A stretch of DNA of 64,000 nucleotides from an uncultured Clostridia bacterium (GTDB lineage Bacteria; Bacillota; Clostridia; Christensenellales; Borkfalkiaceae), in assembly GCA_947626105.1 (NCBI GenBank), contig CANQQY010000001.1, positions 62,001 through 126,000 on the forward strand, written 5' to 3'. The first letter of the stretch is position 1. The number at the start of each line of letters is the position of its first letter. Shown here in pieces: positions 1 through 64,000 of this stretch. The position numbers and the translations under genes are program-made. The notes below the pieces were generated by a model. It ran no database searches, was not told the DNA's origin, and saw only the letters and a program-made list of their open reading frames with translations.

Positions 1-59
1 AAGTACGGACGTGTGCGGGTCTATGAGATCCGCTCGGCTTCGCCTCGGGATGAGGACTA

Positions 60-240
60 CTGTCTCGCTGCCCCTTTCAGGGGAAGCTGTCACCATGGGT
101 GACTGAGGGGGTGTCTCGCTGCCCCTCTTAGGGGAAGTCCCCGAACGTAGTGAGGGGGAAGGGGTTTCGGAAACCCCTCTGTCACTCGCAAGCTCGTGAC
201 ATCTCCCCTACGAGGGGCGACAAGTGACACTCCTCAAGGA
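60..240. repeat. Intergenic hairpin-repeat cluster
   Basis: No convincing gene lies between the window edge and the end of pepF. The stretch is made of short GC-rich inverted blocks of the type CCCCT-n-AGGGG, joined by the phrases GGGTTTC..AAACCCCT and GTCAC..GTGAC. The same building blocks recur in most other large gaps of this window, so this is one member of a dispersed family. It may also fold into hairpins that end pepF transcription. Confidence 0.7.
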
Positions 241-254
241 TTCGCTTGGAACGT

Positions 255-2024
255 TCAGGACAGCGCTTCGAACTGTTCGAGCGCGGCCTTGAACTCGTTC
301 ATGGCGCTTTCGAAGGTCTCCTCTTTCGTGAGATCGGCGCCGGCGATCTTCAAAAGGGAAACGGGATCGGTCGAGCACCCGCCCGACAAGAACTTTTTGT
401 AATCCTTCACCGCGCTCTCCCCCTCTTTGAGGATCCTGTTCGCGATGCAGATCGCGGCGGTAATGCCCGTCGCATACTTATACACATAGAAAGAGCGGTA
501 GAAATGCGGGATCCGCGCCCACTCGATGGCGATATTGTCGTCGTGCACAACGGCGCCGCCGTAGTATTTCCTGTTGAGTTCCAGATATACGGCGGAAAGA
601 TTGTCTTTGTTGAGGGGCTCCCCCGCCTCCGCCATGGCGTGCGCCTTTTCCTCAAACTCGGCAAACTGCGTCTGGCGGAAAAGGGTGGTGCGCACCATAT
701 CCATGAAATAGTTAAGAAGATATTTTTTGAGTTTTTCGTCCTTCGTCTCGGAAAGAAGGTACTTCAAAAGGAGCACTTCGTTGACGGTCGAGGCGACTTC
801 GGCGACAAAGATCGTATAGTCGGACTTGACGAACGGCTGGTTCTTGTTGGAATACCACGAATGCAGGGAGTGCCCCATCTCATGTGCGATCGTGAAAACG
901 TCGTGCGTGGTGCGCTGGTAGTTCAGAAGGACGTAAGGGTGGGAATCGTACATGCAGATGGAATATGCGCCGCTCTTCTTTCCCTCCGTCTCGCAGACGT
1001 CGATCCAGCCCTCGTCCCTGCCCTTTTTCAGGAGTCCCAAATACTCTTCCCCGAGGGGAGAGAGCCCCTTTAAGACGAGCTCGTAGGCCTCTTCATAGGA
1101 GAGTTTGAGCTCCGCATCCTCCACGAGCGAAGGGTAAATGTCGTACATATACATCTCGTCGAGCCCCATGACCTTTTTTCTGGTCTCCATATAACGGTGC
1201 ATGACGGGCGCGCCCTTGTTGACGCAGTTCACCAGATTGTCGTAAACCTCTCTTTCGACGTCCTCGTCGAAGAGAGCGCGGTCGATACAGCTTGCAAAGC
1301 CGCGCGCTTCTTTATAAAAGATATCCGTTTTGACGTTCCCGTAGTAGGTCGCGGCGAGCGTTCCGAGGATCTTTTTGTACGCCGAATAATACTTTTCGTA
1401 CGCTTCCTTGCGCTTTGCCCTGTCTTTCCCGTTCACGATGACGGAATACATGCCGTGCGAGAGTTTGATCTCCTTCCCCTCATATTCCATCGTGGGAAGA
1501 TCGAGTTCCGCGTTGTCGAGCATTTCGAATACGTCGTGCGGGACTTCCATTGCCTCCCCCGTAAGGGCGAGGATGCGCTCTTCCTTTTCGGAAAGGACGT
1601 ACTTTTTGCGCGCGATGAGACGGGCGAGCATATAGTCGTAATCCTTGAAGCGCGGATCTTTCCTGAAATTTTCGAGCGTTTCGTCGTCGAGGGCGGTAAG
1701 TTCGGGGGTGGAGAAAGAGGTCTCCGCCGCAAGGCGGGTATTGAGGCTCATCACCTTGCCGAGATAGGAAGCGTACTTCGTCTCGCGCACGTCCTCGTCG
1801 TGTTTCAGAAAGGCATACAGATAGACCTGCAAAAATTCGGTCGTGAATTTCTCTTCCGCCTTGAAGTAGGCGAGGATATTTTCCGCCGTATGGAGCGTCC
1901 CGCGGTATTTGCCGAGATCGAGGGAATTTTCGAGGGCGGCGAACGCCTCTTCCCACTTCGCGTCGCTTTCAAATACGTCGCACGTGTGCCATTTATACTT
2001 ATCGGGTACTTCTTTTCTTTCCAT
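255..2024 (-). CDS. pepF: Oligoendopeptidase F (M3 zinc metallopeptidase)
   Basis: Cytoplasmic zinc peptidase that cleaves short peptides, probably in peptide recycling. The 589-residue product has the usual length and architecture of the M3B family: an N-terminal helical PepF region followed by the catalytic domain. The zinc motif HEMGH is at residues 381-385, and a downstream Glu near residue 409 (FVAEVAS) is the likely third ligand. The ATG at 2024 is preceded by AAGGAG. It lies 53 bp downstream of a small membrane-protein gene and is probably the last gene of a degV-membrane protein-pepF unit. No signal peptide is visible. Confidence 0.96.
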   Translation of the reverse strand: MERKEVPDKYKWHTCDVFESDAKWEEAFAALENSLDLGKYRGTLHTAENILAYFKAEEKFTTEFLQVYLYAFLKHDEDVRETKYASYLGKVMSLNTRLAAETSFSTPELTALDDETLENFRKDPRFKDYDYMLARLIARKKYVLSEKEERILALTGEAMEVPHDVFEMLDNAELDLPTMEYEGKEIKLSHGMYSVIVNGKDRAKRKEAYEKYYSAYKKILGTLAATYYGNVKTDIFYKEARGFASCIDRALFDEDVEREVYDNLVNCVNKGAPVMHRYMETRKKVMGLDEMYMYDIYPSLVEDAELKLSYEEAYELVLKGLSPLGEEYLGLLKKGRDEGWIDVCETEGKKSGAYSICMYDSHPYVLLNYQRTTHDVFTIAHEMGHSLHSWYSNKNQPFVKSDYTIFVAEVASTVNEVLLLKYLLSETKDEKLKKYLLNYFMDMVRTTLFRQTQFAEFEEKAHAMAEAGEPLNKDNLSAVYLELNRKYYGGAVVHDDNIAIEWARIPHFYRSFYVYKYATGITAAICIANRILKEGESAVKDYKKFLSGGCSTDPVSLLKIAGADLTKEETFESAMNEFKAALEQFEALS

Positions 2025-2077
2025 TTGATAAAACTCCTTTTTTGATCCTTTGATATATCGGGAGAGCCGCGATCGCG

Positions 2078-2620
2078 TTACTGCTCCACGCCGTCCGTTT
2101 CTTTCTCCTCTTCGAGGAGTTCGTAGGCGAGAAGAAGGTTGCCCTGCGTGATGAGCCGCGCGGACTTCCCCTCCTCAAAGGGCGGAAAATCCCGCTCGCC
2201 GTCCACATAGATGTGGCGGAGCATGACTTCCTCCCGTTTGATGTTTTTGACTTCGAAGGTAGCGACGTTCACGTCCACGCCGTCCCACACCGTCCAATCC
2301 TCGATGCCCGCAAAGGGAGCGGCAAAGTTTTCCTTGCGCCCCGAAGAGACCCCTTTGAGCATCTTATAATAGCTGTTGCAGCGCTTGAACGGGATCCCGA
2401 GATAGGGAAAGGCGAAGAGCACATACACCGCCGCAAGAATGCAGGTGAGCGCGGTCATCCACCCCCCGTTCGGGTCGCCGTAGGGTAGCTGCGTATAGCA
2501 CACGGTGAGCGCGACAAACCCGCCCGCAAACAGCGCGGTCACGGCATAAAAGATCCAAAGGATCCTCCTGCGCTGCGCCGCGGCGGCGTAAAGATCGCCG
2601 TCCTGATACAAAAACGTCAT
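2078..2620 (-). CDS. Small two-helix membrane protein, unknown function
   Basis: A 180-residue protein whose family I do not recognise. Two hydrophobic segments lie at about residues 18-41 and 52-75, joined by a short polar loop, and are followed by a soluble C-terminal domain of about 100 residues ending in acidic sequence. This layout resembles small membrane-anchored proteins with a cytosolic domain. AGAGGAAATT precedes the ATG. It starts 9 bp after the degV stop, so it is very likely co-transcribed with degV. No catalytic motif is visible. Confidence 0.8.
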   Translation of the reverse strand: MTFLYQDGDLYAAAAQRRRILWIFYAVTALFAGGFVALTVCYTQLPYGDPNGGWMTALTCILAAVYVLFAFPYLGIPFKRCNSYYKMLKGVSSGRKENFAAPFAGIEDWTVWDGVDVNVATFEVKNIKREEVMLRHIYVDGERDFPPFEEGKSARLITQGNLLLAYELLEEEKETDGVEQ

Positions 2621-2629
2621 AATTTCCTC

Positions 2630-3469
2630 TTATTCGGCGATGAATAGCACGCCGAGCGTATTCCTGCCGCAATGCCCCGTGATGACGGAACCCGCGACCG
2701 TTTCGAGCACTTCGTCAAATTCGAAGAGCTCCTTGACCTGCGCCTTCGCGACGTCCACGAGCGCTTTGTCCGCGCTGCTGTGCGTGATAAAGGCGCGCCG
2801 CCTGTCGTAATTGGGATAGCGCACCGCGAGATCCTTGATATAAGCCGTGATGCACTTATCCATGTTCCCGCGATACTTCTTCCCGGGGACGAGCTGTCCG
2901 GCGTCCATCTCGATGAGCGGATGGATCTTCAAAATATTCGCGCCGTACATCGTCATGCGCGAACATCTCCCCCCCTTATAGAGATAATCCAGCCTGTCCG
3001 GGATAAAGGACGTATTGACGAGGGGGCGGAGCGCATTGACTTTTTCGACGATTTCCTGTGCGGAAGCGCCTTCCTGCATGAGATCCCATGCCTTCATGAC
3101 GAGGAGCCCCTGCCCCGAGGAGAGCGCCATGGTGTCTACAACGTACACCTTTTTCCCGAACTTCTTTGCCGCCGCAGACGCATATTGGTAGGAGGAAGAG
3201 GATTTTGCGGAGATGTTGAAATGGATGACTTTTTTCCCTTCGTCAACATATTTCTGAAAGAAATCCTCGTAGTCGCCGATGCTCGGCGCGGCAGTTTTCG
3301 GAAGTTTTCCCGTCTTTTGGACGAAATCGAAGATGTCCTGCGGGGTGATGTTTACCCCGTCGCGGTAGGAGTTTTCGCCGAGAATAACGGAGAGCGGCAT
3401 GATCTCGATGCCGCGCGATACCGCATTTTCCCCCAAATCGCATGTGCTGTCTGTCGTGATCTGTATCAT
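2630..3469 (-). CDS. DegV family fatty-acid-binding protein
   Basis: DegV/FakB-type protein of 279 residues. In the family these bind a fatty acid and present it to the FakA kinase. The N-terminus has the typical ITTDSTCDL phosphate-site segment, followed by the AAPS segment and the middle DRLDYLYKGGR segment. I place the start at 3469 (MIQITTD) because GGAGG sits 7 bp upstream and homologs begin here; a longer reading into upstream DNA would cross repeat sequence. A second DegV paralog is at 34521-35414. Its 5' side carries a composite structured element shared with asnS. No fakA is in the window. Confidence 0.93.
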   Translation of the reverse strand: MIQITTDSTCDLGENAVSRGIEIMPLSVILGENSYRDGVNITPQDIFDFVQKTGKLPKTAAPSIGDYEDFFQKYVDEGKKVIHFNISAKSSSSYQYASAAAKKFGKKVYVVDTMALSSGQGLLVMKAWDLMQEGASAQEIVEKVNALRPLVNTSFIPDRLDYLYKGGRCSRMTMYGANILKIHPLIEMDAGQLVPGKKYRGNMDKCITAYIKDLAVRYPNYDRRRAFITHSSADKALVDVAKAQVKELFEFDEVLETVAGSVITGHCGRNTLGVLFIAE

Positions 3470-3504
3470 AAATCGTACCTCCGATGGTTTTTTGTATTTC
3501 TTTG

Positions 3505-3790
3505 ATGTTTCGCAAATTTCTTTGTTTTGAACGCCCTGCGGGCGGCATATCAAGGTCAAAGAAATTTGCGAGGGGTTCGTGCTTCTGCTTTGTAAAAGCG
3601 ATTCGGCCGCCCTCTCTGTTCCACACGACATCAAGCCGAAGGGGTTCGGCAAATTGAGTCGCCCTACTTCGCGCCCGAGATGTCTCGACTACGCTCGACA
3701 TGACAACGGGCGCTCGTGCCGCGCTTCGTGCAATAGAATGCGCGCGGGGCGGCGGAAGTAAATTCCGCCTAAGGCAAGTAATTTGGAACT
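3505..3790 (-). promoter_or_regulatory. Putative structured 5' leader / composite repeat, copy 1
   Basis: Read on the minus strand toward degV, this region has a terminal stem of two perfect 14-nt arms (3511-3524 and 3557-3570, CGCAAATTTCTTTG pairing with its complement). The stem encloses a small CGCCC-TGC-GGGCG hairpin (3532-3544). Further upstream comes a conserved block (3598-3664) and a GGCGGAA hairpin (3751-3768). The same order is found upstream of asnS (32501-32699), where the terminal stem has a different sequence but still pairs. Copy 1 has about 85 bp of extra repeat DNA inserted at 3665-3749. Function is unknown; it could be RNA or a mobile repeat. Confidence 0.5.
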
Positions 3791-4088
3791 CGCCCCACCC
3801 CCTTAGTCCGTTGCGGCGGCAGGGATCGCCGCAACCCCGTCGGCGAGGCCACGCCTCCTGTCGCGGCGTCCCTCACAGCCCATCGGGCTGTTGAGGCGAA
3901 TGACGCCGCTCCTCCCCCACGGAGGGGGCTACATGGCTCCTCCTTAGGAGGAGCTGTCACCGCAGGTGACTGAGGTGGGCATCTTGGCGCCCCTCTTAGG
4001 GGAGCTGGCGCGCTGCCCTTGCGCGACTGAGGGGTTTTGAAACCCTATCCCCCGCTACGCGGGTACTTCCCCTAAAAGGGGAAGCAAG
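3690..4088. repeat. Mosaic of dispersed repeats between degV and lepB
   Basis: This gap contains no supported gene. It holds a GTCTCGACTACGCTCGACATGAC-type inverted element, the tail of the composite leader element, the 109-bp repeat also found at 21513-21621, and a chain of CCCCT-AGGGG hairpins ending directly after lepB. A CTTCCCCT..AGGGGAAG hairpin at about 4067-4085 could act as a weak terminator for lepB, but it lacks a clear T-run on the minus strand. Confidence 0.75.
3808..3916. repeat. 109-bp dispersed repeat, copy A
   Basis: Matches 21513-21621 over its full length with three mismatches by eye. It contains several internal inverted repeats: GGCGGCAGGGAtCGCCGC, GGCGAGGCCacGCCTCC, and AGCCCatcGGGCT. 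A shorter, more diverged relative lies at about 18199-18258. It is not inside any gene. Confidence 0.85.
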
Positions 4089-4090
4089 GC

Positions 4091-4714
4091 TTAAAATAGA
4101 TCGCGGATACTTTCCCTGAAATTTTCCCACCCGGTGATGACGCCCTTATAGTCGAGCGCCCACTGCGGGACCACGCCCGTCACAAAAGATGCGGGGACGG
4201 CGCCGAACCTTCTTGAATCGTCGCTCACGGGACGGTTGTCTCCCATGATGAACAGCTCCCCCGCGCCAACGGTAACAAGGTCGAAATCGCCCGTCCTGCC
4301 GCTTACGTACGGCTCGTCGAGCGGGAAAAATTCCTCCTCCCCCGCACGGCGCAAGAATACTTTTCCGTCCGAAGCGAAAACCGTATCCCCTTCCTCCGCG
4401 ATGACCCGCTTGACGATGAAGGAGATCTCTCTGCCCTTGAAAACATTCTCCCCCGACGCATCCTTAAAGTTGCGCACGTCCACGATGACGATGTCGCCTC
4501 GGCGGGGCGTCCGCTCGCCGTCCGCATACAGCCAATCCCCGTCTTGAAGGGTGTTGCGCATGGAAGGACCTTCCACGCAGACGGGGGTATACCTTCTCAC
4601 AAAGCGGAATTCCGCGACGACGAGAAGAAGGACGATGATGAGCAGGATGGAACACAGGATGGGAAAAAGCCGATTCTTCCTTTTCGGTCTCGTAAGAAGT
4701 TCGGGACGCGTCAC
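4091..4714 (-). CDS. lepB: Signal peptidase I
   Basis: Membrane serine protease that removes signal peptides from exported proteins. A single N-terminal membrane anchor at about residues 17-35 is followed by the S26 catalytic domain. The nucleophile is Ser51 in GPSMRNTL, the general base is Lys102 in FIVKRVIA, and the conserved [15 protein letters not shown] box follows. The start is the GTG at 4714: it overlaps the stop of the upstream DUF951 gene as GTGA and has GGAGGAAAC just before it. A longer ATG reading would run through the upstream gene. Length, 207 residues, is normal for clostridial type I enzymes. Confidence 0.95.
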
Positions 4715-4902
4715 GTTTCCTCCACAATTCGGCGAACCCGTTTTTTGAGCTCGTCGGGCAGGAGCACGAGGATCCTGCCGCATCGTTTGCATTTGATTTT
4801 TTTATCTGCGCCCGTGCGGACGATCTCCCAAAGAGTTCCGCCGCAGGCATGCGGTTTTTTGGTCTCCACGACCGTTCCCGCAGAAAGTTCGTTCAGATCC
4901 AT
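4711..4902 (-). CDS. DUF951 family small zinc-ribbon-like protein
   Basis: A 63-residue protein matching the DUF951 pattern: an N-terminal beta segment ([12 protein letters not shown]), then [19 protein letters not shown] and a basic C-terminus. The Cys at HACGG and the CKRC pair could bind metal. Function is not established in the family; a nucleic-acid-binding role is often guessed from the small basic fold. Its ATG overlaps the end of the upstream hydrolase-like gene by 10 bp, and its stop overlaps the lepB GTG, so translation of the three is probably coupled. Confidence 0.88.
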
Positions 4903-6578
4903 AAGACGTTGTTGATCAGGATCTCTCCCTTCCCCTCGAAGAGAACGGCGAACATATCCGAAAAATCTTCGAGCGCCGCGCCGCCCTCCTGTTTGAAGTC
5001 CTCCGCGCCGAAGAAGAAATTCTTCCACTTCCCGCCGCCCTCGACGCGAAGAGTCACGGAATACCCCTTTCCGAGATCGGCGGTGCGGAAAAAGGTCACC
5101 GTGAGCATTCCCGTTTCGGCGCACCACGCGTCAAAGCCGAAAGCTGCGCCCGCGGGCGGTTCGTAGCCCTGTTCGCCCACGCGGTAGCTGATCATACCGA
5201 CGTCCGAAGTGAGCCCCATGATCCCGCCGTACCCCGGAAGAAGCCTTACGCCCGCCTCTTTTTCGGAATGGAAACAATCGGCGATGGAATGCTCCCGGAG
5301 GCGGTATCCCGTAAAGACGTTCCGCCCGTCCGCGTTCGTGTAGAGAACGCGCGTCTTGGGACGGCTGTTGGAATAATCCTTCGAGGGGGACACTTCGAGG
5401 ATCTTCGAGGTGACCGAAAAGTTATTGGAATACTTCACGAAGGAATAGATGAGCGCCCGTTTACAGCTCTTGTAGAGGGAGACGGGCACCGTGCCGACGC
5501 TACCGCTTAGGAGATCTTTTTTCCCGAGCACGCGCGTCCAATCCCGCGAGCCGCCGCCCGTCACCTTTTCGGTGAAGAACACGCCGAAGTCCTCGATCTC
5601 CCCCCTATCGTCAAATTTCCCCTTTGCGACGAGACGCCCCTCCCCGTCCTCGGCGATCTCGACGTCGATCGGGCGGCTGATGAAAACCGACCGTCCCATG
5701 AGATATTTGCCGAGGAACAGGTCGATATCGTACAGGGAATGGGAACCGATGAGCCCGTTCCCGTGGGCGGAGTAGAGGATCGCCTTTTCCACCTCCGGGT
5801 TGATCTGGCGGAAGGTGTCGTAGACGCGTTCGTAATTATATTTACTGTCGTTGATCGCGGAAAGAAGGAGCACGGGGCACTTGATATAGGGCGCGTAGCT
5901 CTGGGAGTCGATCCCCGCGATGAAGCGGTGCCGCTCCGCGTTGAAGGAGTGGGTCTCCCCCTCGCCAAACCGCTCCATATCGCGGTAGGCGAGCCATCCC
6001 GCCGCACAGACGGAGATCATGCAGGACAGGGGTTCATAGGGAGCGATCTTAAAGAGGATCTCCCCGCCTGTCCTAAGCCCGATCCCGCCGAACTTGGTGA
6101 TCTCGGGATGTTCCGAAAGGTAGCGCGCCGCATACCGCGCGACGGCTGCCCATTCGAACCAGCTCGTTTCGCGCGCGGACGGTTCCGCGTAGTAGAGATG
6201 ATCTCCCGCGCGGAGATAGTTGGCATAGTCTATATCTTCGGGATAGACGGTATGGGGCGACCCGTCGCCGAGATCTCCGCAGTAATCCACGCACAGGACG
6301 CCGTATCCCTGCTGCACATAGCGGCCGATAAATTCGCGGTCGAAAAGATGCCCCGCCTCGAAAAGAACCATGACGGCGGGATATTCGTCCTTATCGGGCG
6401 CATAGAGCTCCATATAGATACGGACGCGCCCCTTTTCCGTCGCCCTGCCAGAGATCCTGATTCGCCGCACGACGGTCGCGCCTTCCTTGCCCTCGGAAAG
6501 GATCTCCTCGTCGAAAGGAAGGGATTCGTCGAAGTCCCGCCAAAGGGTGACGGGGGTCAGAATTGTGTTACCCAACAT
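4893..6578 (-). CDS. Alpha/beta-hydrolase-fold protein lacking the nucleophile Ser
   Basis: A 561-residue two-part protein. Residues about 40-310 look like an alpha/beta-hydrolase domain: [11 protein letters not shown] strand region, [13 protein letters not shown], nucleophile-elbow position GLRTGG (167-172), [12 protein letters not shown] acid region, and [11 protein letters not shown] histidine region. The elbow normally reads G-x-S-x-G; here Arg169 occupies the Ser position, so classical hydrolysis looks impossible. Residues about 320-561 are beta-rich and unrecognised. It starts 9 bp after sbcC and overlaps the DUF951 gene. It could be a degenerate esterase that now has a binding role. 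No signal peptide is seen. Confidence 0.8.
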
Positions 6579-6587
6579 TGCCGTTTT

Positions 6588-9167
6588 CTACTCCGCTGAT
6601 ATTTGGGAACCGCGCCGCTCCGTCGCCTTCAAAACGATGAGCTTGCGGTCGATCCGATGCTTTAATTCCTCCACATGGGAGATGATGCCGATGCTGTAAC
6701 TCTTGCTTTTGAGCTTTTCGAGGCTGTCCATCACCGTATCGACAAGTTTTTCGTCGAGGGTGCCGAACCCTTCGTCGAGGAAGAAAAATTCGATGGGACG
6801 GGCGCTTTTCAGGCAGATCTCCGCGCTGAGCGCGAGCGCCAGAGAAAGAGAAACGAGGAAGGTTTCCCCGCCCGAGAGGGTATACACCGCCCGCAGCGCC
6901 CCGCCGTTGAAGTTGTCTCCCACGAAAAAGCCGCCGTCATAGCGCAGAAAGTATCTGCCGTCCGTGAGCGACAGGAGCCGTCCGCTCGCGTTGGACGCGA
7001 CCGTTTGGAGATACTCCTCCGCGATAAATTCCATAAATTTATTGTCTTTGAACAGCTTTTTCAACCGTTCGGCAGTCTCCGCTTCGGCGCGCTTTTCCTG
7101 CGCCTCCCGTTTGAGCGCCGCCTTTTCCGCAATGCGCACCCTGTCGCGCTCGATCTCCGCCCGCTTGCGGATCAGGGACTCCGTACAGGACGAAAGCGCC
7201 TCTTCCGCGCGTGAAAGTTCCTCTTTTACCGCTTTGAGCGCCTCTTCCGTCGCCCCCGAAAAGTCCTCCGCGCCGAGTTCGCGCAGACGGCGTTTCGCGG
7301 CGCCGTAAGTTTCTCTGTACTCCTCGACGCGCGCGCGGGCATCGTCCGCATTGCCGTATTTCTTGTAGAGCGAAGCGGCCTCTTCCGCATCCTTGAAACC
7401 GCCTTCCGCAAGGGCGCTGCGGAATTTCTCTTCCGCATCCGAAGAAACAGATGCAGCGCTTTTCTTCAACGCCGCTGCGGCGGCAAGCGCCGCGCTCCGC
7501 TCCGAAACCGCCCTTTCGAGCCTGCTCTTCGTCTCCGCATGCTTCCGCTTTTCCTCCCGCAGACGGCGGAGCGCCTGCTCCGTCTCCCCGAGGGGGGGCA
7601 GAAGGGCGAGCTGCTCTTTAAGGCGGGACGCCTCTTCCGCGCGGGACGCTCTCTCCTGTGTGAGGCGGGTGAGCTCTTTTTCGTCCGCTTCGCAGGCGGC
7701 GCGGCGCTTTTCGAGCGCCAACAGCCCGTCGTGCGCGGCTTTTTTCATGCGCTCACGCGACTTAAACAGCTCTTTGAGCTTGCCGATATCTTCCCGCTCT
7801 CCTTCCGAGAGCGCGGTATATTTTTCGATGAATGGCAAAATGTCCCCGCCGATCTCGGTGTGCTTTTCATATAGACGGACGAAATCGTCGCGCACGGCGG
7901 CATATTCGTCCCGAAGTAACGCGTCCTTGCCGCGGCTGCCGAGAAAGGAGAGGAAATCTTCCTCGGGCATGCGCGATAAAAGTTCGTCGATCTCCCCGCG
8001 TTCCTTTTCGTAGTCGAAGGGCACCCGCTTTGCTTGGAGCTTTCCGATCGCTTCGTCGAGAGAGAAAAGCTCCCTTTTGAGCTTCTCCGCCTGCCCTGAA
8101 AGCCCCTTTGCGCTCTCCGCCCGGGCGTAGTCCCGTTCGAGACTGCCGATCCGCGCGTCCGCCTCCGCTTCGTCGAAGGGCGGGAGCGCTTCAAGCTCCG
8201 CTTTTGCCTTGGCGAGCGCCGCTTCCGCTTCCCCGAACGCCCTTGCTGCATTCTCCGCACGGCGGAGGGCGGCGGTCCGCTCCCCCGCGCGCGCGGCAAC
8301 ATTGCCCGCCGCCGCAAGGCGGAACAGCCCGTCGTTGAGCTCCTTCATCTCCGCACGCCTCTCTTCCAGCCGCGCCATCTCTTCCTCCGCCCGCTTGTAG
8401 GCACGGAATCGTTCGAGAAGGGCGGAAATGCGCGTCTCTTCGGCGCGGAGTTTTCTGCAAGACTTATCCGCTTCGCTCTTCTCCGCTTCGAGGGAAGCGA
8501 TCTCCTTGCTAAGGAGAGCGATCTTCTCCGCCGTGACGTCCGCATAGGGTTCCAGCCGCGCGGTGAGGACGTTGAGCTCGCCCGTCAGCCGCTGGCTGTA
8601 CGCGTTTGTGCGCTTGACGAGCGCCTCACCGTACTGTTCGAGGTCGAAGAGGCGGGAGACGATACGGAGCCGCTCCCCTCTCGGCGCCTTGACGAATTGC
8701 GCAAATTCCCCCTGCGGCAGGGCGATACATTTTTCGAAATCCCGCTGTTCGAGCCCGACGATCTTCCGAAGCAGGGCGTTTCCTTCCCTTACGCCGTCCG
8801 CGACCGCGATGAGTTTCCCGCCGATGCGTTCATAGACGGTAAGCCCCTGCTCTGCGGTATCCTTCTTGCGCCTGAGCGTGCGCTCCGCGCGGAAGATCCG
8901 CCGCTTCCCCTCGAAAAAGATCTCGAATTCGAAACGGACGTACGCCTGTTGCTGTCTATAATTGATGACGTCCCCGATGACGCCCGAGCGGGAACGCGCA
9001 ATGTCCCCGTAAAGGGCGAACCCGATACAGTCTAAAATGGTGCTCTTGCCCGAACCGGTATCCCCGAAGATGCCGAAGATCCCGAATTCGAGAAGTTTTG
9101 TAAAATCAATGAACGCGGGCTCCGAGAAGGAGTTGATCCCGCACAGTTCCATTAAAACGGGTCTCAT
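6588..9167 (-). CDS. sbcC: Exonuclease SbcC (Rad50-like SMC ATPase)
   Basis: ATPase subunit of the SbcCD double-strand-end and hairpin nuclease. The Walker A GDTGSGKST lies at residues 35-43. Long coiled coils rich in Glu, Ala, Arg and Lys fill the middle. The C-terminal head has the LSGGETF signature and the FFFLDEGFGTLD Walker B/D-loop. At 859 residues it is shorter than the usual roughly 1000 or more. I see no CxxC zinc hook at the coiled-coil apex: the mid-region near the turn (KHTEIGGDILPF) has no paired cysteines. It overlaps sbcD by ATGA, so the two are coupled. Confidence 0.95.
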   Translation of the reverse strand: MRPVLMELCGINSFSEPAFIDFTKLLEFGIFGIFGDTGSGKSTILDCIGFALYGDIARSRSGVIGDVINYRQQQAYVRFEFEIFFEGKRRIFRAERTLRRKKDTAEQGLTVYERIGGKLIAVADGVREGNALLRKIVGLEQRDFEKCIALPQGEFAQFVKAPRGERLRIVSRLFDLEQYGEALVKRTNAYSQRLTGELNVLTARLEPYADVTAEKIALLSKEIASLEAEKSEADKSCRKLRAEETRISALLERFRAYKRAEEEMARLEERRAEMKELNDGLFRLAAAGNVAARAGERTAALRRAENAARAFGEAEAALAKAKAELEALPPFDEAEADARIGSLERDYARAESAKGLSGQAEKLKRELFSLDEAIGKLQAKRVPFDYEKERGEIDELLSRMPEEDFLSFLGSRGKDALLRDEYAAVRDDFVRLYEKHTEIGGDILPFIEKYTALSEGEREDIGKLKELFKSRERMKKAAHDGLLALEKRRAACEADEKELTRLTQERASRAEEASRLKEQLALLPPLGETEQALRRLREEKRKHAETKSRLERAVSERSAALAAAAALKKSAASVSSDAEEKFRSALAEGGFKDAEEAASLYKKYGNADDARARVEEYRETYGAAKRRLRELGAEDFSGATEEALKAVKEELSRAEEALSSCTESLIRKRAEIERDRVRIAEKAALKREAQEKRAEAETAERLKKLFKDNKFMEFIAEEYLQTVASNASGRLLSLTDGRYFLRYDGGFFVGDNFNGGALRAVYTLSGGETFLVSLSLALALSAEICLKSARPIEFFFLDEGFGTLDEKLVDTVMDSLEKLKSKSYSIGIISHVEELKHRIDRKLIVLKATERRGSQISAE

Positions 9168-10309
9168 GCGTCCTCCTTCAAGAGCTTCAAAAAGGTCTCT
9201 AAAAGCTCCGCCGCGGGCTCTTCTCCAAAGTTTTCCTTATAAAACGCCCCGAAGAGCTCCTCCGCACTCAACGAGGAACGGACGGCGACGGGAACGGACT
9301 CCGCGGAATCTACCCGCGCGATGATGCTCACAAGCCCCTCGTTCGCCTCCCGGAGGGCGGCGGTCTCCTGCGCGGTGAGCGGCGCGGTGAGGCGGAGCGT
9401 AAGTTCGATATAGCAATTTTCATAGCGGGACAGAAGAGAGAGCGCCTCCGCAAACTCGTTGCATTCGAGGCGGACGAGCCGCTTTCCCCCCTCTATGGGG
9501 ATCTGTTCGGCGATCGAGATCTCCGTTCCATTTGTTTCGAGGAGATAGACGCTCTTATCGGGATTCTCGTCAAAGGAATATTGGAGAAGAGAGCCCGAAT
9601 AGACGGTATTTTTCCCGAGCGTCTGCCGCTTATGCAGGTGCCCGAGGGCTTTATAGCCCTCCGCGGGCAGGGCGGGAAGGGGTACGGCGCGCGCGCCGCC
9701 GAGGTCGATCCCCCGTTCGCTGTCGCTCGTCTTTCCGCCTGCGACAAAGAGATGGGAAAGAAGGATGTGCGGAATATCGCCCTTATAAGCGGCGTCTCCG
9801 CGGGCGATCCAGCGGGCGATCCGCTCGCCGAAGCTCTCTTCCGTTTTCTCCTCGCGGTATCTGGCTTCATTGGGATAGGGCAGCGCGTTGATATAGACCC
9901 GCTCCCCCGCCTTGTTTTCTATGACGACGTACTGTTCCCCCGCTTCCACGGCGCGGACGGGACGCACAGAAGGCGGAAAAGGTCCGCCGCTGCCGAAGAG
10001 ATAGATCCCCTCTTCCGCCGCAAGGGGCGCGGAGGAGGCAAGGCGGACGCCGTCGTCGTGGTTTCCGCTGACGATCACGACGGCGCGGTCTTTTCCCGCA
10101 AGTTCCTTGATCGCATGAAAAAAGAGCTCTTCCGCCTCGGCGGGAGGGAGATAGGTATCGAAAACGTCCCCCGCGACGAGAACGACGTCCACGGCTTTTT
10201 GCTCGCAGATGCGGGCAAGATTCGAGAGTGCGACCGCCTGTTCGGGAAGGCGTTCCCTGTCCATGAGCCTCTTCCCGAGATGCCAGTCGGAAGTGTGCAG
10301 GATCCGCAT
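9164..10309 (-). CDS. sbcD: Exonuclease SbcD (Mre11-like phosphoesterase)
   Basis: Manganese-dependent nuclease subunit of SbcCD. The 381-residue protein begins with MRILHTSDWHLGKR, giving the first metal ligands Asp8 and His10. GDVFD and GNHD follow, and a later GHLHKRQ segment supplies the final histidines. The C-terminal part has the usual capping and SbcC-binding region. It is first in a minus-strand unit sbcD-sbcC-hydrolase-DUF951-lepB and is divergent from the DnaD-like gene. A promoter is proposed at 10384-10412. Confidence 0.96.
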   Translation of the reverse strand: MRILHTSDWHLGKRLMDRERLPEQAVALSNLARICEQKAVDVVLVAGDVFDTYLPPAEAEELFFHAIKELAGKDRAVVIVSGNHDDGVRLASSAPLAAEEGIYLFGSGGPFPPSVRPVRAVEAGEQYVVIENKAGERVYINALPYPNEARYREEKTEESFGERIARWIARGDAAYKGDIPHILLSHLFVAGGKTSDSERGIDLGGARAVPLPALPAEGYKALGHLHKRQTLGKNTVYSGSLLQYSFDENPDKSVYLLETNGTEISIAEQIPIEGGKRLVRLECNEFAEALSLLSRYENCYIELTLRLTAPLTAQETAALREANEGLVSIIARVDSAESVPVAVRSSLSAEELFGAFYKENFGEEPAAELLETFLKLLKEDA

Positions 10310-10354
10310 GATTCTTTGCTTCCGAAAAATTTTGCAAGGCGCGGGAAAAAGCCT

Positions 10355-10412
10355 TTGCCTTTTCGCGCGGACTATGATATACTATTATACAACCTTACTT
10401 GGAAAAAAGCAA
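10355..10412. promoter_or_regulatory. Back-to-back promoters for sbcD (-) and dnaD-like gene (+)
   Basis: Plus strand: TTGCCT at 10355-10360 and TATACT at 10378-10383 with a 17-bp spacer, reading toward the DnaD-like gene. Minus strand: TATAAT (complement at 10384-10389) with TTGCTT (complement at 10407-10412), also 17 bp, reading toward sbcD. The two -10 boxes abut, so the two units may compete or be co-regulated. Confidence 0.6.
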
Positions 10413-10451
10413 GCATTTCGGAAAAATAAGGGAAATAAGGAGCGAAGAAGA

Positions 10452-12158
10452 ATGGCCTTTTGCACTTATTCCGGGGATTTCACCGCAAACATGTTCACGA
10501 GCGTGGAAAACCGCTTTATTGTAAAGTATCTTCCGCAGGCGGACGGGGACGCCGTGCGCGTCTATCTCTACGGGCTCTACCTCTGCCAATGCGCGGAATC
10601 CTTCGACGCGGAGAGCGCGGCAAAACTTTTGCGTCTCCCCATGGAGAAACTCGTCGAGATCTTTTCCTTCTGGGAGGAGTGCGACCTCGTCCATGTGCTC
10701 TCGAAAGATCCCCTCTTCGTAGAATACCTCCCCGTGAGTAACGCCGTCGGGAAGCCGAAGGCCGTCCGCCCCGAAAAATACGCCGATTTCAACCGAAGTT
10801 TTTATAAGATCCTGCAAACCGCGGGGAAGGATCTCAAACCCTACGAAATGCAACGCATCCTCGAATTTCTCGAAAAACAACCGATGGAACAGCAGGCGTT
10901 CCTCCTGGTGGCGGAGTACTGCGCCCGCAAGGACGGCGCAAAGCTCTCTTCCGCCCACATCCTCAACAAAGCGGCGCAGCTGTGCAACGAGAGAAAGTAT
11001 ACATACGAACAAGTGCAGGAATTTTTCTCCGACTACAACGTGCACGAAAAGGAGCTCGAAAGGATCTTTGTGCTCCTCGGGATCTACAAAAAGCCGCAGG
11101 AGAGCGACTATGTCTATCTCGAAAAGTGGCTGGGGCGTGGCGCGGCACTTAAAGCGGTGTATGCGGCGGCGGAATTTCTCAAAAAAGGCACCCTCCAAAC
11201 GCTCGACGCGCTGATGGACGAGCTCTTCGAAAAAGACGCCGTGACGGAGGAAGTCGCCCGCGACTACCTCTCCCGCCGTGCCGAGATCGCGGACGTCGTA
11301 TTCAAAGTCGCCCGAAAACTCGGGGTCAAAGTGCAAAATCCCCGCCCCTTTGCGGACGAATACTGCGAAAAATGGCTGGAGCGCGGGTACGACGAGGAGA
11401 GCCTTGTGCGGCTTGCGGGGCTGGGGCTCCGCCTCGGCTACGGATTTGCGGAGCTCGACGGCGTGCTCGAAAGCCTCTACCGCGGCGGGATCGTCGACGG
11501 GGACGGCGTCAAAGCGTACTGCGCCGCCCGCGAGCAAGAGCTCAAACTTCTGCAACGGATCGAAGCGGAGTGCGGCGTCGTACGAAAGACCCGTTCCGCG
11601 CTCGATATGATCGCGGCGTGGCGGAGCTGGAATTTCTCGGACGGCATGATCTTAGAGGCGGCAAAGCGGAGCGCAAACGCGGGCTCCCCGCTCGCCTATA
11701 TGAACAAACTTCTTTCGGAATGGAAGCGCGCGGGGGTTTCCGCTCCCGACAAGATTCCCGAAAAGACCGCCCCCGCTCCCTCATCCTACAAGAGCGAGGC
11801 GGCGATCGCGGCGGACGAAAGAGCAGACAGAGAGCATTACTACGCCGTTCTCCGCGAGAAAGCGATCGCCCGTGCGGAAAATGCGCAAAAACGCGCCGCA
11901 CGCGACCCCGCCTTTGCGGACGCGGACGCCGCGGTGAGAAAGGGTGAGATCGAACTCGCCCGCGCGGAAGTCTTTTCTGTCTCCGAACTTCCGAAGATCC
12001 GCGCGGAGCTCGACCGCGCGAAGCGGGACAGGGAAGCGGCGCTTCTGCGCCTCGGCATTTCCGAAAAAGATCTCCTGCCCAAGTTCGCCTGCCCGAAATG
12101 CTCCGATACGGGATTTCTTCCCAGCGGGAAGCAATGCGACTGTTACCGCCCCGCATAA
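10452..12158 (+). CDS. DnaD-domain replication protein with C-terminal Zn motif
   Basis: A 568-residue primosome-type protein. The N-terminal half is helical with wHTH-like segments (MEKLVEIFSFWEECDLVHVL). A DnaD/DnaB_2-like helical domain follows, and the AWRSWNFSDG..YMNKLLSEWKRAGV stretch at roughly residues 375-430 is the typical DnaD ending. The last 24 residues carry CPKC..GKQCDC (Cys547, 550, 562, 564), a motif I associate with the region preceding the AAA+ domain of DnaC/DnaI-like helicase loaders. No ATPase follows; the gene ends before a terminator. Start is ATG 10452 with AGGAG upstream; an upstream in-frame extension overlaps sbcD and is rejected. Confidence 0.82.
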   Translation: MAFCTYSGDFTANMFTSVENRFIVKYLPQADGDAVRVYLYGLYLCQCAESFDAESAAKLLRLPMEKLVEIFSFWEECDLVHVLSKDPLFVEYLPVSNAVGKPKAVRPEKYADFNRSFYKILQTAGKDLKPYEMQRILEFLEKQPMEQQAFLLVAEYCARKDGAKLSSAHILNKAAQLCNERKYTYEQVQEFFSDYNVHEKELERIFVLLGIYKKPQESDYVYLEKWLGRGAALKAVYAAAEFLKKGTLQTLDALMDELFEKDAVTEEVARDYLSRRAEIADVVFKVARKLGVKVQNPRPFADEYCEKWLERGYDEESLVRLAGLGLRLGYGFAELDGVLESLYRGGIVDGDGVKAYCAAREQELKLLQRIEAECGVVRKTRSALDMIAAWRSWNFSDGMILEAAKRSANAGSPLAYMNKLLSEWKRAGVSAPDKIPEKTAPAPSSYKSEAAIAADERADREHYYAVLREKAIARAENAQKRAARDPAFADADAAVRKGEIELARAEVFSVSELPKIRAELDRAKRDREAALLRLGISEKDLLPKFACPKCSDTGFLPSGKQCDCYRPA

Positions 12159-12170
12159 AGGCAAAAACGA

Positions 12171-12193
12171 AGTACTATGTGTGACATAATACT
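12171..12193. repeat. Dyad TACTATG-N5-CATAATA, copy 1
   Basis: AGTACTATG and CATAATACT flank a TGTGA spacer; the arms pair with one G-U type mismatch. It sits 12 bp after the stop of the DnaD-like gene. Two related dyads with the same TGA-CATAAT core occur at 59865-59913. Function is unknown; it could be a protein-binding site or a short mobile hairpin. Confidence 0.6.
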
Positions 12194-12206
12194 ATGCAAA
12201 CATGAG

Positions 12207-12234
12207 AAAACGCCCCAAGATGGGGCGTTTTTTT
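12207..12234. terminator. Bidirectional intrinsic terminator
   Basis: AAAACGCCCCA-AGA-TGGGGCGTTTT followed by further T residues on the plus strand; the A-run on the left gives a T-run on the minus strand. It separates the convergent DnaD-like gene and the ylmC-type gene and touches the latter's stop codon. Confidence 0.9.
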
Positions 12235-12565
12235 ATTCATATTCGCCGTAATCCCGCCTGCTGCCATACTCCGGGGGCGGGGGCGGAGGCGGGGGTGCGT
12301 CCTCCCATCTCCCCCGCTTCTTTTCCGATTTGGGGGCTGCTTTGATGTCCACGAGGACGACATCCACGCCGATTTTTTTGATACATTTGAGGTCGATGAA
12401 AAGATCGGCTTTGCCGAACCGGAAGCCCTTTCCGCCGGGTACGACGATGCCCTGCACCTTCCCCTCGGGGTAGGTGAAAACGATATCGCATACCTTGCCG
12501 AGGCGCTTTCCGTCGGAGAGGTTCACCGCCTCCATCCGCTTGAGTTCCGAGAAACTTGTTTCCAC
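12233..12565 (-). CDS. YlmC/YmxH family PRC-barrel sporulation protein
   Basis: A 110-residue protein. Residues 1-75 form a PRC-barrel domain (FSELKRMEAVNLSDGKRLGKVCDIVF.. KADLFIDLKCIKKIG..VVLVDI), typical of the YlmC/YmxH group, often found beside sporulation sigma genes. The exact role is not known. The C-terminal tail is unusual: eight consecutive prolines, then Tyr/Arg/Glu-rich sequence. Such a Pro run normally needs EF-P for translation. It lies 36 bp downstream of sigG, fitting co-expression with sigG. Confidence 0.9.
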   Translation of the reverse strand: METSFSELKRMEAVNLSDGKRLGKVCDIVFTYPEGKVQGIVVPGGKGFRFGKADLFIDLKCIKKIGVDVVLVDIKAAPKSEKKRGRWEDAPPPPPPPPEYGSRRDYGEYE

Positions 12566-12601
12566 GCTTTATTGTATGCTCTATTGCGCAAAAAGTTTCT
12601 C

Positions 12602-13372
12602 TTACATGATCTCCTTTTTTACCGCTGCGAGCGCATTCTTTTCGAGGCGGGAGACCTGCGCCTGCGAGATCCCAACCTCTGCGGAGATCTCCGTCTGCGT
12701 TTTGCCCTCATAGTAGCGGAGCATGAGGATCTTGCGCTCTCTGTCGGCAAGGCGGTTGATTGCTTCCCGCAGCGCCACCCGCTCCGTCCAGATCTCGTCG
12801 CTCTGCGTTTCGTCGTAGAGCTGATCCAAAAGTTCCAGCGTATCGCCCGACTTATTATAGACGGGTTCGTACAGAGAGACGGGATCGGAGATCGCGTCGA
12901 GCGCATAGACCACTTCCCGCTCCTTCACCTGCATGACTTCGGCGATCTTCTCGATCGTCGCGACCTCGTCCTTTTCCTCGATCCCCTCCCTTACTTTCAG
13001 GATCTTATAGGCGGTATCGCGGATGGAACGGGAGACCCTGAGCGAATTTCCGTCGCGCAGATACCGCTTGATCTCGCCGAGGATCATTGGGACGGCATAG
13101 GTGGAAAATTTGACGTTGAAATCCAGATTGAAGTTGTCGATCGCCTTGATGAGTCCCACGCACCCCGCCTGAAAGACGTCGTCCGCGTTGGCGTTTTTCG
13201 CCCAAAACCGCTTTACGAGGGAGAGGACGAGCCGCATGTTCCCGACGATGAATTTTTCGCGCGCCTCACCGTCCCCCGCTTTGAGGCGGCGCATGAGCTC
13301 GTCCATCTCCTTTGCCGTGAGCTTGGGAAGCCCCGCCGTGTCGACGCCGCAAATAACTACCTTATTGATCAT
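12602..13372 (-). CDS. sigG: RNA polymerase sporulation sigma factor G
   Basis: Late forespore sigma factor, 256 residues. The N-terminus (INKVVICGVDTAGLPKL) is the SigG-specific segment. Region 2 (GNMRLVLSLVKRFW..DDVFQAGCVGLIKAIDNFN..KFSTYAVPMILGEIKR), region 3 and region 4 (TQTEISAEVGISQAQVSRLEK) follow. I choose ATG 13372 over an ATG 21 bp upstream because AGGAGG is correctly spaced before it. It is the third gene of the classical spoIIGA-sigE-sigG cluster, with a 76-bp gap after sigE that holds a possible forespore promoter. Confidence 0.96.
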   Translation of the reverse strand: MINKVVICGVDTAGLPKLTAKEMDELMRRLKAGDGEAREKFIVGNMRLVLSLVKRFWAKNANADDVFQAGCVGLIKAIDNFNLDFNVKFSTYAVPMILGEIKRYLRDGNSLRVSRSIRDTAYKILKVREGIEEKDEVATIEKIAEVMQVKEREVVYALDAISDPVSLYEPVYNKSGDTLELLDQLYDETQSDEIWTERVALREAINRLADRERKILMLRYYEGKTQTEISAEVGISQAQVSRLEKNALAAVKKEIM

Positions 13373-13404
13373 ACTTTTCCTCCTAAGAAGCAAATCGCTC
13401 TATG

Positions 13405-13433
13405 TAGATTGCCTCCGGGAGTTAAAAGTATCC
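13405..13433 (-). promoter_or_regulatory. Possible sigma-F/sigma-G type promoter of sigG
   Basis: On the minus strand, GGATA (complement 13429-13433) is 17 bp upstream of CAATCTA (complement 13405-13411). These resemble the GYATA and CATNNTA-like elements of forespore sigma factors. In Bacillus, sigG is read by sigma-F and sigma-G, so the position fits. The match is partial. Confidence 0.4.
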
Positions 13434-13448
13434 GCAGAAAGGAAGAAA

Positions 13449-14156
13449 TTATACGAGTTTGGAAATCTCTTTTTTGAGCCTCTCGATGATCTTTTTTTCG
13501 AGACGGGATATGTAGCTTTGCGAGATGCCGAGCACGTCGGCGACGTCCTTTTGGGTCATTTCGTCCCTGCCGCCCAGCCCGAACCGCATATACATGATCT
13601 TTCTCTCCCGCTCGGGCAGTCTTTGGAGCGCCTCTTTCAAAAGCTCCTTTTCGACGCTCGACTCCACGCCGCCGTAGACCGCGTCGCTGTCCGTCCCCAA
13701 TACGTCCGAAAGGAGCAGTTCGTTTCCCTCAAAGTCGGTATTGAGAGGTTCGTCAAAGGAGATCTCGCTCTTGAGCTTGACCGTGCGCCGCAGATACATG
13801 AGGATCTCGTTCTCGATACAGCGCGAGGCATAGGTCGCAAGTTTGATATTCTTATCCGTGCGGAAGGAGCTCACCGCCTTGATGAGCCCGATGGTGCCGA
13901 TCGAGATGAGATCGTCCCCCTCGACGCCCGTATTTTCGAATTTACGGGAAATGTAGACGACGAGGCGCAGATTATGCTCGATCAGCTTCGCCTTGATCTG
14001 TTCGACGTCCTCCCCCGCCTCCATCTTGCGGAGAAGCTCCCCCTCTTCCTCCGCAGAAAGCGGCAACGGCAGCGCTTCGCTTCCGCAAAGGTAATGAATG
14101 ACGTTTTCATCCTTTATCTTGCGTAACCATACCCGAAGCAGCTCGAATAGCTTCAT
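13449..14156 (-). CDS. sigE: RNA polymerase sporulation sigma factor E (pro-form)
   Basis: Early mother-cell sigma factor, 235 residues. An amphipathic pro-sequence of about 28 residues ([15 protein letters not shown]..) precedes the conserved [10 protein letters not shown] segment, as in pro-sigma-E, which SpoIIGA activates by cleavage. Regions 2 ([34 protein letters not shown] split by NTGV), 3 and 4 ([19 protein letters not shown]) are complete. The start at 14156 has GGAGGG 6 bp upstream. It overlaps the end of spoIIGA by 50 bp, longer than usual. Confidence 0.96.
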
Positions 14157-14940
14157 GCTCGCCCTCCACAAACGAAGTATGTAAGATAATTTGATATTCC
14201 TTCGACCCCGTCTCGCCGATTGTAAACAGCGCATGCGGGAACTGTTTTCCCCCGATCTCCATAGAGGCGCAGGCAAAGACGGGCGCCTCCCTTCCGCCGT
14301 TGACCGTCCCGATACGGATCCGTCCCACGGGCTTTTCGCGGAAGAGGACGAACGCCGCTGCGGGCGAAAGGACGGAAACGGGCTCCCCGCGGAGCGAAAG
14401 GCAGTTTCCGCTGTCCAAGAAGCCCGTGAGCGTCAGTTCCCTTCCGCCGCTGAAAAGTTTTACTTCTCTAAGCGCGCTTTTTACCTTTCTGTAACGGTAA
14501 AAGCCTTTGACCGAAGCCAAAACGGCGACAGCAAAGAGTCCGGCGCCGCCGATGATCAGCCCGATGGGCGCTTTCTCGACGAGATATCCGCTCTGCGCGC
14601 TGTATTCAACCCCGAAGAAGGAATAGACGGCGACGAGCAGGCCGCCGAGCCCAAAGGTCAGCCCGAAAAAGGCACACATCGCAACGAGATAGGTCTTTTT
14701 TGTCCCCTTTGAAACGGCAAGGAGCACTAAAAGGACGCCCCCGAGGAACTTTACGATATAAGCCGCCCAGACGCTGAGCGGCAGAAGCGGGAAAACGATC
14801 GCCTCGCCCGCTCCGACCGCCGCCGACAGAAGGAGCCGCCAAAGCCTGATCCGTCCCCTTGCGCATTTGAGACAGAGGTATAACAGAAGAAGATCGAGCG
14901 TGAAATTTTCCGCAAACGCATACTCCCAATAGACCTCCAT
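14107..14940 (-). CDS. spoIIGA: Sigma-E processing peptidase SpoIIGA
   Basis: Membrane-bound aspartic protease that removes the SigE pro-sequence after septation. The 277-residue protein has about five hydrophobic segments in residues 1-148, then a soluble protease domain with the catalytic GFLDSGNCL motif (Asp176-Ser-Gly) and the [14 protein letters not shown] segment. It is upstream of and overlaps sigE by 50 bp, which couples protease and substrate. A Spo0A-type promoter region is upstream at about 14960-15024. TAGGGC precedes the ATG. Confidence 0.95.
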
Positions 14941-14959
14941 GCCCTACCCCGCGAGAGAT

Positions 14960-15024
14960 ATTATAAAGGATGTCCCGTGGGGAAAAATGGGTTATCGCGT
15001 CGAAAATTGTCGTCGGTTGTCGAA
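14960..15024 (-). promoter_or_regulatory. spoIIGA promoter with two Spo0A-box-like sites
   Basis: A minus-strand TATAAT (complement at 14960-14965) lies about 20 bp upstream of the spoIIGA ATG. The -35 area has no consensus but carries TGTCGAA at 15018-15024 and CGTCGAA at 14998-15004 on the plus strand, exactly 20 bp apart and reversed relative to transcription. In Bacillus the spoIIG promoter is activated by phosphorylated Spo0A at such boxes. One isolated box could be chance, but the pair with helical spacing is more persuasive. Confidence 0.6.
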
Positions 15025-15100
15025 ATTTCTTCTCTCGGGGAAGAGGCTTGAATATCTTCATAAGCGCGCGGATTTTTTTTGATTTCCGATACAAAATCCG

Positions 15101-15129
15101 TTGACAAACAGAGGCGAAACGGGTATAAT
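15101..15129 (+). promoter_or_regulatory. Strong sigma-A promoter of tRNA-Arg
   Basis: TTGACA at 15101-15106 and TATAAT at 15124-15129, 17-bp spacer: a perfect consensus promoter 34 bp upstream of the tRNA gene. Confidence 0.95.
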
Positions 15130-15163
15130 ATGCAGGTACGTTGAAAGACGAGCTTCCATATAC

Positions 15164-15240
15164 GCGCCGTTAGCTCAATTGGATAGAGCGTTGGTCTACG
15201 GAACCAAAGGCTAGGGATTCGAGTTCCTTACGGCGCACCA
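15164..15240 (+). tRNA. tRNA-Arg (ACG)
   Basis: 77 nt including an encoded CCA. Acceptor GCGCCGT pairs with ACGGCGC. The D-arm is GCTC..GAGC. The anticodon stem is TTGGT/ACCAA with loop CTACGGA, giving anticodon ACG. The variable loop is short, and the T-arm AGGGA/TCCTT has one wobble. The last 16 nt are repeated 148 bp downstream (15373-15388), a pattern also seen where an element has integrated into a tRNA 3' end. Confidence 0.96.
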
Positions 15241-15275
15241 AAGAGAGGGCAACCCACAAGGTTGCCCTCTCTTTG
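15241..15275 (+). terminator. Hairpin after tRNA-Arg
   Basis: AAAGAGAGGGCAACC and GGTTGCCCTCTCTTT form a perfect 15-bp stem with a 5-nt loop directly after the CCA end. There is no long T-run beyond the stem, but the position fits a tRNA terminator. The right arm plus flank is repeated at 15410-15429. Confidence 0.75.
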
Positions 15276-15372
15276 GTGTGTTGTAAGGTCGAGAAGCCCT
15301 ACGGGATTCGCCCCGCCCGCACTCCGATTGTGCTACCAAGGGCGGCACGAGGAGCGTAAGCGACGAAGTAGC

Positions 15373-15429
15373 TCCTTACGGCGCACCACGTACTTGCCGT
15401 TTTCCACAGGGTTGCCCTCTCTTTGGTGT
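15373..15429. repeat. Partial duplicate of tRNA-Arg 3' end and terminator arm
   Basis: The 16 nt TCCTTACGGCGCACCA (15373-15388) repeats the tRNA 3' end at 15225-15240. The 20 nt at 15410-15429 repeat 15261-15280. The offsets are 148 and 149 bp, while the DNA between the two matches differs. This is either a decayed second tRNA/terminator unit or the distal att site of a lost element. The 15276-15569 gap otherwise shows only short repeats and the abrB promoter. Confidence 0.7.
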
Positions 15430-15506
15430 ATTAAGCCCCTTCGGGGAGAGGGTGTCACGCAGTGGCCGAATCCGATCGCAGATCTCGGTTTTTTCTTTGA
15501 TTTTGC

Positions 15507-15535
15507 TTGACAAGTCGGAAAGAAAAGTTTATAAT
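15507..15535 (+). promoter_or_regulatory. Sigma-A promoter of the AbrB-ABC operon
   Basis: TTGACA at 15507-15512 and TATAAT at 15530-15535 with a 17-bp spacer. The AbrB-like protein it drives may bind here and autoregulate, but no operator is evident. Confidence 0.9.
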
Positions 15536-15569
15536 GTAAGAAAAGTAATACTTTTAGGAGAAATACATT

Positions 15570-15788
15570 ATGGAAAACTTTCCCGAAGGCAAATATCTTG
15601 CGACCGTGAAGATCGGTCCCAAGGGGCAAATCGTCATTCCCAAAGAGGTGCGAGATATGTTCACTCTGAATGCGGGCGACGCGCTCCTTCTCATGGCGGA
15701 TAAAAATCAAGGCATCGCCTTGCAACCGTTTTCGTATGCGGAATCCTTCTGGAACGCCGTCAAGCAAGTCAAAGAAGAGGAGAAATAG
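15570..15788 (+). CDS. AbrB/MazE/SpoVT-type DNA-binding protein
   Basis: A 72-residue swapped-hairpin AbrB-fold regulator. The core VKIGPKGQIVIPKEVRDMFTLNAGDALLLMADKNQGIALQP spans residues 13-54 and matches the SpoVT/AbrB domain. It is first in a three-gene operon with an ABC ATPase and an ABC-2 permease; the ATPase GTG is 2 bp after its stop. It probably represses the exporter in response to a substrate or stress. No MazF-type toxin is adjacent, so an antitoxin role is unlikely. AGGAG precedes the ATG. Confidence 0.92.
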   Translation: MENFPEGKYLATVKIGPKGQIVIPKEVRDMFTLNAGDALLLMADKNQGIALQPFSYAESFWNAVKQVKEEEK

Positions 15789-15790
15789 GC

Positions 15791-16621
15791 GTGTTCGCGC
15801 TCGAAGTTGAAGCCTTAAAAAAGGTCTATCCGAACTTTACGCTCGACGGAATTTCTTTCGCGGTAGAAGCGGGACAAATTGCGGGACTGATCGGTCGGAA
15901 CGGCGCGGGAAAGAGCACAACGCTCAAATCAATCATGCGGCTGATTTCTTCCGAAGGAACGGTCAAAGTGTTCGGCAAGGACTTTTCGGAGAACGAGGGC
16001 GCGGTCAAGGAACTGATCGGCTACGTCGGCGGCGGGTTTCGTTTCTATCCGAATAAAACTCTCTCTGCCATCGCAAATGCGGTCGCGGAATTTTATCCGC
16101 ATTGGGACAAAGAGGCGTTCACACGTTACTGCGACGCATATGCGCTCGTCCTTACCAAGAAGGTGCGGGAGCTTTCCGAGGGCATGAAAATCAAATTTTC
16201 CCTTGCGCTCGCCCTCTCTCACGGGGCAAAATTGCTTCTTTTGGACGAACCGACGAGCGGTCTCGATCCCCTCTCGCGCGAAGATTTTTGCGATACGCTC
16301 CTCTCCCTCAAAAAGCAAGGCGTTACCGTGCTGTTTTCCACACATATCACGTCCGATCTTATGCGCGTTGCCGATCAAATCCTCTATTTATCGGACGGCA
16401 AACTCCTCGCGGACGAGCCGCTCGAAACGCTTACAAAGCGCTATCGGCTCAAACTTTTTGCCTCGCTTTCGGAGGCGAACGCGGCGCGGGCGATTGGCGT
16501 AAAAGAAGTAAAAGACGGTTTTGAAGGCTTGATCACGTCGTCCGAAGGGCGGGAAGCCACCCTCGACGAGATCATGATCCACCTCGAATGGACAAGGAGG
16601 CAAAATGAAAGCGCTCATTAA
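15791..16621 (+). CDS. ABC transporter ATP-binding protein
   Basis: A 276-residue cytoplasmic ATPase of an ABC-2 type exporter. Walker A is GRNGAGKSTT near residue 35, the signature LSEGMKIKFSLALAL near 125, and Walker B LLLLDEPTSGLDPLSRE near 150; the H-loop is STHITSD. The LSEGM variant of LSGGQ is common in small two-component antibiotic or peptide exporters. The start is GTG 15791 with GAGGAG overlapping the upstream stop region. It overlaps the permease gene by 17 bp. Confidence 0.94.
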   Translation: MFALEVEALKKVYPNFTLDGISFAVEAGQIAGLIGRNGAGKSTTLKSIMRLISSEGTVKVFGKDFSENEGAVKELIGYVGGGFRFYPNKTLSAIANAVAEFYPHWDKEAFTRYCDAYALVLTKKVRELSEGMKIKFSLALALSHGAKLLLLDEPTSGLDPLSREDFCDTLLSLKKQGVTVLFSTHITSDLMRVADQILYLSDGKLLADEPLETLTKRYRLKLFASLSEANAARAIGVKEVKDGFEGLITSSEGREATLDEIMIHLEWTRRQNESAH

Positions 16622-17255
16622 GAAAGAATTTTCTCTCTGCCTGCATCCGACGGTGTTTCTCTTTCTGACCTTTGCGGCGCTCGTTTTTGTGCCGAACTAT
16701 CCCTATGAAGTGATCTTCTTCTTTTCGGGACTGTCGGTTTTCTTCCTTTCTTTGGCGGCGCGGGAGAACGGCGATTTAGAATTTACCTGTTCCCTCCCCG
16801 TCAAAAAAAGGGACGTCCCGCTCGCACGGATCATGGTCGCCTTCACGTTTCAATGCGCGCTCTTGGCTTTCACGGCGGTTTGTATCGTCATAAAACAATC
16901 GGCATTCCCCGAAGCAATGCTTGTAAATTTGGCTGGCAATAGCGCGAATCTCGCCTTTTGCGGGTTTGGCGCGCTCGTCTTGGGCGCGTTCAACCTCACA
17001 TTTTTCCCGTTGCATTACCGTGAACCGAAGAAAGTCGGCGTCCCGTTTGCGATCTCAATGGCGGTGCAGTTCGTCCTCATCGGCCTTTTGATTTTGATTC
17101 GGCATTTCCCGTTTGCCGCGCCGCTTGCCTCGCCCGATCCCGAAAATAGCGGCGTGAAGTTCACCGTTTTGTTTGCGGGGCTGACTTTATATTGCGTCAT
17201 GACCGTGCTTGCCGCATGGTTATCCATGAAGAAATTTGAAAAAGTGGATCTATGA
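16605..17255 (+). CDS. ABC-2 type permease
   Basis: A 216-residue membrane partner of the preceding ATPase. Six hydrophobic segments can be placed at roughly residues 13-30, 34-52, 73-93, 108-130, 145-165 and 188-208. The N-terminus MKALIKKEFSLCLHPTVF is typical of ABC-2 permeases. A conserved exporter segment LPVKKRDVPLARI follows helix 2. The substrate is unknown; AbrB-controlled pairs of this kind often export peptides or lantibiotic-like compounds, but nothing here identifies one. Confidence 0.92.
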   Translation: MKALIKKEFSLCLHPTVFLFLTFAALVFVPNYPYEVIFFFSGLSVFFLSLAARENGDLEFTCSLPVKKRDVPLARIMVAFTFQCALLAFTAVCIVIKQSAFPEAMLVNLAGNSANLAFCGFGALVLGAFNLTFFPLHYREPKKVGVPFAISMAVQFVLIGLLILIRHFPFAAPLASPDPENSGVKFTVLFAGLTLYCVMTVLAAWLSMKKFEKVDL

Positions 17256-17317
17256 TCTGCTGCGATTTAACGAGAAAATCCCTCACTCCCTCCCCCGCGT
17301 CATTCTGACCGCCCCGC

Positions 17318-17346
17318 TTGATTTTTGCGTGGATTTATGGTAGAAT
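17318..17346 (+). promoter_or_regulatory. Promoter of the accessory small-gene run
   Basis: TTGATT at 17318-17323 and TAGAAT at 17341-17346 with a 17-bp spacer, 33 bp before the TfoX-type gene. It is the only clear promoter I see ahead of the same-strand run that ends at the hairpin at 21291-21329. Confidence 0.75.
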
Positions 17347-17378
17347 GAAAGCAATAACAGAAATTCAGCGGAGGAATT

Positions 17379-17696
17379 ATGCCGTCAAGCAGGGAATATT
17401 TGAGTTTCATTTTGGAGCAACTATCCGACTTAAAAGACATCACCTACAAACCTATGATGGGTGAATTTCTGATTTACTATCGCGGCAAACTTGTCGGCGG
17501 GATCTACGACGATAGATTGCTCGTAAAACCCGTGAAATCCGCGGTTGCTTATTTGCCCCAAGCAGAGTATTCCTTGCCGTATGAGGGCGCAAAAGAAATG
17601 CTGCTTGTTGACAATGTGGACGATAAGGCCTTTTTGACAGGATTATTCGAAGCAATGTATGACGACCTGCCCAAGCCGAAAATGAACAAGCGGTAA
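17379..17696 (+). CDS. TfoX N-terminal domain protein
   Basis: A 105-residue protein consisting of a TfoX_N domain only (ITYKPMMGEFLIYYRGKLVGGIYDDRLLVKP and the C-terminal LPYEGAKEMLLVDN). In gamma-proteobacteria TfoX controls competence, but stand-alone firmicute homologs have no proven role. GCGGAGG precedes the ATG. The gene is AT-richer than the core genes and opens the accessory run. The post-stop motif ATTTCAATCTTGCAGG follows its TAA directly. Confidence 0.9.
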   Translation: MPSSREYLSFILEQLSDLKDITYKPMMGEFLIYYRGKLVGGIYDDRLLVKPVKSAVAYLPQAEYSLPYEGAKEMLLVDNVDDKAFLTGLFEAMYDDLPKPKMNKR

Positions 17697-17712
17697 ATTT
17701 CAATCTTGCAGG
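17697..17712 (+). repeat. Post-stop motif, site 1
   Basis: ATTTCAATCTTGCAGG begins at the base after the TAA of the TfoX gene. Consensus over the run: ATTTCAATTTTGCGGAG. Confidence 0.65.
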
Positions 17713-17754
17713 GAAGTAGCAATTTTCGTTTTGAAACGTTATAGGAGGTGTTTC

Positions 17755-18189
17755 GTGAAAAGAGTTCTTTCTGCCATTGCATCTTTTATTTTGTGCTGTG
17801 TTTTCCTTGCGGCTTTTGCGGCCTGTTCGGATAAAATTTCATCTATCAGGGATATAAAAAACTATTCCGATATGCAAAACCAAGCGGACAAAATCGACGT
17901 TGAGTTTGATAACGGCACACAGGACGGCTATTTATTCACAATTACCGACGAAGAAGAAATTGCCGAAATCATGAGCATCGTTTTCAATACTCCGATTTCC
18001 TACGGCGGCAAACGGAACGAAATTCCGCCTATGGGAAATACTTTTCTCACCATTTATCAAGGCGAAAAGACTTATACGCTCGGCCACCGTTTTATTACCG
18101 AGGGCGAAAACTATTATTTCTTCCAAACAAGTGAGCTTGCAGAAAAACTTGCTACGCTTGCTATGGCGTACGGCGCTTACGAAGCGTGA
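17755..18189 (+). CDS. Predicted small lipoprotein, unknown function
   Basis: A 144-residue secreted protein. A basic start and hydrophobic core (about residues 5-22) end in LAAFAAC, a lipobox-like site, so it is probably anchored to the outer face of the membrane. The mature part (about 120 residues) has no domain I recognise; the VEFDNGTQDGYLFTITDEEEIAEIMSIV segment looks like an alpha/beta stretch seen in small clostridial lipoproteins. I use the GTG at 17755 since AGGAGG is 7 bp upstream; an in-frame ATG at 17731 lies before that site. Confidence 0.82.
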   Translation: MKRVLSAIASFILCCVFLAAFAACSDKISSIRDIKNYSDMQNQADKIDVEFDNGTQDGYLFTITDEEEIAEIMSIVFNTPISYGGKRNEIPPMGNTFLTIYQGEKTYTLGHRFITEGENYYFFQTSELAEKLATLAMAYGAYEA

Positions 18190-18198
18190 CTGAGGGGA

Positions 18199-18258
18199 AC
18201 GTATTTAGGAACCATTGCCCACCCCCCTACCCGTTGAGGCGGCAGGTACCGCCGCAAG
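18199..18258. repeat. Short diverged copy of the 109-bp repeat with its flank
   Basis: AACGTATTTAGGAACCATTGCCCACCC and the following GGCGGCAGGTACCGCCGC hairpin match 21487-21540. This insertion separates the lipoprotein gene from the zinc-ribbon gene and replaces the post-stop motif expected there. Confidence 0.7.
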
Positions 18259-18286
18259 CGATAACCGAATCAGACGGAGATGCGAT

Positions 18287-18583
18287 ATGAATTTTTGCGA
18301 GGGTTGCAATATTGCTTGCAGCGGCGAGAGATGTCCCAAATGCGGAAGAAAAAAATTGCGCGCCGTAAACGAAGATGATTTTTGTTTGATTGCGCAAGTG
18401 GATCGGATCTTCGGCGAGAACCTGAAATATCATTTGGAAAACGAAAATATAGAATGTGCGCTCATGCCGTACGGTACGGGAGTTCGGTCGAAATTTGCTC
18501 TGCCGCTCGAAAGTTATCTGCTCTATGTCCGATATAAAAATTCAGAATATGTGCGGCAATTATTAAAAGATAAAAAATCCTGA
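18287..18583 (+). CDS. Zinc-ribbon protein with DUF2007-like tail
   Basis: A 98-residue protein. Residues 1-20 form a zinc ribbon (MNFCEGCNIACSGERCPKCG) with four cysteines in two CxxC pairs. The remainder (FCLIAQVDRIFGENLKYHLENENIECALMPYG.. LYVRYKNSEYVRQLL) resembles the small DUF2007/putative signal-transducing fold, where a helix binds beside a beta sheet. Function is unknown. I chose ATG 18287, preceded by GGAG, because the zinc ribbon starts there; the longer frame runs into repeat DNA. Its stop is followed at once by the full post-stop motif. Confidence 0.82.
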   Translation: MNFCEGCNIACSGERCPKCGRKKLRAVNEDDFCLIAQVDRIFGENLKYHLENENIECALMPYGTGVRSKFALPLESYLLYVRYKNSEYVRQLLKDKKS

Positions 18584-18600
18584 ATTTCAATTTTGCGGAG
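18584..18600 (+). repeat. Post-stop motif, site 2 (best match)
   Basis: ATTTCAATTTTGCGGAG directly after TGA; the GGAG end also serves as ribosome binding site of the next gene. Confidence 0.7.
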
Positions 18601-18609
18601 AAAAACACT

Positions 18610-19023
18610 ATGGATAAAACACAGATTTTTCAATTCATATCCGAACAAAAGACGGCGTTTATTGCCTCTGTAAACGAGCATGGGTATCCCGTGATACGCG
18701 CCATGCTTGCCCCTCGCAAAATAGACGGAAATGAGATTTATTTCACGACCAATACCTCGTCCAACAAGATAAAGCAATATTTGGCGAACAATAAGGCTTG
18801 CGTCTATTTTTACAAGCGCGGGAAATTTAAGTATCAGGGCGTTTCTGTGATCGGTGAAATGCAAATCTGCACCGACCAAGCGACGAAAGACGAGATTTGG
18901 CGTTTCGGCGATAAGATGTTTTATAAACAGGGCGTGACCGATCCCGACGATTGCGTGTTGAAATTCAAGGGCATGACAGCCGAATATTATTGCGATTTTA
19001 AGACGGAAAAGATAGATTTGTAA
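18610..19023 (+). CDS. Pyridoxamine 5'-phosphate oxidase family protein
   Basis: A 137-residue flavin-reductase-like split-barrel protein. The sequence IFQFISEQKTAFIASVNEHGYPVIRAML.. FTTNTSSNKIKQYLANNKACVYFY.. YQGVSVIGEMQI is typical of the FMN-binding PNPOx-like family, whose members include general stress proteins and heme or flavin reductases. The substrate cannot be told. It sits between two post-stop motifs and beside a flavodoxin-ferredoxin protein, which suggests a redox role for this part of the run. Confidence 0.92.
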   Translation: MDKTQIFQFISEQKTAFIASVNEHGYPVIRAMLAPRKIDGNEIYFTTNTSSNKIKQYLANNKACVYFYKRGKFKYQGVSVIGEMQICTDQATKDEIWRFGDKMFYKQGVTDPDDCVLKFKGMTAEYYCDFKTEKIDL

Positions 19024-19038
19024 AGTCAATTTTGCGGA
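19024..19038 (+). repeat. Post-stop motif, site 3
   Basis: AGTCAATTTTGCGGA directly after the TAA of the PNPOx-like gene. Confidence 0.65.
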
Positions 19039-19045
19039 ATAACAA

Positions 19046-19186
19046 ATGGTGGAATTACGAAATTTTACGATCGCCGATACGGAAACTTTACGGCAATTTC
19101 AAAGTTTGGGATTCGAGTCGGATATGTATTGCTATAAAAATCAAAAAGGGAGAGATGTATATCTCTTTCTGAAAGCATTCGATTAA
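19046..19186 (+). CDS. Small 46-residue ORF
   Basis: ATG 19046 to TAA 19186 encodes 46 residues (MVELRNFTIADTETLRQFQ.. DVYLFLKAFD). No family is recognised. It occupies the slot between two post-stop motifs with the same 20-26 bp spacing used by its neighbours, so it looks like a genuine member of the run. The GCGGA of site 3 is its only SD-like element. It could instead be the remnant of a longer gene; FTIADTETLRQF resembles the opening of GNAT acetyltransferases, but that is weak. Confidence 0.55.
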   Translation: MVELRNFTIADTETLRQFQSLGFESDMYCYKNQKGRDVYLFLKAFD

Positions 19187-19200
19187 CTTTCAATTTTCGG
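19187..19200 (+). repeat. Post-stop motif, site 4
   Basis: CTTTCAATTTTCGG directly after the TAA of the 46-residue ORF. Confidence 0.6.
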
Positions 19201-19206
19201 TACAAA

Positions 19207-19983
19207 ATGGAACAAAAATATTATGCGATCTATTTGAGCGGCACGGGGAATACGAAGTTTTGCGTTTCAAAATTTGTAAAATTGTTGGATGAAAACGCCC
19301 CTATCGTCGCAATCGAAGAGGAAGCCGCGCTTTCTGCCTTAAAAAATTACGGATACATCGTCCTCGGCTATCCCGTCCAATATTCGAGCGTTCCCAAAAT
19401 GGTGCGGGATTTTATTACCCGAAACGCCGCGCTATGGAAAGGGAAAAAGGTCTTTTGCCTTGCGACGATGGGCGCATTCAGCGGCGACGGCGCGGGTTGC
19501 TCGGCAAGACTTTTGAAAAAGTGCGGCGCTTTTGTCTTGGGCGGACTGCATCTCAAAATGCCCGACAGCGTGTGCGACAGTAAGCTCTTAAAGAAAAGTG
19601 AGGAAGAAAAAATACAAATCATTCGCCGTGCGGAAGAAAAGATCGAGCAAGCCGCAAGAAATATCAAGGGCGGGAAATATCCGCACGACGGTTTGGGATT
19701 CTTTCCGCATCTCATCGGTTTCTTCGGTCAAAGGCTCTGGTTTTATGGCAAGACGAGGAGCTATTCCGACAAATTAAAGATCGACAAGGCGCGTTGCGTC
19801 GGATGCGGCGTTTGCGCGGGTCTTTGCCCGATGAAAAATCTCACGGTAGAAAATCAGATCGCCGTTCCGCAAGGAAAATGCACCATGTGCTATCGCTGTA
19901 TCAGTCATTGTCCGCAACAGGCAATTACCCTGGTCGGAAAAGAGGTCGTAGAACAATACAGGCTTGAAAACTTCATATCATAA
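19207..19983 (+). CDS. EFR1-type flavodoxin-ferredoxin fusion protein
   Basis: A 258-residue electron-transfer protein. Residues 1-165 are flavodoxin-like with the FMN phosphate loop LSGTGNTKFC and the YPVQYSSVPKMV segment. Residues about 190-245 carry two 4Fe-4S motifs: CVGCGVCAGLCP and CTMCYRCISHCP. This is the architecture of EFR1 family ferredoxins, common in Clostridia. It probably shuttles electrons to an unknown oxidoreductase. The two clusters are intact. No clear SD precedes the ATG apart from the CGG of motif site 4. Confidence 0.93.
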   Translation: MEQKYYAIYLSGTGNTKFCVSKFVKLLDENAPIVAIEEEAALSALKNYGYIVLGYPVQYSSVPKMVRDFITRNAALWKGKKVFCLATMGAFSGDGAGCSARLLKKCGAFVLGGLHLKMPDSVCDSKLLKKSEEEKIQIIRRAEEKIEQAARNIKGGKYPHDGLGFFPHLIGFFGQRLWFYGKTRSYSDKLKIDKARCVGCGVCAGLCPMKNLTVENQIAVPQGKCTMCYRCISHCPQQAITLVGKEVVEQYRLENFIS

Positions 19984-19997
19984 ATTTCAATGTTTCG
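19984..19997 (+). repeat. Post-stop motif, site 5
   Basis: ATTTCAATGTTTCG directly after the TAA of the flavodoxin-ferredoxin gene; it contains an in-frame ATG of the next ORF. Confidence 0.6.
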
Positions 19998-20001
19998 AAT
20001 T

Positions 20002-20439
20002 ATGGGCTGGTTTAACTATTACGGAATGATTGCGGTTGCGATCATCATGATACCGAATATCGTCAGCGCGGTAGTCAATAAAAGCGCATTTGAAAATCGG
20101 TTTCACAATAAGGTTATCCTTGCATTCGAGCAAATCGGGCGCTATGGCTGTATGGCATTTATGATTTTTAATATCCCATACACATACTTTGATTTTTGGT
20201 TCGAATCAGCTCTCGTCGTATATTTGTCGGTAAACGGAGCGTTGCTTGCGCTGTATCTGTTGGGTTGGATCATTTATCGCAAGGGACGCGGTAAGGCAAA
20301 AATGTTTTGGCTCTCCATAACGCCCACCGTGCTTTTTGCATTTAGCGGCCTTATGGTGCTTTCGATCCCGCTTATGATAAGTTCGGTAATTTTCGGGATA
20401 GGACATATTACGATCAGTTATAAAAATATCGAATGGTAA
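20002..20439 (+). CDS. Four-helix membrane protein, unknown function
   Basis: A 145-residue integral membrane protein with four predicted helices at roughly residues 5-27, 43-62, 70-88 and 102-128. I do not recognise the family. The frame has two candidate starts, ATG 19990 (inside the post-stop motif) and ATG 20002. I prefer 20002 because the stop-to-start spacing then matches the neighbours (18 versus 20-26 bp), though neither has a strong SD. It may work with the adjacent flavodoxin-ferredoxin protein, but that is only context. Confidence 0.75.
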   Translation: MGWFNYYGMIAVAIIMIPNIVSAVVNKSAFENRFHNKVILAFEQIGRYGCMAFMIFNIPYTYFDFWFESALVVYLSVNGALLALYLLGWIIYRKGRGKAKMFWLSITPTVLFAFSGLMVLSIPLMISSVIFGIGHITISYKNIEW

Positions 20440-20456
20440 ATTTCAATTTAACGGAG
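20440..20456 (+). repeat. Post-stop motif, site 6
   Basis: ATTTCAATTTAACGGAG directly after TAA; GGAG supplies the next ribosome binding site. Confidence 0.65.
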
Positions 20457-20460
20457 AAAT

Positions 20461-21222
20461 ATGGCAGATTGGTTCACCGTAGAAAAGATAGATAGCGCAA
20501 CTTTCGCTATCAGCGAATATAAGCATTGGGAAGAAGTCCATTCCTATTTGTTAATAGGTGAACAAGCGGCTTTGCTTATTGACACGGGATTGGGCGTTGC
20601 CAACATCAAAACGATTGTGGACGGTTTGACCGCTTTGCCCGTGATCGTTGCGACGACACACGTTCATTGGGATCATATCGGCGGACACGGCTATTTTAAG
20701 GATATTGCCGTTCACGAAGCCGAAAAAGAGTGGCTATCAAATTCCCCGATTTCTTTGGAAGTCGTAAAGAGAAGCCTTTTGAAAGAACCTTGTGAGTTTC
20801 CTGCTGACTTTACCCCTGCCGAATACCGTATCTTTCAAGGAACGCCGACAAGAGTTTTGCGCGACGGGGACATTTTAGACTTGGGAAGCCGCCTTGTGCA
20901 AGTCGTCCATACCGCAGGGCACTCGCCGGGGCATTGTTGCTTTTACGAACAAGACCGAAAATACCTGTATTCGGGCGATTTAATCTATCAAGGCTGTTTG
21001 GACGCTTTTTATCCGACGACCGATCCCGTTCTTTTTATGGGTTCGGTAGAAAAGGTACGTTCCCTTGATATAGAAAGGATATTACCAGCTCATCATCGGC
21101 TTGATATTTCGGTATCTTTGATAGAAAAAATCTCCGAAGCGTTTCGGGAATTGTATCAGAAAAACGGTCTGAAACAGGGAAGCGGGATATTTGACTTCGG
21201 GAAGTTCCAAATTCATATTTGA
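20461..21222 (+). CDS. MBL-fold metallo-hydrolase
   Basis: A 253-residue metallo-beta-lactamase-fold hydrolase. The zinc motif THVHWDHIGGH begins near residue 66, the next ligand is His in VVHTAGHSPGHCC, then Asp in YSGDLIYQG, and a final histidine in LPAHH. All expected di-metal ligands seem present. The substrate is unknown; many such enzymes act on thioesters or lactones. It is the last gene of the accessory run and is followed by a hairpin terminator. GGAG of motif site 6 is its ribosome binding site. Confidence 0.93.
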   Translation: MADWFTVEKIDSATFAISEYKHWEEVHSYLLIGEQAALLIDTGLGVANIKTIVDGLTALPVIVATTHVHWDHIGGHGYFKDIAVHEAEKEWLSNSPISLEVVKRSLLKEPCEFPADFTPAEYRIFQGTPTRVLRDGDILDLGSRLVQVVHTAGHSPGHCCFYEQDRKYLYSGDLIYQGCLDAFYPTTDPVLFMGSVEKVRSLDIERILPAHHRLDISVSLIEKISEAFRELYQKNGLKQGSGIFDFGKFQIHI

Positions 21223-21290
21223 TAGATGTAAATTTTCGTTGAGAAGAATCGTTGCCATAAACTCGCAAACTCATGTACTAATCATATTGA

Positions 21291-21329
21291 AAAACCGCCG
21301 ACGGAGCGCAATGCTCTGTCGACGGTTTT
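21291..21329 (+). terminator. Hairpin ending the accessory run
   Basis: AAAACCG-C-CGACGGAGC pairs with GCTCTGTCG-A-CGGTTTT around a GCAAT loop. The T-run is short. It lies about 70 bp after the MBL-fold gene. Confidence 0.75.
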
Positions 21330-21395
21330 CGCGTGTCTCGGATTGTCCTCGGCAACCCCGATCCCCGCGTCATTCTGCCCCACACGCATTCTAAA

Positions 21396-21491
21396 TTACG
21401 TCACCCTGAGCGTAGTCGAAGGGTCACCACATTATAATAAGGTGATGCTTCGACACGCCGCTTTTGCCAGCGGCGGCTCAGCATGACGTAT
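21396..21491. repeat. MITE-like element with TTACGTCA/TGACGTA ends, copy 1
   Basis: The 96-bp unit begins TTACGTCA and ends TGACGTA. It contains inner inverted parts GAGCGTAGTCGAA and CTTCGACACGCC and a GCCGC..GCGGC hairpin. A relative with extra DNA lies at 39134-39291. No coding capacity. Confidence 0.65.
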
Positions 21492-21512
21492 TTAGGAATC
21501 GTTGCCCACCCC

Positions 21513-21621
21513 CGTTGCGGCGGCAGGGACCGCCGCAACCCCGTCGGCGAGGCCACGCCTCCTGTCACGGCGTCCCTCACAGCCCATCGGGCTGTTGAGG
21601 AGAATGACGCCGCTCCTCCCC
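21513..21621. repeat. 109-bp dispersed repeat, copy B
   Basis: Matches 3808-3916 with three mismatches. With the MITE-like element next to it, it fills the 430-bp gap between the MBL-fold and SIR2 genes; I see no gene there. Confidence 0.85.
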
Positions 21622-21654
21622 TCGGGAGGGGGTAGGGGGTGGGCGGGGCGAGAC

Positions 21655-22473
21655 TCAAAGAGACGATAACACTTCACCAATATCCGCGTTGATGCAGAGC
21701 GAGCGTTTTCCGATCTGTGCGGGGCAAAAGGCTTCGCCGTCGTTGATACAGATATAAAATGCCCTTTCGTTTCGTGCCGCATACCGCCAAAACGGGTATT
21801 TGATGATGACCGGCGTGTTCATTCCCACGCCGAGTTCGAGATAGAGCACTCTGCCCTGTTTATGCGCATTGATAAACTTCCCGTAACGCTTACAAGCCGC
21901 GTCCCAGCCCTCGTCCTGTACGAATTTATCGTCGGCGCGCAGGTTCATCGTCATGGGCTTTCCGCAGACGGGACAGCACGGAATGAGCTCTGTCGGAATG
22001 CGCAGATCCCGTTGCTCTGCTACCATGCGGCGGACAAGCTCCTCGTTGTCATACGTCTTGTGATGACAGGGTTCGGAGCATTGGAACAGCCCGTAGTCCC
22101 CTTGCGTATAAAACAAGCGTTTCTTATCGAATCCCGCCTTCTGAAAGCAGTGATCGACGTTGGTGGTGATGACGAAATAGTCCTTGTCCCTGATCAACTC
22201 GAAGAGTTTTTGATAGACGGGCTTGGGCGGATCCATATAGCGGTTGACGAAGATATATCTCGACCAATACGCCCAAAATTCTTCGGGGGTCTCATACGGA
22301 TAAAATCCGCCCGCATACATGTCGCAAAAGCCGTATTTCGCCCCAAAATCCGAAAAATACCGCTCAAAGCGTTCGCCCGAATAGGTGAAACCCGCCGCCG
22401 CGGAAAGCCCCGCCCCCGCGCCGATAACCACCGCGTCGGCAGAAGCAATGATCTCTTTCAGATTGGGAGTCAT
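21655..22473 (-). CDS. SIR2-family NAD-dependent protein (SirTM-like)
   Basis: A 272-residue sirtuin-fold protein. The NAD loop GAGAGLSAAAGFTYSGERFERYF is near residues 18-40. TTNVDHCFQKAGF replaces the usual TQNxDxLH, and YTQGDYG stands where the catalytic HG is expected, so Gln replaces His. This pattern is that of class M sirtuins, described as protein ADP-ribosyltransferases in some pathogens. The zinc site may be C..C (SEPCHH) with CCPVCG. The start overlaps the cupin gene by ATGA, so the two are coupled. No macrodomain gene is adjacent, unlike the known SirTM operons. Confidence 0.82.
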   Translation of the reverse strand: MTPNLKEIIASADAVVIGAGAGLSAAAGFTYSGERFERYFSDFGAKYGFCDMYAGGFYPYETPEEFWAYWSRYIFVNRYMDPPKPVYQKLFELIRDKDYFVITTNVDHCFQKAGFDKKRLFYTQGDYGLFQCSEPCHHKTYDNEELVRRMVAEQRDLRIPTELIPCCPVCGKPMTMNLRADDKFVQDEGWDAACKRYGKFINAHKQGRVLYLELGVGMNTPVIIKYPFWRYAARNERAFYICINDGEAFCPAQIGKRSLCINADIGEVLSSL

Positions 22474-22823
22474 CCGATCTCTGCGTCCGACGCCGTGTAA
22501 TTTTCGAGCGAGTTTGTCTTTACCTGAATGCAGATATATTTGATCCCGCTCGTTTCGGCTGCAAAAAATCTGCGTTTGGCGGCGGGAGAAATGCGCAGCC
22601 AGTCGCCCGCGGCAAGCGGAACGCTCTCTCCGTCGATCACCGCGACGCCTTCCCCCTCGAGGATCCCGTAGATCTCCTCATTTTGTTTGTGCGAATGCAC
22701 GAAAGGAACGCTCGCGCCCTTCGGGAGTTCGTTGATACTGATCTCCGCACCCGTAAGGTGAAGCGCATCGTGCAATTCGACGCGCGCCCCTTCTTTGACG
22801 CTGACTTTGTTGAAATTTGCCAT
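22470..22823 (-). CDS. Small cupin-domain protein
   Basis: A 117-residue single-domain cupin. Motif 1 (FVHSHKQNEEIYGILEGEG) supplies two His and one Glu; motif 2 (LAAGDWLRISPAAKRRF) lacks the usual His but has the fold pattern. The segment resembles small mannose-6-phosphate-isomerase-like cupins. I chose MANFNKV at 22823, which follows AGGAGGTGTTTCAA; a start 9 bp upstream is less well placed. It is the first gene of a two-gene operon with the SIR2-like protein and is divergent from an HxlR regulator that probably controls it. Confidence 0.88.
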   Translation of the reverse strand: MANFNKVSVKEGARVELHDALHLTGAEISINELPKGASVPFVHSHKQNEEIYGILEGEGVAVIDGESVPLAAGDWLRISPAAKRRFFAAETSGIKYICIQVKTNSLENYTASDAEIG

Positions 22824-22961
22824 TTGAAACACCTCCTAAAATAATTTTTTCGATCCCCTTGGATCATGCTTTCAGGATAGCACACACAAAAAGAATTTGC
22901 CCGAATGTTACAAATTGATTATTCGGTAATAAATTGGATACAAAGTTTCTATTTTGAACTA

Positions 22962-22990
22962 TTGACAGAGTTCTTCCTTTATGATACAAT
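22962..22990 (+). promoter_or_regulatory. hxlR promoter in the divergent control region
   Basis: TTGACA at 22962-22967 and TACAAT at 22985-22990, 17-bp spacer, 31 bp before hxlR. The upstream AT-rich DNA (22880-22960) separates it from the cupin operon and likely contains the HxlR operator; short symmetric candidates exist (TACAAAGT..) but none is clear. Confidence 0.8.
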
Positions 22991-23020
22991 CATACTACTT
23001 CAAAAAGGCAGGAAATCATC

Positions 23021-23359
23021 ATGTTGACGAAAAAGGAATTGCCGGAGTGCCCCGTCGCGACCACCGTACAGATGATCGGGAACAAGTGGAAGCTGCTCAT
23101 CATCCGAAATTTGGTGTACGACGGGAAACAGCGTTTTACGGATTTTCTCAAAACGATCCCCTCGATCAGTAAAAAGGTCTTGACCGATAATCTGCGCGCC
23201 CTCGAAGAGGACGGTCTCATCGAACGGGAAGTCTTTGCGGAAGTGCCTCCCCGCGTAGAGTATTCGCTGTCCCCGTTGGGAGCGTCTCTCAGACCCATTT
23301 TAGACGCGATGTCGGACTGGGGAACGGATTATAAGAGTAGCGCAGGCCTTTCGGAGTGA
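23021..23359 (+). CDS. HxlR family transcriptional regulator
   Basis: A 112-residue winged-helix regulator. The family core is plain: CPVATTVQMIGNKWKLLIIRNLVYDGKQRFTDFLKTIPSISKKVLTDNLRALEEDGLIERE, with Cys10 at the usual redox-sensing position in many HxlR proteins. It is divergent from the cupin-SIR2 operon and probably represses it in response to electrophiles or oxidants; this is inference from the family and the position. No SD is strong, but CAGGAAATCATC precedes the ATG. Confidence 0.92.
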   Translation: MLTKKELPECPVATTVQMIGNKWKLLIIRNLVYDGKQRFTDFLKTIPSISKKVLTDNLRALEEDGLIEREVFAEVPPRVEYSLSPLGASLRPILDAMSDWGTDYKSSAGLSE

Positions 23360-23735
23360 ACCCCTCAGTCGCGCAAGGACGGCGCGACAGCTCCCCTATA
23401 AGGGGAGCCAAGAGACGGGGCGAAGTCAGCGCAACGGCTTTCCTATGAGGGGAGCCGAGGAATGCTCTCGCTTCCCCTCTTAGGGGAAGTACCCGCGCAG
23501 CGGGGGATAGGGTTTCAAACCCCTTTGGCTCACTTCGTTTGCCACTTCCCCTGAAAGGGGCAGCAAGGCAACCCCCACCTGTCGCGCCAAGGGTGGCGCG
23601 CCACCCGCCCCCTTCAAAGGGGGCAGGTTCCCCCCACCACCGCCTGCGGCGGAGCCTCCCCCCGAAGGGGGAGGCCTTACGTCGTTTTCCCGAAGGGGAG
23701 GCCTTGGGTGCCCCTATAAGAGTAGTTGACGAGCG
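23360..23735. repeat. Large mosaic of hairpin repeats
   Basis: The 410-bp gap between hxlR and the tRNA-Leu terminator has no gene. It contains at least six CTCCCCT..AGGGGAG-type hairpins with the phrases CCCCTCAGTC, GGGTTTCAAACCCC and CCACCGCCTGCGGCGGAGCC. Two adjacent copies of GGGGAGGCCTT close the array at about 23660-23705. Confidence 0.75.
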
Positions 23736-23741
23736 ACGCTG

Positions 23742-23769
23742 AAAAAGCACCCGATAAAAGGGTGCTTTT
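23742..23769 (-). terminator. Terminator of tRNA-Leu
   Basis: AAAAAGCACCC-GATAAAA-GGGTGCTTTTT, perfect 11-bp stem with T-run on the minus strand, directly after the tRNA 3' end. Confidence 0.93.
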
Positions 23770-23856
23770 TGGTGCCGCCGGTCGGGTTTGAACCGACACG
23801 GTATCGCTACCACGGGATCCTAAATCCCGCGCGTCTGCCAGTTTCGCCACGGCGGC
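23770..23856 (-). tRNA. tRNA-Leu (TAG)
   Basis: 87 nt with encoded CCA. Acceptor GCCGCCG/CGGCGGC, anticodon stem CGGGA/TCCCG with loop TTTAGGA (anticodon TAG), a long class II variable arm (TGGTAGCGATACC region) and a T-arm GTCGG/CCGAC. It starts 7 bp after the yigZ stop codon, so it is probably processed from a yigZ-tRNA transcript. Confidence 0.96.
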
Positions 23857-23863
23857 GTGGCTT

Positions 23864-24478
23864 TCAAAATCCGTAAAAATATCGCTTGCCCGCGGCGATC
23901 TTCGCCTTTCCGTTGAAAAAATCTTGCGCACGGGCGCAGAAAAGATCGAATTCGCGCTCCTTCACGATGACGGTAAAACACGCTTCCGCGCCGAAATCGC
24001 GCGAGAGGACGGTCTCCCCTTCCAAAAAACGGAGCGCCGCGTTGACGTCGGCATAGGAAACGGACAGCGCCGCTTCCACGCCCGTCTCGTAGACTTTCAG
24101 AACGCTCGCGGCAACGCCGTCTGCGGCGCATCCCGCATAGGCGCGCGTGAGCCCGCCCGCGCCCAGCTTGATCCCGCCGAAGTAGCGGACGACCGCAATG
24201 ACGGTCTCTTTGAGCTCCTGCGCTTTGAGCACGCCCAAGATCGGCATGCCCGCCGTGCCCTGCGGTTCGCCGTCGTCCGAAAATCGCAGAAGATTGCCCG
24301 CTTTGTCCGCGATATATCCGTAGCAGACATGCGTTGCGAGCGGATGCATCCCGCGCACACGCGCGAGAAATGCCTTTGCCTCTTCCTCGCTCTCCGCATG
24401 GGCGGTATAGGCGAGGAAACGGGACTTCTCGATGATCTTTTCGGCAACGCTTTCGCCGACAACGCTCTTATATTGCAT
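23864..24478 (-). CDS. yigZ: YigZ/IMPACT family protein
   Basis: A 204-residue protein with the UPF0029/IMPACT N-terminal domain: KSRFLAYTAHAESEEEAKAFL.. HVCYGYIADKAGNLLRFSDDGEPQGTAGMPIL.. VVRYFGGIKLGAGGLTRAYAG. The C-terminal DUF1949 domain is shorter and divergent. Homologs are linked to translation regulation or proteolysis, without a settled activity. I set the start at ATG 24478 since homologs begin MQYKSV; the longer reading is translated repeat DNA. No good SD is seen before this ATG. tRNA-Leu follows by 7 bp. Confidence 0.93.
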   Translation of the reverse strand: MQYKSVVGESVAEKIIEKSRFLAYTAHAESEEEAKAFLARVRGMHPLATHVCYGYIADKAGNLLRFSDDGEPQGTAGMPILGVLKAQELKETVIAVVRYFGGIKLGAGGLTRAYAGCAADGVAASVLKVYETGVEAALSVSYADVNAALRFLEGETVLSRDFGAEACFTVIVKEREFDLFCARAQDFFNGKAKIAAGKRYFYGF

Positions 24479-24511
24479 GGTGAACCGATGTTTGAAGTAG
24501 ACGGGACGGCG

Positions 24512-24706
24512 AGGAAACCCCTCAGTCACCTGCGGTGACAACTCCCCTAAGAGGGGAGCCGAGAAACCCCTTTCCCCGCTAACGCGGAGACTTCCCCTGA
24601 AAGGGGCAGCAAGGTAACCCCCACCTGACACGCTTCGCGCGCCACCCGCCCCCTTGAAAAGGGGGCAGGTCTCTCGGCTCCCCTAAAAGAGGAGCCGAGA
24701 AAAAGG
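24512..24706. repeat. Hairpin-repeat cluster between tyrS and yigZ
   Basis: CCCCTCAGTCACCTGCGGTGACAACTCCCCTAAGAGGGGAG-type units followed by CCCCCTTGAAAAGGGGG and CTCGGCTCCCCT..AGGAGCCGAG. The last hairpin lies just after tyrS and could act as its transcript end, although no T-run is present. Confidence 0.7.
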
Positions 24707-24708
24707 AT

Positions 24709-25899
24709 TTAGCTCCGTCTCACTTTGATGTGGACTTTTTTACCCTTATGCAGAATAAAATCTCCCGCGGGAAGGGGCGTAGAGAGGGTCGCCTTTTCGT
24801 CTCCGACCGACACGCCGCCCTGCTCCAAAAGCCTTCTCGCCTCGCCGTTGGATTTGCACAATCCCGTCGCGACGAGGACGCCGACAATACTGTCGACCCC
24901 CTCGGAAATGACCTTTTCGGGCATTTCCCCTTCTCCCGAAAACGCGGCGCGCGCCTGTGCCGCGGCGGTGTCCGCCGCCTCTTTGCCGTGCACCGTCCTT
25001 GTGATCTCGTAGGCAAGGCGTTCTTTGGCGGCATTCATGCGCTCGTCCTGATAACGGCAGAGCTCTTTGATCTCCTGAACGGGCACAAACGTCAAGAGCA
25101 TAAAGCATTTTTCGACGTCCGCGTCGGCGGTGTTGCGCCAATACTGATAGAATTCGTACGGGCTCGTCTTGTTTTCGTCCAGCCAGACGGCGCCCTTCTG
25201 CGTCTTGCCCATCTTTTTGCCTTCGCTCGTGGTGAGAAGCTGGAAGGTCATGGCGAACGCGGGCTTTCTCTCCTTTCTCCGTATAAGATCGGCGCCCGCG
25301 AGGATATTGCTCCACTGGTCGTCGCCGCCGAGTTCCAGCGAACATCCGTATTTTTGGTGCAGGACGAGGAAATCGTATGCCTGCATCAGCATATAATTGA
25401 ATTCGAGGAAGGAAAGTCCCCGTTCCATGCGCGAACGGAAGCACTCCGCCGTGAGCATTTTATTGACGGAGAAGTGCACGCCGATGTCCCGCAAAAAGTC
25501 GATATAGTTGAGCCCCATGAGCCAATCGGCGTTGTTGACGACGATCGCGGCGTTTTCGCCCTCGAAGCGGACGAATTTGGACATCTGCTTTTTGAAGCAC
25601 TCCACATGGTGGGCGATGGTCTCTTTCGTCATCATGGAACGCATATCCGTTCTGCCCGAAGGGTCGCCGATCATCGCCGTTCCCCCGCCGATGAGAACGA
25701 TGGGCTTATGCCCCGCGTCCTGCATGTGCTTCATCGCGACAAGCTGCATGAAGTGCCCGACGTGGAGAGAATCCGCCGTGGGGTCGAATCCGATATAGAA
25801 AGGGACGCTCTCACGGCCTAAGAGTTCGTAGAGCTCCTCTTCATAGACGGTCTGTTTGATAAATCCCCTCTCGCGGAGGGTATCCATTACGTTTGACAT
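24709..25899 (-). CDS. tyrS: Tyrosyl-tRNA synthetase
   Basis: Class I aminoacyl-tRNA synthetase, 396 residues. The HIGH-equivalent is SLHVGHF near residue 45. The tyrosine site has [17 protein letters not shown] and GGDDQWSNI. The KMSKS-equivalent is KKMGKT near 230, and an S4-like tRNA-binding domain ends the protein ([18 protein letters not shown]). ATG 25899 (MSNVMDTL) is preceded by AGGAGC; the longer reading has no support. A consensus promoter is 22 bp upstream. I saw no T-box element, although the leader is too short to hold one. Confidence 0.96.
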
Positions 25900-25920
25900 A
25901 ACTCGCTCCTTGTATGGTTT

Positions 25921-25949
25921 ATTATACAACCGCGGGAGAAATCTGTCAA
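25921..25949 (-). promoter_or_regulatory. tyrS promoter
   Basis: Minus strand TTGACA (complement 25944-25949) and TATAAT (complement 25921-25926), 17-bp spacer. Perfect consensus, giving a very short 5' leader. Confidence 0.93.
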
Positions 25950-25964
25950 ACATTCCGTGGAGAT

Positions 25965-26153
25965 TTAAGCAAATTCGGCAAATTTTGCCGCTTCCCTCTC
26001 ACGGGTGTTGAGCCCTTCGAGGGAATGCAGCGCGCGGAAAAAGTCCTCTGCCGTCTGAAAGGAGCAAAGCGATTCGAAGAGCTCCCTGTTGCGCGCCGCT
26101 CTCCGCTCTGTTTCATGCCGTTCTACGACTCTCTCGAACCCATTCTGTTTCAT
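25965..26153 (-). CDS. Small basic/acidic protein, unknown function
   Basis: A 62-residue hydrophilic, helical ORF ([22 protein letters not shown]..). No family is recognised. Its ATG at 26153 follows AGGGAGC at good spacing, and a TGACAA-N3-TTGTCA dyad lies 25 bp upstream of it. The same dyad is in the promoter of the divergent WYL regulator. That context makes it a likely regulated target rather than a chance ORF. The longer TTG-started reading is not needed. Confidence 0.6.
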
Positions 26154-26177
26154 GCTCCCTATTCTATGCAAAATATA

Positions 26178-26192
26178 TGACAATATTTGTCA
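26178..26192. promoter_or_regulatory. Operator-like dyad 1 (TGACAA-TAT-TTGTCA)
   Basis: Perfect 6-bp inverted repeat with a 3-bp centre, upstream of the small minus-strand gene. Identical arms occur at 26317-26331, 139 bp away, in front of the WYL regulator. Confidence 0.8.
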
Positions 26193-26224
26193 TGTATAAA
26201 AAATTTTCTTTCAATTCAAAAAAA

Positions 26225-26300
26225 TCGAACGACAACCCCCACCACCCGCTATGCGGGAGCCGCCCCCTTCAAAGGGGGCAGCCAAGGGGCGGGGTGGCAA
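26225..26300. repeat. Hairpin repeat within the WYL control region
   Basis: CCCACCACCCGC..GCGGG and GCCCCCTTCAAAGGGGGC blocks inserted between the two dyads. Confidence 0.65.
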
Positions 26301-26315
26301 ATGACGTGGAGATAT

Positions 26316-26344
26316 TTGACAAATTTTGTCATATATGGTAAAAT
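26316..26344 (+). promoter_or_regulatory. WYL-regulator promoter overlapped by operator dyad 2
   Basis: TTGACA at 26316-26321 and TAAAAT at 26339-26344, 17-bp spacer. The dyad TGACAA-ATT-TTGTCA at 26317-26331 covers the -35 box, an arrangement expected for autorepression. Confidence 0.85.
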
Positions 26345-26388
26345 CAACAAAAAATCCCGCCGTGAAGCCGCGGCGGAGGAGGAAAGCC

Positions 26389-27306
26389 ATGAAATACGAG
26401 ATCATGATAGATATCCTGTTTACCCTTCTTTCGAAGCGCAAGACGAGCGCGAGCGAACTTGCGAAGAAATACGAGGTCTCCGTGCGTTCCATTTACCGCT
26501 ATGTGGATGAAATGACGGTCGCAGGCATTCCCATCGACGTGACGCGGGGCGCGGCGGGCGGGATCGGGATCCCCGACAGCTTCAAACTTCCCCGCGGGCT
26601 GCTCTCGCGCGAAGAGTACGCGCATACCGTCGAAGCGATCCTCACGATGATCGAACAGACGCACGACAGCGTGCTTGAATCTGCGTACGGGAAACTCACG
26701 GCGCAAATGAAAGCGGAAAAGTTCGATACCGCCCTTTCGGGCAATATCCTCGTAGACAGCGGAACGTGGGGCGACGAGCGGAAATTTTCGGACAAACTCA
26801 CCCTCTTGGAACAGGCGATCGAAGGGCGGGAAGCGCTGGAAATCGAATATTTCGACCGTGCGGGAGAGGTGACGCGGCGGGTGATCCATCCGCACCTTCT
26901 CATCTACAAACAGAATATCTGGTACGTCTGGGCGCACTGCATGCTGCGGGGCGAATTCCGCACCTTCCGCGTCGGACGGATGCGCACCATCACCCGCACG
27001 GGGGCGACATTTGAGCGGAAGCCCTTCTCACGGGAAGATATCCCCCTCAATTTCTGGCGGAACGAGAAGGTCGCGGAGGTCAAACTGCGGATCTCCCCCG
27101 AAAAACTCCCCTATGCGGAGGATTGGCTGGGCGTGGACAATATCTATAAAAAGGACGGAGAGTACTTTGCGGAGCTCGTCCTGCCCGACGACGGCGCGCT
27201 GGTGGGGAATATCCTCTCCGCGGGCGCGGGACTCACCGTGCTCTCCCCGCGCTCCCTCGCCGAGCGAATCAAAAAAGAGGCGGAAAAGATCTCCGCCTCC
27301 TACTGA
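26389..27306 (+). CDS. HTH-WYL domain transcriptional regulator (YafY-like)
   Basis: A 305-residue regulator. The N-terminal HTH_11 domain reads YEIMIDILFTLLSKRKTSASELAKKYEVSVRSIYRYVDEMTVAGIPI (residues 2-50). A WYL domain (about 135-210) contains LEIEYFDRAGEVTRRVIHPHLLIYKQNIWYVWAHC. The C-terminal WCX-like part follows. WYL proteins sense small ligands or nucleic acids and often act on divergent genes. ATG 26389 follows GGAGGAGG; upstream in-frame ATGs lie in the operator and promoter and are rejected. Likely binds the two TGACAA-N3-TTGTCA dyads. Confidence 0.93.
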   Translation: MKYEIMIDILFTLLSKRKTSASELAKKYEVSVRSIYRYVDEMTVAGIPIDVTRGAAGGIGIPDSFKLPRGLLSREEYAHTVEAILTMIEQTHDSVLESAYGKLTAQMKAEKFDTALSGNILVDSGTWGDERKFSDKLTLLEQAIEGREALEIEYFDRAGEVTRRVIHPHLLIYKQNIWYVWAHCMLRGEFRTFRVGRMRTITRTGATFERKPFSREDIPLNFWRNEKVAEVKLRISPEKLPYAEDWLGVDNIYKKDGEYFAELVLPDDGALVGNILSAGAGLTVLSPRSLAERIKKEAEKISASY

Positions 27307-27320
27307 TTTTTTGCCGCAAG

Positions 27321-29102
27321 TCAGAGCGCCCGTACGAGCTTTGCGTACTCGCCGTTCAAGGCGAGGAGCTCCTCGTGCGTGCCCTGCTCGATGATCTTCC
27401 CGCCGCGAAGATACACGATCTTATCCGCGCCGCGGATCGTCGAGAGCCTGTGCGCGATCACAAAACTCGTTCTGCCCGCGAGCAATGTCTTTAAGCTCGC
27501 CTGCACTTCGAGCTCCGTCTGCGTATCGACGTGGCTCGTCGCTTCGTCGAGGACGACGACTTTCGGGTCTGCGAGAATGAGGCGCGCAAAGGACAAGAGC
27601 TGCCGTTGACCGCCCGACAGAGGATATTCTTCCGAGATCTCCGTTTCAAACCCTTGCGGGAGACGGGAAATAAAGTTTTCCGCGCACGCCGCCCTTGCCG
27701 CTTTTATGCACTCCTCGTCCGTCGCGTCGGGACGGGCGAAACGGATATTGTCGAGCACGCTCCCGCTGAAAATGTATGTATCCTGCATCATTGCGCCCAC
27801 ACCCTCGCGCAAGGAATGCAGGGTATATTTTTTGATGTTTTTTCCGTCGAGAAGCACTTCCCCCTCCTGCACGTCATAGAAACGGGAGAGAAGATTGACG
27901 ACCGTCGTCTTGCCCGATCCCGTCGCCCCGACGAGCGCGACGGTCTCCCCCGCTCTTGCTTCGAGCGTGAAGTGTTCGAGCACGGGGATCCCCTCGACGT
28001 AGGAGAAGGTCACGTCGTCGAACTTCACCTCTCCCCTGCAATCTTTGAGCTCCTCGGCGTCCTCTCCGTCGAAGATCTCGATGGGCGTTTCGATGGTATC
28101 GTAAATGCGTTCCAGATTGGATGTGAGCGTGAACACCGTGGTAAGATTATTGCAGATCTCGCCGATGGAAGAGGTCACCTCGGAAAGGACGGTGCCGATC
28201 GCGACGACCGTGCCGAGCGCGAGCGTCCCGCCCGAAAGCCCGATGAAGAGCGCGACGCCGTACACGATGATAAGGACGATGGCGTTCGTAAAGCCGTGGG
28301 AGAGCGGGAAGAAGGCTTCGCGGACGTTCGTCGTACGCATGAAGGCGTGCCTGTACTCCTTGAAGAGCTGCGCCCCGATCTCGCAGTTGAGTGACGCGCG
28401 GTTGTATGCGCGGACGACCTCCGCCCCGCCGATATTTTCCGCGACAAACGCCGTATAATTGGCGTTTTTATTATGGTCGATCCCCGACCGTCTGTGGATG
28501 AGCGCGCTCAAAATGTACATTAAGATCCCGAGCGGGATTAGGGCGCATACGACCGCCCCGCCGATCTTGACGTCGAGGCAGAGGATCCACACGACGCCGA
28601 CGAGCGACACGCCCGCCGCATAGACGATGGAATAGAACAAATTACCGAAGAGCTCCGCGATGTCGTCCACATAATTGGTGACGCGGACGAGGATCTTACC
28701 CGTGGAATGGGTATCGAAATAGCGGAAGGAGAGTTTCATGACATGATCCATGATCTCCCCGCGGAGCTCGCTCGCAAAGAGGGTCCCGTATTTGACGGGC
28801 ACGAGATTTTCGAGATGTCCGAAGATGAGGGAGCCCACCCATGCGGCAAAAAGTCCCCCGCAGGCAAGAAGAGTCACGGTAAGGTAATTTTCCGCAAGTC
28901 CCCCTTCCGCAGGGAAGATGACCGAGATGATGACGGAGTAAAGGATCCCCGGGAGCAGCGCAAAGAGCCCCAGCGCGACCTCGATGAGAATGCTCCCGAA
29001 AAAGGCGCCCTTGTGGCGGAGCGCGCTTTTGAGAAGTTTTTTCATCATGCGCGCGGAGAAGCGTTCCCGTACATATTCGTCCTTGTAGTACAGATCGTTC
29101 AT
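27321..29102 (-). CDS. ABC exporter half-transporter B
   Basis: A 593-residue fused permease-ATPase. Six membrane helices lie in about residues 30-320, with the coupling segments SFRYFDTHSTGKILVRVTNYVDDIAE typical of MsbA/BmrA-type exporters. The ATPase has Walker A VGATGSGKTT, a Q-loop, the signature LSGGQRQLLSFARLIL and Walker B VVVLDEATSHVD. The catalytic Glu is present. The start at 29102 overlaps the partner by ATGA, so the pair probably forms a heterodimer. Substrate unknown; drug or lipid export is common. Convergent with the WYL gene. Confidence 0.94.
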   Translation of the reverse strand: MNDLYYKDEYVRERFSARMMKKLLKSALRHKGAFFGSILIEVALGLFALLPGILYSVIISVIFPAEGGLAENYLTVTLLACGGLFAAWVGSLIFGHLENLVPVKYGTLFASELRGEIMDHVMKLSFRYFDTHSTGKILVRVTNYVDDIAELFGNLFYSIVYAAGVSLVGVVWILCLDVKIGGAVVCALIPLGILMYILSALIHRRSGIDHNKNANYTAFVAENIGGAEVVRAYNRASLNCEIGAQLFKEYRHAFMRTTNVREAFFPLSHGFTNAIVLIIVYGVALFIGLSGGTLALGTVVAIGTVLSEVTSSIGEICNNLTTVFTLTSNLERIYDTIETPIEIFDGEDAEELKDCRGEVKFDDVTFSYVEGIPVLEHFTLEARAGETVALVGATGSGKTTVVNLLSRFYDVQEGEVLLDGKNIKKYTLHSLREGVGAMMQDTYIFSGSVLDNIRFARPDATDEECIKAARAACAENFISRLPQGFETEISEEYPLSGGQRQLLSFARLILADPKVVVLDEATSHVDTQTELEVQASLKTLLAGRTSFVIAHRLSTIRGADKIVYLRGGKIIEQGTHEELLALNGEYAKLVRAL

Positions 29103-30907
29103 GCCTGCTCCGTAAAGTTCATTTCTTTCGCCTGACGGCTGTAAATCTGCGCAAAGTTGCCGCCGAGCGCCATGAGCTCGTCGAACGTCCCCCGCTCGGC
29201 GATCCTTCCGTCCTCCAAATAGAGGATCTCGTCGCAGTCTTTGAGCGCGGTCGCGCGGTGGGTGACGAGAATATGCGTCTTGTCGGCGCATTCCCGTGCG
29301 AGATTGCAAAAGACGGCGTGCTCCGTCTCGAGATCGAGCGCGCTCGTCACATCGTCGAAGATGAAAACGGACGCGTTTTTGAAGAGGGCGCGGGCGATGG
29401 AGATCCGCTGTTTCTGCCCGCCCGAGAGCCCGAAGCCCTTTTCGCCGATGGTCGTTTGGTAGCCGTCGGGAAAGCGGCGGGCGAATTCGTCCACCTCCGC
29501 AAGCGCGCCCGCCCGTTCGATCTTCTCCTCTTCCGCAAAGGGGTCGTAAAGGGCGATATTGCTTGCGATCGTGTTGGAAAAGAGGAACACGTTCTGCATG
29601 GCGTAGGAAAAACTTTTCAGAAGCGCGTTCCTGTCATACTCGTGGATGGGACTTCCGTCTATGTAGATCTCCCCTTCGTCCGCCTCCGCAAGCCCTTGCA
29701 GAAGTTTGCAGAGCAAGGTCTTTCCGCTCCCCGTTTTTCCCATGATCCCCAATTTTGTACCGTACGGGATCTCGAGGGAGACGTCGTACAGGGCGTAGTG
29801 CCCCCCGCTCTTGACGGAGAGATGTTCCGTCCTGATCGACGGAGCCGCGGAGGGCGTTTTATCACCATAGCGGGCGGCGACCTCGTCCCCGGCGTTCAGG
29901 AAGTCGAAGAGCCGTTTGCCGCTCACAAGGTCGCGCTGGGAAGCGTTCACGTTGAAAATGAGCCCCGTAAACTGCCACATCAGACTTCCGAGATACCCCA
30001 TCGTCGCCGTAAACTCGCCCGCCGTGATGCTCCCCTTGACGCCCAAAAAGACGACGAGGGCGAGCGTTCCGAGGAATACGACCACGCGTGCGATACGGAT
30101 CCTTAGATCGCGAAAAGCGAAGAGCTCGATCCCGCCGTATTCCGTCTGTTTGAGGCGTTCGTTGTCCGCCTCGAAGCGGCTGTACCGCTCCGCCTCCTTC
30201 GCAAAAGAGGCGACGGTGCGCACGCCGTAGATGCTCTCCTGCACGGTCGTGCTGAGCGTTGCGGAGTCCCGCCAGACCGCCTCGTAGTACTCGCGGATCC
30301 GCGTTTTATAGAGCAGAATGACGATCACGCAGAAGATCCCCCCCGCCAAAGGCAAAAAGAGGAGAGACCAATGGATCCTGCCGAGCAGAACCGCCGCAAC
30401 AATGAGATAGAAAATATTATCGGCAAATCCCTGCGAGCGCTGGATATACAGATCGCGCACATTGAAGGGATCCTTCGTCGTGATGAGAATGAGATCTCCC
30501 GCCGAATAGCCGGAAAGGAACTGCCCGCTTGCGTTTCCGAGCTTGTTTAATGCCGCCGCGCGCATCGCTCCCTCGCTTTTCAGCGAAAAATAATGGGCGA
30601 GATGCCATTTCAGATAGAAAAAGATGAAAAAAAGTACGGCGAAGAGCAAGAGCGTCGCGGCGAGCGTCCAAAACGTCCGCGTGTAGTTTTCGACGGGGAT
30701 ATCCTCGACGAGAAAGAAGAAAATACTGCTCGTGTTCTTCGGTTGACCGCCGAGAAGCGGCGTAATGACCCTATCCACAAGGAGCGCGACGACCTGCGGC
30801 GTCACAAGAAGAATGACAACGCGAAAGAGCCCGAACAGCGTAGCAAGCACCTGTACGGGCATCGTCTTTTTGAAATATGGATAGGAATTTTTGAAAAACT
30901 CTCGCAT
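29099..30907 (-). CDS. ABC exporter half-transporter A
   Basis: A 602-residue permease-ATPase and partner of the following gene. Six helices lie in residues about 15-330. ATPase motifs: Walker A MGKTGSGKTL, signature LSGGQKQRISIARALF, Walker B VFIFDDVTSALD. The residue after Walker B is Asp rather than the catalytic Glu of the partner, the usual sign of a degenerate site in heterodimeric ABC exporters. ATG 30907 (MREFFKNSYPYFKK) is chosen by homology to exporter N-termini; SD support is weak, and the upstream frame runs through repeat DNA. Confidence 0.92.
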   Translation of the reverse strand: MREFFKNSYPYFKKTMPVQVLATLFGLFRVVILLVTPQVVALLVDRVITPLLGGQPKNTSSIFFFLVEDIPVENYTRTFWTLAATLLLFAVLFFIFFYLKWHLAHYFSLKSEGAMRAAALNKLGNASGQFLSGYSAGDLILITTKDPFNVRDLYIQRSQGFADNIFYLIVAAVLLGRIHWSLLFLPLAGGIFCVIVILLYKTRIREYYEAVWRDSATLSTTVQESIYGVRTVASFAKEAERYSRFEADNERLKQTEYGGIELFAFRDLRIRIARVVVFLGTLALVVFLGVKGSITAGEFTATMGYLGSLMWQFTGLIFNVNASQRDLVSGKRLFDFLNAGDEVAARYGDKTPSAAPSIRTEHLSVKSGGHYALYDVSLEIPYGTKLGIMGKTGSGKTLLCKLLQGLAEADEGEIYIDGSPIHEYDRNALLKSFSYAMQNVFLFSNTIASNIALYDPFAEEEKIERAGALAEVDEFARRFPDGYQTTIGEKGFGLSGGQKQRISIARALFKNASVFIFDDVTSALDLETEHAVFCNLARECADKTHILVTHRATALKDCDEILYLEDGRIAERGTFDELMALGGNFAQIYSRQAKEMNFTEQA

Positions 30908-30954
30908 CGGACTTTTGGTTTTTGGGGGAATGACCGCACCACGCATTCCCGCTT

Positions 30955-31085
30955 CAAGCCCTACCCCCTTGGGGGGAGGGTGGATTTGCGTCAGCAAATA
31001 CGGATGGGGGGAATAAGGTGGGCATAATCCCCCCCACCACCGCCTACGGCGGAGCCTCCCCCCAAAAGGGGTAGGCCTTAGCGGG
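30955..31085. repeat. Hairpin repeats between asnS and the ABC pair
   Basis: CCCCTTGGGGGGAGGG and the CCACCGCCTACGGCGGAGCCTCCCCCC phrase, close to the one at 23640-23665. Being just upstream of the ABC ATG, it leaves little room for a promoter, so the ABC pair may be read from asnS. Confidence 0.65.
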
Positions 31086-31114
31086 GCGAGCAAAAAAATG
31101 AACGAAACTCCCTC

Positions 31115-32488
31115 TCACATAATATTCTTCACGCTGCGCGGGAATAGGGTGACGTCGCGAATGTTCTCCATGCCCGTGACGTACATCACAAACCGCTCGA
31201 AACCGAGCCCGAACCCGCCGTGCGGCACACTGCCGAAGAGGCGCAGATCGAGATATTGCTTGTAGGAAGCCATGTCCATTCCGCGCGCCTTCATCGCCGA
31301 GACGAGTTTCTCATAATCCGCCTCTCTCTCGCTGCCGCCGATGATCTCGCCGATCCCGGGCACAAGGCAGTCCGTCGCCGCGACCGTCTTGCCGTCGGGA
31401 TTCTGTTTCATATAGAAGGATTTGATCTCCTTGGGATAGTCCGTCACGAACACGGGACGCTTGAACACCTGCTCCGTGAGGTACTTTTCGTGTTCGGATT
31501 GGAGATCGCTCCCCCAGTGCACGGGGAATTGGAATTTTTCGTTCTCCTTTTCGAGAATGGCGACGGCGTCCGTATAGGTACAAACGCCGAAATCGCTCGT
31601 CGCGACATGGGTCAGCTTGTCGATGAGTCCCTTTTCCACAAAGGAATCGAAGAATTTGAGCTCCTCGGGGCACTCGGCGAGCACCGCTTTGATGAGATAT
31701 TTTAAGAGACTTTCCGCGATTTCGATGACGTCGGGAAGCTCCGCAAACGCGATCTCGGGTTCCACATGCCAGAATTCGGCAAGGTGCCGTTTGGTATTGG
31801 AATTTTCGGCGCGGAAGGAGGGTCCGAAGGTGTAGATCTTCCCGAGCGCCGTCGCCGCGACTTCGCCCTCAAGCTGTCCCGAGACCGAAAGCCCCGCTTT
31901 CACGCCGAAAAAGTCGTTCTTAAAGTACTCCTCTTCCGTTTTATATTCCGTTTTCCACGGCTGGGTGGTGACGCGGAACATCTCCCCCGCCCCCTCGCAG
32001 TCGCTCGCCGTAATGAGCGGCGTGTTGATATAGTAATATCCGTTTTCGTGGAAATAGCGGTGGATCGCCTGCGCCGCGACCGAGCGGACGCGGAACACGG
32101 CTTGGAAGGTGTTTGTGCGGAGCCTAAGATGCGGGATCCCGCGCAAAAAGTCGAGCGTCGTGCGCTTCTTTTGGATGGGATACTCCGCAGGGCACTTGCC
32201 GAGAAGAGCGACTTTAAGCGCGTTGAGTTCGTTCCCCTCTCCCTTATATGCCTTGACGACCCCGCCCTTGACGCACACGCTCGCGCCGAGCTTCAAGCAC
32301 TCGGGGTCGGGCTTCACCGACGATTTGTCGATGACGACTTGAAGTTTTTGAAAGGACGTACCGTCGGTGATCTCCAAAAAGGAGACGGCGGAAGAGTCGC
32401 GGAAGGTGCGCACCCAGCCGTAGACGACAACTTCCTGCCCCACGAGGGTATTGTCTTGCAATACTTTTGAAATATCGAGATGTTTCAT
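31115..32488 (-). CDS. asnS: Asparaginyl-tRNA synthetase
   Basis: Class IIb aminoacyl-tRNA synthetase, 457 residues. An OB-fold anticodon-binding domain covers residues 1-110 (VVVYGWVRTFRDSSAVSFLEITDG). The catalytic core has motif 2 FRAENSNTKRHLAEFWHVEPEIAF and motif 3 GFGLGFERFVMYV. The AsnRS-specific FLR/RTNTFQAVFRVRS region is clear, so it is not AspRS. AAGGAGTCATT precedes the ATG. The 5' side carries the second copy of the structured composite element. No T-box sequence was found in the leader. Confidence 0.96.
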   Translation of the reverse strand: MKHLDISKVLQDNTLVGQEVVVYGWVRTFRDSSAVSFLEITDGTSFQKLQVVIDKSSVKPDPECLKLGASVCVKGGVVKAYKGEGNELNALKVALLGKCPAEYPIQKKRTTLDFLRGIPHLRLRTNTFQAVFRVRSVAAQAIHRYFHENGYYYINTPLITASDCEGAGEMFRVTTQPWKTEYKTEEEYFKNDFFGVKAGLSVSGQLEGEVAATALGKIYTFGPSFRAENSNTKRHLAEFWHVEPEIAFAELPDVIEIAESLLKYLIKAVLAECPEELKFFDSFVEKGLIDKLTHVATSDFGVCTYTDAVAILEKENEKFQFPVHWGSDLQSEHEKYLTEQVFKRPVFVTDYPKEIKSFYMKQNPDGKTVAATDCLVPGIGEIIGGSEREADYEKLVSAMKARGMDMASYKQYLDLRLFGSVPHGGFGLGFERFVMYVTGMENIRDVTLFPRSVKNIM

Positions 32489-32500
32489 AATGACTCCTTT

Positions 32501-32699
32501 ATGTTTCGTTGAATTTCTTTTTTCGTCTGCGCCTTGGGGCGCATACTCAAAAACAATTCAACGAGGGGTTAAGTTTTTTGCCTTGTAGTTGCGATTCGGC
32601 CGCCACCTTTCTGTTTCACAGGACAGTAAGTCGAAAGGGTTCGGCAAATTGAGTCGCCCATGGCGGAAATGAATTCCGCCTAAGGCAAGTTATTTGGAA
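32501..32699 (-). promoter_or_regulatory. Putative structured 5' leader / composite repeat, copy 2
   Basis: Minus-strand element just upstream of asnS. The terminal stem uses CGTTGAATT (32507-32515) with AATTCAACG (32555-32563), enclosing TGCGCC-TTGG-GGCGCA (32528-32543). Flanks CCCCTCG and CGAAACAT are shared with copy 1 while the stem sequence is not, yet both pair. A conserved block at 32591-32659 and a GGCGGAA hairpin at 32662-32679 follow. The element ends about 13 bp before the asnS ATG. No classical T-box consensus. Confidence 0.5.
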
Positions 32700-32950
32700 G
32701 CGTGCCCACCTCAGTCACCTGCGGTGACAGCTCCTCCTTGGGAGGAGCCATGCCCCCTCCGTGGGAGGGGGACTAAGGGGGTGGGCAAGTCTTGGCTTCC
32801 CCTCGAGGGGAAGCCGAGAGTTGCCACTTGCTTCCCCTCGTAGGGGAAGTCCCCGAAGGGGGATAGGGTTTCCAAAAACCCCTCAGTCACGCAAGGGCGC
32901 GTGACAGCTCCCCTAAGAGGGGAGCCAAGGGGAAGCCAAGAGACTTCCGA
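32700..32950. repeat. Hairpin-repeat cluster between proS and asnS
   Basis: No gene is seen. Consecutive blocks CTCAGTCACCTGCGGTGACAG, CTCCTCCTTGGGAGGAG, CCCCTCCGTGGGAGGGG, CTTCCCCTCGAGGGGAAG and CCCCTAAGAGGGG run up to the proS stop. Confidence 0.75.
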
Positions 32951-32954
32951 AAAA

Positions 32955-34385
32955 TCAATACGCCCGAGCGAAAAATACCGTGTGGACGGAAGGTTTGCCG
33001 CAGGTGACGCAAGTCTCTTCCGTATTCTCCTTTGCCATGACGCGCGCGGTCGCCTGCGCGTATTCCTTTACCTTATCCTCGCAGGCGCGGCAGCCGCACC
33101 AGCCGGCGCGGACGAAATTGCCCCCGTTCACGCCGTCCAAAAGTTCGTCGAGCGTCTTTGCGCTGATGATCCGCCCGTCCATGCGAGCCTTTGCCTTTTC
33201 GTAGAGCGTTTCCCCGATCTTGCCGAGGAGCGCCTTGACGGACTCCGCGGCTCCATCGAGGGGAAGTTCGGACTTTTCGAGCGTGTCGCGGCGGAACACC
33301 GTCATCACGCCGTTTTCAATGTCGCGCGGTCCGAGTTCCACGCGGAGCGGAACCCCCTTCATCTCCCATTCGTTGAACTTCCAACCGGGAGAATTGTCGC
33401 TGTCGTCCACCTTCACGCGGAGCCCCGCCTTCTTTAATGTATCGGCGAGCGAATTGCACGCGTCGAGCACCCCTTCCTTCTTTTGGGCGATGGGCACGAT
33501 GACGACCTGTACGGGCGCGACAGGGGGAGGCAGGACGAGCCCTCTCTGATCCCCGTGGGTCATAATGATCGCCCCGATGAGCCGCGTAGAAACGCCGTAG
33601 CTCATCGTGTAGGCGTATTTCATCGTTCCGTCTTTATCGGTAAACTGCACGTTGAACGCCTTTGCGAAATTCTGCCCCATATAATGGGTCGTTCCGGACT
33701 GCAAGCTCTTGCCGTCGTGCATCATGGCTTCCATGCCGTAAGTGGCGACTGCGCCCGCGAACTTCTCTTTCTCCGTCTTTCTTCCCGTGAGCACGGGCAT
33801 ACAGAGGACGTCCTTCGCGAAATCCTCGTAAAGATGAAGCATGTTGAGCGTCTCCCGTTCCGCCTCTTCGCCCGAAGCGTAGACGGAATGCCCCTCCTGC
33901 CACAAGAATTCGCTCGTACGGAGGAAGGGACGGGTCGTTTTCTCCCAGCGCATGACGTTGCACCACTGGTTGAGGCGGAGCGGAAGATCTCTCCAACTCT
34001 CCGTCCACTTGCCCATCATGTGTCCGATGATCGTCTCCGAAGTCGGACGGACGACGAGCGGTTCTTGCAATTTTTCGCCGCCCGCATGGGTGACGACGGC
34101 GACCTCGGGCGCGAAGCCTTCGACGTGCTCGGCTTCCTTCGTCATGAAGCTCATGGGAATGAGCAGGGGGAAATAGGCATTTTCGACGCCCGCCGCCTTG
34201 AAGCGGAAATCCAGCTCGCGTTGGAGATTCTCCCACACGGCATAGCCGTAGGGACGGATGACCATCGTCCCCTTGACGGGACCGTAATCCACGAGCTTCG
34301 TCTTTAAGACGACGTCGGTATACCATTGGGGGAAGTCCTGTTCGATGTCCGCGATTTGGGATACGAATTGTTCGTTTTTAGCCAT
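32955..34385 (-). CDS. proS: Prolyl-tRNA synthetase (type 3, archaeal-like)
   Basis: Class II synthetase of 476 residues, the short archaeal/eukaryote-like form without the bacterial editing insertion. Motifs: RPTSETIIGHMMGKW, FLRTSEFLWQEGHSVYAS, and MTHGDQRGLVLPPPVAPVQVVIVPI leading into the anticodon-binding domain. The C-terminal zinc domain has WCGCRAC..CVTCG cysteines and the protein ends in Tyr as in this class. ATG 34385 follows an AGGAGC site. A promoter lies 40 bp upstream inside a dyad. Confidence 0.95.
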   Translation of the reverse strand: MAKNEQFVSQIADIEQDFPQWYTDVVLKTKLVDYGPVKGTMVIRPYGYAVWENLQRELDFRFKAAGVENAYFPLLIPMSFMTKEAEHVEGFAPEVAVVTHAGGEKLQEPLVVRPTSETIIGHMMGKWTESWRDLPLRLNQWCNVMRWEKTTRPFLRTSEFLWQEGHSVYASGEEAERETLNMLHLYEDFAKDVLCMPVLTGRKTEKEKFAGAVATYGMEAMMHDGKSLQSGTTHYMGQNFAKAFNVQFTDKDGTMKYAYTMSYGVSTRLIGAIIMTHGDQRGLVLPPPVAPVQVVIVPIAQKKEGVLDACNSLADTLKKAGLRVKVDDSDNSPGWKFNEWEMKGVPLRVELGPRDIENGVMTVFRRDTLEKSELPLDGAAESVKALLGKIGETLYEKAKARMDGRIISAKTLDELLDGVNGGNFVRAGWCGCRACEDKVKEYAQATARVMAKENTEETCVTCGKPSVHTVFFARAY

Positions 34386-34410
34386 AAACAGCTCCTGTCG
34401 GTTGCAAAAA

Positions 34411-34453
34411 ATAGGATATGGCATATTATACCATATCCTTTTTGATTTGTCGA
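34411..34453 (-). promoter_or_regulatory. proS promoter embedded in a dyad / upstream terminator
   Basis: Minus strand TCGACA (complement 34448-34453) and TATAAT (complement 34425-34430), 17-bp spacer. The -10 is in the loop of AGGATATGG..CCATATCCT (about 34413-34438), which also has T-runs on both sides and could end degV transcription. The same hairpin may thus serve as terminator and operator. Confidence 0.65.
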
Positions 34454-34520
34454 ATCTTTGAGAGGAATTTCCCAAAAAAATCCCCTTCCTTTCACATTTT
34501 TACGAAAGAGACCGCAAACG

Positions 34521-35414
34521 TTAAAACTCGTTTCGAAGGCTCTTCGAAATATACCCGAGCGCGAAGGCGCCGGGACCGACGTGCGCGCCGATGACGGGCC
34601 CCATGATCTGCACATAGGGCTCGATGTGGAAATGTTCTCTTACGTACTCCGTAAGTTCGGTTGCGGCGGGTTCGTTGTCGGTATGGACGATAAAGCAATA
34701 GTTGAACTCGGGGTCGGGGCCCTCCGTCTCGAGCTTTTTCTTGATATAGGAGATCGCCTTTTTCGTGCCCATGACCTTGTCGATCACGCCGAGCTTCCCC
34801 TCTTTATCGAACGAAATAATGGGTTTTACCCTTAAAACGCTGCCGGCCGCTGCCGCCGCCGCGGAGATCCTTCCGCCGCGTTTGAGAAATTGCAGATCGT
34901 CCGCGACGATGAAGTGCTGGATATGCAGGCGCACGCCTTTGACGAACTCATACGTCTCCTGCGCCGTCTTGCCCTCGTTGCGGCACTTCAAAGCGAGACG
35001 CACGAGCGCGCCCTGCCCCACCGTTGCGGTGAGCGGATCTACGACAAAGACGCGGAACTTCGGAAAGTCCTTCTTTACGTCCGCCGCCGCCTGCTCCGCA
35101 TTTTCCCAGGTATTTGCGAGCCCCGACGAGATCGTAAAGTGGACGACGTCCTCCGCGCCTTCCTGCGCAAGTTTCAAAAAGTGACTGTAATGCGATTCGT
35201 AGTTGAGTTTGCTCGTTTTCGGCATTGCGCCGCCGCGAAGTTCGTTATAGAAATCGACGTATTGCTTGTACTCGGTGAAATTATCGAGGTGTTCGGTGAT
35301 CGTCCCGTCTTTTTCGAGCATGAACGTCAGCGGCGCGAGCTTGATGTCGTTTTCGACGACAAAGTCATGGTAGAGATCGCATGTCGAATCTGTCGACAGC
35401 GTGAATTTGTACAT
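34521..35414 (-). CDS. DegV family fatty-acid-binding protein (paralog 2)
   Basis: A 297-residue DegV/FakB-type protein with the N-terminal FTLSTDSTCDLYHDF segment, the AMPKTSKLN (TSQP-equivalent) segment, the HFTISSGLANTWENA fatty-acid-site segment and the LQFLKRGGRIS segment. It is the second DegV in the window and differs markedly from that at 2630. I start at MYKFTLS (35414), with AGAGGAT upstream, instead of an ATG 30 bp earlier. A TATAAT box (complement 35443-35448) lies just upstream with a weak -35. Confidence 0.93.
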   Translation of the reverse strand: MYKFTLSTDSTCDLYHDFVVENDIKLAPLTFMLEKDGTITEHLDNFTEYKQYVDFYNELRGGAMPKTSKLNYESHYSHFLKLAQEGAEDVVHFTISSGLANTWENAEQAAADVKKDFPKFRVFVVDPLTATVGQGALVRLALKCRNEGKTAQETYEFVKGVRLHIQHFIVADDLQFLKRGGRISAAAAAAGSVLRVKPIISFDKEGKLGVIDKVMGTKKAISYIKKKLETEGPDPEFNYCFIVHTDNEPAATELTEYVREHFHIEPYVQIMGPVIGAHVGPGAFALGYISKSLRNEF

Positions 35415-35510
35415 AGTTTTATCCTCTCCGTATATTTTCTTCATTATATCATATAATGCGGGTCAATGCAAGAATATTTCTTCATTTTGTTTCTTTTTTC
35501 TTCCAAACCC

Positions 35511-35539
35511 TTGAAAAACGCGGAAAATCCCTGTATAAT
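35511..35539 (+). promoter_or_regulatory. Promoter of the phosphohexomutase gene
   Basis: TTGAAA at 35511-35516 and TATAAT at 35534-35539, 17-bp spacer, 38 bp before the ATG. Confidence 0.88.
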
Positions 35540-35577
35540 AGTGGCAGTGCAGGAAAAATAGTCCATAAGGGGGAGAA

Positions 35578-37062
35578 ATGTTGAAAAATTATCTGTCGCT
35601 CAAAAACGGGACGGATGTGCGCGGCACGGCGATCGCGGGCGTCGAAGGCGACCCCGTCACCCTCACCGAAGAAGCGGTGAAGGACATCGGCAAGGCATTC
35701 TGCATGTGGCTGTCCCTTGAAAAGCATATCGCCAAGGCGGCCGTCGCCATCGGGCACGATTCCCGCCTCTCCGCAAAAAAAATCGAGGGTTGGCTGACGG
35801 AAGCCGTCACCGCCTGCGGTTCGGACGTGATTTTGACGGGTCTAAGCTCCACGCCCTCCATGTTTATGCTTCTCCAAGAAGATTTCGGCGCGGACGCTTC
35901 CATCATGATCACGGCGAGCCATTTGCCCTATCAGAAGAACGGGCTCAAATTCTTCCTGAAAGAAGGCGGGCTCGAAGGCTCGGACGTCGAACAGATCCTG
36001 TCCCTTGCGCAGGCGGGCGTCTCGATCGGCGCCGCCGAGCAGGGCTCCGTGACCGAAAAACCCTATCTTGCAACATATGCACGGGGGCTCGTGGAAAAGG
36101 TCCGCCGCGAGACGGGAAAACAGGAGCCGCTCAAAGGGAAAAAGATCGTCGTCGACGCGGGCAACGGCGCGGGCGGATTTTATGCCGATCTCGTCTTGAA
36201 GCCGCTCGGTGCGGACACAGAGGGTTCCCAATTTTTGGAGCCCGACGGCAGTTTCCCGAACCATATCCCCAATCCCGAAAACGAGACCGCCATGCAGTCC
36301 GTCTGCGCCGCGGTGGGAAAGAACCATGCCGACTTCGGCATCATCTTCGATACGGACGTCGACAGGGCGGGCGCGGTCGCTCCCGACGGCAGGGAGATCA
36401 ACCGCAACCGTCTGATCGCGCTCATCTCCGCCATTCTTCTGGAAGAGAAGAAGGGCGTCATCGTCACCGACTCCGTGACGAGCGACGGGCTGACGACGTT
36501 TATCGAAAGCCGCGGCGGCGTCCACCGCCGTTTCAAACGGGGCTATAAGAACGTCATCAACGAGAGCAAGCGTCTCAACGCGGAAGGGGAATACTCCCCT
36601 CTCGCTATTGAGACGAGCGGCCACGCCGCACTCAAAGAAAATTATTTTCTCGACGACGGCGCATACCTCGTGACGCGGCTCCTCATCGCCCTCGCAAAGA
36701 AAGGCGATCTCGAAAGTCTCATCCGCGATCTTCCCGAACCCGTGGAAGCGGAAGAGGTGCGGCTGCACTTTAAGGCGGGCGTCGACTTCAAGACGCTCGG
36801 CGAGGAAGTCCTCACGGATTTCCGCGGATACGTCGGAAAAACGCCCTACCTCTCGCTTGCGCCGAGCAGTTTCGAGGGCGTGCGCGTCAACTTCGACCAT
36901 GCCCACGGCGACGGGTGGACGCTTCTTAGAATGAGTCTACACGAGCCTATCATGCCCGTAAACCTCGAGAGCAATTCCGTCGGCGGCGTCGCAAAGATGA
37001 AGGCGGAACTGTATGAATTTCTGAAAAAGTACGACTTCCTCGAAACCGAAAAATTAAAATAA
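35578..37062 (+). CDS. Phosphomannomutase/phosphoglucomutase
   Basis: A 494-residue alpha-D-phosphohexomutase that interconverts hexose 1- and 6-phosphates. The phosphoserine loop is TASHLPYQKNG with Ser114. The metal loop is DTDVDR (258-263). The sugar-specificity part has ETSGHAALKENYFLDDGAY, where EtSGH rather than GEMSGH is seen. The C-terminal phosphate-binding domain follows. Which sugar is used cannot be told from sequence alone. AAGGGGGAG precedes the ATG. Transketolase follows by 29 bp, so carbohydrate genes are grouped. Confidence 0.93.
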   Translation: MLKNYLSLKNGTDVRGTAIAGVEGDPVTLTEEAVKDIGKAFCMWLSLEKHIAKAAVAIGHDSRLSAKKIEGWLTEAVTACGSDVILTGLSSTPSMFMLLQEDFGADASIMITASHLPYQKNGLKFFLKEGGLEGSDVEQILSLAQAGVSIGAAEQGSVTEKPYLATYARGLVEKVRRETGKQEPLKGKKIVVDAGNGAGGFYADLVLKPLGADTEGSQFLEPDGSFPNHIPNPENETAMQSVCAAVGKNHADFGIIFDTDVDRAGAVAPDGREINRNRLIALISAILLEEKKGVIVTDSVTSDGLTTFIESRGGVHRRFKRGYKNVINESKRLNAEGEYSPLAIETSGHAALKENYFLDDGAYLVTRLLIALAKKGDLESLIRDLPEPVEAEEVRLHFKAGVDFKTLGEEVLTDFRGYVGKTPYLSLAPSSFEGVRVNFDHAHGDGWTLLRMSLHEPIMPVNLESNSVGGVAKMKAELYEFLKKYDFLETEKLK

Positions 37063-37091
37063 AATTTGAAAAATCATAAGGAGATATATGT

Positions 37092-39080
37092 ATGAAACAG
37101 ACGACCATCAATGCGATCCGCATTCTTTCGGCGGAAGCGATCCAAAAGGCAAATTCGGGTCACCCCGGGCTCCCGCTCGGCTCCGCCCCCATCGCCTACA
37201 CGCTTTGGCAGAATTTTTTGAAATTCAACAACAAGGATCCCAAATGGGATGACAGAGACCGTTTCGTCCTCTCCGCAGGGCACGGCTCCATGCTCAACTA
37301 CTCCCTGCTCTATCTCTACGGGTTCGGGCTCACCGTGGAAGATCTTCAAAACTTCCGCCAGCTCGGCTCCAAGACGCCCGGCCATCCCGAATACGGCCAC
37401 ACAAAGGGCATCGAGACGACGACGGGCCCCCTCGGGCAGGGCATCGCGAATGCCGTGGGGATGGCGGTCGCGGAAGCGCACCTCGCCGCAAAATTCAACC
37501 GCGAAGGCTTCCCCATCGTCGATCACTACACCTATGCGCTCTGTGGCGACGGCTGTCTCGAAGAGGGGATCTCCTACGAGGCATGCTCGTTCGCGGGCAC
37601 GCACGAGCTCGGAAAACTCATTCTCTTTTATGACGATAACGACATCACCATCGAGGGCAATACCGACATTACCTTCAAAGAGGACGTCGGCGCCCGCTTC
37701 AAGGCGCAGAACTGGCAGGTGCTTCACGTCGATCTCGTTAAAAATCCCGATAACGTGCTGATGATCGCAAACGCCATCCGCAAGGCGCAGAAGGATCTGA
37801 AACACCCTTCGATCATCATCTGCAAGACGAAGATCGGATACGGCACGCCCCTCGAAGGCAGCCACAAGTGCCACGGCTCCCCTCTCGGCGTTGAAAATTT
37901 GCAAAAGACGAAGGAAAAGCTCGGCTGGACTTCTGCCCCCTTCGAAGTGCCCGAAGAAGTGCTCAAACACTGCAAGACGGCGGGCAGACGCGGCGCAAAG
38001 CGCGAGAGAGAATGGAAAGCGATGTTCGCGGAATACGAAAAGCAGTATCCCGAGCTCGCCGCGGAATACAAGGCGGCGATGAAGGGCGAACTTCCCGATT
38101 ACACCAAAATGGAAGAGCTCTTTGCCTTTGAAAAGCCCATGGCGACCCGCCAGACTTCCGCGCAAGTACTTCAAAAGATCGCGGCGGTCACCCCGACGCT
38201 CATGGGCGGCAGTGCGGACCTCGCCCCCTCCAATCTCTCCGATATGAAGAATACGGACGCGGTCACTTACGGCGATTTCGCACCCGGCTCCTATGAGGGC
38301 AGAAATATGCACTTCGGCATCCGCGAACATGCGATGGCGGCGATCGCAAACGGCATGCAGCTTCACGGCGGCGTCCATGCGTATTGCTCCACCTTCTTCA
38401 TCTTCTCCGATTATTGCAAACATGCGATGCGGCTCTCCGCCCTCATGAATATCCCCGTCGTCTACATTCTCACGCACGACAGTATCGGCGTCGGCGAGGA
38501 CGGTCCCACCCACGAACCCGTGGAACAGCTTATCGCGCTCCGCTCCATTCCCAATATGAAGGTCTACCGTCCCGCGGACGGGAAAGAGACGGCGGCGGCG
38601 TGGATCTCCGCGCTCACGGGGACGTCCCCCACCGCGCTCGTCCTCACGAGGCAGAACCTGCCCCAATATGAAAACAGCGGGCTCGCGGCTCTCAAAGGCG
38701 GCTATGTGCTCGAAGATTGCGAGGGAAAACCCGACGTGCTCCTCATCGCAAGCGGCTCCGAGGTCGAACTGTGCGTCAAGGCGAAAGCGGCTCTCGCGGA
38801 AGAGGGCGTCAAGGCGCGCGTCGTCTCCATGCCCTGCTTCGAGGAATTCGAAAAACAGAGCGATAAATATAAGGAGAGCGTGATCCCGTCCTCCGTCAAG
38901 GCGCGCGTGTGCGTCGAGGCGGGCTCCCCTTACAGCTGGTATAAGTATGCGGGGGACAAGGGCGAGATCGTCGCAATGTCCACCTTCGGCGCGAGCGGCC
39001 CCGCTCCCAAGCTGTTTGAAAAGTTCGGCTTCACCGTTGAAAACGTCGTCGAAAAGGCAAAATTGAGTTTGAAGAAATAA
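37092..39080 (+). CDS. tkt: Transketolase
   Basis: Thiamine-diphosphate enzyme of the pentose phosphate pathway, 662 residues, the normal full length. The N-terminal domain has NSGHPGLPLGSAPIAY and the TPP/metal motif GDGCLEEGISYEACSFAG..YDDNDITIEGNT. The middle domain has GSADLAPSN and the transketolase signature VYILTHDSIGVGEDGPTHEPVEQ. The C-terminal regulatory domain is complete. It is probably co-transcribed with the phosphohexomutase. A strong terminator follows its stop. Confidence 0.96.
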   Translation: MKQTTINAIRILSAEAIQKANSGHPGLPLGSAPIAYTLWQNFLKFNNKDPKWDDRDRFVLSAGHGSMLNYSLLYLYGFGLTVEDLQNFRQLGSKTPGHPEYGHTKGIETTTGPLGQGIANAVGMAVAEAHLAAKFNREGFPIVDHYTYALCGDGCLEEGISYEACSFAGTHELGKLILFYDDNDITIEGNTDITFKEDVGARFKAQNWQVLHVDLVKNPDNVLMIANAIRKAQKDLKHPSIIICKTKIGYGTPLEGSHKCHGSPLGVENLQKTKEKLGWTSAPFEVPEEVLKHCKTAGRRGAKREREWKAMFAEYEKQYPELAAEYKAAMKGELPDYTKMEELFAFEKPMATRQTSAQVLQKIAAVTPTLMGGSADLAPSNLSDMKNTDAVTYGDFAPGSYEGRNMHFGIREHAMAAIANGMQLHGGVHAYCSTFFIFSDYCKHAMRLSALMNIPVVYILTHDSIGVGEDGPTHEPVEQLIALRSIPNMKVYRPADGKETAAAWISALTGTSPTALVLTRQNLPQYENSGLAALKGGYVLEDCEGKPDVLLIASGSEVELCVKAKAALAEEGVKARVVSMPCFEEFEKQSDKYKESVIPSSVKARVCVEAGSPYSWYKYAGDKGEIVAMSTFGASGPAPKLFEKFGFTVENVVEKAKLSLKK

Positions 39081-39085
39081 CGTAC

Positions 39086-39111
39086 GGGGGCGCTTTCCGC
39101 GCCCCCTTTTT
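39086..39111 (+). terminator. Terminator of tkt
   Basis: GGGGGCGC-TTTC-GCGCCCCC with a T-run, starting 6 bp after the stop codon. Confidence 0.94.
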
Positions 39112-39133
39112 GACTATCGTAGCGGCATTCCGA

Positions 39134-39291
39134 TTACGTCATGGTGAGCGTAGTCGAACCATCACCTTATTTTATAATGCGGTGACCCTTCGACACGCCG
39201 CAAGGACAGCGGCGGCTACTTCGCGCCAAGGGCGGCGCTCGTGCCGCGCTTCGACAACAAAAAGAACGTGCGCGCGGGGCAGCATGACGTA
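39134..39291. repeat. MITE-like element with TTACGTCA/TGACGTA ends, copy 2
   Basis: It shares both ends and the internal GAGCGTAGTCGAA / CTTCGACACGCC parts with 21396-21491 but has about 60 bp of extra DNA that resembles 3710-3750 (GGGCGGCGCTCGTGCCGCGCTTCG). Downstream, 39300-39380 holds degenerate CCCCT-AGGGG blocks. I see no gene in 39112-39395. Confidence 0.65.
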
Positions 39292-39395
39292 TTTTTACGA
39301 CACCCCCTCAGTCTCGCAAAGGTCGCCAGCTCCCCTAAGATGGGCGCCAGAGGGGGCAGCCTCCTACGAGGGCGCGCCAAAGCACATAATTACCT

Positions 39396-40259
39396 ATGAA
39401 ATCTTTGAAAGACAATCGTTTCTACGGCTACGCCGCGCTCTTCTTCGTCTATGCGGCGGCAGCGGCGGGAGGGATCGCGATCTATCTGTCGCTCCCTCTC
39501 CCCTTTTGGCTGTCCCTCTTCATCGCCGACGTTGCGGCGACCGTCCTTGTGTTCCTGTTCAGTCTCCTTTACGGGAACGCCTCCGTCTACGACCCCTATT
39601 GGAGCGTCCAGCCCATCGTCATCCTTGCGGCGTTTGGGATCGGGGAGGGAGTCTCTTTCGCTTTCCTCTTCCCCCTGATCGCCGTCTGCATCTGGGGCGT
39701 ACGGCTCACGGCAAATTGGGCGTATACCTTTCACGGGCTCGAACATCAGGACTGGCGGTATACGATGCTCAAAGAAAAGACGGGGAAATGGTACTTTTTC
39801 ATCAATTTGATCGGGATCCACCTCGTGCCGACCCTCGTCGTATACGGGTGCGTCCTGCCCGCCGTCTTTACGGCGGTCTATGCGCCACAGCTCAATGCGG
39901 GCGGTATTGTGTTCTTTGTCCTCTCCCTTCTCGCCGTTCTCTTGCAGGGCACGGCAGATGTGCAGATGCACATTTTTCGCAAAAAGAAAACGGGCGGGTT
40001 CATACGGACGGGGCTTTGGAAATACGCGCGGCATCCGAATTATCTCGGCGAGATCCTCATGTGGTGGGGCGTCGGACTTGCCGCGGTCTGCCTCATGCCC
40101 GCGAGGTGGTATCTGCTCGGCGGCGCGCTTGCGAACACCCTGCTCTTTTGCTTTGTGAGCGTTCCGCTCGCCGACGGACACCAGTCGCGCAAGGATGGAT
40201 TTGAGGAATACAAGAAGAACACCCGCGTGTTTCTCCCCCTCTATAAAAAACAAAAATGA
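39396..40259 (+). CDS. DUF1295 family integral membrane protein
   Basis: A 287-residue membrane protein of the DUF1295/steroid 5-alpha-reductase C-terminal-like group. About seven hydrophobic segments are present. The conserved C-terminal signature GLWKYARHPNYLGEILMWWGVGL (near residues 208-230) and DGHQSRKDGFEEYKKNTRVFLPL are complete. Relatives include isoprenylcysteine methyltransferase-like and reductase-like enzymes; no activity can be assigned. Its 3' end overlaps the convergent membrane-protein gene by 19 bp. Confidence 0.92.
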   Translation: MKSLKDNRFYGYAALFFVYAAAAAGGIAIYLSLPLPFWLSLFIADVAATVLVFLFSLLYGNASVYDPYWSVQPIVILAAFGIGEGVSFAFLFPLIAVCIWGVRLTANWAYTFHGLEHQDWRYTMLKEKTGKWYFFINLIGIHLVPTLVVYGCVLPAVFTAVYAPQLNAGGIVFFVLSLLAVLLQGTADVQMHIFRKKKTGGFIRTGLWKYARHPNYLGEILMWWGVGLAAVCLMPARWYLLGGALANTLLFCFVSVPLADGHQSRKDGFEEYKKNTRVFLPLYKKQK

Positions 40260-40951
40260 TCCCGCACTCGCGGGATCTGCGCGTAGATACTCATGATGAA
40301 CAGGAGCCGCCCCCCATTGAAGGGGGCGGCTCCGCTAAAAGCAAGAATAGAACTCATAACGAATATTGCTACGGAAATACAGATCGGGATCCAAGGAATT
40401 TGAAAAGAACTCACCGCACCCGCAAGGAATTCTTCTTTCGCCAAACAAAGACTGCGAATCAAAAATAACGTGGAAATGTCCGTCGCGCACCTTTGGATCC
40501 ATCTGCCCAAATTGAGAAAAAGGTTATCGCGCTTGCCTTTGGGTGAGAGCAGGCAATACGAAACCCAAAATTCCAGCGCGTGTTTGAATTTTGGTTTTGC
40601 TTTTATCTCATTTTCGTTTTGTTTCAAAAATCCGGTTACATCAAAATGACTTCTCTTTGCCCATTTGACAGAAGGAGAAACATATGACCAACTCATAAAG
40701 ATCCATGCGATGATAGCCATGAGAGGCGACAATATTACACCGGCAATAAAAGTTTCATTGATAAGTTCATCATTTAAGACATCAAGCAGAACAAGCGCCG
40801 ACAAAATGAACGGAACAAAAATACCGATTATGACCGTAGCAGACACTGCAATGTGAAATATCAGCGTGCGTTTCGCCTCTCGGGGGCAAGCCGCCTTCCA
40901 TGCCTGCACGGGGCCGATCATTTCGCCCGCGGGACATTGAATTGAAGTCAT
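40241..40951 (-). CDS. Membrane protein of unknown function with repeat-altered tail
   Basis: A 236-residue AT-richer gene. Hydrophobic segments lie at about residues 30-60, 68-92, 180-215; no family recognised. ATG 40951 follows GAGGAG. The last about 30 codons (40241-40335) run through a GCCGCCCCCATTGAAGGGGGCGGC-type hairpin repeat, so the C-terminus (SGAAPFNGGRLL..) seems to come from repeat DNA and may not be ancestral. The gene end also overlaps the DUF1295 gene. It is divergent from an Xre regulator with a consensus promoter. Confidence 0.75.
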   Translation of the reverse strand: MTSIQCPAGEMIGPVQAWKAACPREAKRTLIFHIAVSATVIIGIFVPFILSALVLLDVLNDELINETFIAGVILSPLMAIIAWIFMSWSYVSPSVKWAKRSHFDVTGFLKQNENEIKAKPKFKHALEFWVSYCLLSPKGKRDNLFLNLGRWIQRCATDISTLFLIRSLCLAKEEFLAGAVSSFQIPWIPICISVAIFVMSSILAFSGAAPFNGGRLLFIMSIYAQIPRVRDHFCFL

Positions 40952-40982
40952 ATTTTTTCTCCTCAATAGTATTTATATTTCT

Positions 40983-41011
40983 ATTATACAGTAATAAAAA
41001 TGCATAGTCAA
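40983..41011 (-). promoter_or_regulatory. Promoter of the 236-residue membrane-protein gene
   Basis: Minus strand TTGACT (complement 41006-41011) and TATAAT (complement 40983-40988), 17-bp spacer. The adjacent AT-rich DNA up to 41073 should also hold the Xre-gene promoter, which I could not define. Confidence 0.88.
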
Positions 41012-41073
41012 GCATTTGAGAAAAATTTCAGATAAAATGTAGAAAATATTTTAGTAAGCTGTTGAGGAGAACA

Positions 41074-41373
41074 ATGCAATTAAAAATCCGGGAACTTCGG
41101 GAAGAGTTTCAGATGACGCAAAAGGAGCTTGCGGAAAAAGTATCGAGCGCACAGCGAAATGTGAGCAACTGGGAAAACGGCGTAAATGAGCCCGATCTCG
41201 ATACCGTCGTCAAGCTCTGCGAGATTTTTCATGTCGGGCTCGAAGAATTATTCGGGTTCGAAGCAGACTCCGCCGTATCTGCCGCGGATCGGGAACTCCT
41301 CTCAAAGATCAAAAAATTGACCCCTTCGCAAACCGCCGCGCTCTCCGCGTTTCTCGATACCCTCTCAAAATAA
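41074..41373 (+). CDS. Xre-family HTH regulator
   Basis: A 99-residue Cro/CI-type DNA-binding protein. The HTH spans about residues 2-55 (IRELREEFQMTQKELAEKVSSAQRNVSNWENGVNEPDLDTVVKLCEIFHVGLEELFG); a short helical tail (LSKIKKLTPSQTAALSAFL) likely dimerises. I take ATG 41074 after GAGGAG rather than an ATG 12 bp upstream. It is divergent from the 236-residue membrane-protein gene and 20 bp ahead of a nitroreductase gene, so it may control both. Confidence 0.92.
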   Translation: MQLKIRELREEFQMTQKELAEKVSSAQRNVSNWENGVNEPDLDTVVKLCEIFHVGLEELFGFEADSAVSAADRELLSKIKKLTPSQTAALSAFLDTLSK

Positions 41374-41393
41374 TCCGTCAAAAGGAGATCGAT

Positions 41394-41936
41394 ATGACAT
41401 TGAACGACATGGAACAGCTGTACTTGAAGCGGCAGAGCTGCCGCGCGTTTTCGGACAGGGAAGTCGATGAGGAGCTCATCATAGAGATCTGCCGCATTGC
41501 CCTTCTCGCGCCCTCCGCATGCAACGCACAGCCCTGGCAGCTCATCGCCGTCATGGGCGAAAAACGGGCAGAGTTTGTGAAAGCCGTCCAGCCGATGGGA
41601 ATGAATAAGTTCGCGTCCGACGCAAAGGCGCTCATCGTCGTCGCCGAGGACAAGAGCGGCGGGATCATGAAATTCGGCTCGATTTTCAAGGAAAATACCT
41701 ACATCAAAAACGATCTCGGAATTCTGACCGCCCATCTCGTTCTCGCGGCGGAAGCGGCGGGGCTGGGCACATGTATTTTAGGCGCACGCGATGAAAAGAA
41801 GTTGAGAGAGCTTCTCGGCTTCAAAAAGGAGAGGCATATCCCCCATGTAATCGCCGTCGGCTACCCCAAAGAGGGCTACGAGATCCGTGAAAAAAAGCGC
41901 AAACCGCTCGACGAGACGTTTACGCTTTTGAAGTGA
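41394..41936 (+). CDS. Nitroreductase family protein
   Basis: A 180-residue FMN-dependent oxidoreductase-like protein. RQSCRAFSDREVDEELIIEICRIALLAPSACNAQPWQLI (residues 13-51) is the typical FMN-binding opening, and AAGLGTCILGA (near 121-131) the second flavin segment. It uses NAD(P)H in the family; the electron acceptor is unknown. AAAGGAG precedes the ATG. It is co-transcribed with the Xre gene. Confidence 0.94.
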   Translation: MTLNDMEQLYLKRQSCRAFSDREVDEELIIEICRIALLAPSACNAQPWQLIAVMGEKRAEFVKAVQPMGMNKFASDAKALIVVAEDKSGGIMKFGSIFKENTYIKNDLGILTAHLVLAAEAAGLGTCILGARDEKKLRELLGFKKERHIPHVIAVGYPKEGYEIREKKRKPLDETFTLLK

Positions 41937-41944
41937 GATCTTCA

Positions 41945-42120
41945 AGGGGGAACCAAGACAACCCCCATCACCGCCGCAAGCGGCGGAGCCGCCACCCTAC
42001 CAAGGGGGCGGCCTTCCTTTCTGTCCCTTATAGGACGCGCCCAAAATAAAGTGGAACGTAATTCAGAATCATTGCCCACCCCCTTAGTCCCCCTCCTTGG
42101 GAGGGGGCATATTTGGACGT
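41945..42120. repeat. Repeat DNA between nitroreductase and surface-protein genes
   Basis: CCACCGCCGCAAGCGGCGGAGCCGCC phrase, and an AACGTAATTCAGAATCATTGCCCACCC segment that matches the flank of the 109-bp repeat family (18199, 21487). No gene is seen. Confidence 0.65.
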
Positions 42121-42156
42121 TCGCGGAAAGGGTGACAACGCAAAGGCATAAAAATC

Positions 42157-42184
42157 GCGGGGAAGAAGCAACCTTCTTCCCCGC
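42157..42184 (-). terminator. Terminator of the large surface lipoprotein gene
   Basis: GCGGGGAAGAAG-GTTG-CTTCTTCCCCGC on the minus strand, followed by GATTTTTA. Confidence 0.93.
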
Positions 42185-42196
42185 TGAATTTTTAGC

Positions 42197-44032
42197 TTAG
42201 GAAAATTCCCTCATATCCTTGATTGCGTCGGAAGTGAACCAACCCAAGTGATCGTTCGCATTTCCCGTTCCAGGATAATAGCGATCTGTCATCGCAAATG
42301 CGCCGACGTCTTTTTTCGCCTCGACGCCGTCCAATGTGATCGTCGCGCCGTTCTCGATGATGACGGAGTAAAACGCATCGCCCGTTTCCAATTCCAAATC
42401 ACTATAACCCGATACTTCTCCATTAGACTTAAAATACACTTTTTCCGTTCCGTTTCTCTGGGCTGCAAAGAACCTTACCCCGCCGCCCCCTTCTGTGCTG
42501 CCGATGATCTTCGCGTTTGCGCCGATCGTGCAATGTGCGTCGAGAATGATATGAGACGGAAGATCAGCCTCCGGATCATCATACCAATAGTTGTTGAGGA
42601 TAAAGAAACCGTACGCCATGCCGAGATCCAAACCAAGATCGATCTCTCCATTGAAATTCACTTCGCCGCCGCCGATAACCACAAACGCCATTGCATTGGA
42701 ATAGTTGGATCCTTCGGCCTTATCCGGATCCAAAGACTTCCCGTCAATAACGATTTTAGAGCCTTCTTCCATATTCACGACCCCATTCGGATAGACATCA
42801 AAGGCGCCGTAACTGCAAGCGGAATTGTGATAGAGGATCTCCGTACCTTCGTTGATATTCAAAACCGTTTTTTCTTCACTCTTGGCGTTGTTTCCGACGA
42901 CAAACGGGAAGATCGGACCTTCCGACTCTACCGTCGTAGCGTTCAGGTTCATCTCGGCGCCTTCGCTGATGTAAATGCCGTAGCCGCCTTCTGTCTGATG
43001 TCCGTCGGCATTTTCGCCTTGTTTTACGATGATCTTCGCATCGCTTTCGACGTCGATCTTCCCGCCCGTCACATACATTGCATGGCTGTTGTTTTCGGTG
43101 CTGTTGATGATCTCAAAGTCAATATTTGTGATCTTCAAATCCGCGTTGTTCACCCGCATTGCATAGGTGCCTTCGTCGCGGGCGCTTTGATTGTCCGCTT
43201 CGGCCACGTTGAGGGTGAATTTACCCCGCTCTTCGGAATCGGGCGTCGCGTTCGAATCGGTGATCGTAAGCGACCCGCCGTCAAAACAAAATCCCTTGCT
43301 TTCCTCTTGATTCTTTTCGATGGCGACATTGTTTCCCTTGACGTCCAAGGTGATATCTTTATCCGAAATATTCATGGCGGAAGAATCCGTGATCGTAAGA
43401 TCGCCGCTTAACTCGAGCGTGTCGCCGTCCTCGACCTTTTCGAATACTTCTTCGATATTGGAATCCTTATTCACTTCAAATCCGTGGACACCGCTCTGGA
43501 TATTACCGCAATAGTCGCATTTGCCGTAGTTTTCCTCATTATAGCTGTGATTTTCAGCCACTGCGGGCAGGATCTCCGCAAAGGAGGCGTGACACCCTTC
43601 GCACGTCCAAACGCCGATCCCCGGGATCACGCATTTGGGATCGTAAACGGTATAAACAGTCCCTTTGGTATGTTCATGCCCCGCTTCTGCGGGCGTCACG
43701 CTGTATGTATGGACGGAACCGTCCGTATACGTGACGACGAGGGAATCCGCCTCGGAAGTGTAGCTTTCAACGTCGCCCTTGATCCAGCCGCGCGCCGTCT
43801 TTTGCCAAAATTCGCCGCTCGTGACGACGAGGCAGGCGTCCCCTTCTTCTCCCTGTACATTCTCGGGAGAGCCGCTTTCGATCACGTGCAGATAACCGCT
43901 CTGCGCCTGCGCCTCGGGCGCCGCGGGAGTTGTTTCGAGAGAGTCCGACGCACATGCGGCTCCCGTGAGCGCAACTCCGAAACAGAGCGCGCCCGAAAGG
44001 AGCAAAAGCCCCTTGTGAAGATGTTTTCTCAT
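42197..44032 (-). CDS. Large secreted (lipo)protein with beta-helix-like repeats
   Basis: A 611-residue exported protein. A basic N-terminus and hydrophobic core end in LTGAACASD, so it is cleaved or lipidated near Cys27. Residues about 30-180 have a small domain with Cys pairs (CEGCHASF, CDYCG) of the kind seen in firmicute surface repeats. Residues about 190-600 are runs of beta strands with DLTITDSS, SLTITDSN, GKIDVESDAKIIV and GVVNMEEGSKIVID turns, typical of right-handed beta-helix (pectate-lyase-like) folds. No catalytic residues are evident. It pairs with the adjacent collagen-like surface protein. Two dyads lie upstream. Confidence 0.88.
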   Translation of the reverse strand: MRKHLHKGLLLLSGALCFGVALTGAACASDSLETTPAAPEAQAQSGYLHVIESGSPENVQGEEGDACLVVTSGEFWQKTARGWIKGDVESYTSEADSLVVTYTDGSVHTYSVTPAEAGHEHTKGTVYTVYDPKCVIPGIGVWTCEGCHASFAEILPAVAENHSYNEENYGKCDYCGNIQSGVHGFEVNKDSNIEEVFEKVEDGDTLELSGDLTITDSSAMNISDKDITLDVKGNNVAIEKNQEESKGFCFDGGSLTITDSNATPDSEERGKFTLNVAEADNQSARDEGTYAMRVNNADLKITNIDFEIINSTENNSHAMYVTGGKIDVESDAKIIVKQGENADGHQTEGGYGIYISEGAEMNLNATTVESEGPIFPFVVGNNAKSEEKTVLNINEGTEILYHNSACSYGAFDVYPNGVVNMEEGSKIVIDGKSLDPDKAEGSNYSNAMAFVVIGGGEVNFNGEIDLGLDLGMAYGFFILNNYWYDDPEADLPSHIILDAHCTIGANAKIIGSTEGGGGVRFFAAQRNGTEKVYFKSNGEVSGYSDLELETGDAFYSVIIENGATITLDGVEAKKDVGAFAMTDRYYPGTGNANDHLGWFTSDAIKDMREFS

Positions 44033-44082
44033 AGTTTCTCCTCTTTTCGGTTTTTTTCGGCGGGAAACTTATAATGTTTTTT

Positions 44083-44121
44083 AGTTTGTCATTGCATGAC
44101 AAACTGCCCCCATGGGGGCAG
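44083..44121. promoter_or_regulatory. Two abutting palindromes upstream of the surface lipoprotein
   Basis: AGTTTGTCA-TTGCA-TGACAAACT (44083-44105) is a perfect 9-bp inverted repeat. It runs directly into CTGCCCCCATGGGGGCAG (44104-44121), a perfect 18-bp palindrome. Both lie 50-90 bp ahead of the lipoprotein ATG and could be operators or a terminator/leader structure. Confidence 0.7.
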
Positions 44122-44214
44122 AAATTCGCCGCCGCGAACTTTTTTTATTTTAACGCAGTTCGCTTTGTTTGTCAATTATTTTTTTGAATTTACAAAAATT
44201 TTCCGCTGTATTTT

Positions 44215-45645
44215 TTAGATTTTTCGGCGGATGCGGGGGAAGCCGGGGAAAAACGGAAGAATGTGCGGTTCGGAAGCCGCCTCTTGCTTTTCTCCGTTGA
44301 CTGTGACATATCCCCCGCCGACGCGGTAAGTCCCGACGTTGCTCTCCCCGTCAAACGTAAAACTTGCGCCCGCATCCTCGGTATCGTTCCCGTAGAGATA
44401 GACGGAACAGACGCCCGACGGCGCTCTGACTTCCGTCTTTTTCAGGCTGACGCTCGCGGGGGAAAGATATGCCGCATAGCTCCTGTTCCCGATGACGAGC
44501 CCGCCCATGGGAACCTCGTTGCCCTGGCTCCACGGCTCCGAAAAATATTTATCGCGGTCGGGATACGCCCCCGTGACTTCGAGCGTGCTGTCCTCGATCT
44601 CCGCATTCCCGCACCGCACGACGAGCGCCTGCCGCGAGCCCTTCAAAACGCTTTTCTTGACCGAAAGCGTGCACGGCACGTTGACGAGCACGGCAGTGGA
44701 GTCGCCGTCCGCGGTATCCCCGCTCTCCCGCAAGGCGGAGAGCGCAGAATTTTCGATCCTGACCGTCATATGATCCCCATACGTCGCATTCGTGGAGAGC
44801 GCATAGTAACCGCTCGTTGTGATCTCGGAATCCATGATGGTGACCGAGCTGTTCTCCATGGGGCAGACGAGAGGCCCGTTTCCGTCGTAAAGCACCCCGT
44901 TGAGGGTGAGAGAAGCCTCTTTCCCGACGAGGAAAACCGCCCGCTGTGAGGCGATCGCGTCGTCTGCGTCCGATGCGATCGTTCCCCCCTCGACCGTAAG
45001 GGACGTTCCTTCCGCAACGGAAAAAGAGGAATTGCCTTCGATCGTGAGCGTATGCCCCCCGAGTTTCAGGGCTGCGTCCTTGGAAAGCGCCGTATGCGCG
45101 GAAAGAGTGAGGTCTGTCTGCGCCTCGATCGTGCCGCCCTGCCCGATCTGTGCGCCGATCTCGGCGGCGGAAAAGATCTTATCCGCCCGAACGCCATAGG
45201 AAAGAAGGAGAGAACGTTCCTCCTCCGTCTCAGCCTGATAGCTTTTGGCGGGATCGACCATCAGCATAGGGGTATTTTCGGTGTCCGACGTGCTTTCGTC
45301 CGAATAGACGATCTCAAACCACGTCTTGATGCCCCACTTGTCTCTCTTTTGATTGATTTGTTTGACGCCGACGCCCTGTTCGCCCTGTTCACCCTCTGCG
45401 CCTTTCTCGCCGCGTTCGCCCTGTTCGCCCTTTTGCCCTTTCAGGCTGTCGAGCCATTCCTCTTCGGAGCCGTAAAAGCCCTGATTTACGGCGGCGTCGT
45501 AGGCAGAAAGCCCCCTCTCGCCCCGCTCGGGCTCTTTGAACGCCCCCACGCAAAGCACGATGATCGCCGCGACGAGCAGTGCCGCGCTCAAAACCGTCAA
45601 AACATAGATGACGGTAAGCATATTTTCCTTTCGCTTTTCGTCCAT
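44215..45645 (-). CDS. Membrane-anchored collagen-like protein with beta-helix domain
   Basis: A 476-residue surface protein. A membrane anchor at about residues 9-36 keeps the rest outside. The SAYDAAVNQGFYGSEEEWLDSLKG motif introduces a short Gly-X-Y collagen-like stretch (GQKGEQGERGEKGAEGEQ.., about seven triplets near residues 69-91). A beta-rich region follows with SLTVEGG, SLTLNG, SSVTIMDSEITTSGYYAL and AEIEDSTLEVTG turns that suggest a right-handed beta helix. Gene start is ATG 45645 after GGGAGGGG. The adjacent 611-residue protein has a similar helix region, so the two may act together at the cell surface. Confidence 0.85.
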   Translation of the reverse strand: MDEKRKENMLTVIYVLTVLSAALLVAAIIVLCVGAFKEPERGERGLSAYDAAVNQGFYGSEEEWLDSLKGQKGEQGERGEKGAEGEQGEQGVGVKQINQKRDKWGIKTWFEIVYSDESTSDTENTPMLMVDPAKSYQAETEEERSLLLSYGVRADKIFSAAEIGAQIGQGGTIEAQTDLTLSAHTALSKDAALKLGGHTLTIEGNSSFSVAEGTSLTVEGGTIASDADDAIASQRAVFLVGKEASLTLNGVLYDGNGPLVCPMENSSVTIMDSEITTSGYYALSTNATYGDHMTVRIENSALSALRESGDTADGDSTAVLVNVPCTLSVKKSVLKGSRQALVVRCGNAEIEDSTLEVTGAYPDRDKYFSEPWSQGNEVPMGGLVIGNRSYAAYLSPASVSLKKTEVRAPSGVCSVYLYGNDTEDAGASFTFDGESNVGTYRVGGGYVTVNGEKQEAASEPHILPFFPGFPRIRRKI

Positions 45646-45689
45646 AACCCCTCCCGAAATCAAGGGTATTATGCCGCAATTTTTTCCTT

Positions 45690-45725
45690 TTATGTAAAAA
45701 TCCGCCCCTTTCCGAACAGAAAAGA
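45690..45725 (-). terminator. Terminator of rarA
   Basis: CCGCTCTTTTC-TGTTC-GGAAAGGGGCGG (with G-T pairs) followed by ATTTTTA on the minus strand. Confidence 0.7.
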
Positions 45726-45752
45726 GCGGGAGACATCTTCAAAAACAAAAAA

Positions 45753-47060
45753 TCAACTTTTTCCCTTGCGGGCGCGGATCTTTTTGATCTCGGCTTCATA
45801 ACCGTGATCGGAGGGACGGTAAAAGACGGAATCTTTCAGAGAGTCGGGAAGATATTGCTGTTTCACCCAGCCGCCGAAGTTATGCGGATAGAGATACTTT
45901 GCGCTCTCCGCCTTCATCTCTTTGCTGCCGAAAGAGTTGTCGCGCAGGTATTTCGGGATATCGTCGTCCTTGCTCTCTTTGGCGGCGCGCCTTGCGTCGT
46001 CCATCGCCATGACGACGGAATTGCTCTTCTCCGCCTCGCAGACATAGATGATCGCCTCGGTAAGAGGCAGGAAGCCCTCGGGCGCGCCCATGTTCTGAAA
46101 CGCCGTGAGCGCCGCGGTCGCCATGAGAAGGGCGCGCGGATCGGACATGCCCACGTCCTCCGCCGAATGGGCGATGACCCGCCGTATGACGAGAAGCGGG
46201 TCGCAGCCGCCCTCGATGAGTCGGAAGGCATAGTAGAGCGCGGCGTCCGCGTCGCTTCCGCGGAGCGATTTGCAGAAGGCGGACAGAATATCGTAATATA
46301 AGTCCTCGTTATAGCTAAGCGCCTTGCGCTGGATGGACTGTTCGGCGTCCGAGAGCCGCACGTGTACTTTCCCCTCTTCGTCCGTGGGGGTCGTCAGGAC
46401 GGCGAGTTCGAGGGCGTTATAGGCGCATCTCAAATCTCCCGCCGCCGTGCGGGCGATGTGGTCGAGCGCGTCATCGTCGACCGTAGCCATGTAGCTCCCG
46501 AGCCCCTTGCGCTTGTCGTGCAGGGCATGTTCGAGCGCGCCGCGGATCTCCTCCGCGGTCAGGGGCAGAAATTCAAAGACGCGGCAGCGCGAAACGATCG
46601 CGGGCGTCATGGAAGCGTAGGGATTTTCCGTCGTGGAGCCGATGAAGAGGATCGTCCCCTGTTCGATCGCGGGGAGAAGGGAATCGGACTGCGTTTTGGA
46701 AAAACGGTGACACTCGTCGAGCAGAAGATAGGTTCGCTTTCCGAACATTTTGAGGTTGTTCCGCGCCGTCTCCACCGCCTTTTTGACGTCGGCAACGCCC
46801 GAACTTACCGCATTCAGGCGCACGAACTCCCCGTTCGTCTGCGCCGCGATGACGTTGGCGAGCGTCGTCTTGCCGCACCCCGGGGGGCCCCAGAAAATAC
46901 AGCTCCCAAGTCTGTCGAGCGAGATCGCGCGGCGGAGGAGGGAGCCCTCCGAGACGATGTGGCTCTGACCGACAAAGTCCTTGAAGGTTGCGGCGCGCAT
47001 GCGCTCGGCGAGCGGCTTTGCTTTTTCTTCGTTGTCGTTAAAATCGAAAAGATCCATCAT
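45753..47060 (-). CDS. rarA: Replication-associated recombination protein RarA (MgsA)
   Basis: AAA+ ATPase acting at stalled replication forks, 435 residues. Walker A is GPPGCGKTTLA (near 57-67), Walker B LLLDECHRF, sensor 1 GSTTENPY, and the arginine finger region SRCRVFEF. The C-terminal tetramerisation domain (DILSAFCKSLRGSDADAALYYAFRLIEGGCDP, HNFGGWVKQQYLP) is complete, so it is RarA rather than a clamp-loader subunit. It overlaps ylbK by ATGA. Confidence 0.95.
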   Translation of the reverse strand: MMDLFDFNDNEEKAKPLAERMRAATFKDFVGQSHIVSEGSLLRRAISLDRLGSCIFWGPPGCGKTTLANVIAAQTNGEFVRLNAVSSGVADVKKAVETARNNLKMFGKRTYLLLDECHRFSKTQSDSLLPAIEQGTILFIGSTTENPYASMTPAIVSRCRVFEFLPLTAEEIRGALEHALHDKRKGLGSYMATVDDDALDHIARTAAGDLRCAYNALELAVLTTPTDEEGKVHVRLSDAEQSIQRKALSYNEDLYYDILSAFCKSLRGSDADAALYYAFRLIEGGCDPLLVIRRVIAHSAEDVGMSDPRALLMATAALTAFQNMGAPEGFLPLTEAIIYVCEAEKSNSVVMAMDDARRAAKESKDDDIPKYLRDNSFGSKEMKAESAKYLYPHNFGGWVKQQYLPDSLKDSVFYRPSDHGYEAEIKKIRARKGKS

Positions 47061-47851
47061 TCCCCCGTGAAATTTTTGATTTTTTCCGCTTTTTTCACCC
47101 CCAGCTCGTACCCCTTTTCATAGGCAAAGCCGAGATCTTTTACCTGATATTGATCCATTCCGCCGAGTTTTGGTTCGAGCCACAGATCGACATGTTTCCT
47201 TAGCACGCGGCTGCGCTGCGTCATGCGGGTATCCATGACGTCGATCACGCGGAGAAGGGTATTGAGAAGCCTTCCCGACGGCGCTCTTTCTTGGAGCGGA
47301 TTGCCGAGCACGTCCACCGCGACGACGATTTCCGCCCCCATCTCCTTGATCTCCCGCGTGGGAACGCGTTCGAGGATACAGCCGTCCACGAGCATTTCGT
47401 ACCCGCCGAATTTTGCGGGCGTGAACACGCCGGGAATGGACGAGGAGGCGAGCGCCGCATCGGCAACGTTGCCCTCCTTCAAAAGGACGGTCTTACCCTC
47501 GACGAGATCGGTCGCGATGCAGGCGAAGGGGATCTTGAGTTCCGAAAAATCCTTTTCCCCCATGAGTCCGACGAGAAGTTTCCTCGCCTTTTGCGTGCGC
47601 ATGAGGCCGTTTCTTCGGATGGGCGCAAGGTTCAAAGAGGCGATGTCGCCGAGTTTGAGATCGAGGATCTTTTCCCGCATCGCCGCGGGGGAGACGCCCG
47701 CCGCATAGAGCGCGCCGACGACCGCTCCCATGGAGCACCCGGCGATATAGTCCGCGCGGACGCCGGCTTCGTCGAGTGCCTGTAAAAAGCCGATATGCGC
47801 AACGCCGCGCGCGCCGCCTGCGCCGAGGGCAAGCCCCAATGTTTTCCGCAT
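47057..47851 (-). CDS. ylbK: Patatin-like phospholipase (YlbK/NTE family)
   Basis: A 264-residue serine lipase-like protein. The oxyanion loop is LGAGGARGVAHIGFL (residues 9-23), the nucleophile GCSMGAVVG (Ser40 area), and the catalytic Asp is in MLVDGCILERVP. Substrate unknown. In Bacillus the ylbH-ylbI-ylbJ-ylbK order is conserved; here ylbK is divergent from ylbJ by 30 bp, and ylbH (rsmD) and ylbI (coaD) are 2-3 kb away, so the neighbourhood is preserved but rearranged. Confidence 0.93.
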   Translation of the reverse strand: MRKTLGLALGAGGARGVAHIGFLQALDEAGVRADYIAGCSMGAVVGALYAAGVSPAAMREKILDLKLGDIASLNLAPIRRNGLMRTQKARKLLVGLMGEKDFSELKIPFACIATDLVEGKTVLLKEGNVADAALASSSIPGVFTPAKFGGYEMLVDGCILERVPTREIKEMGAEIVVAVDVLGNPLQERAPSGRLLNTLLRVIDVMDTRMTQRSRVLRKHVDLWLEPKLGGMDQYQVKDLGFAYEKGYELGVKKAEKIKNFTGE

Positions 47852-47881
47852 AAAATCCTCTCTAAGCTCGTATGATTTACC

Positions 47882-48808
47882 ATGCCGTTCAAAAAAAGGG
47901 CGATGTATGCGATCGCCGCGGCGCCCATCCTTGCCGCCATGGTCTTATTTTTGCTCTCCCCCGCGCGGTACGGAGCGTGCGTGCTCGAGGGGATCTCTCT
48001 TTGGGCGAGCTGTGTTTTGCCCGCAACCTTTCCCTTTCTCTTTCTGACGGCGCTGTTGACCCGTGGGACGCTCTACGACCGCGCCGCGGGGAAAGCCGCC
48101 CCCTTCTTTTCGAAGCTCTTCCGCGTCTCGGGAGCGGGCGGGTGCGCCGCGATCCTGTCTGCGCTCTCGGGCTATCCCGTCGGGGCGCGGACGACGCTCG
48201 ATCTCTCCCTAAGCGGTCAGATCTCCTATGAGGAACGCTTCCGCGTCGCCTGCCTCGCCTCGACGACCGGCCCCATGTTTCTGGTCGGCGCGGTGGGAGG
48301 CGGCATGTTTTCCTCCCCCTCTCTTGGGTGGCTGATGCTCGCCTGCCACTATTTCGGCGTATTTTTTGTCTGTTTTTTGCTGCGGTTTACGGGAAGTCCG
48401 CAAAAGAGCGTCGCCGCGCCCGCACAAAAGCGCGGAAACGCCCTCTATGACAGTTTGTACTCTTCCGTGATCTCCATTCTTTGCGTGGGAGGCTCGATCG
48501 CCCTCTTTTACGCCTTCTCGCAGATGGTTCTCGATCTCCTTCCGCCCATACCGCCCTATGCCGAGGGCGCGGTGCGCGGGCTCTTCGAAATGACGGCGGG
48601 CTGCAAAGTGTTTTCCGCCGCCCCTTCCCCCTTCGCCCTTGCGGGCTGCGTCTTTCTGACGACCTTCGGGGGGCTGTGCGTGCTCGTGCAACAGCTCGCC
48701 TTTCTGTCCCAGGCGGGGATACGGACGGGACGGTTTATCGCGGTCAAACTCGTGCAAGCGATCCTTGCGGGCGGGATCTGCTACCTTTTGGGCATGTGGA
48801 TCTTATAG
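47882..48808 (+). CDS. ylbJ: Sporulation integral membrane protein YlbJ
   Basis: A 308-residue polytopic protein of the YlbJ/nucleoside-recognition (Gate) family, required for spore cortex formation in Bacillus and made under sigma-E. About eight membrane helices; the LSGYPVGARTTLDLSLSGQIS segment (near residues 100-118) and CLASTTGPMFLVGAVGGGMF are the Gate-like core. It is the only plus-strand gene between 42 and 64 kb, in keeping with separate (sporulation) control. Possible sigma-E elements could not be defined in the 30-bp gap to ylbK. Confidence 0.92.
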   Translation: MPFKKRAMYAIAAAPILAAMVLFLLSPARYGACVLEGISLWASCVLPATFPFLFLTALLTRGTLYDRAAGKAAPFFSKLFRVSGAGGCAAILSALSGYPVGARTTLDLSLSGQISYEERFRVACLASTTGPMFLVGAVGGGMFSSPSLGWLMLACHYFGVFFVCFLLRFTGSPQKSVAAPAQKRGNALYDSLYSSVISILCVGGSIALFYAFSQMVLDLLPPIPPYAEGAVRGLFEMTAGCKVFSAAPSPFALAGCVFLTTFGGLCVLVQQLAFLSQAGIRTGRFIAVKLVQAILAGGICYLLGMWIL

Positions 48809-48826
48809 TTTCAACGCCCCGCCGCC

Positions 48827-49663
48827 TTACAGATAGGCACCGAGAAGTTTGAACGCCGTGCAATACGCCTTGACCTCGGAGAGCGCCTCACGGATCTTTG
48901 CCGAAGCGATATCTCCCGCAAATTCGATAAAAAACCGATATTGCCCGAAAGAATCCTTTAAGGGGCGGGATTCGATCCGCGTGAGATTGAGCCCGTAGCG
49001 GTAAAAGATCGCGAGAAGCCCGAGGAGCGACCCGGGTTTATGGGCGCACTCCGAGCACAAAAATACCATGGAACTTCGGCGCGCCCTACCTTCGTCTCCC
49101 CGCACGACCCGCAGAAAACGCGTAAAATTCTGCTTGTTGTCCGCGATGTTTTCCGCGGAGAGGACGAGCCCCTCCCGCTTGACATGCGCGCCGACGATAC
49201 CCGCGGAAGTCCTGTCGAGACGGCTGACGCTCTCGGCGGTCGAAGCGGTCGCGATGAGCGCCGCGGACGGAAAATTTTCGTGCAGGTACTGCGCGCACTG
49301 CCCGAGCGCCTGTTCGTGCGAATAAACGGTCTTGATATCCTCCCGCCTGACCCCTTCGAGCGTCGCAAGACGGTGGTCGATGGGAAGCATATACTCTTCC
49401 TCTCCGAAAATGTCGGCGCCTGCGAGAAGGTCGAGGACGGGCAGAACGCCGCCGTTGAGAGAATTCTCGACGGGAAGCACGGCACAGTCCGCCTCTCCCC
49501 CGACAAGGAGAGAGACGGCGTCCGAAAAGCTGTGACAGAGGACGATCTCGCACCCCTTGCACAGCTCCCGCGCGGCAAGCTCCGAATAGCTTCCCGCGGG
49601 ACCGAGGCAGCTCGCCTTCAAGGCGCCGCCCCGTCCTTTCTCCGCTTTGTACGGCTTCTCCAT
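48827..49663 (-). CDS. pheA: Prephenate dehydratase
   Basis: Converts prephenate to phenylpyruvate in phenylalanine synthesis; 278 residues. The N-terminal PDT domain starts with CLGPAGSYSELAAREL, with VLPVENSLNGGV and the NKQNFTRFLRV motif (TRF) that carries the catalytic Thr. A C-terminal ACT domain (CAHKPGSLLGLLAIFYRYGLNLTRIESRPLK) provides phenylalanine feedback through GALL/ESRP-like segments. No chorismate mutase domain is attached. It follows aroF by 9 bp and so is part of rsmD-coaD-aroF-pheA. Confidence 0.95.
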   Translation of the reverse strand: MEKPYKAEKGRGGALKASCLGPAGSYSELAARELCKGCEIVLCHSFSDAVSLLVGGEADCAVLPVENSLNGGVLPVLDLLAGADIFGEEEYMLPIDHRLATLEGVRREDIKTVYSHEQALGQCAQYLHENFPSAALIATASTAESVSRLDRTSAGIVGAHVKREGLVLSAENIADNKQNFTRFLRVVRGDEGRARRSSMVFLCSECAHKPGSLLGLLAIFYRYGLNLTRIESRPLKDSFGQYRFFIEFAGDIASAKIREALSEVKAYCTAFKLLGAYL

Positions 49664-49672
49664 AAGTACTCC

Positions 49673-50701
49673 TTATACTTTTTCCGCGATTTCGAGCACG
49701 AGCCGCTCGGTATCCTCCCAGCCGAGGCAGGGGTCGGTGATGGACTGCCCGAAAACGAGGTCGTGCTTCTGGCAGCCCTCCACAAGGAAACTTTCGATCA
49801 TGAATCCTTTGAGAATGCTCTTGAAATCGGGATCATAGCGGCGGTTTCCGAGCGCTTCTTCGACGATCCTGATCTGCTGGCGGAACTGTTTGCCCGAGTT
49901 GGAGTGGTTGGCGTCGATGATGACGGCGGGATTTTTGAGCCCGCCCTCCGTGTTGCGGTAGCTTTCGACGAGCTGCATGACCGTCTCGTAGTGGTAATTC
50001 GGAATGTCGTTTCCGTAGTTATCCACCCTGCCGCGCAGAACTGCATGCGCATAGGGATTGCCGGTTGTCGCGACCTGCCAATTATGATATTTGAACACCT
50101 GCGCGCTCTGCGCGGCAAAAATCGAATTGATGAGCACGGGAATAGAACCGCCCGTGGGATTCTTCATGCCGACGGGGAGTTCGATCCCGCTCGAAACGAG
50201 CCTGTGCATCTGGTTCTCGCTCGAACGCGCGCCGACGGCGACGTAAGTCAAGAGATCTTCGACATAGGCGTAATTTTCGGGATATAACATCTCGTCCGCG
50301 GCGGAGAGCCCGCTCTCTTCGATGACGTTGATGAGCAGAGACCGAATGGTGCGGATCCCCTTTAAGGTATCCTCCCTGTGTTCGGGATCGGGCTGGGTGA
50401 ACATGCCTTTATAGCCCACCCCGCGCGTGCGGGGCTTGGCGGTGTAGACGCGCGGCACGAGGACGAGCTTGTCCTTGACCTTTTCGTTGAGCTTCCCGAG
50501 CCTTCTCACATATTCGAGCACGGGCGCGCTCTCGTGCGCGGAGCAGGGCCCGATGATGAGAAGGAGTTTGTTGCTTCTCCCCGCGATCACATCCTTTGCG
50601 AGCTCGTCGCGCTCCGCCTTGATCGCCGCAAGGTCCGCCCGCACGGGCTGTTCGGCGCGGATCTCCTCAAAGGTCGGGATCTCAATCTGTCTTTGAAACA
50701 T
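49673..50701 (-). CDS. aroF: 3-deoxy-7-phosphoheptulonate synthase (class I, AroF/G type)
   Basis: First step of the shikimate pathway: condenses phosphoenolpyruvate and erythrose 4-phosphate. 342 residues of the AroFGH (class I-alpha) type with LLLIIGPCSAHE, KPRTRGVGYKGMF, ARSSENQMHR, GMKNPTGGSIPVLINSI and VIIDANHSNSGK. Metal ligands Cys in GPCS and His in ANHSN are present. ATG 50701 follows AGGAGAAATACAG and overlaps the end of coaD by 20 bp. Likely feedback-regulated by an aromatic amino acid, but the type cannot be told. Confidence 0.94.
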   Translation of the reverse strand: MFQRQIEIPTFEEIRAEQPVRADLAAIKAERDELAKDVIAGRSNKLLLIIGPCSAHESAPVLEYVRRLGKLNEKVKDKLVLVPRVYTAKPRTRGVGYKGMFTQPDPEHREDTLKGIRTIRSLLINVIEESGLSAADEMLYPENYAYVEDLLTYVAVGARSSENQMHRLVSSGIELPVGMKNPTGGSIPVLINSIFAAQSAQVFKYHNWQVATTGNPYAHAVLRGRVDNYGNDIPNYHYETVMQLVESYRNTEGGLKNPAVIIDANHSNSGKQFRQQIRIVEEALGNRRYDPDFKSILKGFMIESFLVEGCQKHDLVFGQSITDPCLGWEDTERLVLEIAEKV

Positions 50702-51176
50702 CTGTATTTCTCCTAAGAATATAATCATAAACCGCCCCGGGGACATAATTTTCATAGGGCGTCCCGAAGGCGATGGCATTCTTCACAAGCGTGGAACTGA
50801 TGTGCGTATGGCACTGTTCGGCGGGAAGATAGAGGGTAACGAGGTCGGGATAGAGTTCCTTGGAAGCATAAAAATCATCCGTCTCGTAAGCGACGTCTAC
50901 GGCGTTCCGCACGCCGCGCACATAGAAGGGCGTCCCCTCTTGTTCGAGGAGACGGACGATCGCGCCGTTCCACACGAGCACGCGCACCCGCTTTTCCTCC
51001 GCAAAGACTTCTTTGATCATTTCTTCCCGTTCGACCGCGGAGAACATCGTCTGTTTTTTTCTGTTCTCGGCAACGGCGACGACGACCTCGTCGAAGAGCA
51101 TAAGACTCTTCTTTACCGTATCGGCATGTCCGACGGTAAAGGGATCGAACGTCCCCGCAAAGACACATTTTTTCAT
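50682..51176 (-). CDS. coaD: Phosphopantetheine adenylyltransferase
   Basis: Fourth step of coenzyme A synthesis; 164 residues. The nucleotidyltransferase motif TFDPFTVGHAD is at residues 9-19, VRGVRNAVDVAYE in the middle, and the HISSTLVKNA motif near 125-134. Complete family length. It overlaps rsmD by ATGA upstream and aroF by 20 bp downstream. This rsmD-coaD pairing equals ylbH-ylbI of Bacillus. Confidence 0.96.
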   Translation of the reverse strand: MKKCVFAGTFDPFTVGHADTVKKSLMLFDEVVVAVAENRKKQTMFSAVEREEMIKEVFAEEKRVRVLVWNGAIVRLLEQEGTPFYVRGVRNAVDVAYETDDFYASKELYPDLVTLYLPAEQCHTHISSTLVKNAIAFGTPYENYVPGAVYDYILRRNTDVSKTD

Positions 51177-51706
51177 ATTTGGCTCCTTTTGAAAAAGACG
51201 ACGCTCGTCCTTCCGTAATTTCTTGCGTCCGCTTCCTCGAACCCGCAGGGCGGCGCGATCTTCCGCTCGCTCTCCGCAACGACAAGCCCGCCCGCAGAGA
51301 GGAGCTCCCGCTTAGCGACAAGCGTTAAGATCTCCCCCATGCAGTCCATCCGATAGGGCGGATCGCAGAAAATGAGATCGAAGGGCCCCGCGACCGTTTT
51401 CAGGCAGGCAAGGTAATCGAGGCGGTAAACTTTCGCGGATTCCTTCGCCGCCGCAAGATTTTTTCGGAGCACCGCGAGGCTTTCGGCGGAATGATCGTTG
51501 AAAACGACCTCCCCCGCCCCACGCGAGAGGCATTCGAGCCCCAGCGCGCCGCTTCCCGCAAAGAGATCTAAAACTCTTGCGCCTTCGAGCCTGTCCGACA
51601 GGATCTGAAAGACGGATTCCTTCACGCGGTCGGACGTGGGACGGATCTCCTTCCCCGCAAAGGGGACGAGTTTCAGCCCGCGGTGTTTTCCTGCGATGAT
51701 CCTCAT
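51173..51706 (-). CDS. rsmD: 16S rRNA (guanine966-N2)-methyltransferase RsmD
   Basis: A 177-residue SAM-dependent methyltransferase modifying 16S rRNA in the small subunit. MRIIAGKHRGLKL..RPTSDRVKESVFQIL is the RsmD N-terminal signature, VLDLFAGSGALGLECLSRGA the SAM motif I, and FCDPPY the catalytic DPPY. ATG 51706 overlaps the upstream membrane-protein gene by ATGA; the longer open frame is a shadow of that gene. Confidence 0.96.
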   Translation of the reverse strand: MRIIAGKHRGLKLVPFAGKEIRPTSDRVKESVFQILSDRLEGARVLDLFAGSGALGLECLSRGAGEVVFNDHSAESLAVLRKNLAAAKESAKVYRLDYLACLKTVAGPFDLIFCDPPYRMDCMGEILTLVAKRELLSAGGLVVAESERKIAPPCGFEEADARNYGRTSVVFFKRSQI

Positions 51707-52380
51707 TTTTTCTTCTTCCCCGCAGATCTTATCGCCTCTTCCCGCTCCTCTTCCCGAAGTTTCCTGCCGCGCTCGACGAACGCGCCGACGAGATATGCGA
51801 TCCCGCTGACGAGAACGGGCAGAAGGACGAAGATGAGCGACCAGAGCGGATCGAGCTTCATTCCGACGCCCCCCTCGCCCGGTCCGAACCAAGTGATGGG
51901 AATGATCGCCCAACCCGCGAACATTGCAAAGAATACGCTTGCGTAAACATAAAAATAGTGCGCCAGAATGCCGAGGATGATGACGGGGACGCCGACGAGG
52001 AGCCCGATATAAAAGCCTTTCCACGGCCGAAACTCCCGCTCAGGTCTGTGGTCGCCGCCCGATTGGATCCCGAGACGGGCGTTTCTCCTGTGGATATTGC
52101 CCGTGAGATAGTTATCGTAATGCAGAATGCCCGTATGATACAAGAGATGCGCGTTGAAAAATGCGCCGAACGCGATGCAGATACTGCCGAGCACCATCTC
52201 GAGGGTCGTGGACTCGTCGGGCACGATCGCCTGCAAGGCAAGGAGCAGAAGGCTCATGAAGAGATACATAAGGTATGGCGTGACCATACGCCGCCAGCAT
52301 TCCTTCTGAATGCGCCAAAAGAGCTGCCAACCCGTCGGGTTGGAATAATCCTTGACTTTTTTCGGTTTATCGTTGAGCAT
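51703..52380 (-). CDS. Four- or five-helix membrane protein, unknown function
   Basis: A 225-residue membrane protein, first gene of a unit with rsmD, coaD, aroF and pheA. Helices at about residues 35-53, 60-82, 122-145, 148-166 and 180-205. Basic, charged C-terminus (RGRKLREEEREEAIRSAGKKKK). No domain recognised. GGGGGAAAGA precedes ATG 52380. The ATGA overlap with rsmD suggests translational coupling but no functional link is evident. Confidence 0.82.
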   Translation of the reverse strand: MLNDKPKKVKDYSNPTGWQLFWRIQKECWRRMVTPYLMYLFMSLLLLALQAIVPDESTTLEMVLGSICIAFGAFFNAHLLYHTGILHYDNYLTGNIHRRNARLGIQSGGDHRPEREFRPWKGFYIGLLVGVPVIILGILAHYFYVYASVFFAMFAGWAIIPITWFGPGEGGVGMKLDPLWSLIFVLLPVLVSGIAYLVGAFVERGRKLREEEREEAIRSAGKKKK

Positions 52381-52543
52381 TCTTTCCCCCAAAGGACGTT
52401 TACGCCCTTATTTTTCATTATACCCCTTTGAAACGGACGTGTCAAGCCATTCCCATTCCCCAAAGGGCGTATCAATAAAAAAAGCCCCTTGCAGGGGGGA
52501 GAACCGCGTCAAGGGGCGGGGCGGCGTCATCCTGAACGAATGT

Positions 52544-52624
52544 GAAGGATCCCGAAGAACGGAGTCCGAACTTTCATTGTCGGGATTCTTCGCTACGCTC
52601 AGAATGACGCGGGGGCGGGGAGCC
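52544..52624. repeat. 81-bp direct repeat, copy 1
   Basis: Near-identical (one mismatch) to 52688-52768, same orientation, 144 bp apart. It holds the inverted pair GGATCCCGAAGAA..TTCTTCGCTACGCTCAGAATGACG. The flanks carry CGTCATCCTGA, so each copy is the right part of a TCATCCTGA..TCAGAATGA inverted unit. No gene in 52381-52799. Confidence 0.88.
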
Positions 52625-52687
52625 AAGGGTCGGAGCAGCGTCATCCTGAGCCGAAAACGTTGTATTAAGTCCGATGAGTAATTCCGC

Positions 52688-52768
52688 GAAGGATCCCGAA
52701 GAACGCAGTCCGAACTTTCATTGTCGGGATTCTTCGCTACGCTCAGAATGACGCGGGGGCGGGGAGCC
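52688..52768. repeat. 81-bp direct repeat, copy 2
   Basis: As for copy 1; here the left flank has about 37 extra bases (52649-52687) between TCATCCTGAG and the repeat core. Confidence 0.88.
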
Positions 52769-52799
52769 GAGGGGTGGCAGCAAGGGTAGGGCTTGAACT

Positions 52800-53807
52800 T
52801 TACCTTATATATTCCTTCACGGCTTTGGAAGGCAGGCGGACGAGCGCCTCGTAGACCGAAGTGCCGTGTTCAAGCGCGTAGCGTTCGAAATCCGAAACGA
52901 GGAGAACCTTCCTCCCGAACGGGAGATCTCCCGAAAAGACGGCGGCGTCCATACAGAGCTTCCCGACGGCGCCTTCAAATCCTTCGCGGAAAAAACCGTC
53001 CCCGTAGCCGAACCGAAGGGTCGTGAGCCTCTCCCCCTTCCGCTCCGCCGCGGCATATCCCGCCCCGTCGCCGAGCTGCGTACAGCGGTGGGCGACCGTC
53101 GCATACAGCTTCATCGCGCGGCGCAAGGGTAGTTTGCACTCTTTCGGGGCGTAGCCGTACAGCCCCAGCCCGACGCGCACCGCGTCCGACATTTTCCCGC
53201 CGAAAAAGACCCCGCCCGTCGCCGAAATGTGCATGACCGCCGCGGGCGCGGCCTCTTTCACGGCTTCCGCCGCCTTCAAAAAGCGCATCTCCTGTCCCGC
53301 ACGGAATTCCGCGTCGGAGGGCTCGAAATAGTGCGAAAAGACGCCTTCGACCCGAATCCCCGCGCGGATCGCTTCCCTTGCGGCGGCGCCTGCGCGTTCG
53401 GGACGCAGACCGTAGCGGTTCATGCCCGTATTGACGGCGATATGCGCGCGGGGCGTTTTTCCCGTGAGCTCCCCCGCTTCGGCGATCAAATGCAGGGCGG
53501 GCATGGAAGAGACGCTCGCCGTGAGGCCGTAAAGGACGAGCCGCACGCTCTCCTGCACGTTCAGAGGCGGGGTCAGCACCAAAATGTCCTCCGTGATCCC
53601 CGCTAAGCGAAGAGCCGCCCCCTCTTCCGCCGTAGCGACGGCGAATGAGGAAGCGACATGATGCAAAGAGAGAGCGACCTCCTCCGCGCCGTGTCCGTAG
53701 GCGTCGTCCTTGACAACGGCAATGAGCGAGGTTTCGGCGCGCCGTTTCCATTGCAGTGCATTGGAACGGATCGCGGGAAGGGAAACACGGGCGAGAAGAG
53801 CTTGCAT
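52800..53807 (-). CDS. alr: Alanine racemase
   Basis: PLP enzyme making D-alanine for peptidoglycan (and, in spore-formers, sometimes acting in germination control). 335 residues, slightly short of the usual 360-390. The PLP lysine is Lys33 in VVKDDAYGHG (usually VKANAYGHG). GDGAGYAAAE supplies the second active-site Tyr region, and CMDAAVF the conserved CMD. The N-terminus is compact, with ATG 53807 close to the barrel start. It is the last gene of the long dgt-to-alr minus-strand run. Confidence 0.92.
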   Translation of the reverse strand: MQALLARVSLPAIRSNALQWKRRAETSLIAVVKDDAYGHGAEEVALSLHHVASSFAVATAEEGAALRLAGITEDILVLTPPLNVQESVRLVLYGLTASVSSMPALHLIAEAGELTGKTPRAHIAVNTGMNRYGLRPERAGAAAREAIRAGIRVEGVFSHYFEPSDAEFRAGQEMRFLKAAEAVKEAAPAAVMHISATGGVFFGGKMSDAVRVGLGLYGYAPKECKLPLRRAMKLYATVAHRCTQLGDGAGYAAAERKGERLTTLRFGYGDGFFREGFEGAVGKLCMDAAVFSGDLPFGRKVLLVSDFERYALEHGTSVYEALVRLPSKAVKEYIR

Positions 53808-53840
53808 GTCTCCATTTTATGCGCCCGCCGCCCTTCCGCG

Positions 53841-54539
53841 TTACGCCTTATAGATAAAGCGGTGGCAGTTTTCGCACTCGATGACATTCCCGCCCGCGAG
53901 CCTGCCGCGCTGGGCGAGCGGCAGATCCATGCCGCACACACACATGTCGCCCGCAAGCGGCACGAGCACGGGGAAGATCTTTTCCCTGCGTTTCTGCTTG
54001 TATTTTTCGAGGGTCTCGGACGGGATATTCTTCCCGATCTCGTCAAGGCGGGCGTTGATCGCGGCAATTTCTTTCGCGCGGGAAGCCTGCACTTCCTTAT
54101 ACTTTTCGGCGTATTCCCTGTATTGGCGGTTCATCTGCTTACCCTGTTCCATCATCTTTTTGTATTCCGCCGAGAGCGATTCCGCTTCGGCGGTCAGGCG
54201 GGCAAGTTCCGCCTTGACGGCGCGGAGACGTTCGGAGAGCTGCTGGGCGTTCTTCTTATAGAAAGAGACGTCCCCGCCGCCCTCTACGATCTCGTCGATA
54301 TCGGCATATTCCGCGATCGCCTTGGCGGTCTCCTCCACGCGGGCGATGAGTTCGTCGCGGAGCGTTTTAAGCTCCACGGCGCGCTTGTCCTGCGCGGCGA
54401 TCCTGCTCTCCGCATTCTTGATAAAATTCCTTGCTTGAAGGGACTTTTTGCGCGCGTCGCTTGCCGCAAGTTCCTGCTCGATCTTTCTGAGCTCTCCGTC
54501 CGCCTTCTGATATTCCAATAATTCCTGCAATGTCGACAT
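53841..54539 (-). CDS. C4-type zinc-ribbon coiled-coil protein (DUF164)
   Basis: A 232-residue protein: residues 1-185 are a long antiparallel coiled coil (ELRKIEQELAASDARKK.. EYKKMMEQGKQMNRQYREYAEKYKEVQ), and the C-terminus is a zinc ribbon with MCVCGMDLP and CENCHRF. This is the zf-RING_7/DUF164 architecture. Family function is not settled; nucleic-acid or ribosome-linked roles have been proposed. It lies 11 bp after nif3. Confidence 0.92.
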   Translation of the reverse strand: MSTLQELLEYQKADGELRKIEQELAASDARKKSLQARNFIKNAESRIAAQDKRAVELKTLRDELIARVEETAKAIAEYADIDEIVEGGGDVSFYKKNAQQLSERLRAVKAELARLTAEAESLSAEYKKMMEQGKQMNRQYREYAEKYKEVQASRAKEIAAINARLDEIGKNIPSETLEKYKQKRREKIFPVLVPLAGDMCVCGMDLPLAQRGRLAGGNVIECENCHRFIYKA

Positions 54540-54550
54540 AAATTAACTCC

Positions 54551-55321
54551 TTACAGGAGCCGCCCGTCCGTAAACACGGCGCAGGGGATCCCCAATGTTT
54601 TTTCGATTGATCGCGCAAAGCGCATAAAGCCGTAATTTTCCGCCGCATAGTGGGTGAGAAGAAGCACGTTGAGCCCCTTTTCCGCCGCTTCGGCAACCAA
54701 ATGATGTTTTCCGTCCGAAGAGACGATGGTGTCGGCGCCGTGAAGAAGGGCGAACGCGATCGCCCCTTCGTTGAACCCCGCGCCGCAGAAACTCGCCACC
54801 CGTTTGACGGGTCTGTCCCCATAGACAAGGAGCCGCTTGGTGCAAAATGTCTCTTCGACCCGCTGCGCGTACTCCTTCAAAGGCGTCTTTGCAACGTCAT
54901 AGACCCTGCCGTAGCCGCCGCCCGTGAGCTCTTCCATCACGGCAATGGGCGTCTCTCCCCCCAAGCCGTGCATGAGGCTTTCGTCGATCCCTCCTTCCGC
55001 GGCGTCCAGATTGAGATGCGCCGAGAGGACGGAAATGCCCGCCCTAAGACAGGAGACGATGTGCGGCGCGTCCTCTTCCGTGAGCCGCATGAGTCCCGTC
55101 CAGACGGCGGGATGATGGGTCACGATGCAGTTATATCCCCGCTTTTCTGCCTCTTCGATCGCGGCAGAGGAGAGGTCGAGCGAAAACAGAATGCCCGTGA
55201 TCTCCCGCCCGCAGTCGAGGAGAAGCCCGCTGTTATCGTGCATGCCCCGCGCCATATATTCCTTGGAGAGCGCAAAGGGCGCGTATGCATCCATTGCATC
55301 ATAGATTTCTTTCGGTTTCAT
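54551..55321 (-). CDS. Nif3-like dinuclear metal-centre protein
   Basis: A 256-residue Nif3/YqfO-type protein, the short form without the inserted PII-like domain. Metal-binding segments: IVTHHPAVW (His pair), LSAHLNLDAAEGGIDESL and the C-terminal SSDGKHHLVAEAAEKGLNVLLLTHYAAE. Homologs include GTP cyclohydrolase I-like activity claims, not settled. I set the start at 55321 (MKPKEIYDAM), which overlaps trmK by 23 bp; pairing of trmK and nif3 after rpoD is standard in Firmicutes. Confidence 0.93.
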   Translation of the reverse strand: MKPKEIYDAMDAYAPFALSKEYMARGMHDNSGLLLDCGREITGILFSLDLSSAAIEEAEKRGYNCIVTHHPAVWTGLMRLTEEDAPHIVSCLRAGISVLSAHLNLDAAEGGIDESLMHGLGGETPIAVMEELTGGGYGRVYDVAKTPLKEYAQRVEETFCTKRLLVYGDRPVKRVASFCGAGFNEGAIAFALLHGADTIVSSDGKHHLVAEAAEKGLNVLLLTHYAAENYGFMRFARSIEKTLGIPCAVFTDGRLL

Positions 55322-55961
55322 AGATGATCTCCGTAAGCTCCGCCTTGCGCGCAAGGAGCGCGGCGCGGCTGCTTTCTTTGAGTGTTTGTTTGAGTCTTTC
55401 GTCCGTCTTTTCGAGCTCTTCGCGCATTTGCCTTACAAAGGACGGCGAAGCGCCTTTCAGATTATCCCTGCCGAAGCGGTACTCCCGCTCCGTGTATGTA
55501 TCCGCGGGGAAAGCGGCGCCGAGCAGGACGTCGTAATACTTTTTTCCGTCCGAAAAGGTAAGATCCCGTTGAAGGTTTGCGCCGCGCCCGACCAAAAAAC
55601 GCCGCAGTTTTTCGGTGTTTTTCATGGGCTGGAAAAGAAAATGCGGAGGAAGATACCCTTCGAGAAGGATCCTGACGATCTCCTCTCCTCCCATTCCCGC
55701 AATGAGCACGAGATCGCACGGCTTTGGGATCCCTTTGAGCCCGTCGCACACGACGGGGACGCATTTCCCGCTCTCAATATACGGGTGAAGGAGCTTTTCC
55801 GCCTTCCTTAAACATTTTTCGCTGATGTCGGAGATATACGCCTTTTCACACAGTCCGTTTTCAAGCATATACTGCGCCATGTAGCCGTGATCGCAACCCA
55901 CGTCGGCGAAAACTCCCGTCTTGGGGAGCATGCGGCAGATCGTCCCGATCCTGCCTTCCAT
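55299..55961 (-). CDS. trmK: tRNA (adenine22-N1)-methyltransferase TrmK
   Basis: A 220-residue Rossmann methyltransferase. SAM motif VFADVGCDHGYMAQYML is at residues 17-33, LIAGMGGEEIVRIL near 83-96 is the family's motif IV region, and the C-terminal half is coiled coil (FVRQMREELEKTDERLKQTL), as in TrmK. It starts at the last base of the rpoD stop (TGATG overlap), so its translation is coupled to rpoD. Confidence 0.95.
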   Translation of the reverse strand: MEGRIGTICRMLPKTGVFADVGCDHGYMAQYMLENGLCEKAYISDISEKCLRKAEKLLHPYIESGKCVPVVCDGLKGIPKPCDLVLIAGMGGEEIVRILLEGYLPPHFLFQPMKNTEKLRRFLVGRGANLQRDLTFSDGKKYYDVLLGAAFPADTYTEREYRFGRDNLKGASPSFVRQMREELEKTDERLKQTLKESSRAALLARKAELTEIIYETERNL

Positions 55962-57016
55962 CAGTCGAGAAAATCCCTAAGTTTCTTGCTCCTCGAAGGA
56001 TGGCGGAGCTTTCGAAGCGCCTTCGCCTCGATCTGGCGGATGCGCTCGCGCGTGACGTTGAATTCTCTGCCGACTTCTTCGAGGGTGCGGGGCTTGCCGT
56101 CGTCGATGCCGTAGCGGAGACGCAGCACTTTCTCCTCGCGGGGGGTGAGCGTATCCAAAACGCCGAGAAGCTGTTCTTTCAGCATGATGAAGGCGACGGA
56201 ATCCCCGGGCGTCTGCGTCTTGTCGTCCTCGATAAAGTCGCCGAGGTGCGAATCCTCTTCCTCGCCGATGGGCGTTTCGAGGGAGACGGGATCCTGCGCG
56301 ATCTTCTGGATCTCACGCACCCTCTGCACTTCGATGCCCATGGCGTCCGCGATCTCCTCGGGCGTGGGTTCCCTGCCATTCTCCTGCAAGAGCATGCGGG
56401 AGACGCGGGTGAGCTTGTTGATCGTCTCCACCATGTGCACGGGGATACGGATCGTCCTCGCCTGGTCGGCGATCGCCCTCGTAATGCTCTGGCGGATCCA
56501 CCACGTCGCATAAGTGGAGAACTTGAATCCCTTCTGGTAGTCGAATTTTTCGACCGCCTTCATGAGCCCGAGGTTACCCTCCTGGATAAGATCGAGAAAG
56601 AGCATGCCTCTGCCGACGTAGCGTTTGGCGATGGAGACGACGAGCCTCAAATTCGCCTCGGAGAGACGCTTTTTCGCCGCCTCGTCCCCTTCCTGCATCT
56701 TGCGGGCAAGTTCGATCTCCTCGTCTCCCGAAAGAAGAGGCACCCGTCCGATATCTTTCAGGTACATCTTCACGGGATCGTCGAGCCCGATGTCCGAGAG
56801 CGCCTGTTCAAAGAGCTCCTTGTCCCTCTCGTCCTCGTCGTAGATCTCGATCCCCATCTCGGGAAGAGATTTATAGATCTGCTCGATCTGCTGGGGGCTT
56901 AGATCGTACTTTTCGAGTTCGTCGCAGAGCGCGTTCGTGGGAATGCTTCCCTTCATTCTGTAAGCCGAAGAGAGCTCTTCGATCAGCTCGTTGAGTTTCT
57001 GTTCCGTGACAGTCAT
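55961..57016 (-). CDS. rpoD: RNA polymerase primary sigma factor (sigma-A)
   Basis: Housekeeping sigma factor, 351 residues. Regions: 1.2 ([17 protein letters not shown]), 2 ([60 protein letters not shown]), 3 ([16 protein letters not shown]) and 4 ([29 protein letters not shown]). Region 1.1 is short as in most Firmicutes. It lies in dgt-dnaG-rpoD with 1-bp TAATG overlap with dnaG. The many TTGACA/TATAAT promoters in this window fit its specificity. Confidence 0.97.
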
Positions 57017-58785
57017 TAAGAACCTCCTATGTTCTTCATCTTCTTGGTATCTCTGTCGATGCGGGAGAGTAGTTCCCGCCGTTCTTCCGCGGTCTTTGCT
57101 TCGGCGAGGGCGGCGCGCGCTTCGGCGATCCGCCGTTGCAGCGTCCTGCGTTCGAGCGTTTTGACGCAGTCGCGGAAATATGCCTCCGCGTGTTCCCCCT
57201 CCAGATTATCCCCGAAATCGAGGTTGAGAATGTTTGCGATCTCGCTGTCGTCGGGAAGAAGGTCGAAGATGCCGCTGGCGCGCACCCGTCCCTCCTTCCG
57301 TGAAGCCGTGATATACTCCGCGACGGTCCTGTGGACGGCCTCCTCCCAGCCGAGGGAAGAAAGATCGAACCCTGCGGCATAGGGTTTACTCAAAAGGCAG
57401 GCGCAGAGCACGAAACGGGCGGCGAGCCGCCAGCCTTCGGCGCTCTCCTCCCGCGCCTTGGGCGGTTTGGGAGCGGTTTCTTCGGGAAGGCGGTCGAGAT
57501 CGCGCTGCAACGCCCCGAGGCTGACGCCCGACTGCGCGGAGATCTTTTTGAGGAGCTCCTCGCGCTCCGTCTCGCTCTCCGCCTCGCGCACGATCGCAAG
57601 CGCTTCCCGCACGAAATCGCGCACCTCGTCCGTCTTTTTGAGATCGTACTTCCGCATGACGGAAAGGATCCTGAAATCAATGAGCGGCATCGCGCTGTCG
57701 AGGCATTTCCGGTACCCTTCCGCGCCCATTTTCCGCACGACGTCGTCGGGATCGAGCCCCTCCGGCATGGGAACGACGCGAACCTTGATCCCTTCGTCCT
57801 TTAAGATGTCGAGCCCGCGCAGGTTTGCCTTTTGCCCCGCGAAATCGCCGTCGTAGCTGATGAATACGTTCTCGGTATACCGTCTGCACAGGCGCGCCTG
57901 CTCTTTGGTAAGAGATGTGCCCATGCTCGCCACGACGTTCCTGAACCCCGCGCTGTAAAGCGAAATGGCGTCCATATACCCCTCTACCATGATGAGGCTG
58001 GGAAGCCCGCCCGCGCGCTTCTCCTTCTTAACGAGGTTGATGTTATAAAGATTTTTGCTCTTGTTGAAGAGGATCGTCTCCCGCGTGTTCTTATATTTGG
58101 CGCGGTCGGTGGGTTTTAAGATCCGCCCGCCGAAGGCGACGACTTCATCCATGTTGTTGATGATGGGAATGATGAGCCTCTCCCCTTCCGCGTCGATGAG
58201 CCTTCCCTCTTCCGTGCTCGCGCAAGCGCCGCTTTCGAGGCATTCCTCTTTCGTGTAGCCCGCCGCAAGCAAGTGCCCGGGCAGGGAAGAATAATCCAGC
58301 GACGCGCCGATCCCGAATTTCCTCGCGACAGAGGGGGTGATCGAACGGGAAGAGAGATATTGAAGGTGCGCCTCCGCCCTCCCGCCGTAGAGATTGCCGA
58401 GATAAAAGCGCGCGGCGTCCTTCATGAGCGCGGAGAGCCTGTCCCGCTTCTTTTTTTTGAGCAAGGCTTCTTCGGCGGAACGGTCGTCGCGGGCGGGAAC
58501 TTGAAGCCCCGCGCGGGCGGCAAGGATCTGCACGGATTGGTTGAAATCGACGTTCTCGTATTCCTTTACGAACCCGATGACGTCCCCCGACGCCCCGCAT
58601 CCGAAGCAATGATAATATCTGTCCGCCGCGTTGACGGAAAAGGAAGGCGTCTTTTCATGATGAAAGGGACAGCACGCCCAATAGTTGTATCCGCGGCGTT
58701 CCAGCTTGATATAAGAGCCGATCACGTCGACGATATCGTTCTTTTCCTTTAATTCCTGCACAAACGAGGCGAAATCGTCCTTCAT
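57016..58785 (-). CDS. dnaG: DNA primase
   Basis: Makes RNA primers for replication; 589 residues. The N-terminal CHC2 zinc site uses Cys39, His42, Cys60 and Cys63 (CPFH..CFGC). The catalytic TOPRIM domain includes the [14 protein letters not shown] and [12 protein letters not shown] motifs. The C-terminal part is the helicase-binding region. ATG 58785 overlaps dgt by ATGA; the longer frame is a dgt shadow. RpoD start overlaps its stop by 1 bp. Confidence 0.97.
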
Positions 58786-59783
58786 ACGCTCCCCTCCCGC
58801 GGCACGAAAAGCGATTTGAAGAGGTTGATCGCATATCTGTCCGTCATTGAGGAAAGATAATCGCATACGGCGCGCGGAAGATCGGTCTGCGCCGTTTCGA
58901 AATAGAGGGGCGGAAGGGCTTCGGGCTTTTCGAGAAAGTATGTATAGAGGGCGCGGAGCATCCGTTCGGCGCTCTCCTGAATGAGCGTATTCGCATGTTC
59001 GTAGACGCGCTCGAACATGAACTCGCGCAGATCGTCGAGCGCCTGCTGCCGCTCGTCGGACATCCGCACGAAGGGCTGCCCGTCCGACGTCTCGTAAATA
59101 TCCGTGATCGCGGCGTTGATCCGTTCGGACGTGCGCCGCCCGAAAAGACGCACGGCCTTTTCGGGAAGTTCCTCTTCCTTTAAGATCCCCGCGCGGATGG
59201 CGTCCTCGATATCGTGGTTGATGTAGGCGATGCGGTCGGCAAGCGAAACCGCCATTCCCTCGAGGGTACAGGGCGCGCCGCGCTTGGTATGGTTGAGGAT
59301 CCCGTCCCGCACTTCATGGGTGAGATTGAGCCCCTTGCCTTCCTTTTCGAGCTTGTCCACCACGCGGAGGGACTGCTCGTTGTGCTTGAATCCCCCGGGG
59401 CAGAGAGCATTGAGAACGCGCTCGCCGATGTGCCCGAAAGGCGTGTGCCCGAGGTCGTGCCCGAGCGCGATCGCCTCCGCAAGATCTTCGTTGAGGGAGA
59501 GGCAGCGCGCGAGAGAACGGGCGATCTGGCATACGTCGAGGGTGTGCGTGAGGCGGGACATATAGTGATCCCCGTCGGGCGCGAAAAAGACCTGCGTCTT
59601 GTTTTTGAGACGCAAGAAGGATTTGGAATAGATGATCCTGTCCCTGTCGCGCTGGAACTCCGTCCGCATGGAGCAGGGCGGCTCCTCCCTCTCCCGTCCG
59701 AGCGTATCCTCCGACCGCTTCGCATAGGGCGAAAGGAACGCCCGTTCCTTTTGGTATGTCTTTTCTTTTAACGCTTTCATCAT
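58782..59783 (-). CDS. dGTPase-family HD-domain triphosphohydrolase
   Basis: A 333-residue HD-domain phosphohydrolase of the deoxyguanosinetriphosphate triphosphohydrolase-like group. EFQRDRDRIIYSKSFLRLKNKTQVF precedes the HD site: RLTHTLDV, GHDLGHTPFGHIGE, and FKHNEQSLRVV, with a second Asp in SLADRIAYINHDIEDA. It lowers dNTP pools in the family; a direct link to replication initiation is plausible as it heads the dgt-dnaG-rpoD operon. No convincing SD precedes the ATG (AATAACAAATG), and a terminator-like hairpin lies just upstream. Confidence 0.93.
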   Translation of the reverse strand: MMKALKEKTYQKERAFLSPYAKRSEDTLGREREEPPCSMRTEFQRDRDRIIYSKSFLRLKNKTQVFFAPDGDHYMSRLTHTLDVCQIARSLARCLSLNEDLAEAIALGHDLGHTPFGHIGERVLNALCPGGFKHNEQSLRVVDKLEKEGKGLNLTHEVRDGILNHTKRGAPCTLEGMAVSLADRIAYINHDIEDAIRAGILKEEELPEKAVRLFGRRTSERINAAITDIYETSDGQPFVRMSDERQQALDDLREFMFERVYEHANTLIQESAERMLRALYTYFLEKPEALPPLYFETAQTDLPRAVCDYLSSMTDRYAINLFKSLFVPREGSV

Positions 59784-59804
59784 TTGTTATTTCGCAAAAA
59801 GGAA

Positions 59805-59836
59805 AAAAAATCCTCTTTTTTCAGAGGAAATTTTTC
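59805..59836 (-). terminator. Terminator between the SDR and dgt genes
   Basis: TTTCCTCT-GAAAAA-AGAGGA followed by eight T on the minus strand; on the plus strand a shorter T-run follows. It would end the aro-SDR operon, leaving dgt with little promoter space. Confidence 0.8.
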
Positions 59837-59864
59837 GGAAAAATGATTTTTTTGGAGTTTTTCA

Positions 59865-59886
59865 GGTACTATGCCTGACATAATCG
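59865..59886. repeat. Dyad TACTATG-N5-CATAAT, copy 2
   Basis: GGTACTATG-CCTGA-CATAATC, imperfect arms; centre 23 bp from the next copy. Confidence 0.6.
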
Positions 59887-59913
59887 AGGTATTATGCGTG
59901 ACATAATACCTCG
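59885..59913. repeat. Dyad CGAGGTATTATG-N5-CATAATACCTCG, copy 3
   Basis: Perfect 12-bp arms around CGTGA, ending one base before the stop codon of the SDR gene. The core matches the dyad after the DnaD-like gene at 12171-12193. Confidence 0.8.
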
Positions 59914-59914
59914 T

Positions 59915-60610
59915 TCAGATGTAAAAACCGCCGTTTACGCCCAAAACCTGACCTGTCACGTAGCGGTTTTCCGCAAGAAAAAGAATGGACATGGCGACCT
60001 CTTCGGGAGCGCCGAACCGCCCGAGCGGGATCTCTTCGCAGAGGACTTTTTTCTCCGTTTCGGAAAGACGCGCATTCATCGCGGTGTCGATGACGCCGGG
60101 GCAGACGCAGTTGACGGTAATATTCGAGGGCGCAAGCTCCTTGGCGACCGCCTTCGTAAAGGCGATGACCGCTCCCTTGGAGGCGGAGTAGACGCTCTCG
60201 CAGCTCCCCCCCGTCTGCCCCCAGACGGACGAGACGTTGACGATCGCGCCGCCGCGGGAGAGCATTTTCGGGACGGCATGCTTCACGCACAGAAAGACGC
60301 CGCCCGCATTGACGCCCATCACACGCCCGAAGTCCGCAAGGGATACATCCTGCACCTGCGAAAAATGAGCGACGCCCGCATTGTTGACGAGGACGTCGAG
60401 CGAGGGAAGCCCCGCAAAGACTTCTTCCACCTCTTTTTCGTTTGAGACGTCCGCGCGCAAGAACTGTACGGAGGGAAGCGCCCGCCGCGCACATTCCGCC
60501 CCCTCTTCATCCCGCGCATAGAGCGCGGTGACGAGGTATCCTCTTTCATTGAGAAGGCGGCAGACGGCGAGCCCGATCCCGCGGGTGCCGCCCGTAACGA
60601 GCGCCCTCAT
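59915..60610 (-). CDS. SDR-family reductase, probable EF-P 5-aminopentanone reductase
   Basis: A 231-residue short-chain dehydrogenase. NADP loop TGGTRGIGLAV (residues 6-16), NNAGV, catalytic Ser in VNVSSVWGQTGGSCESVYSASKGA with Tyr and Lys in YSASK. The SSxWG..GSCE..YSASK pattern is close to YmfI-type reductases that modify EF-P in Firmicutes, rather than FabG of fatty acid synthesis. It closes the aro operon by ATGA overlap with aroK. No acyl carrier or fab genes are nearby. The eight-Pro tail of the YlmC protein here is the sort of sequence that needs EF-P. Confidence 0.75.
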   Translation of the reverse strand: MRALVTGGTRGIGLAVCRLLNERGYLVTALYARDEEGAECARRALPSVQFLRADVSNEKEVEEVFAGLPSLDVLVNNAGVAHFSQVQDVSLADFGRVMGVNAGGVFLCVKHAVPKMLSRGGAIVNVSSVWGQTGGSCESVYSASKGAVIAFTKAVAKELAPSNITVNCVCPGVIDTAMNARLSETEKKVLCEEIPLGRFGAPEEVAMSILFLAENRYVTGQVLGVNGGFYI

Positions 60611-61113
60611 TTCCCCTCCGCAAGACGGATCACGGCGTCGGCGACTTCGTCGACCGATTTTCCGTCCGTATCGACGATGCCGTCCGCGACCGCCTCGTAG
60701 ACGGGCGTTCTCTCCACAAGGAGCTCGCCGAGTTTTTCCGCGATCTTGCCGTTGTCTTTGAGGAGCGGCCTCGTCTCATCCGCGCGCACGCGGGAAAGGA
60801 GCGTCTCGACGGAAGCGCGCAAAAAGATGATCTTGCCGTTCTTTTTCAGAAGTTCGTTGTTTTCGGGCTTCAAGACGAGCCCGCCCCCCGTAGAGATGAC
60901 GAGGGAGTCCATATCCGAAAGTTCGCGCACGACTTCCGTCTCGAGGGAGCGGAAATGCGCCTCGCCGTAATATTCGAAGATGTCCGAGATCCGCCCGTGG
61001 CGGTCGGTGATGACGACGTCCGTGTCGATCCATCTGCGCCCCGTCTTTTCGGAAATACGGATCCCGACGCTGGATTTGCCGACCCCCATCATGCCGCAAA
61101 GTACGATATTCAT
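60607..61113 (-). CDS. aroK: Shikimate kinase
   Basis: Phosphorylates shikimate; 168 residues. P-loop GMMGVGKSS (residues 7-15), DTDVVITDRHGRISDIFEYYGEAHFRSLETEVV with the shikimate-binding Asp and Arg, and STGGGLVL. A lid DETRPLLKDN follows. The ATG at 61113 overlaps aroQ by ATGA; the longer frame is a shadow. Normal family length. Confidence 0.96.
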   Translation of the reverse strand: MNIVLCGMMGVGKSSVGIRISEKTGRRWIDTDVVITDRHGRISDIFEYYGEAHFRSLETEVVRELSDMDSLVISTGGGLVLKPENNELLKKNGKIIFLRASVETLLSRVRADETRPLLKDNGKIAEKLGELLVERTPVYEAVADGIVDTDGKSVDEVADAVIRLAEGK

Positions 61114-61532
61114 ATGAGAAAGCTCTCCAAAGCCAAAATATAGCTGTTTTTGCCGAAGCCGAGGATCTCGCCCTTGCAAACTTCGGTGAGCACCGACTTA
61201 TGGCGGAACTCTTCCCTCGCATGGACGTTGGACATATGCACCTCGACAACGGGGACGGAAACGGAGGCGATCGCATCGCGGATGGCGTAGCTGTAATGGG
61301 TGAACGCGCCCGCGTTGAGGACGACGCCGTCGTATACCCCTTCCGCGCGCTGGATCTGCGTGCAGAGCTCTCCCTCGAAGTTGCTCTGGATAAAATCGAC
61401 CCTGTGTCCCTTGCCCTCGACGAACGCTTCGATCTCTCGGTTGATCTCTTCGAGCGTCTCGCCGCCGTAGACGTCCTTCTCGCGCCGCCCCGTAAGGTTC
61501 AGGTTGACGCCGTTGAGCACCAAAAATTTCAT
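61110..61532 (-). CDS. aroQ: 3-dehydroquinate dehydratase, type II
   Basis: Dehydrates 3-dehydroquinate to 3-dehydroshikimate. 140 residues of the dodecameric type II class: NGVNLNLTGRREKDVYGGETLEE (substrate loop and Tyr), NAGAFTHYSYAIRDAI, VVEVHMSNVHAREEFRHKS. Key Tyr, Asn and His residues are present. ATGA overlaps on both sides with aroE and aroK. Confidence 0.96.
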   Translation of the reverse strand: MKFLVLNGVNLNLTGRREKDVYGGETLEEINREIEAFVEGKGHRVDFIQSNFEGELCTQIQRAEGVYDGVVLNAGAFTHYSYAIRDAIASVSVPVVEVHMSNVHAREEFRHKSVLTEVCKGEILGFGKNSYILALESFLI

Positions 61533-62359
61533 CGTGTTTCCTCCCTGTATTCCTTCCACAGCCTGCCCGCCTCTTCCGCATCCGACGGACGGGAAAGATA
61601 GATGCAGTCTGCCATATATGCCTGATAAAAAAGCATTGCCGCGCCGTTCAGCGTCGGTTTTCCGTACGATCTCGCAACGCGCAAAAATTCGGACTCGGCG
61701 GGCGTATAGATGAGATCGGCGGCAAACGCGCAGCGGGCAAGCAGCCGCTCCGCGGTATCCGTCTCGCCGCCCGTGTAGCGGACGGAGGGAAGAAGTCCTT
61801 CCGTATTGTGCATCCCGACGCCCGTGCAGTTCAGAATGACGTCGAAAGACTGTTCGGGGACTTCCCCGCAGGGGGTGAAGCCGCCGAACTCCCGATAGAC
61901 AGATTGAAGGCGCGCCCCGTCCCGTTCGAATGCGGATACATTCGCGCCGCCGTCGAGCAGTTTTTTGATACAGCTCCTGCCCGCGCCCCCCGCGCCGAGC
62001 ACGAGGACGGACTTCCCCTTGACGGAAACGCCCGCGTTTTGGAGCATGAGCATGAAGCCGTAGCCGTCCGTGTTGTACCCCATGCGGGTCTTGGTGACGA
62101 CGGTATTCACCGCGCCGAACGTCTTTGCGTCCCCCTCGAGTCCTTTCAGATAGGGAACGATCTCCCCCTTAAAGGGAATGGTGACGTTGAATCCGTCGTA
62201 GCGGGAGAAGAGCTCCTCCGCATGCAGAGCAAATTCCTCGGGCGGAATGCTGACTTTTTCGTAGGTACATGCCGCCAGAAAGTGTCGGCGCATGAGAAAA
62301 TCGTGAATGGCAGGACTGTCCGACTTCGAGACGTCCTTGCCGATGACTGCAAGCCTCAT
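61529..62359 (-). CDS. aroE: Shikimate dehydrogenase
   Basis: NADPH-dependent reduction of 3-dehydroshikimate; 276 residues. The substrate site has SKSDSPAIHDFLM (usual SxS) and NVTIPFKGEIV with the catalytic Lys; NTDGYGFM supplies the Asp. The Rossmann loop is GAGGAGRSCI. The C-terminal YMADCIYLSRPSDAEEAGRLW is standard. Overlaps aroB by ATGA. Confidence 0.95.
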   Translation of the reverse strand: MRLAVIGKDVSKSDSPAIHDFLMRRHFLAACTYEKVSIPPEEFALHAEELFSRYDGFNVTIPFKGEIVPYLKGLEGDAKTFGAVNTVVTKTRMGYNTDGYGFMLMLQNAGVSVKGKSVLVLGAGGAGRSCIKKLLDGGANVSAFERDGARLQSVYREFGGFTPCGEVPEQSFDVILNCTGVGMHNTEGLLPSVRYTGGETDTAERLLARCAFAADLIYTPAESEFLRVARSYGKPTLNGAAMLFYQAYMADCIYLSRPSDAEEAGRLWKEYREETR

Positions 62360-63426
62360 AAACTCTCTCCGATCTCACAGAGGGCGCGCTCGTACGCCGC
62401 AAAGGGAAGTTCCAACATGGCGTATCCCCCCTTTTTGACGGGTACGGTGAGCGTGATCTCTCCCTGTTTTGTGTTCTTTTTATCGAGAAGGGCAAGGCGC
62501 GCCGCATGTCCGACGTCGATCCCCTTCCAATCCGCGCCCGCAAGGACGAACCGTATCAATTCTTCGAGCGCGGCAAGATATTCCCCGTCTACTTCCAAGG
62601 AACTGCGGGCGATACGGCTCTCGTACAATAGCCCCACGAGCACGCACTCCCCATGCGAGAGATCCACGCCCGAAAGCTCGACGGCGTGTCCCGTCGTGTG
62701 CCCGAGGTTGAGACAGCGCCTCAACCCCTTCTCCGTGGGATCCCGCCGCACGACGTCCGCTTTGATCGCAATATTCCTGGGCACGATCCCGCCGAGGAAG
62801 TTCAGATCGAAGAGCTTCTCCCTGTTTTGGGAAAGCAGATCGAAGAGTTCCCCGTTCAGGGCGGCGTGCTTGACAATCTCCCCGAGCCCGCAACGGATCT
62901 CGCGCGGGGGAAGCGTGCGGAAAAAGGACGGGTCTGCAAAGACGAATTCGGGCGGATAAAACGCCCCGACAAGATTTTTCACGCCGCAGAAGTCCACGGC
63001 GGTCTTGCCGCCTACGGAGCTGTCTACCTGCGCGAGCAAGGTGGTCGGAACCTGAATGCAGCCGATCCCCCGCATATAGAGGCTCGCCGCGAGTCCGCCG
63101 ATATCCCCCACGACGCCGCCGCCGAGCGCGACAAGCGTGGAGTTGCGCCTAAGCCCGTGTTCCGCCATCGCCTTCAAGAGCGAAAACAGCGTCTGCTCGT
63201 TTTTATGTTCCTCTCCCGCGTGCATGACAAAGACGGGCACGCCCGCAAGGTATTTTTCGATCTTTTTCCGGTAGAGCGCATAGACGTTCGAATCGGTGAA
63301 CAGGATCCCGCCGCCGCCCGAAAGACGGTCTCTGCGCGGAGCAAGTTCCGCCTTGAAAACCTCTTTCCTGCAAACGACGACGCTCTCCCGCGCGCCCGCT
63401 TTTCCCTTGATGCGTTCGGTTTTCAT
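62356..63426 (-). CDS. aroB: 3-dehydroquinate synthase
   Basis: Second step of the shikimate pathway, NAD- and metal-dependent; 356 residues. NAD-binding: TLVALGGGVVGDIGGLAASLYMRGI and PTTLLAQVDSSVGGKTAVD. Metal ligands: the Glu of GLGEIVKHA, and the His in NLGHTTGHAVE and SHGECV. Complete length. Overlaps aroC and aroE by ATGA on either side. Confidence 0.96.
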   Translation of the reverse strand: MKTERIKGKAGARESVVVCRKEVFKAELAPRRDRLSGGGGILFTDSNVYALYRKKIEKYLAGVPVFVMHAGEEHKNEQTLFSLLKAMAEHGLRRNSTLVALGGGVVGDIGGLAASLYMRGIGCIQVPTTLLAQVDSSVGGKTAVDFCGVKNLVGAFYPPEFVFADPSFFRTLPPREIRCGLGEIVKHAALNGELFDLLSQNREKLFDLNFLGGIVPRNIAIKADVVRRDPTEKGLRRCLNLGHTTGHAVELSGVDLSHGECVLVGLLYESRIARSSLEVDGEYLAALEELIRFVLAGADWKGIDVGHAARLALLDKKNTKQGEITLTVPVKKGGYAMLELPFAAYERALCEIGESL

Positions 63427-64000
63427 GAGAGTTCTCCGTAGCGCGAGATGAGCTCCGCCATTCTGTCTCCGCCGAGGCGCTCTGTGACGACTTTCGCAAG
63501 CTCTGCGGCAAGCGCGCTTTCGAGCACCCGCTCACAGGCGAAGATCGCACAGATATCGCTGCGCTCCGTGGCGGCGCGGGCGGGCTTTCCGGTTGCGATA
63601 TCCACCGTATCGAGCCCCCGCATCAGGGTGGGAATGGGCTTCATCGCGGCGCGGAGAACGATCTCTTCGCCGTTGCTCATGCCCCCCTCAATGCCGCCCG
63701 CACGGTTGGTCTTGCGGCAATATCCCCCTTGGGCGGCGGGATAGATGCTGTCGTGGACTTCGCTTCCGCGGCGGGACGCCGCCGCAAAGCCGAGCCCCAC
63801 CTCGACGCCCTTCACCGCCTGAACGCTCATCAGCGCGGCGGCAAGGCGGGCGTCCAGCTTCTCCGCATAGGTCATACAGCTCCCGAACCCCGCTTTCAAA
63901 CCCTTGACGCGGAGTTCGGCCGTACCGCCGAGGGTATCCTTTTCCGCTTTCGCCTCATCGACCGCGCGGCAGGCTTTCTCCTCCAAGATGGGATCGAGCA
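63423..64000 (-). CDS. aroC: Chorismate synthase (5' part beyond window)
   Basis: C-terminal part (about 192 codons) of chorismate synthase, which makes chorismate from EPSP with reduced FMN. GSCMTYAEKLDARLAAALMSVQAVKGVEVGLGFAAASRRGSEVHDSIY and TNRAGGIEGGMSNGEEIVLRAAMKPIPTL are the classic signatures. The gene continues past position 64000. It is the first visible gene of an operon of five or more aro genes. Confidence 0.95.
   Translation of the reverse strand, partial: LDPILEEKACRAVDEAKAEKDTLGGTAELRVKGLKAGFGSCMTYAEKLDARLAAALMSVQAVKGVEVGLGFAAASRRGSEVHDSIYPAAQGGYCRKTNRAGGIEGGMSNGEEIVLRAAMKPIPTLMRGLDTVDIATGKPARAATERSDICAIFACERVLESALAAELAKVVTERLGGDRMAELISRYGELS

Follow-up and report, generated by a model that had tools for sequence, protein, structure and literature searches.

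The window analyzed here, a 64,000-nucleotide stretch of the genome of an uncultured Clostridia bacterium, holds two copies of a folded, non-coding element on its minus strand, one upstream of degV and the other upstream of asnS (Table 1). The identities of DegV and AsnRS were confirmed by Pfam. A preliminary description of this DNA had reported the two copies at these places, with common flanks, a common block, an A hairpin, and a terminal stem that is perfect in each of them, with 14 bp in copy 1 and 9 bp in copy 2. All of these were verified, as was the extra repeat insertion in copy 1, given there as 85 bp and measured here as 86 nt. Both copies had also been said to end shortly before a start codon, and a ribosome-binding site indeed follows each of them closely. 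The sequence GGGCGACTCAATTTGCCGAACCC is present without mismatch in both copies but absent from the rest of the window (0 occurrences expected by chance), and the two copies were the only matches of covariance model R1 within the window. A third candidate, at 18021, was rejected because it matches in part only and the remainder of the element is missing there. When compared to shuffled sequences, the asnS copy folds far better (z -6.7, DNA), and so does the degV copy (z -4.5, RNA). Neither copy gave a credible Rfam match, at gathering or relaxed thresholds, in agreement with the earlier remark that no known riboswitch or T-box motif could be recognized.

Table 1. Positions in the window of the two element copies, their parts and the adjoining genes.
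Feature	Position	Strand	Remarks
Element copy 1	3507..3788	-	upstream of degV; left end TTCCAAAT, right end CGAAAC
TTCC end, copy 1	3788	-	GAAACAT runs down to 3505
Hairpin A, copy 1	3751..3769	-	GGCGGAA/TTCCGCC
Palindromic insert, copy 1	3665..3750	-	from another repeat family
B module with hairpin P, copy 1	3569..3657	-	hairpin P 3650-3635; model R1 match 62.1 bits
Terminal hairpin C, copy 1	3511..3570	-	arm type GCAAATTTC; perfect stem 3570-3557/3524-3511
degV	2630..3469	-	adjoins C end of copy 1; ATG 3469; PF02645, E 3.7e-67
Element copy 2	32503..32699	-	upstream of asnS; TTCC end at 32699
Hairpin A, copy 2	32662..32680	-	
B module with hairpin P, copy 2	32562..32652	-	hairpin P 32645-32630; model R1 match 59.2 bits
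Terminal hairpin C, copy 2	32507..32563	-	arm type GTTGAATT; perfect stem 32563-32555/32515-32507; encloses GC hairpin
asnS	31115..32488	-	adjoins C end of copy 2; ATG 32488; PF00152, E 3.6e-68

The element measures about 200 bp and is composed of three hairpins (A, P and C) joined by short conserved stretches. Read in the direction of the preliminary description, a sharp left boundary with a TTCCAAAT-like/TTCCAAATNAC end comes first, followed by hairpin A, the motif CAATTTG and hairpin P. Then CTTANTGTC and a variable stretch, some 50 nt long, lead up to CTC and hairpin C, which holds a variable inner hairpin, and GAAA forms the right end. Hairpin A is most often GGCGGAA/TTCCGCC. Between TTC.AAAT and CTCAATTTG, however, unrelated hairpins often take its place or enlarge it (window positions 3665-3750; G000:C10:12055 and C27:10088 elsewhere in the same genome), which gives the impression of a site open to hairpins of any kind. 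In copy 1, the insert replaces the usual GT that separates hairpin A from GGGCGAC, and a related repeat is found at the corresponding place in other copies, the one at C10:12055 among them. Copies can moreover be joined end to end, GAAACA being directly followed by TTCCAAA, and such tandem joins also occur in a relative (G010). In the infA-rpmJ gap of another relative (L102, G006), three tandem copies stand directly 3' of the infA stop codon, their arms alternating between GTTAAATTC and GTGAAATTC types. No autonomous copy with an enclosed gene was found; a small number of long "inserts" resemble either fortuitous pairings or repeats of other kinds. The intergenic gaps of the genome are also filled with several further families of palindromic repeats (e.g., GCCCACCTCAGTCACCTGCGGTGACAGCTCCTCC...), which directly abut the A end of the element, as seen at window positions 32700-32900 and 3790-4000 and at all of the genome's own loci inspected. 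In relatives, these families likewise begin no more than about 10 nt from a stop codon.

The genome that contains the window (G000) is a metagenome-assembled genome (MAG) of 1.64 Mb in 32 contigs, 94% complete. A BLAST search with copy 2 retrieved 87 pieces from it, a B-module query 45 places, and the covariance model at least 56 element matches, with at least two B subfamilies coexisting. The copies described earlier are thus both real, but they are far from being a mere pair. Searching related genomes with the model (E <= 0.01) detected the element in 57 of 81 genomes of the same genus, several of them with 50 or more copies, and, in a sample of the order, in none of the 98 genomes belonging to other genera, two of which are from the same family. 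In an exact-pattern scan of named genomes, the matches listed comprised only uncultured Clostridia MAGs of the "Lapin" series, while viral contigs contained no exact match to the hairpin-A pattern. As far as sampled, the element is confined to a single genus of uncultured gut Clostridia. Within G000 the identity between B sequences is 0.82, as compared to 0.66 between genomes. No description of the element was found in the open-access literature, although one may nevertheless exist.

Covariation was evaluated on 42 diverse units, hairpin P not having been chosen for pairing. In hairpin P, both partners had changed in four of the five pairs (in 8 to 17 sequences per pair), and the same held for all eight pairs in the arms of hairpin C. 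After sliding the partner by 1-3 columns, only 30-46% of cells were paired instead of 88%, and the covariation score was 0.06-0.15 instead of 0.60. As the C arms had been picked with pairing in mind, a pairing-blind control was run for this hairpin; an arm pair scoring 10 or more was present 3' of the core in 81% of cases in relatives, against 0.8% in dinucleotide-shuffled flanks. The preliminary proposal that pairing is kept despite sequence change thus holds genus-wide at hairpins P and C, and its suggestion of a hairpin recognized by an enzyme fits as well. Hairpin C exists in dozens of arm versions between constant TC/GA flanks, with at least 38 different outer-8 arm pairs. Moreover, whenever an extra base is present in this hairpin it is in the left (B-side) arm (22 arm types, against none in the right arm), although several bulged arm types are variants of one type, so that independent cases are fewer than 22. 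In G000, an identical B sequence occurs together with different arm types, several in number, which indicates that arms are also exchanged as whole hairpin modules. The left and right C arms do not match in a few copies (G000:C3:145354, C4:64621 and C1:192986), the second of them having GCAAATTTC on the left and GTTCATTTC on the right; these are probably recombinants or decayed copies. A further stem, TTGTC/GACAA in the variable stretch, was unsupported, as its pairs change on one side only.

We then considered the position of the element relative to genes, using 181 units from the genus and genes called by a simple codon-usage caller. No unit falls within a predicted gene. Of 170 cases, 133 have the C end turned towards a stop codon, and in 72 of these 133 it is only 0-9 nt away from it. 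Between genes on the same strand, the C end faces the stop of the upstream gene 80 times and the start of the downstream gene 18 times, so that the degV and asnS copies represent the minority orientation. The A end, on the other hand, practically never abuts a gene. In one relative (L043, G003), a reading frame entering the element seems to end inside the C arm (CGTTGA), and the repeat may thus supply the stop codon of a neighboring gene.

These data bear directly on the preliminary interpretation of the element as a cis-acting, riboswitch-like RNA leader of degV and asnS, which would account for the conserved structure and for both window copies ending shortly before a ribosome-binding site. 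We consider such a role very improbable, since copies adjoin many unrelated genes, mostly 3' of their stops and in the opposite sense, form tandem arrays and lack any Rfam match. In addition, position at asnS is not conserved: in none of the 26 relatives that could be read does an element face asnS, and several of them carry it 3' of the proS stop. Together with the minority orientation of the window copies, this makes a gene-specific leader unlikely. The same description had held that matches spread at random with respect to gene starts and orientation would make this an ordinary dispersed repeat; the element is a dispersed repeat by that rule, but its placement relative to genes is not random.

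The infA-rpmJ gap is bare, with 43-87 nt, in 12 species, and in 10 others it carries an element just 3' of the infA stop, with differing arms. The infA copy of G000 shares 0.84 identity with other copies of its own genome, as compared to 0.60-0.72 with infA copies elsewhere. That one gene can have the element in one species and a bare gap in the next argues against a functional 3'-end element, in which hairpin C would be kept for ribosome stalling or release, mRNA stability or transcription end, and usefulness to the host would drive the spread. The closeness of the C end to stop codons and the 80:18 sense bias would suit such a role, which has parallels in the E. coli REPs that stall ribosomes when located within 15 nt of a stop codon (PMC12306157), and in the pneumococcal SPRITE repeats that cluster at gene 3' ends (PMC3049150). 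Nevertheless, about a fifth of the tandem-pair copies face start codons, tandem arrays leave many hairpins distant from the stop, hairpin C of the window copies is not followed by a T-run on either strand, and a terminator scan within these two elements flagged the A hairpin only, and not C. Overall, we regard this explanation as unlikely. By analogy, a REP-like effect of the element on the preceding gene is plausible, and a hairpin lodged 0-9 nt 3' of a stop may affect the translation or mRNA decay of that gene, as the E. coli REPs do.

Stop-codon placement could also be due to selection rather than to insertion preference. Were insertion random, in compact genomes with spacers of 10-90 nt where only the few bases behind the stop tolerate an insert, placement would simply be what selection leaves. 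In agreement with this, empty gaps are short (43-87 nt at infA-rpmJ; about 10 nt between proS and asnS in G002), and other repeat families likewise start close behind stops. However, selection of this kind leaves unexplained why it is the C end, and not the A end, that abuts the stop: with the A end towards a stop, the closest P start is at a distance of 73 nt, and only 1 of 39 is under 160. Part of this asymmetry could stem from other repeats having been inserted later at the A end. We consider selection alone an unlikely explanation. Orientation was also compared with GC skew in G000, where 30 of 39 own units had a negative skew on the A-to-C strand (20-kb stretches L254-L273), as did 8 of 9 in divergent or convergent gaps, counts that come from few independent loci and stand beside mixed genus-wide 8-kb data. 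Element orientation may be set by replication direction rather than by the gene, as would be expected of a lagging-strand mechanism.

A non-autonomous element would depend on an enzyme encoded elsewhere. No Y1 transposase (PF01797) was found in G000, a MAG that is 94% complete, and in the genus this family is present in 10 of the 44 genomes with the element and in 5 of the 17 without it; as far as these data go, RAYT/Y1 was rejected as the partner, being absent from G000 and uncorrelated with the element. Reverse transcriptases are sporadic (11 of 61 genomes) and equally uncorrelated, and tyrosine recombinases, in a count that lumps IntI with others, are universal in the genus and hence uninformative, so that neither points to the partner. 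It may also be that the enzyme gene is missing from the MAG assembly.

Altogether, we consider it probable that the element is a genus-restricted, non-autonomous element of the REP/BOX/MITE kind, whose folded terminal hairpin is recognized by an enzyme encoded elsewhere. This reading builds on the copy number, the sharp ends, the tandem joins, the presence or absence at one gap across species and the genome-specific versions, as well as on the conserved folding, the one-sided extra base of hairpin C and the C end lying 3' of stop codons. With its many copies and its changing but folded end hairpin, the element resembles a small hitch-hiking DNA element and not a gene switch. It would spread by copying, and hairpin C, with its constant TC/GA base, hypervariable palindrome and polarized bulge, would be the structure read by the enzyme, probably in single-stranded form; pairing would be kept because an unpaired version would escape recognition. 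No target duplication was seen, and flanks differ at the loci compared (infA-rpmJ and proS-asnS). As neither a target duplication nor a strain-level empty/filled pair was seen, recent transposition is something that we infer. A bolder proposal, which we advance tentatively and hold to be rather doubtful, is that the element moves as folded single-stranded DNA with the help of a class of enzymes so far not linked to repeats of this kind. Its palindromic address would be rewritten on both arms from one genome to the next, a bulge would mark the strand, and insertion would be aimed at the few bases 3' of stops.

The element thus provides dozens of naturally occurring versions of one hairpin, whose two arms have changed in concert and in which a one-sided bulge marks the strand. 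As a family without the usual REP transposase, it opens tests of how folding persists while the address changes, of what moves REP-like elements in the absence of a RAYT, and of why they settle directly 3' of stops. In practical terms, searches for leaders or promoters in genomes of this genus must mask it.

Among known systems, REPs are palindromes of 20-40 bp with a GTAG/CGTC tag and an imperfect, bulged stem, often no more than 15 nt away from a stop codon (PMC8266576, PMC12306157). Like the REP/REPIN sequences that go with RAYT (TnpA-REP), the element is a high-copy extragenic palindrome frequently near stop codons (181 units, none in genes, 72 within 0-9 nt), with an imperfect bulged stem and a short invariant motif next to a stem that varies from one genome to another. 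However, it has about 200 bp and three hairpins, its constant flanks are CTC/GAA(A) rather than the REP tag, so that it is not a REP palindrome, and it has neither a Y1 gene in G000 nor an association with one in the genus, as a RAYT system would. In its constant base, its hypervariable palindrome and its bulge on one side, hairpin C resembles the single-strand features read by TnpA-REP, IS200/IS605 transposases and integron integrases (PMC8266576, PMC2727003). Integron attC sites are similar in being folded single-strand hairpins with a one-side extrahelical base, in using a variable sequence as a recognition signal and in forming tandem arrays; unlike them, the element occupies many loci, without gene cassettes and without RYYYAAC/GTTRRRY core sites seen by eye.

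The BOX and SPRITE repeats of Streptococcus pneumoniae are likewise non-coding, strongly folded and lineage-restricted, BOX being modular and SPRITE located at gene 3' ends (PMC3049150). Compared with the published description, the element shows neither the terminal inverted repeats nor the target duplications of BOX, and lacks the T-run terminator of SPRITE; in contrast to both, its terminal hairpin is at one end only and hypervariable. Classical MITEs are also non-autonomous and intergenic, with short sharp ends, but the ends of the element have only TTC/GAA in common and do not form long terminal inverted repeats, and it differs as well in the lack of a visible target duplication. Overall, the element is a genus-restricted, non-autonomous modular hairpin repeat of the REP/BOX/MITE kind, set apart by the absence of a RAYT, its polarized placement behind stops, the diversification of both arms and its one-sided bulge.
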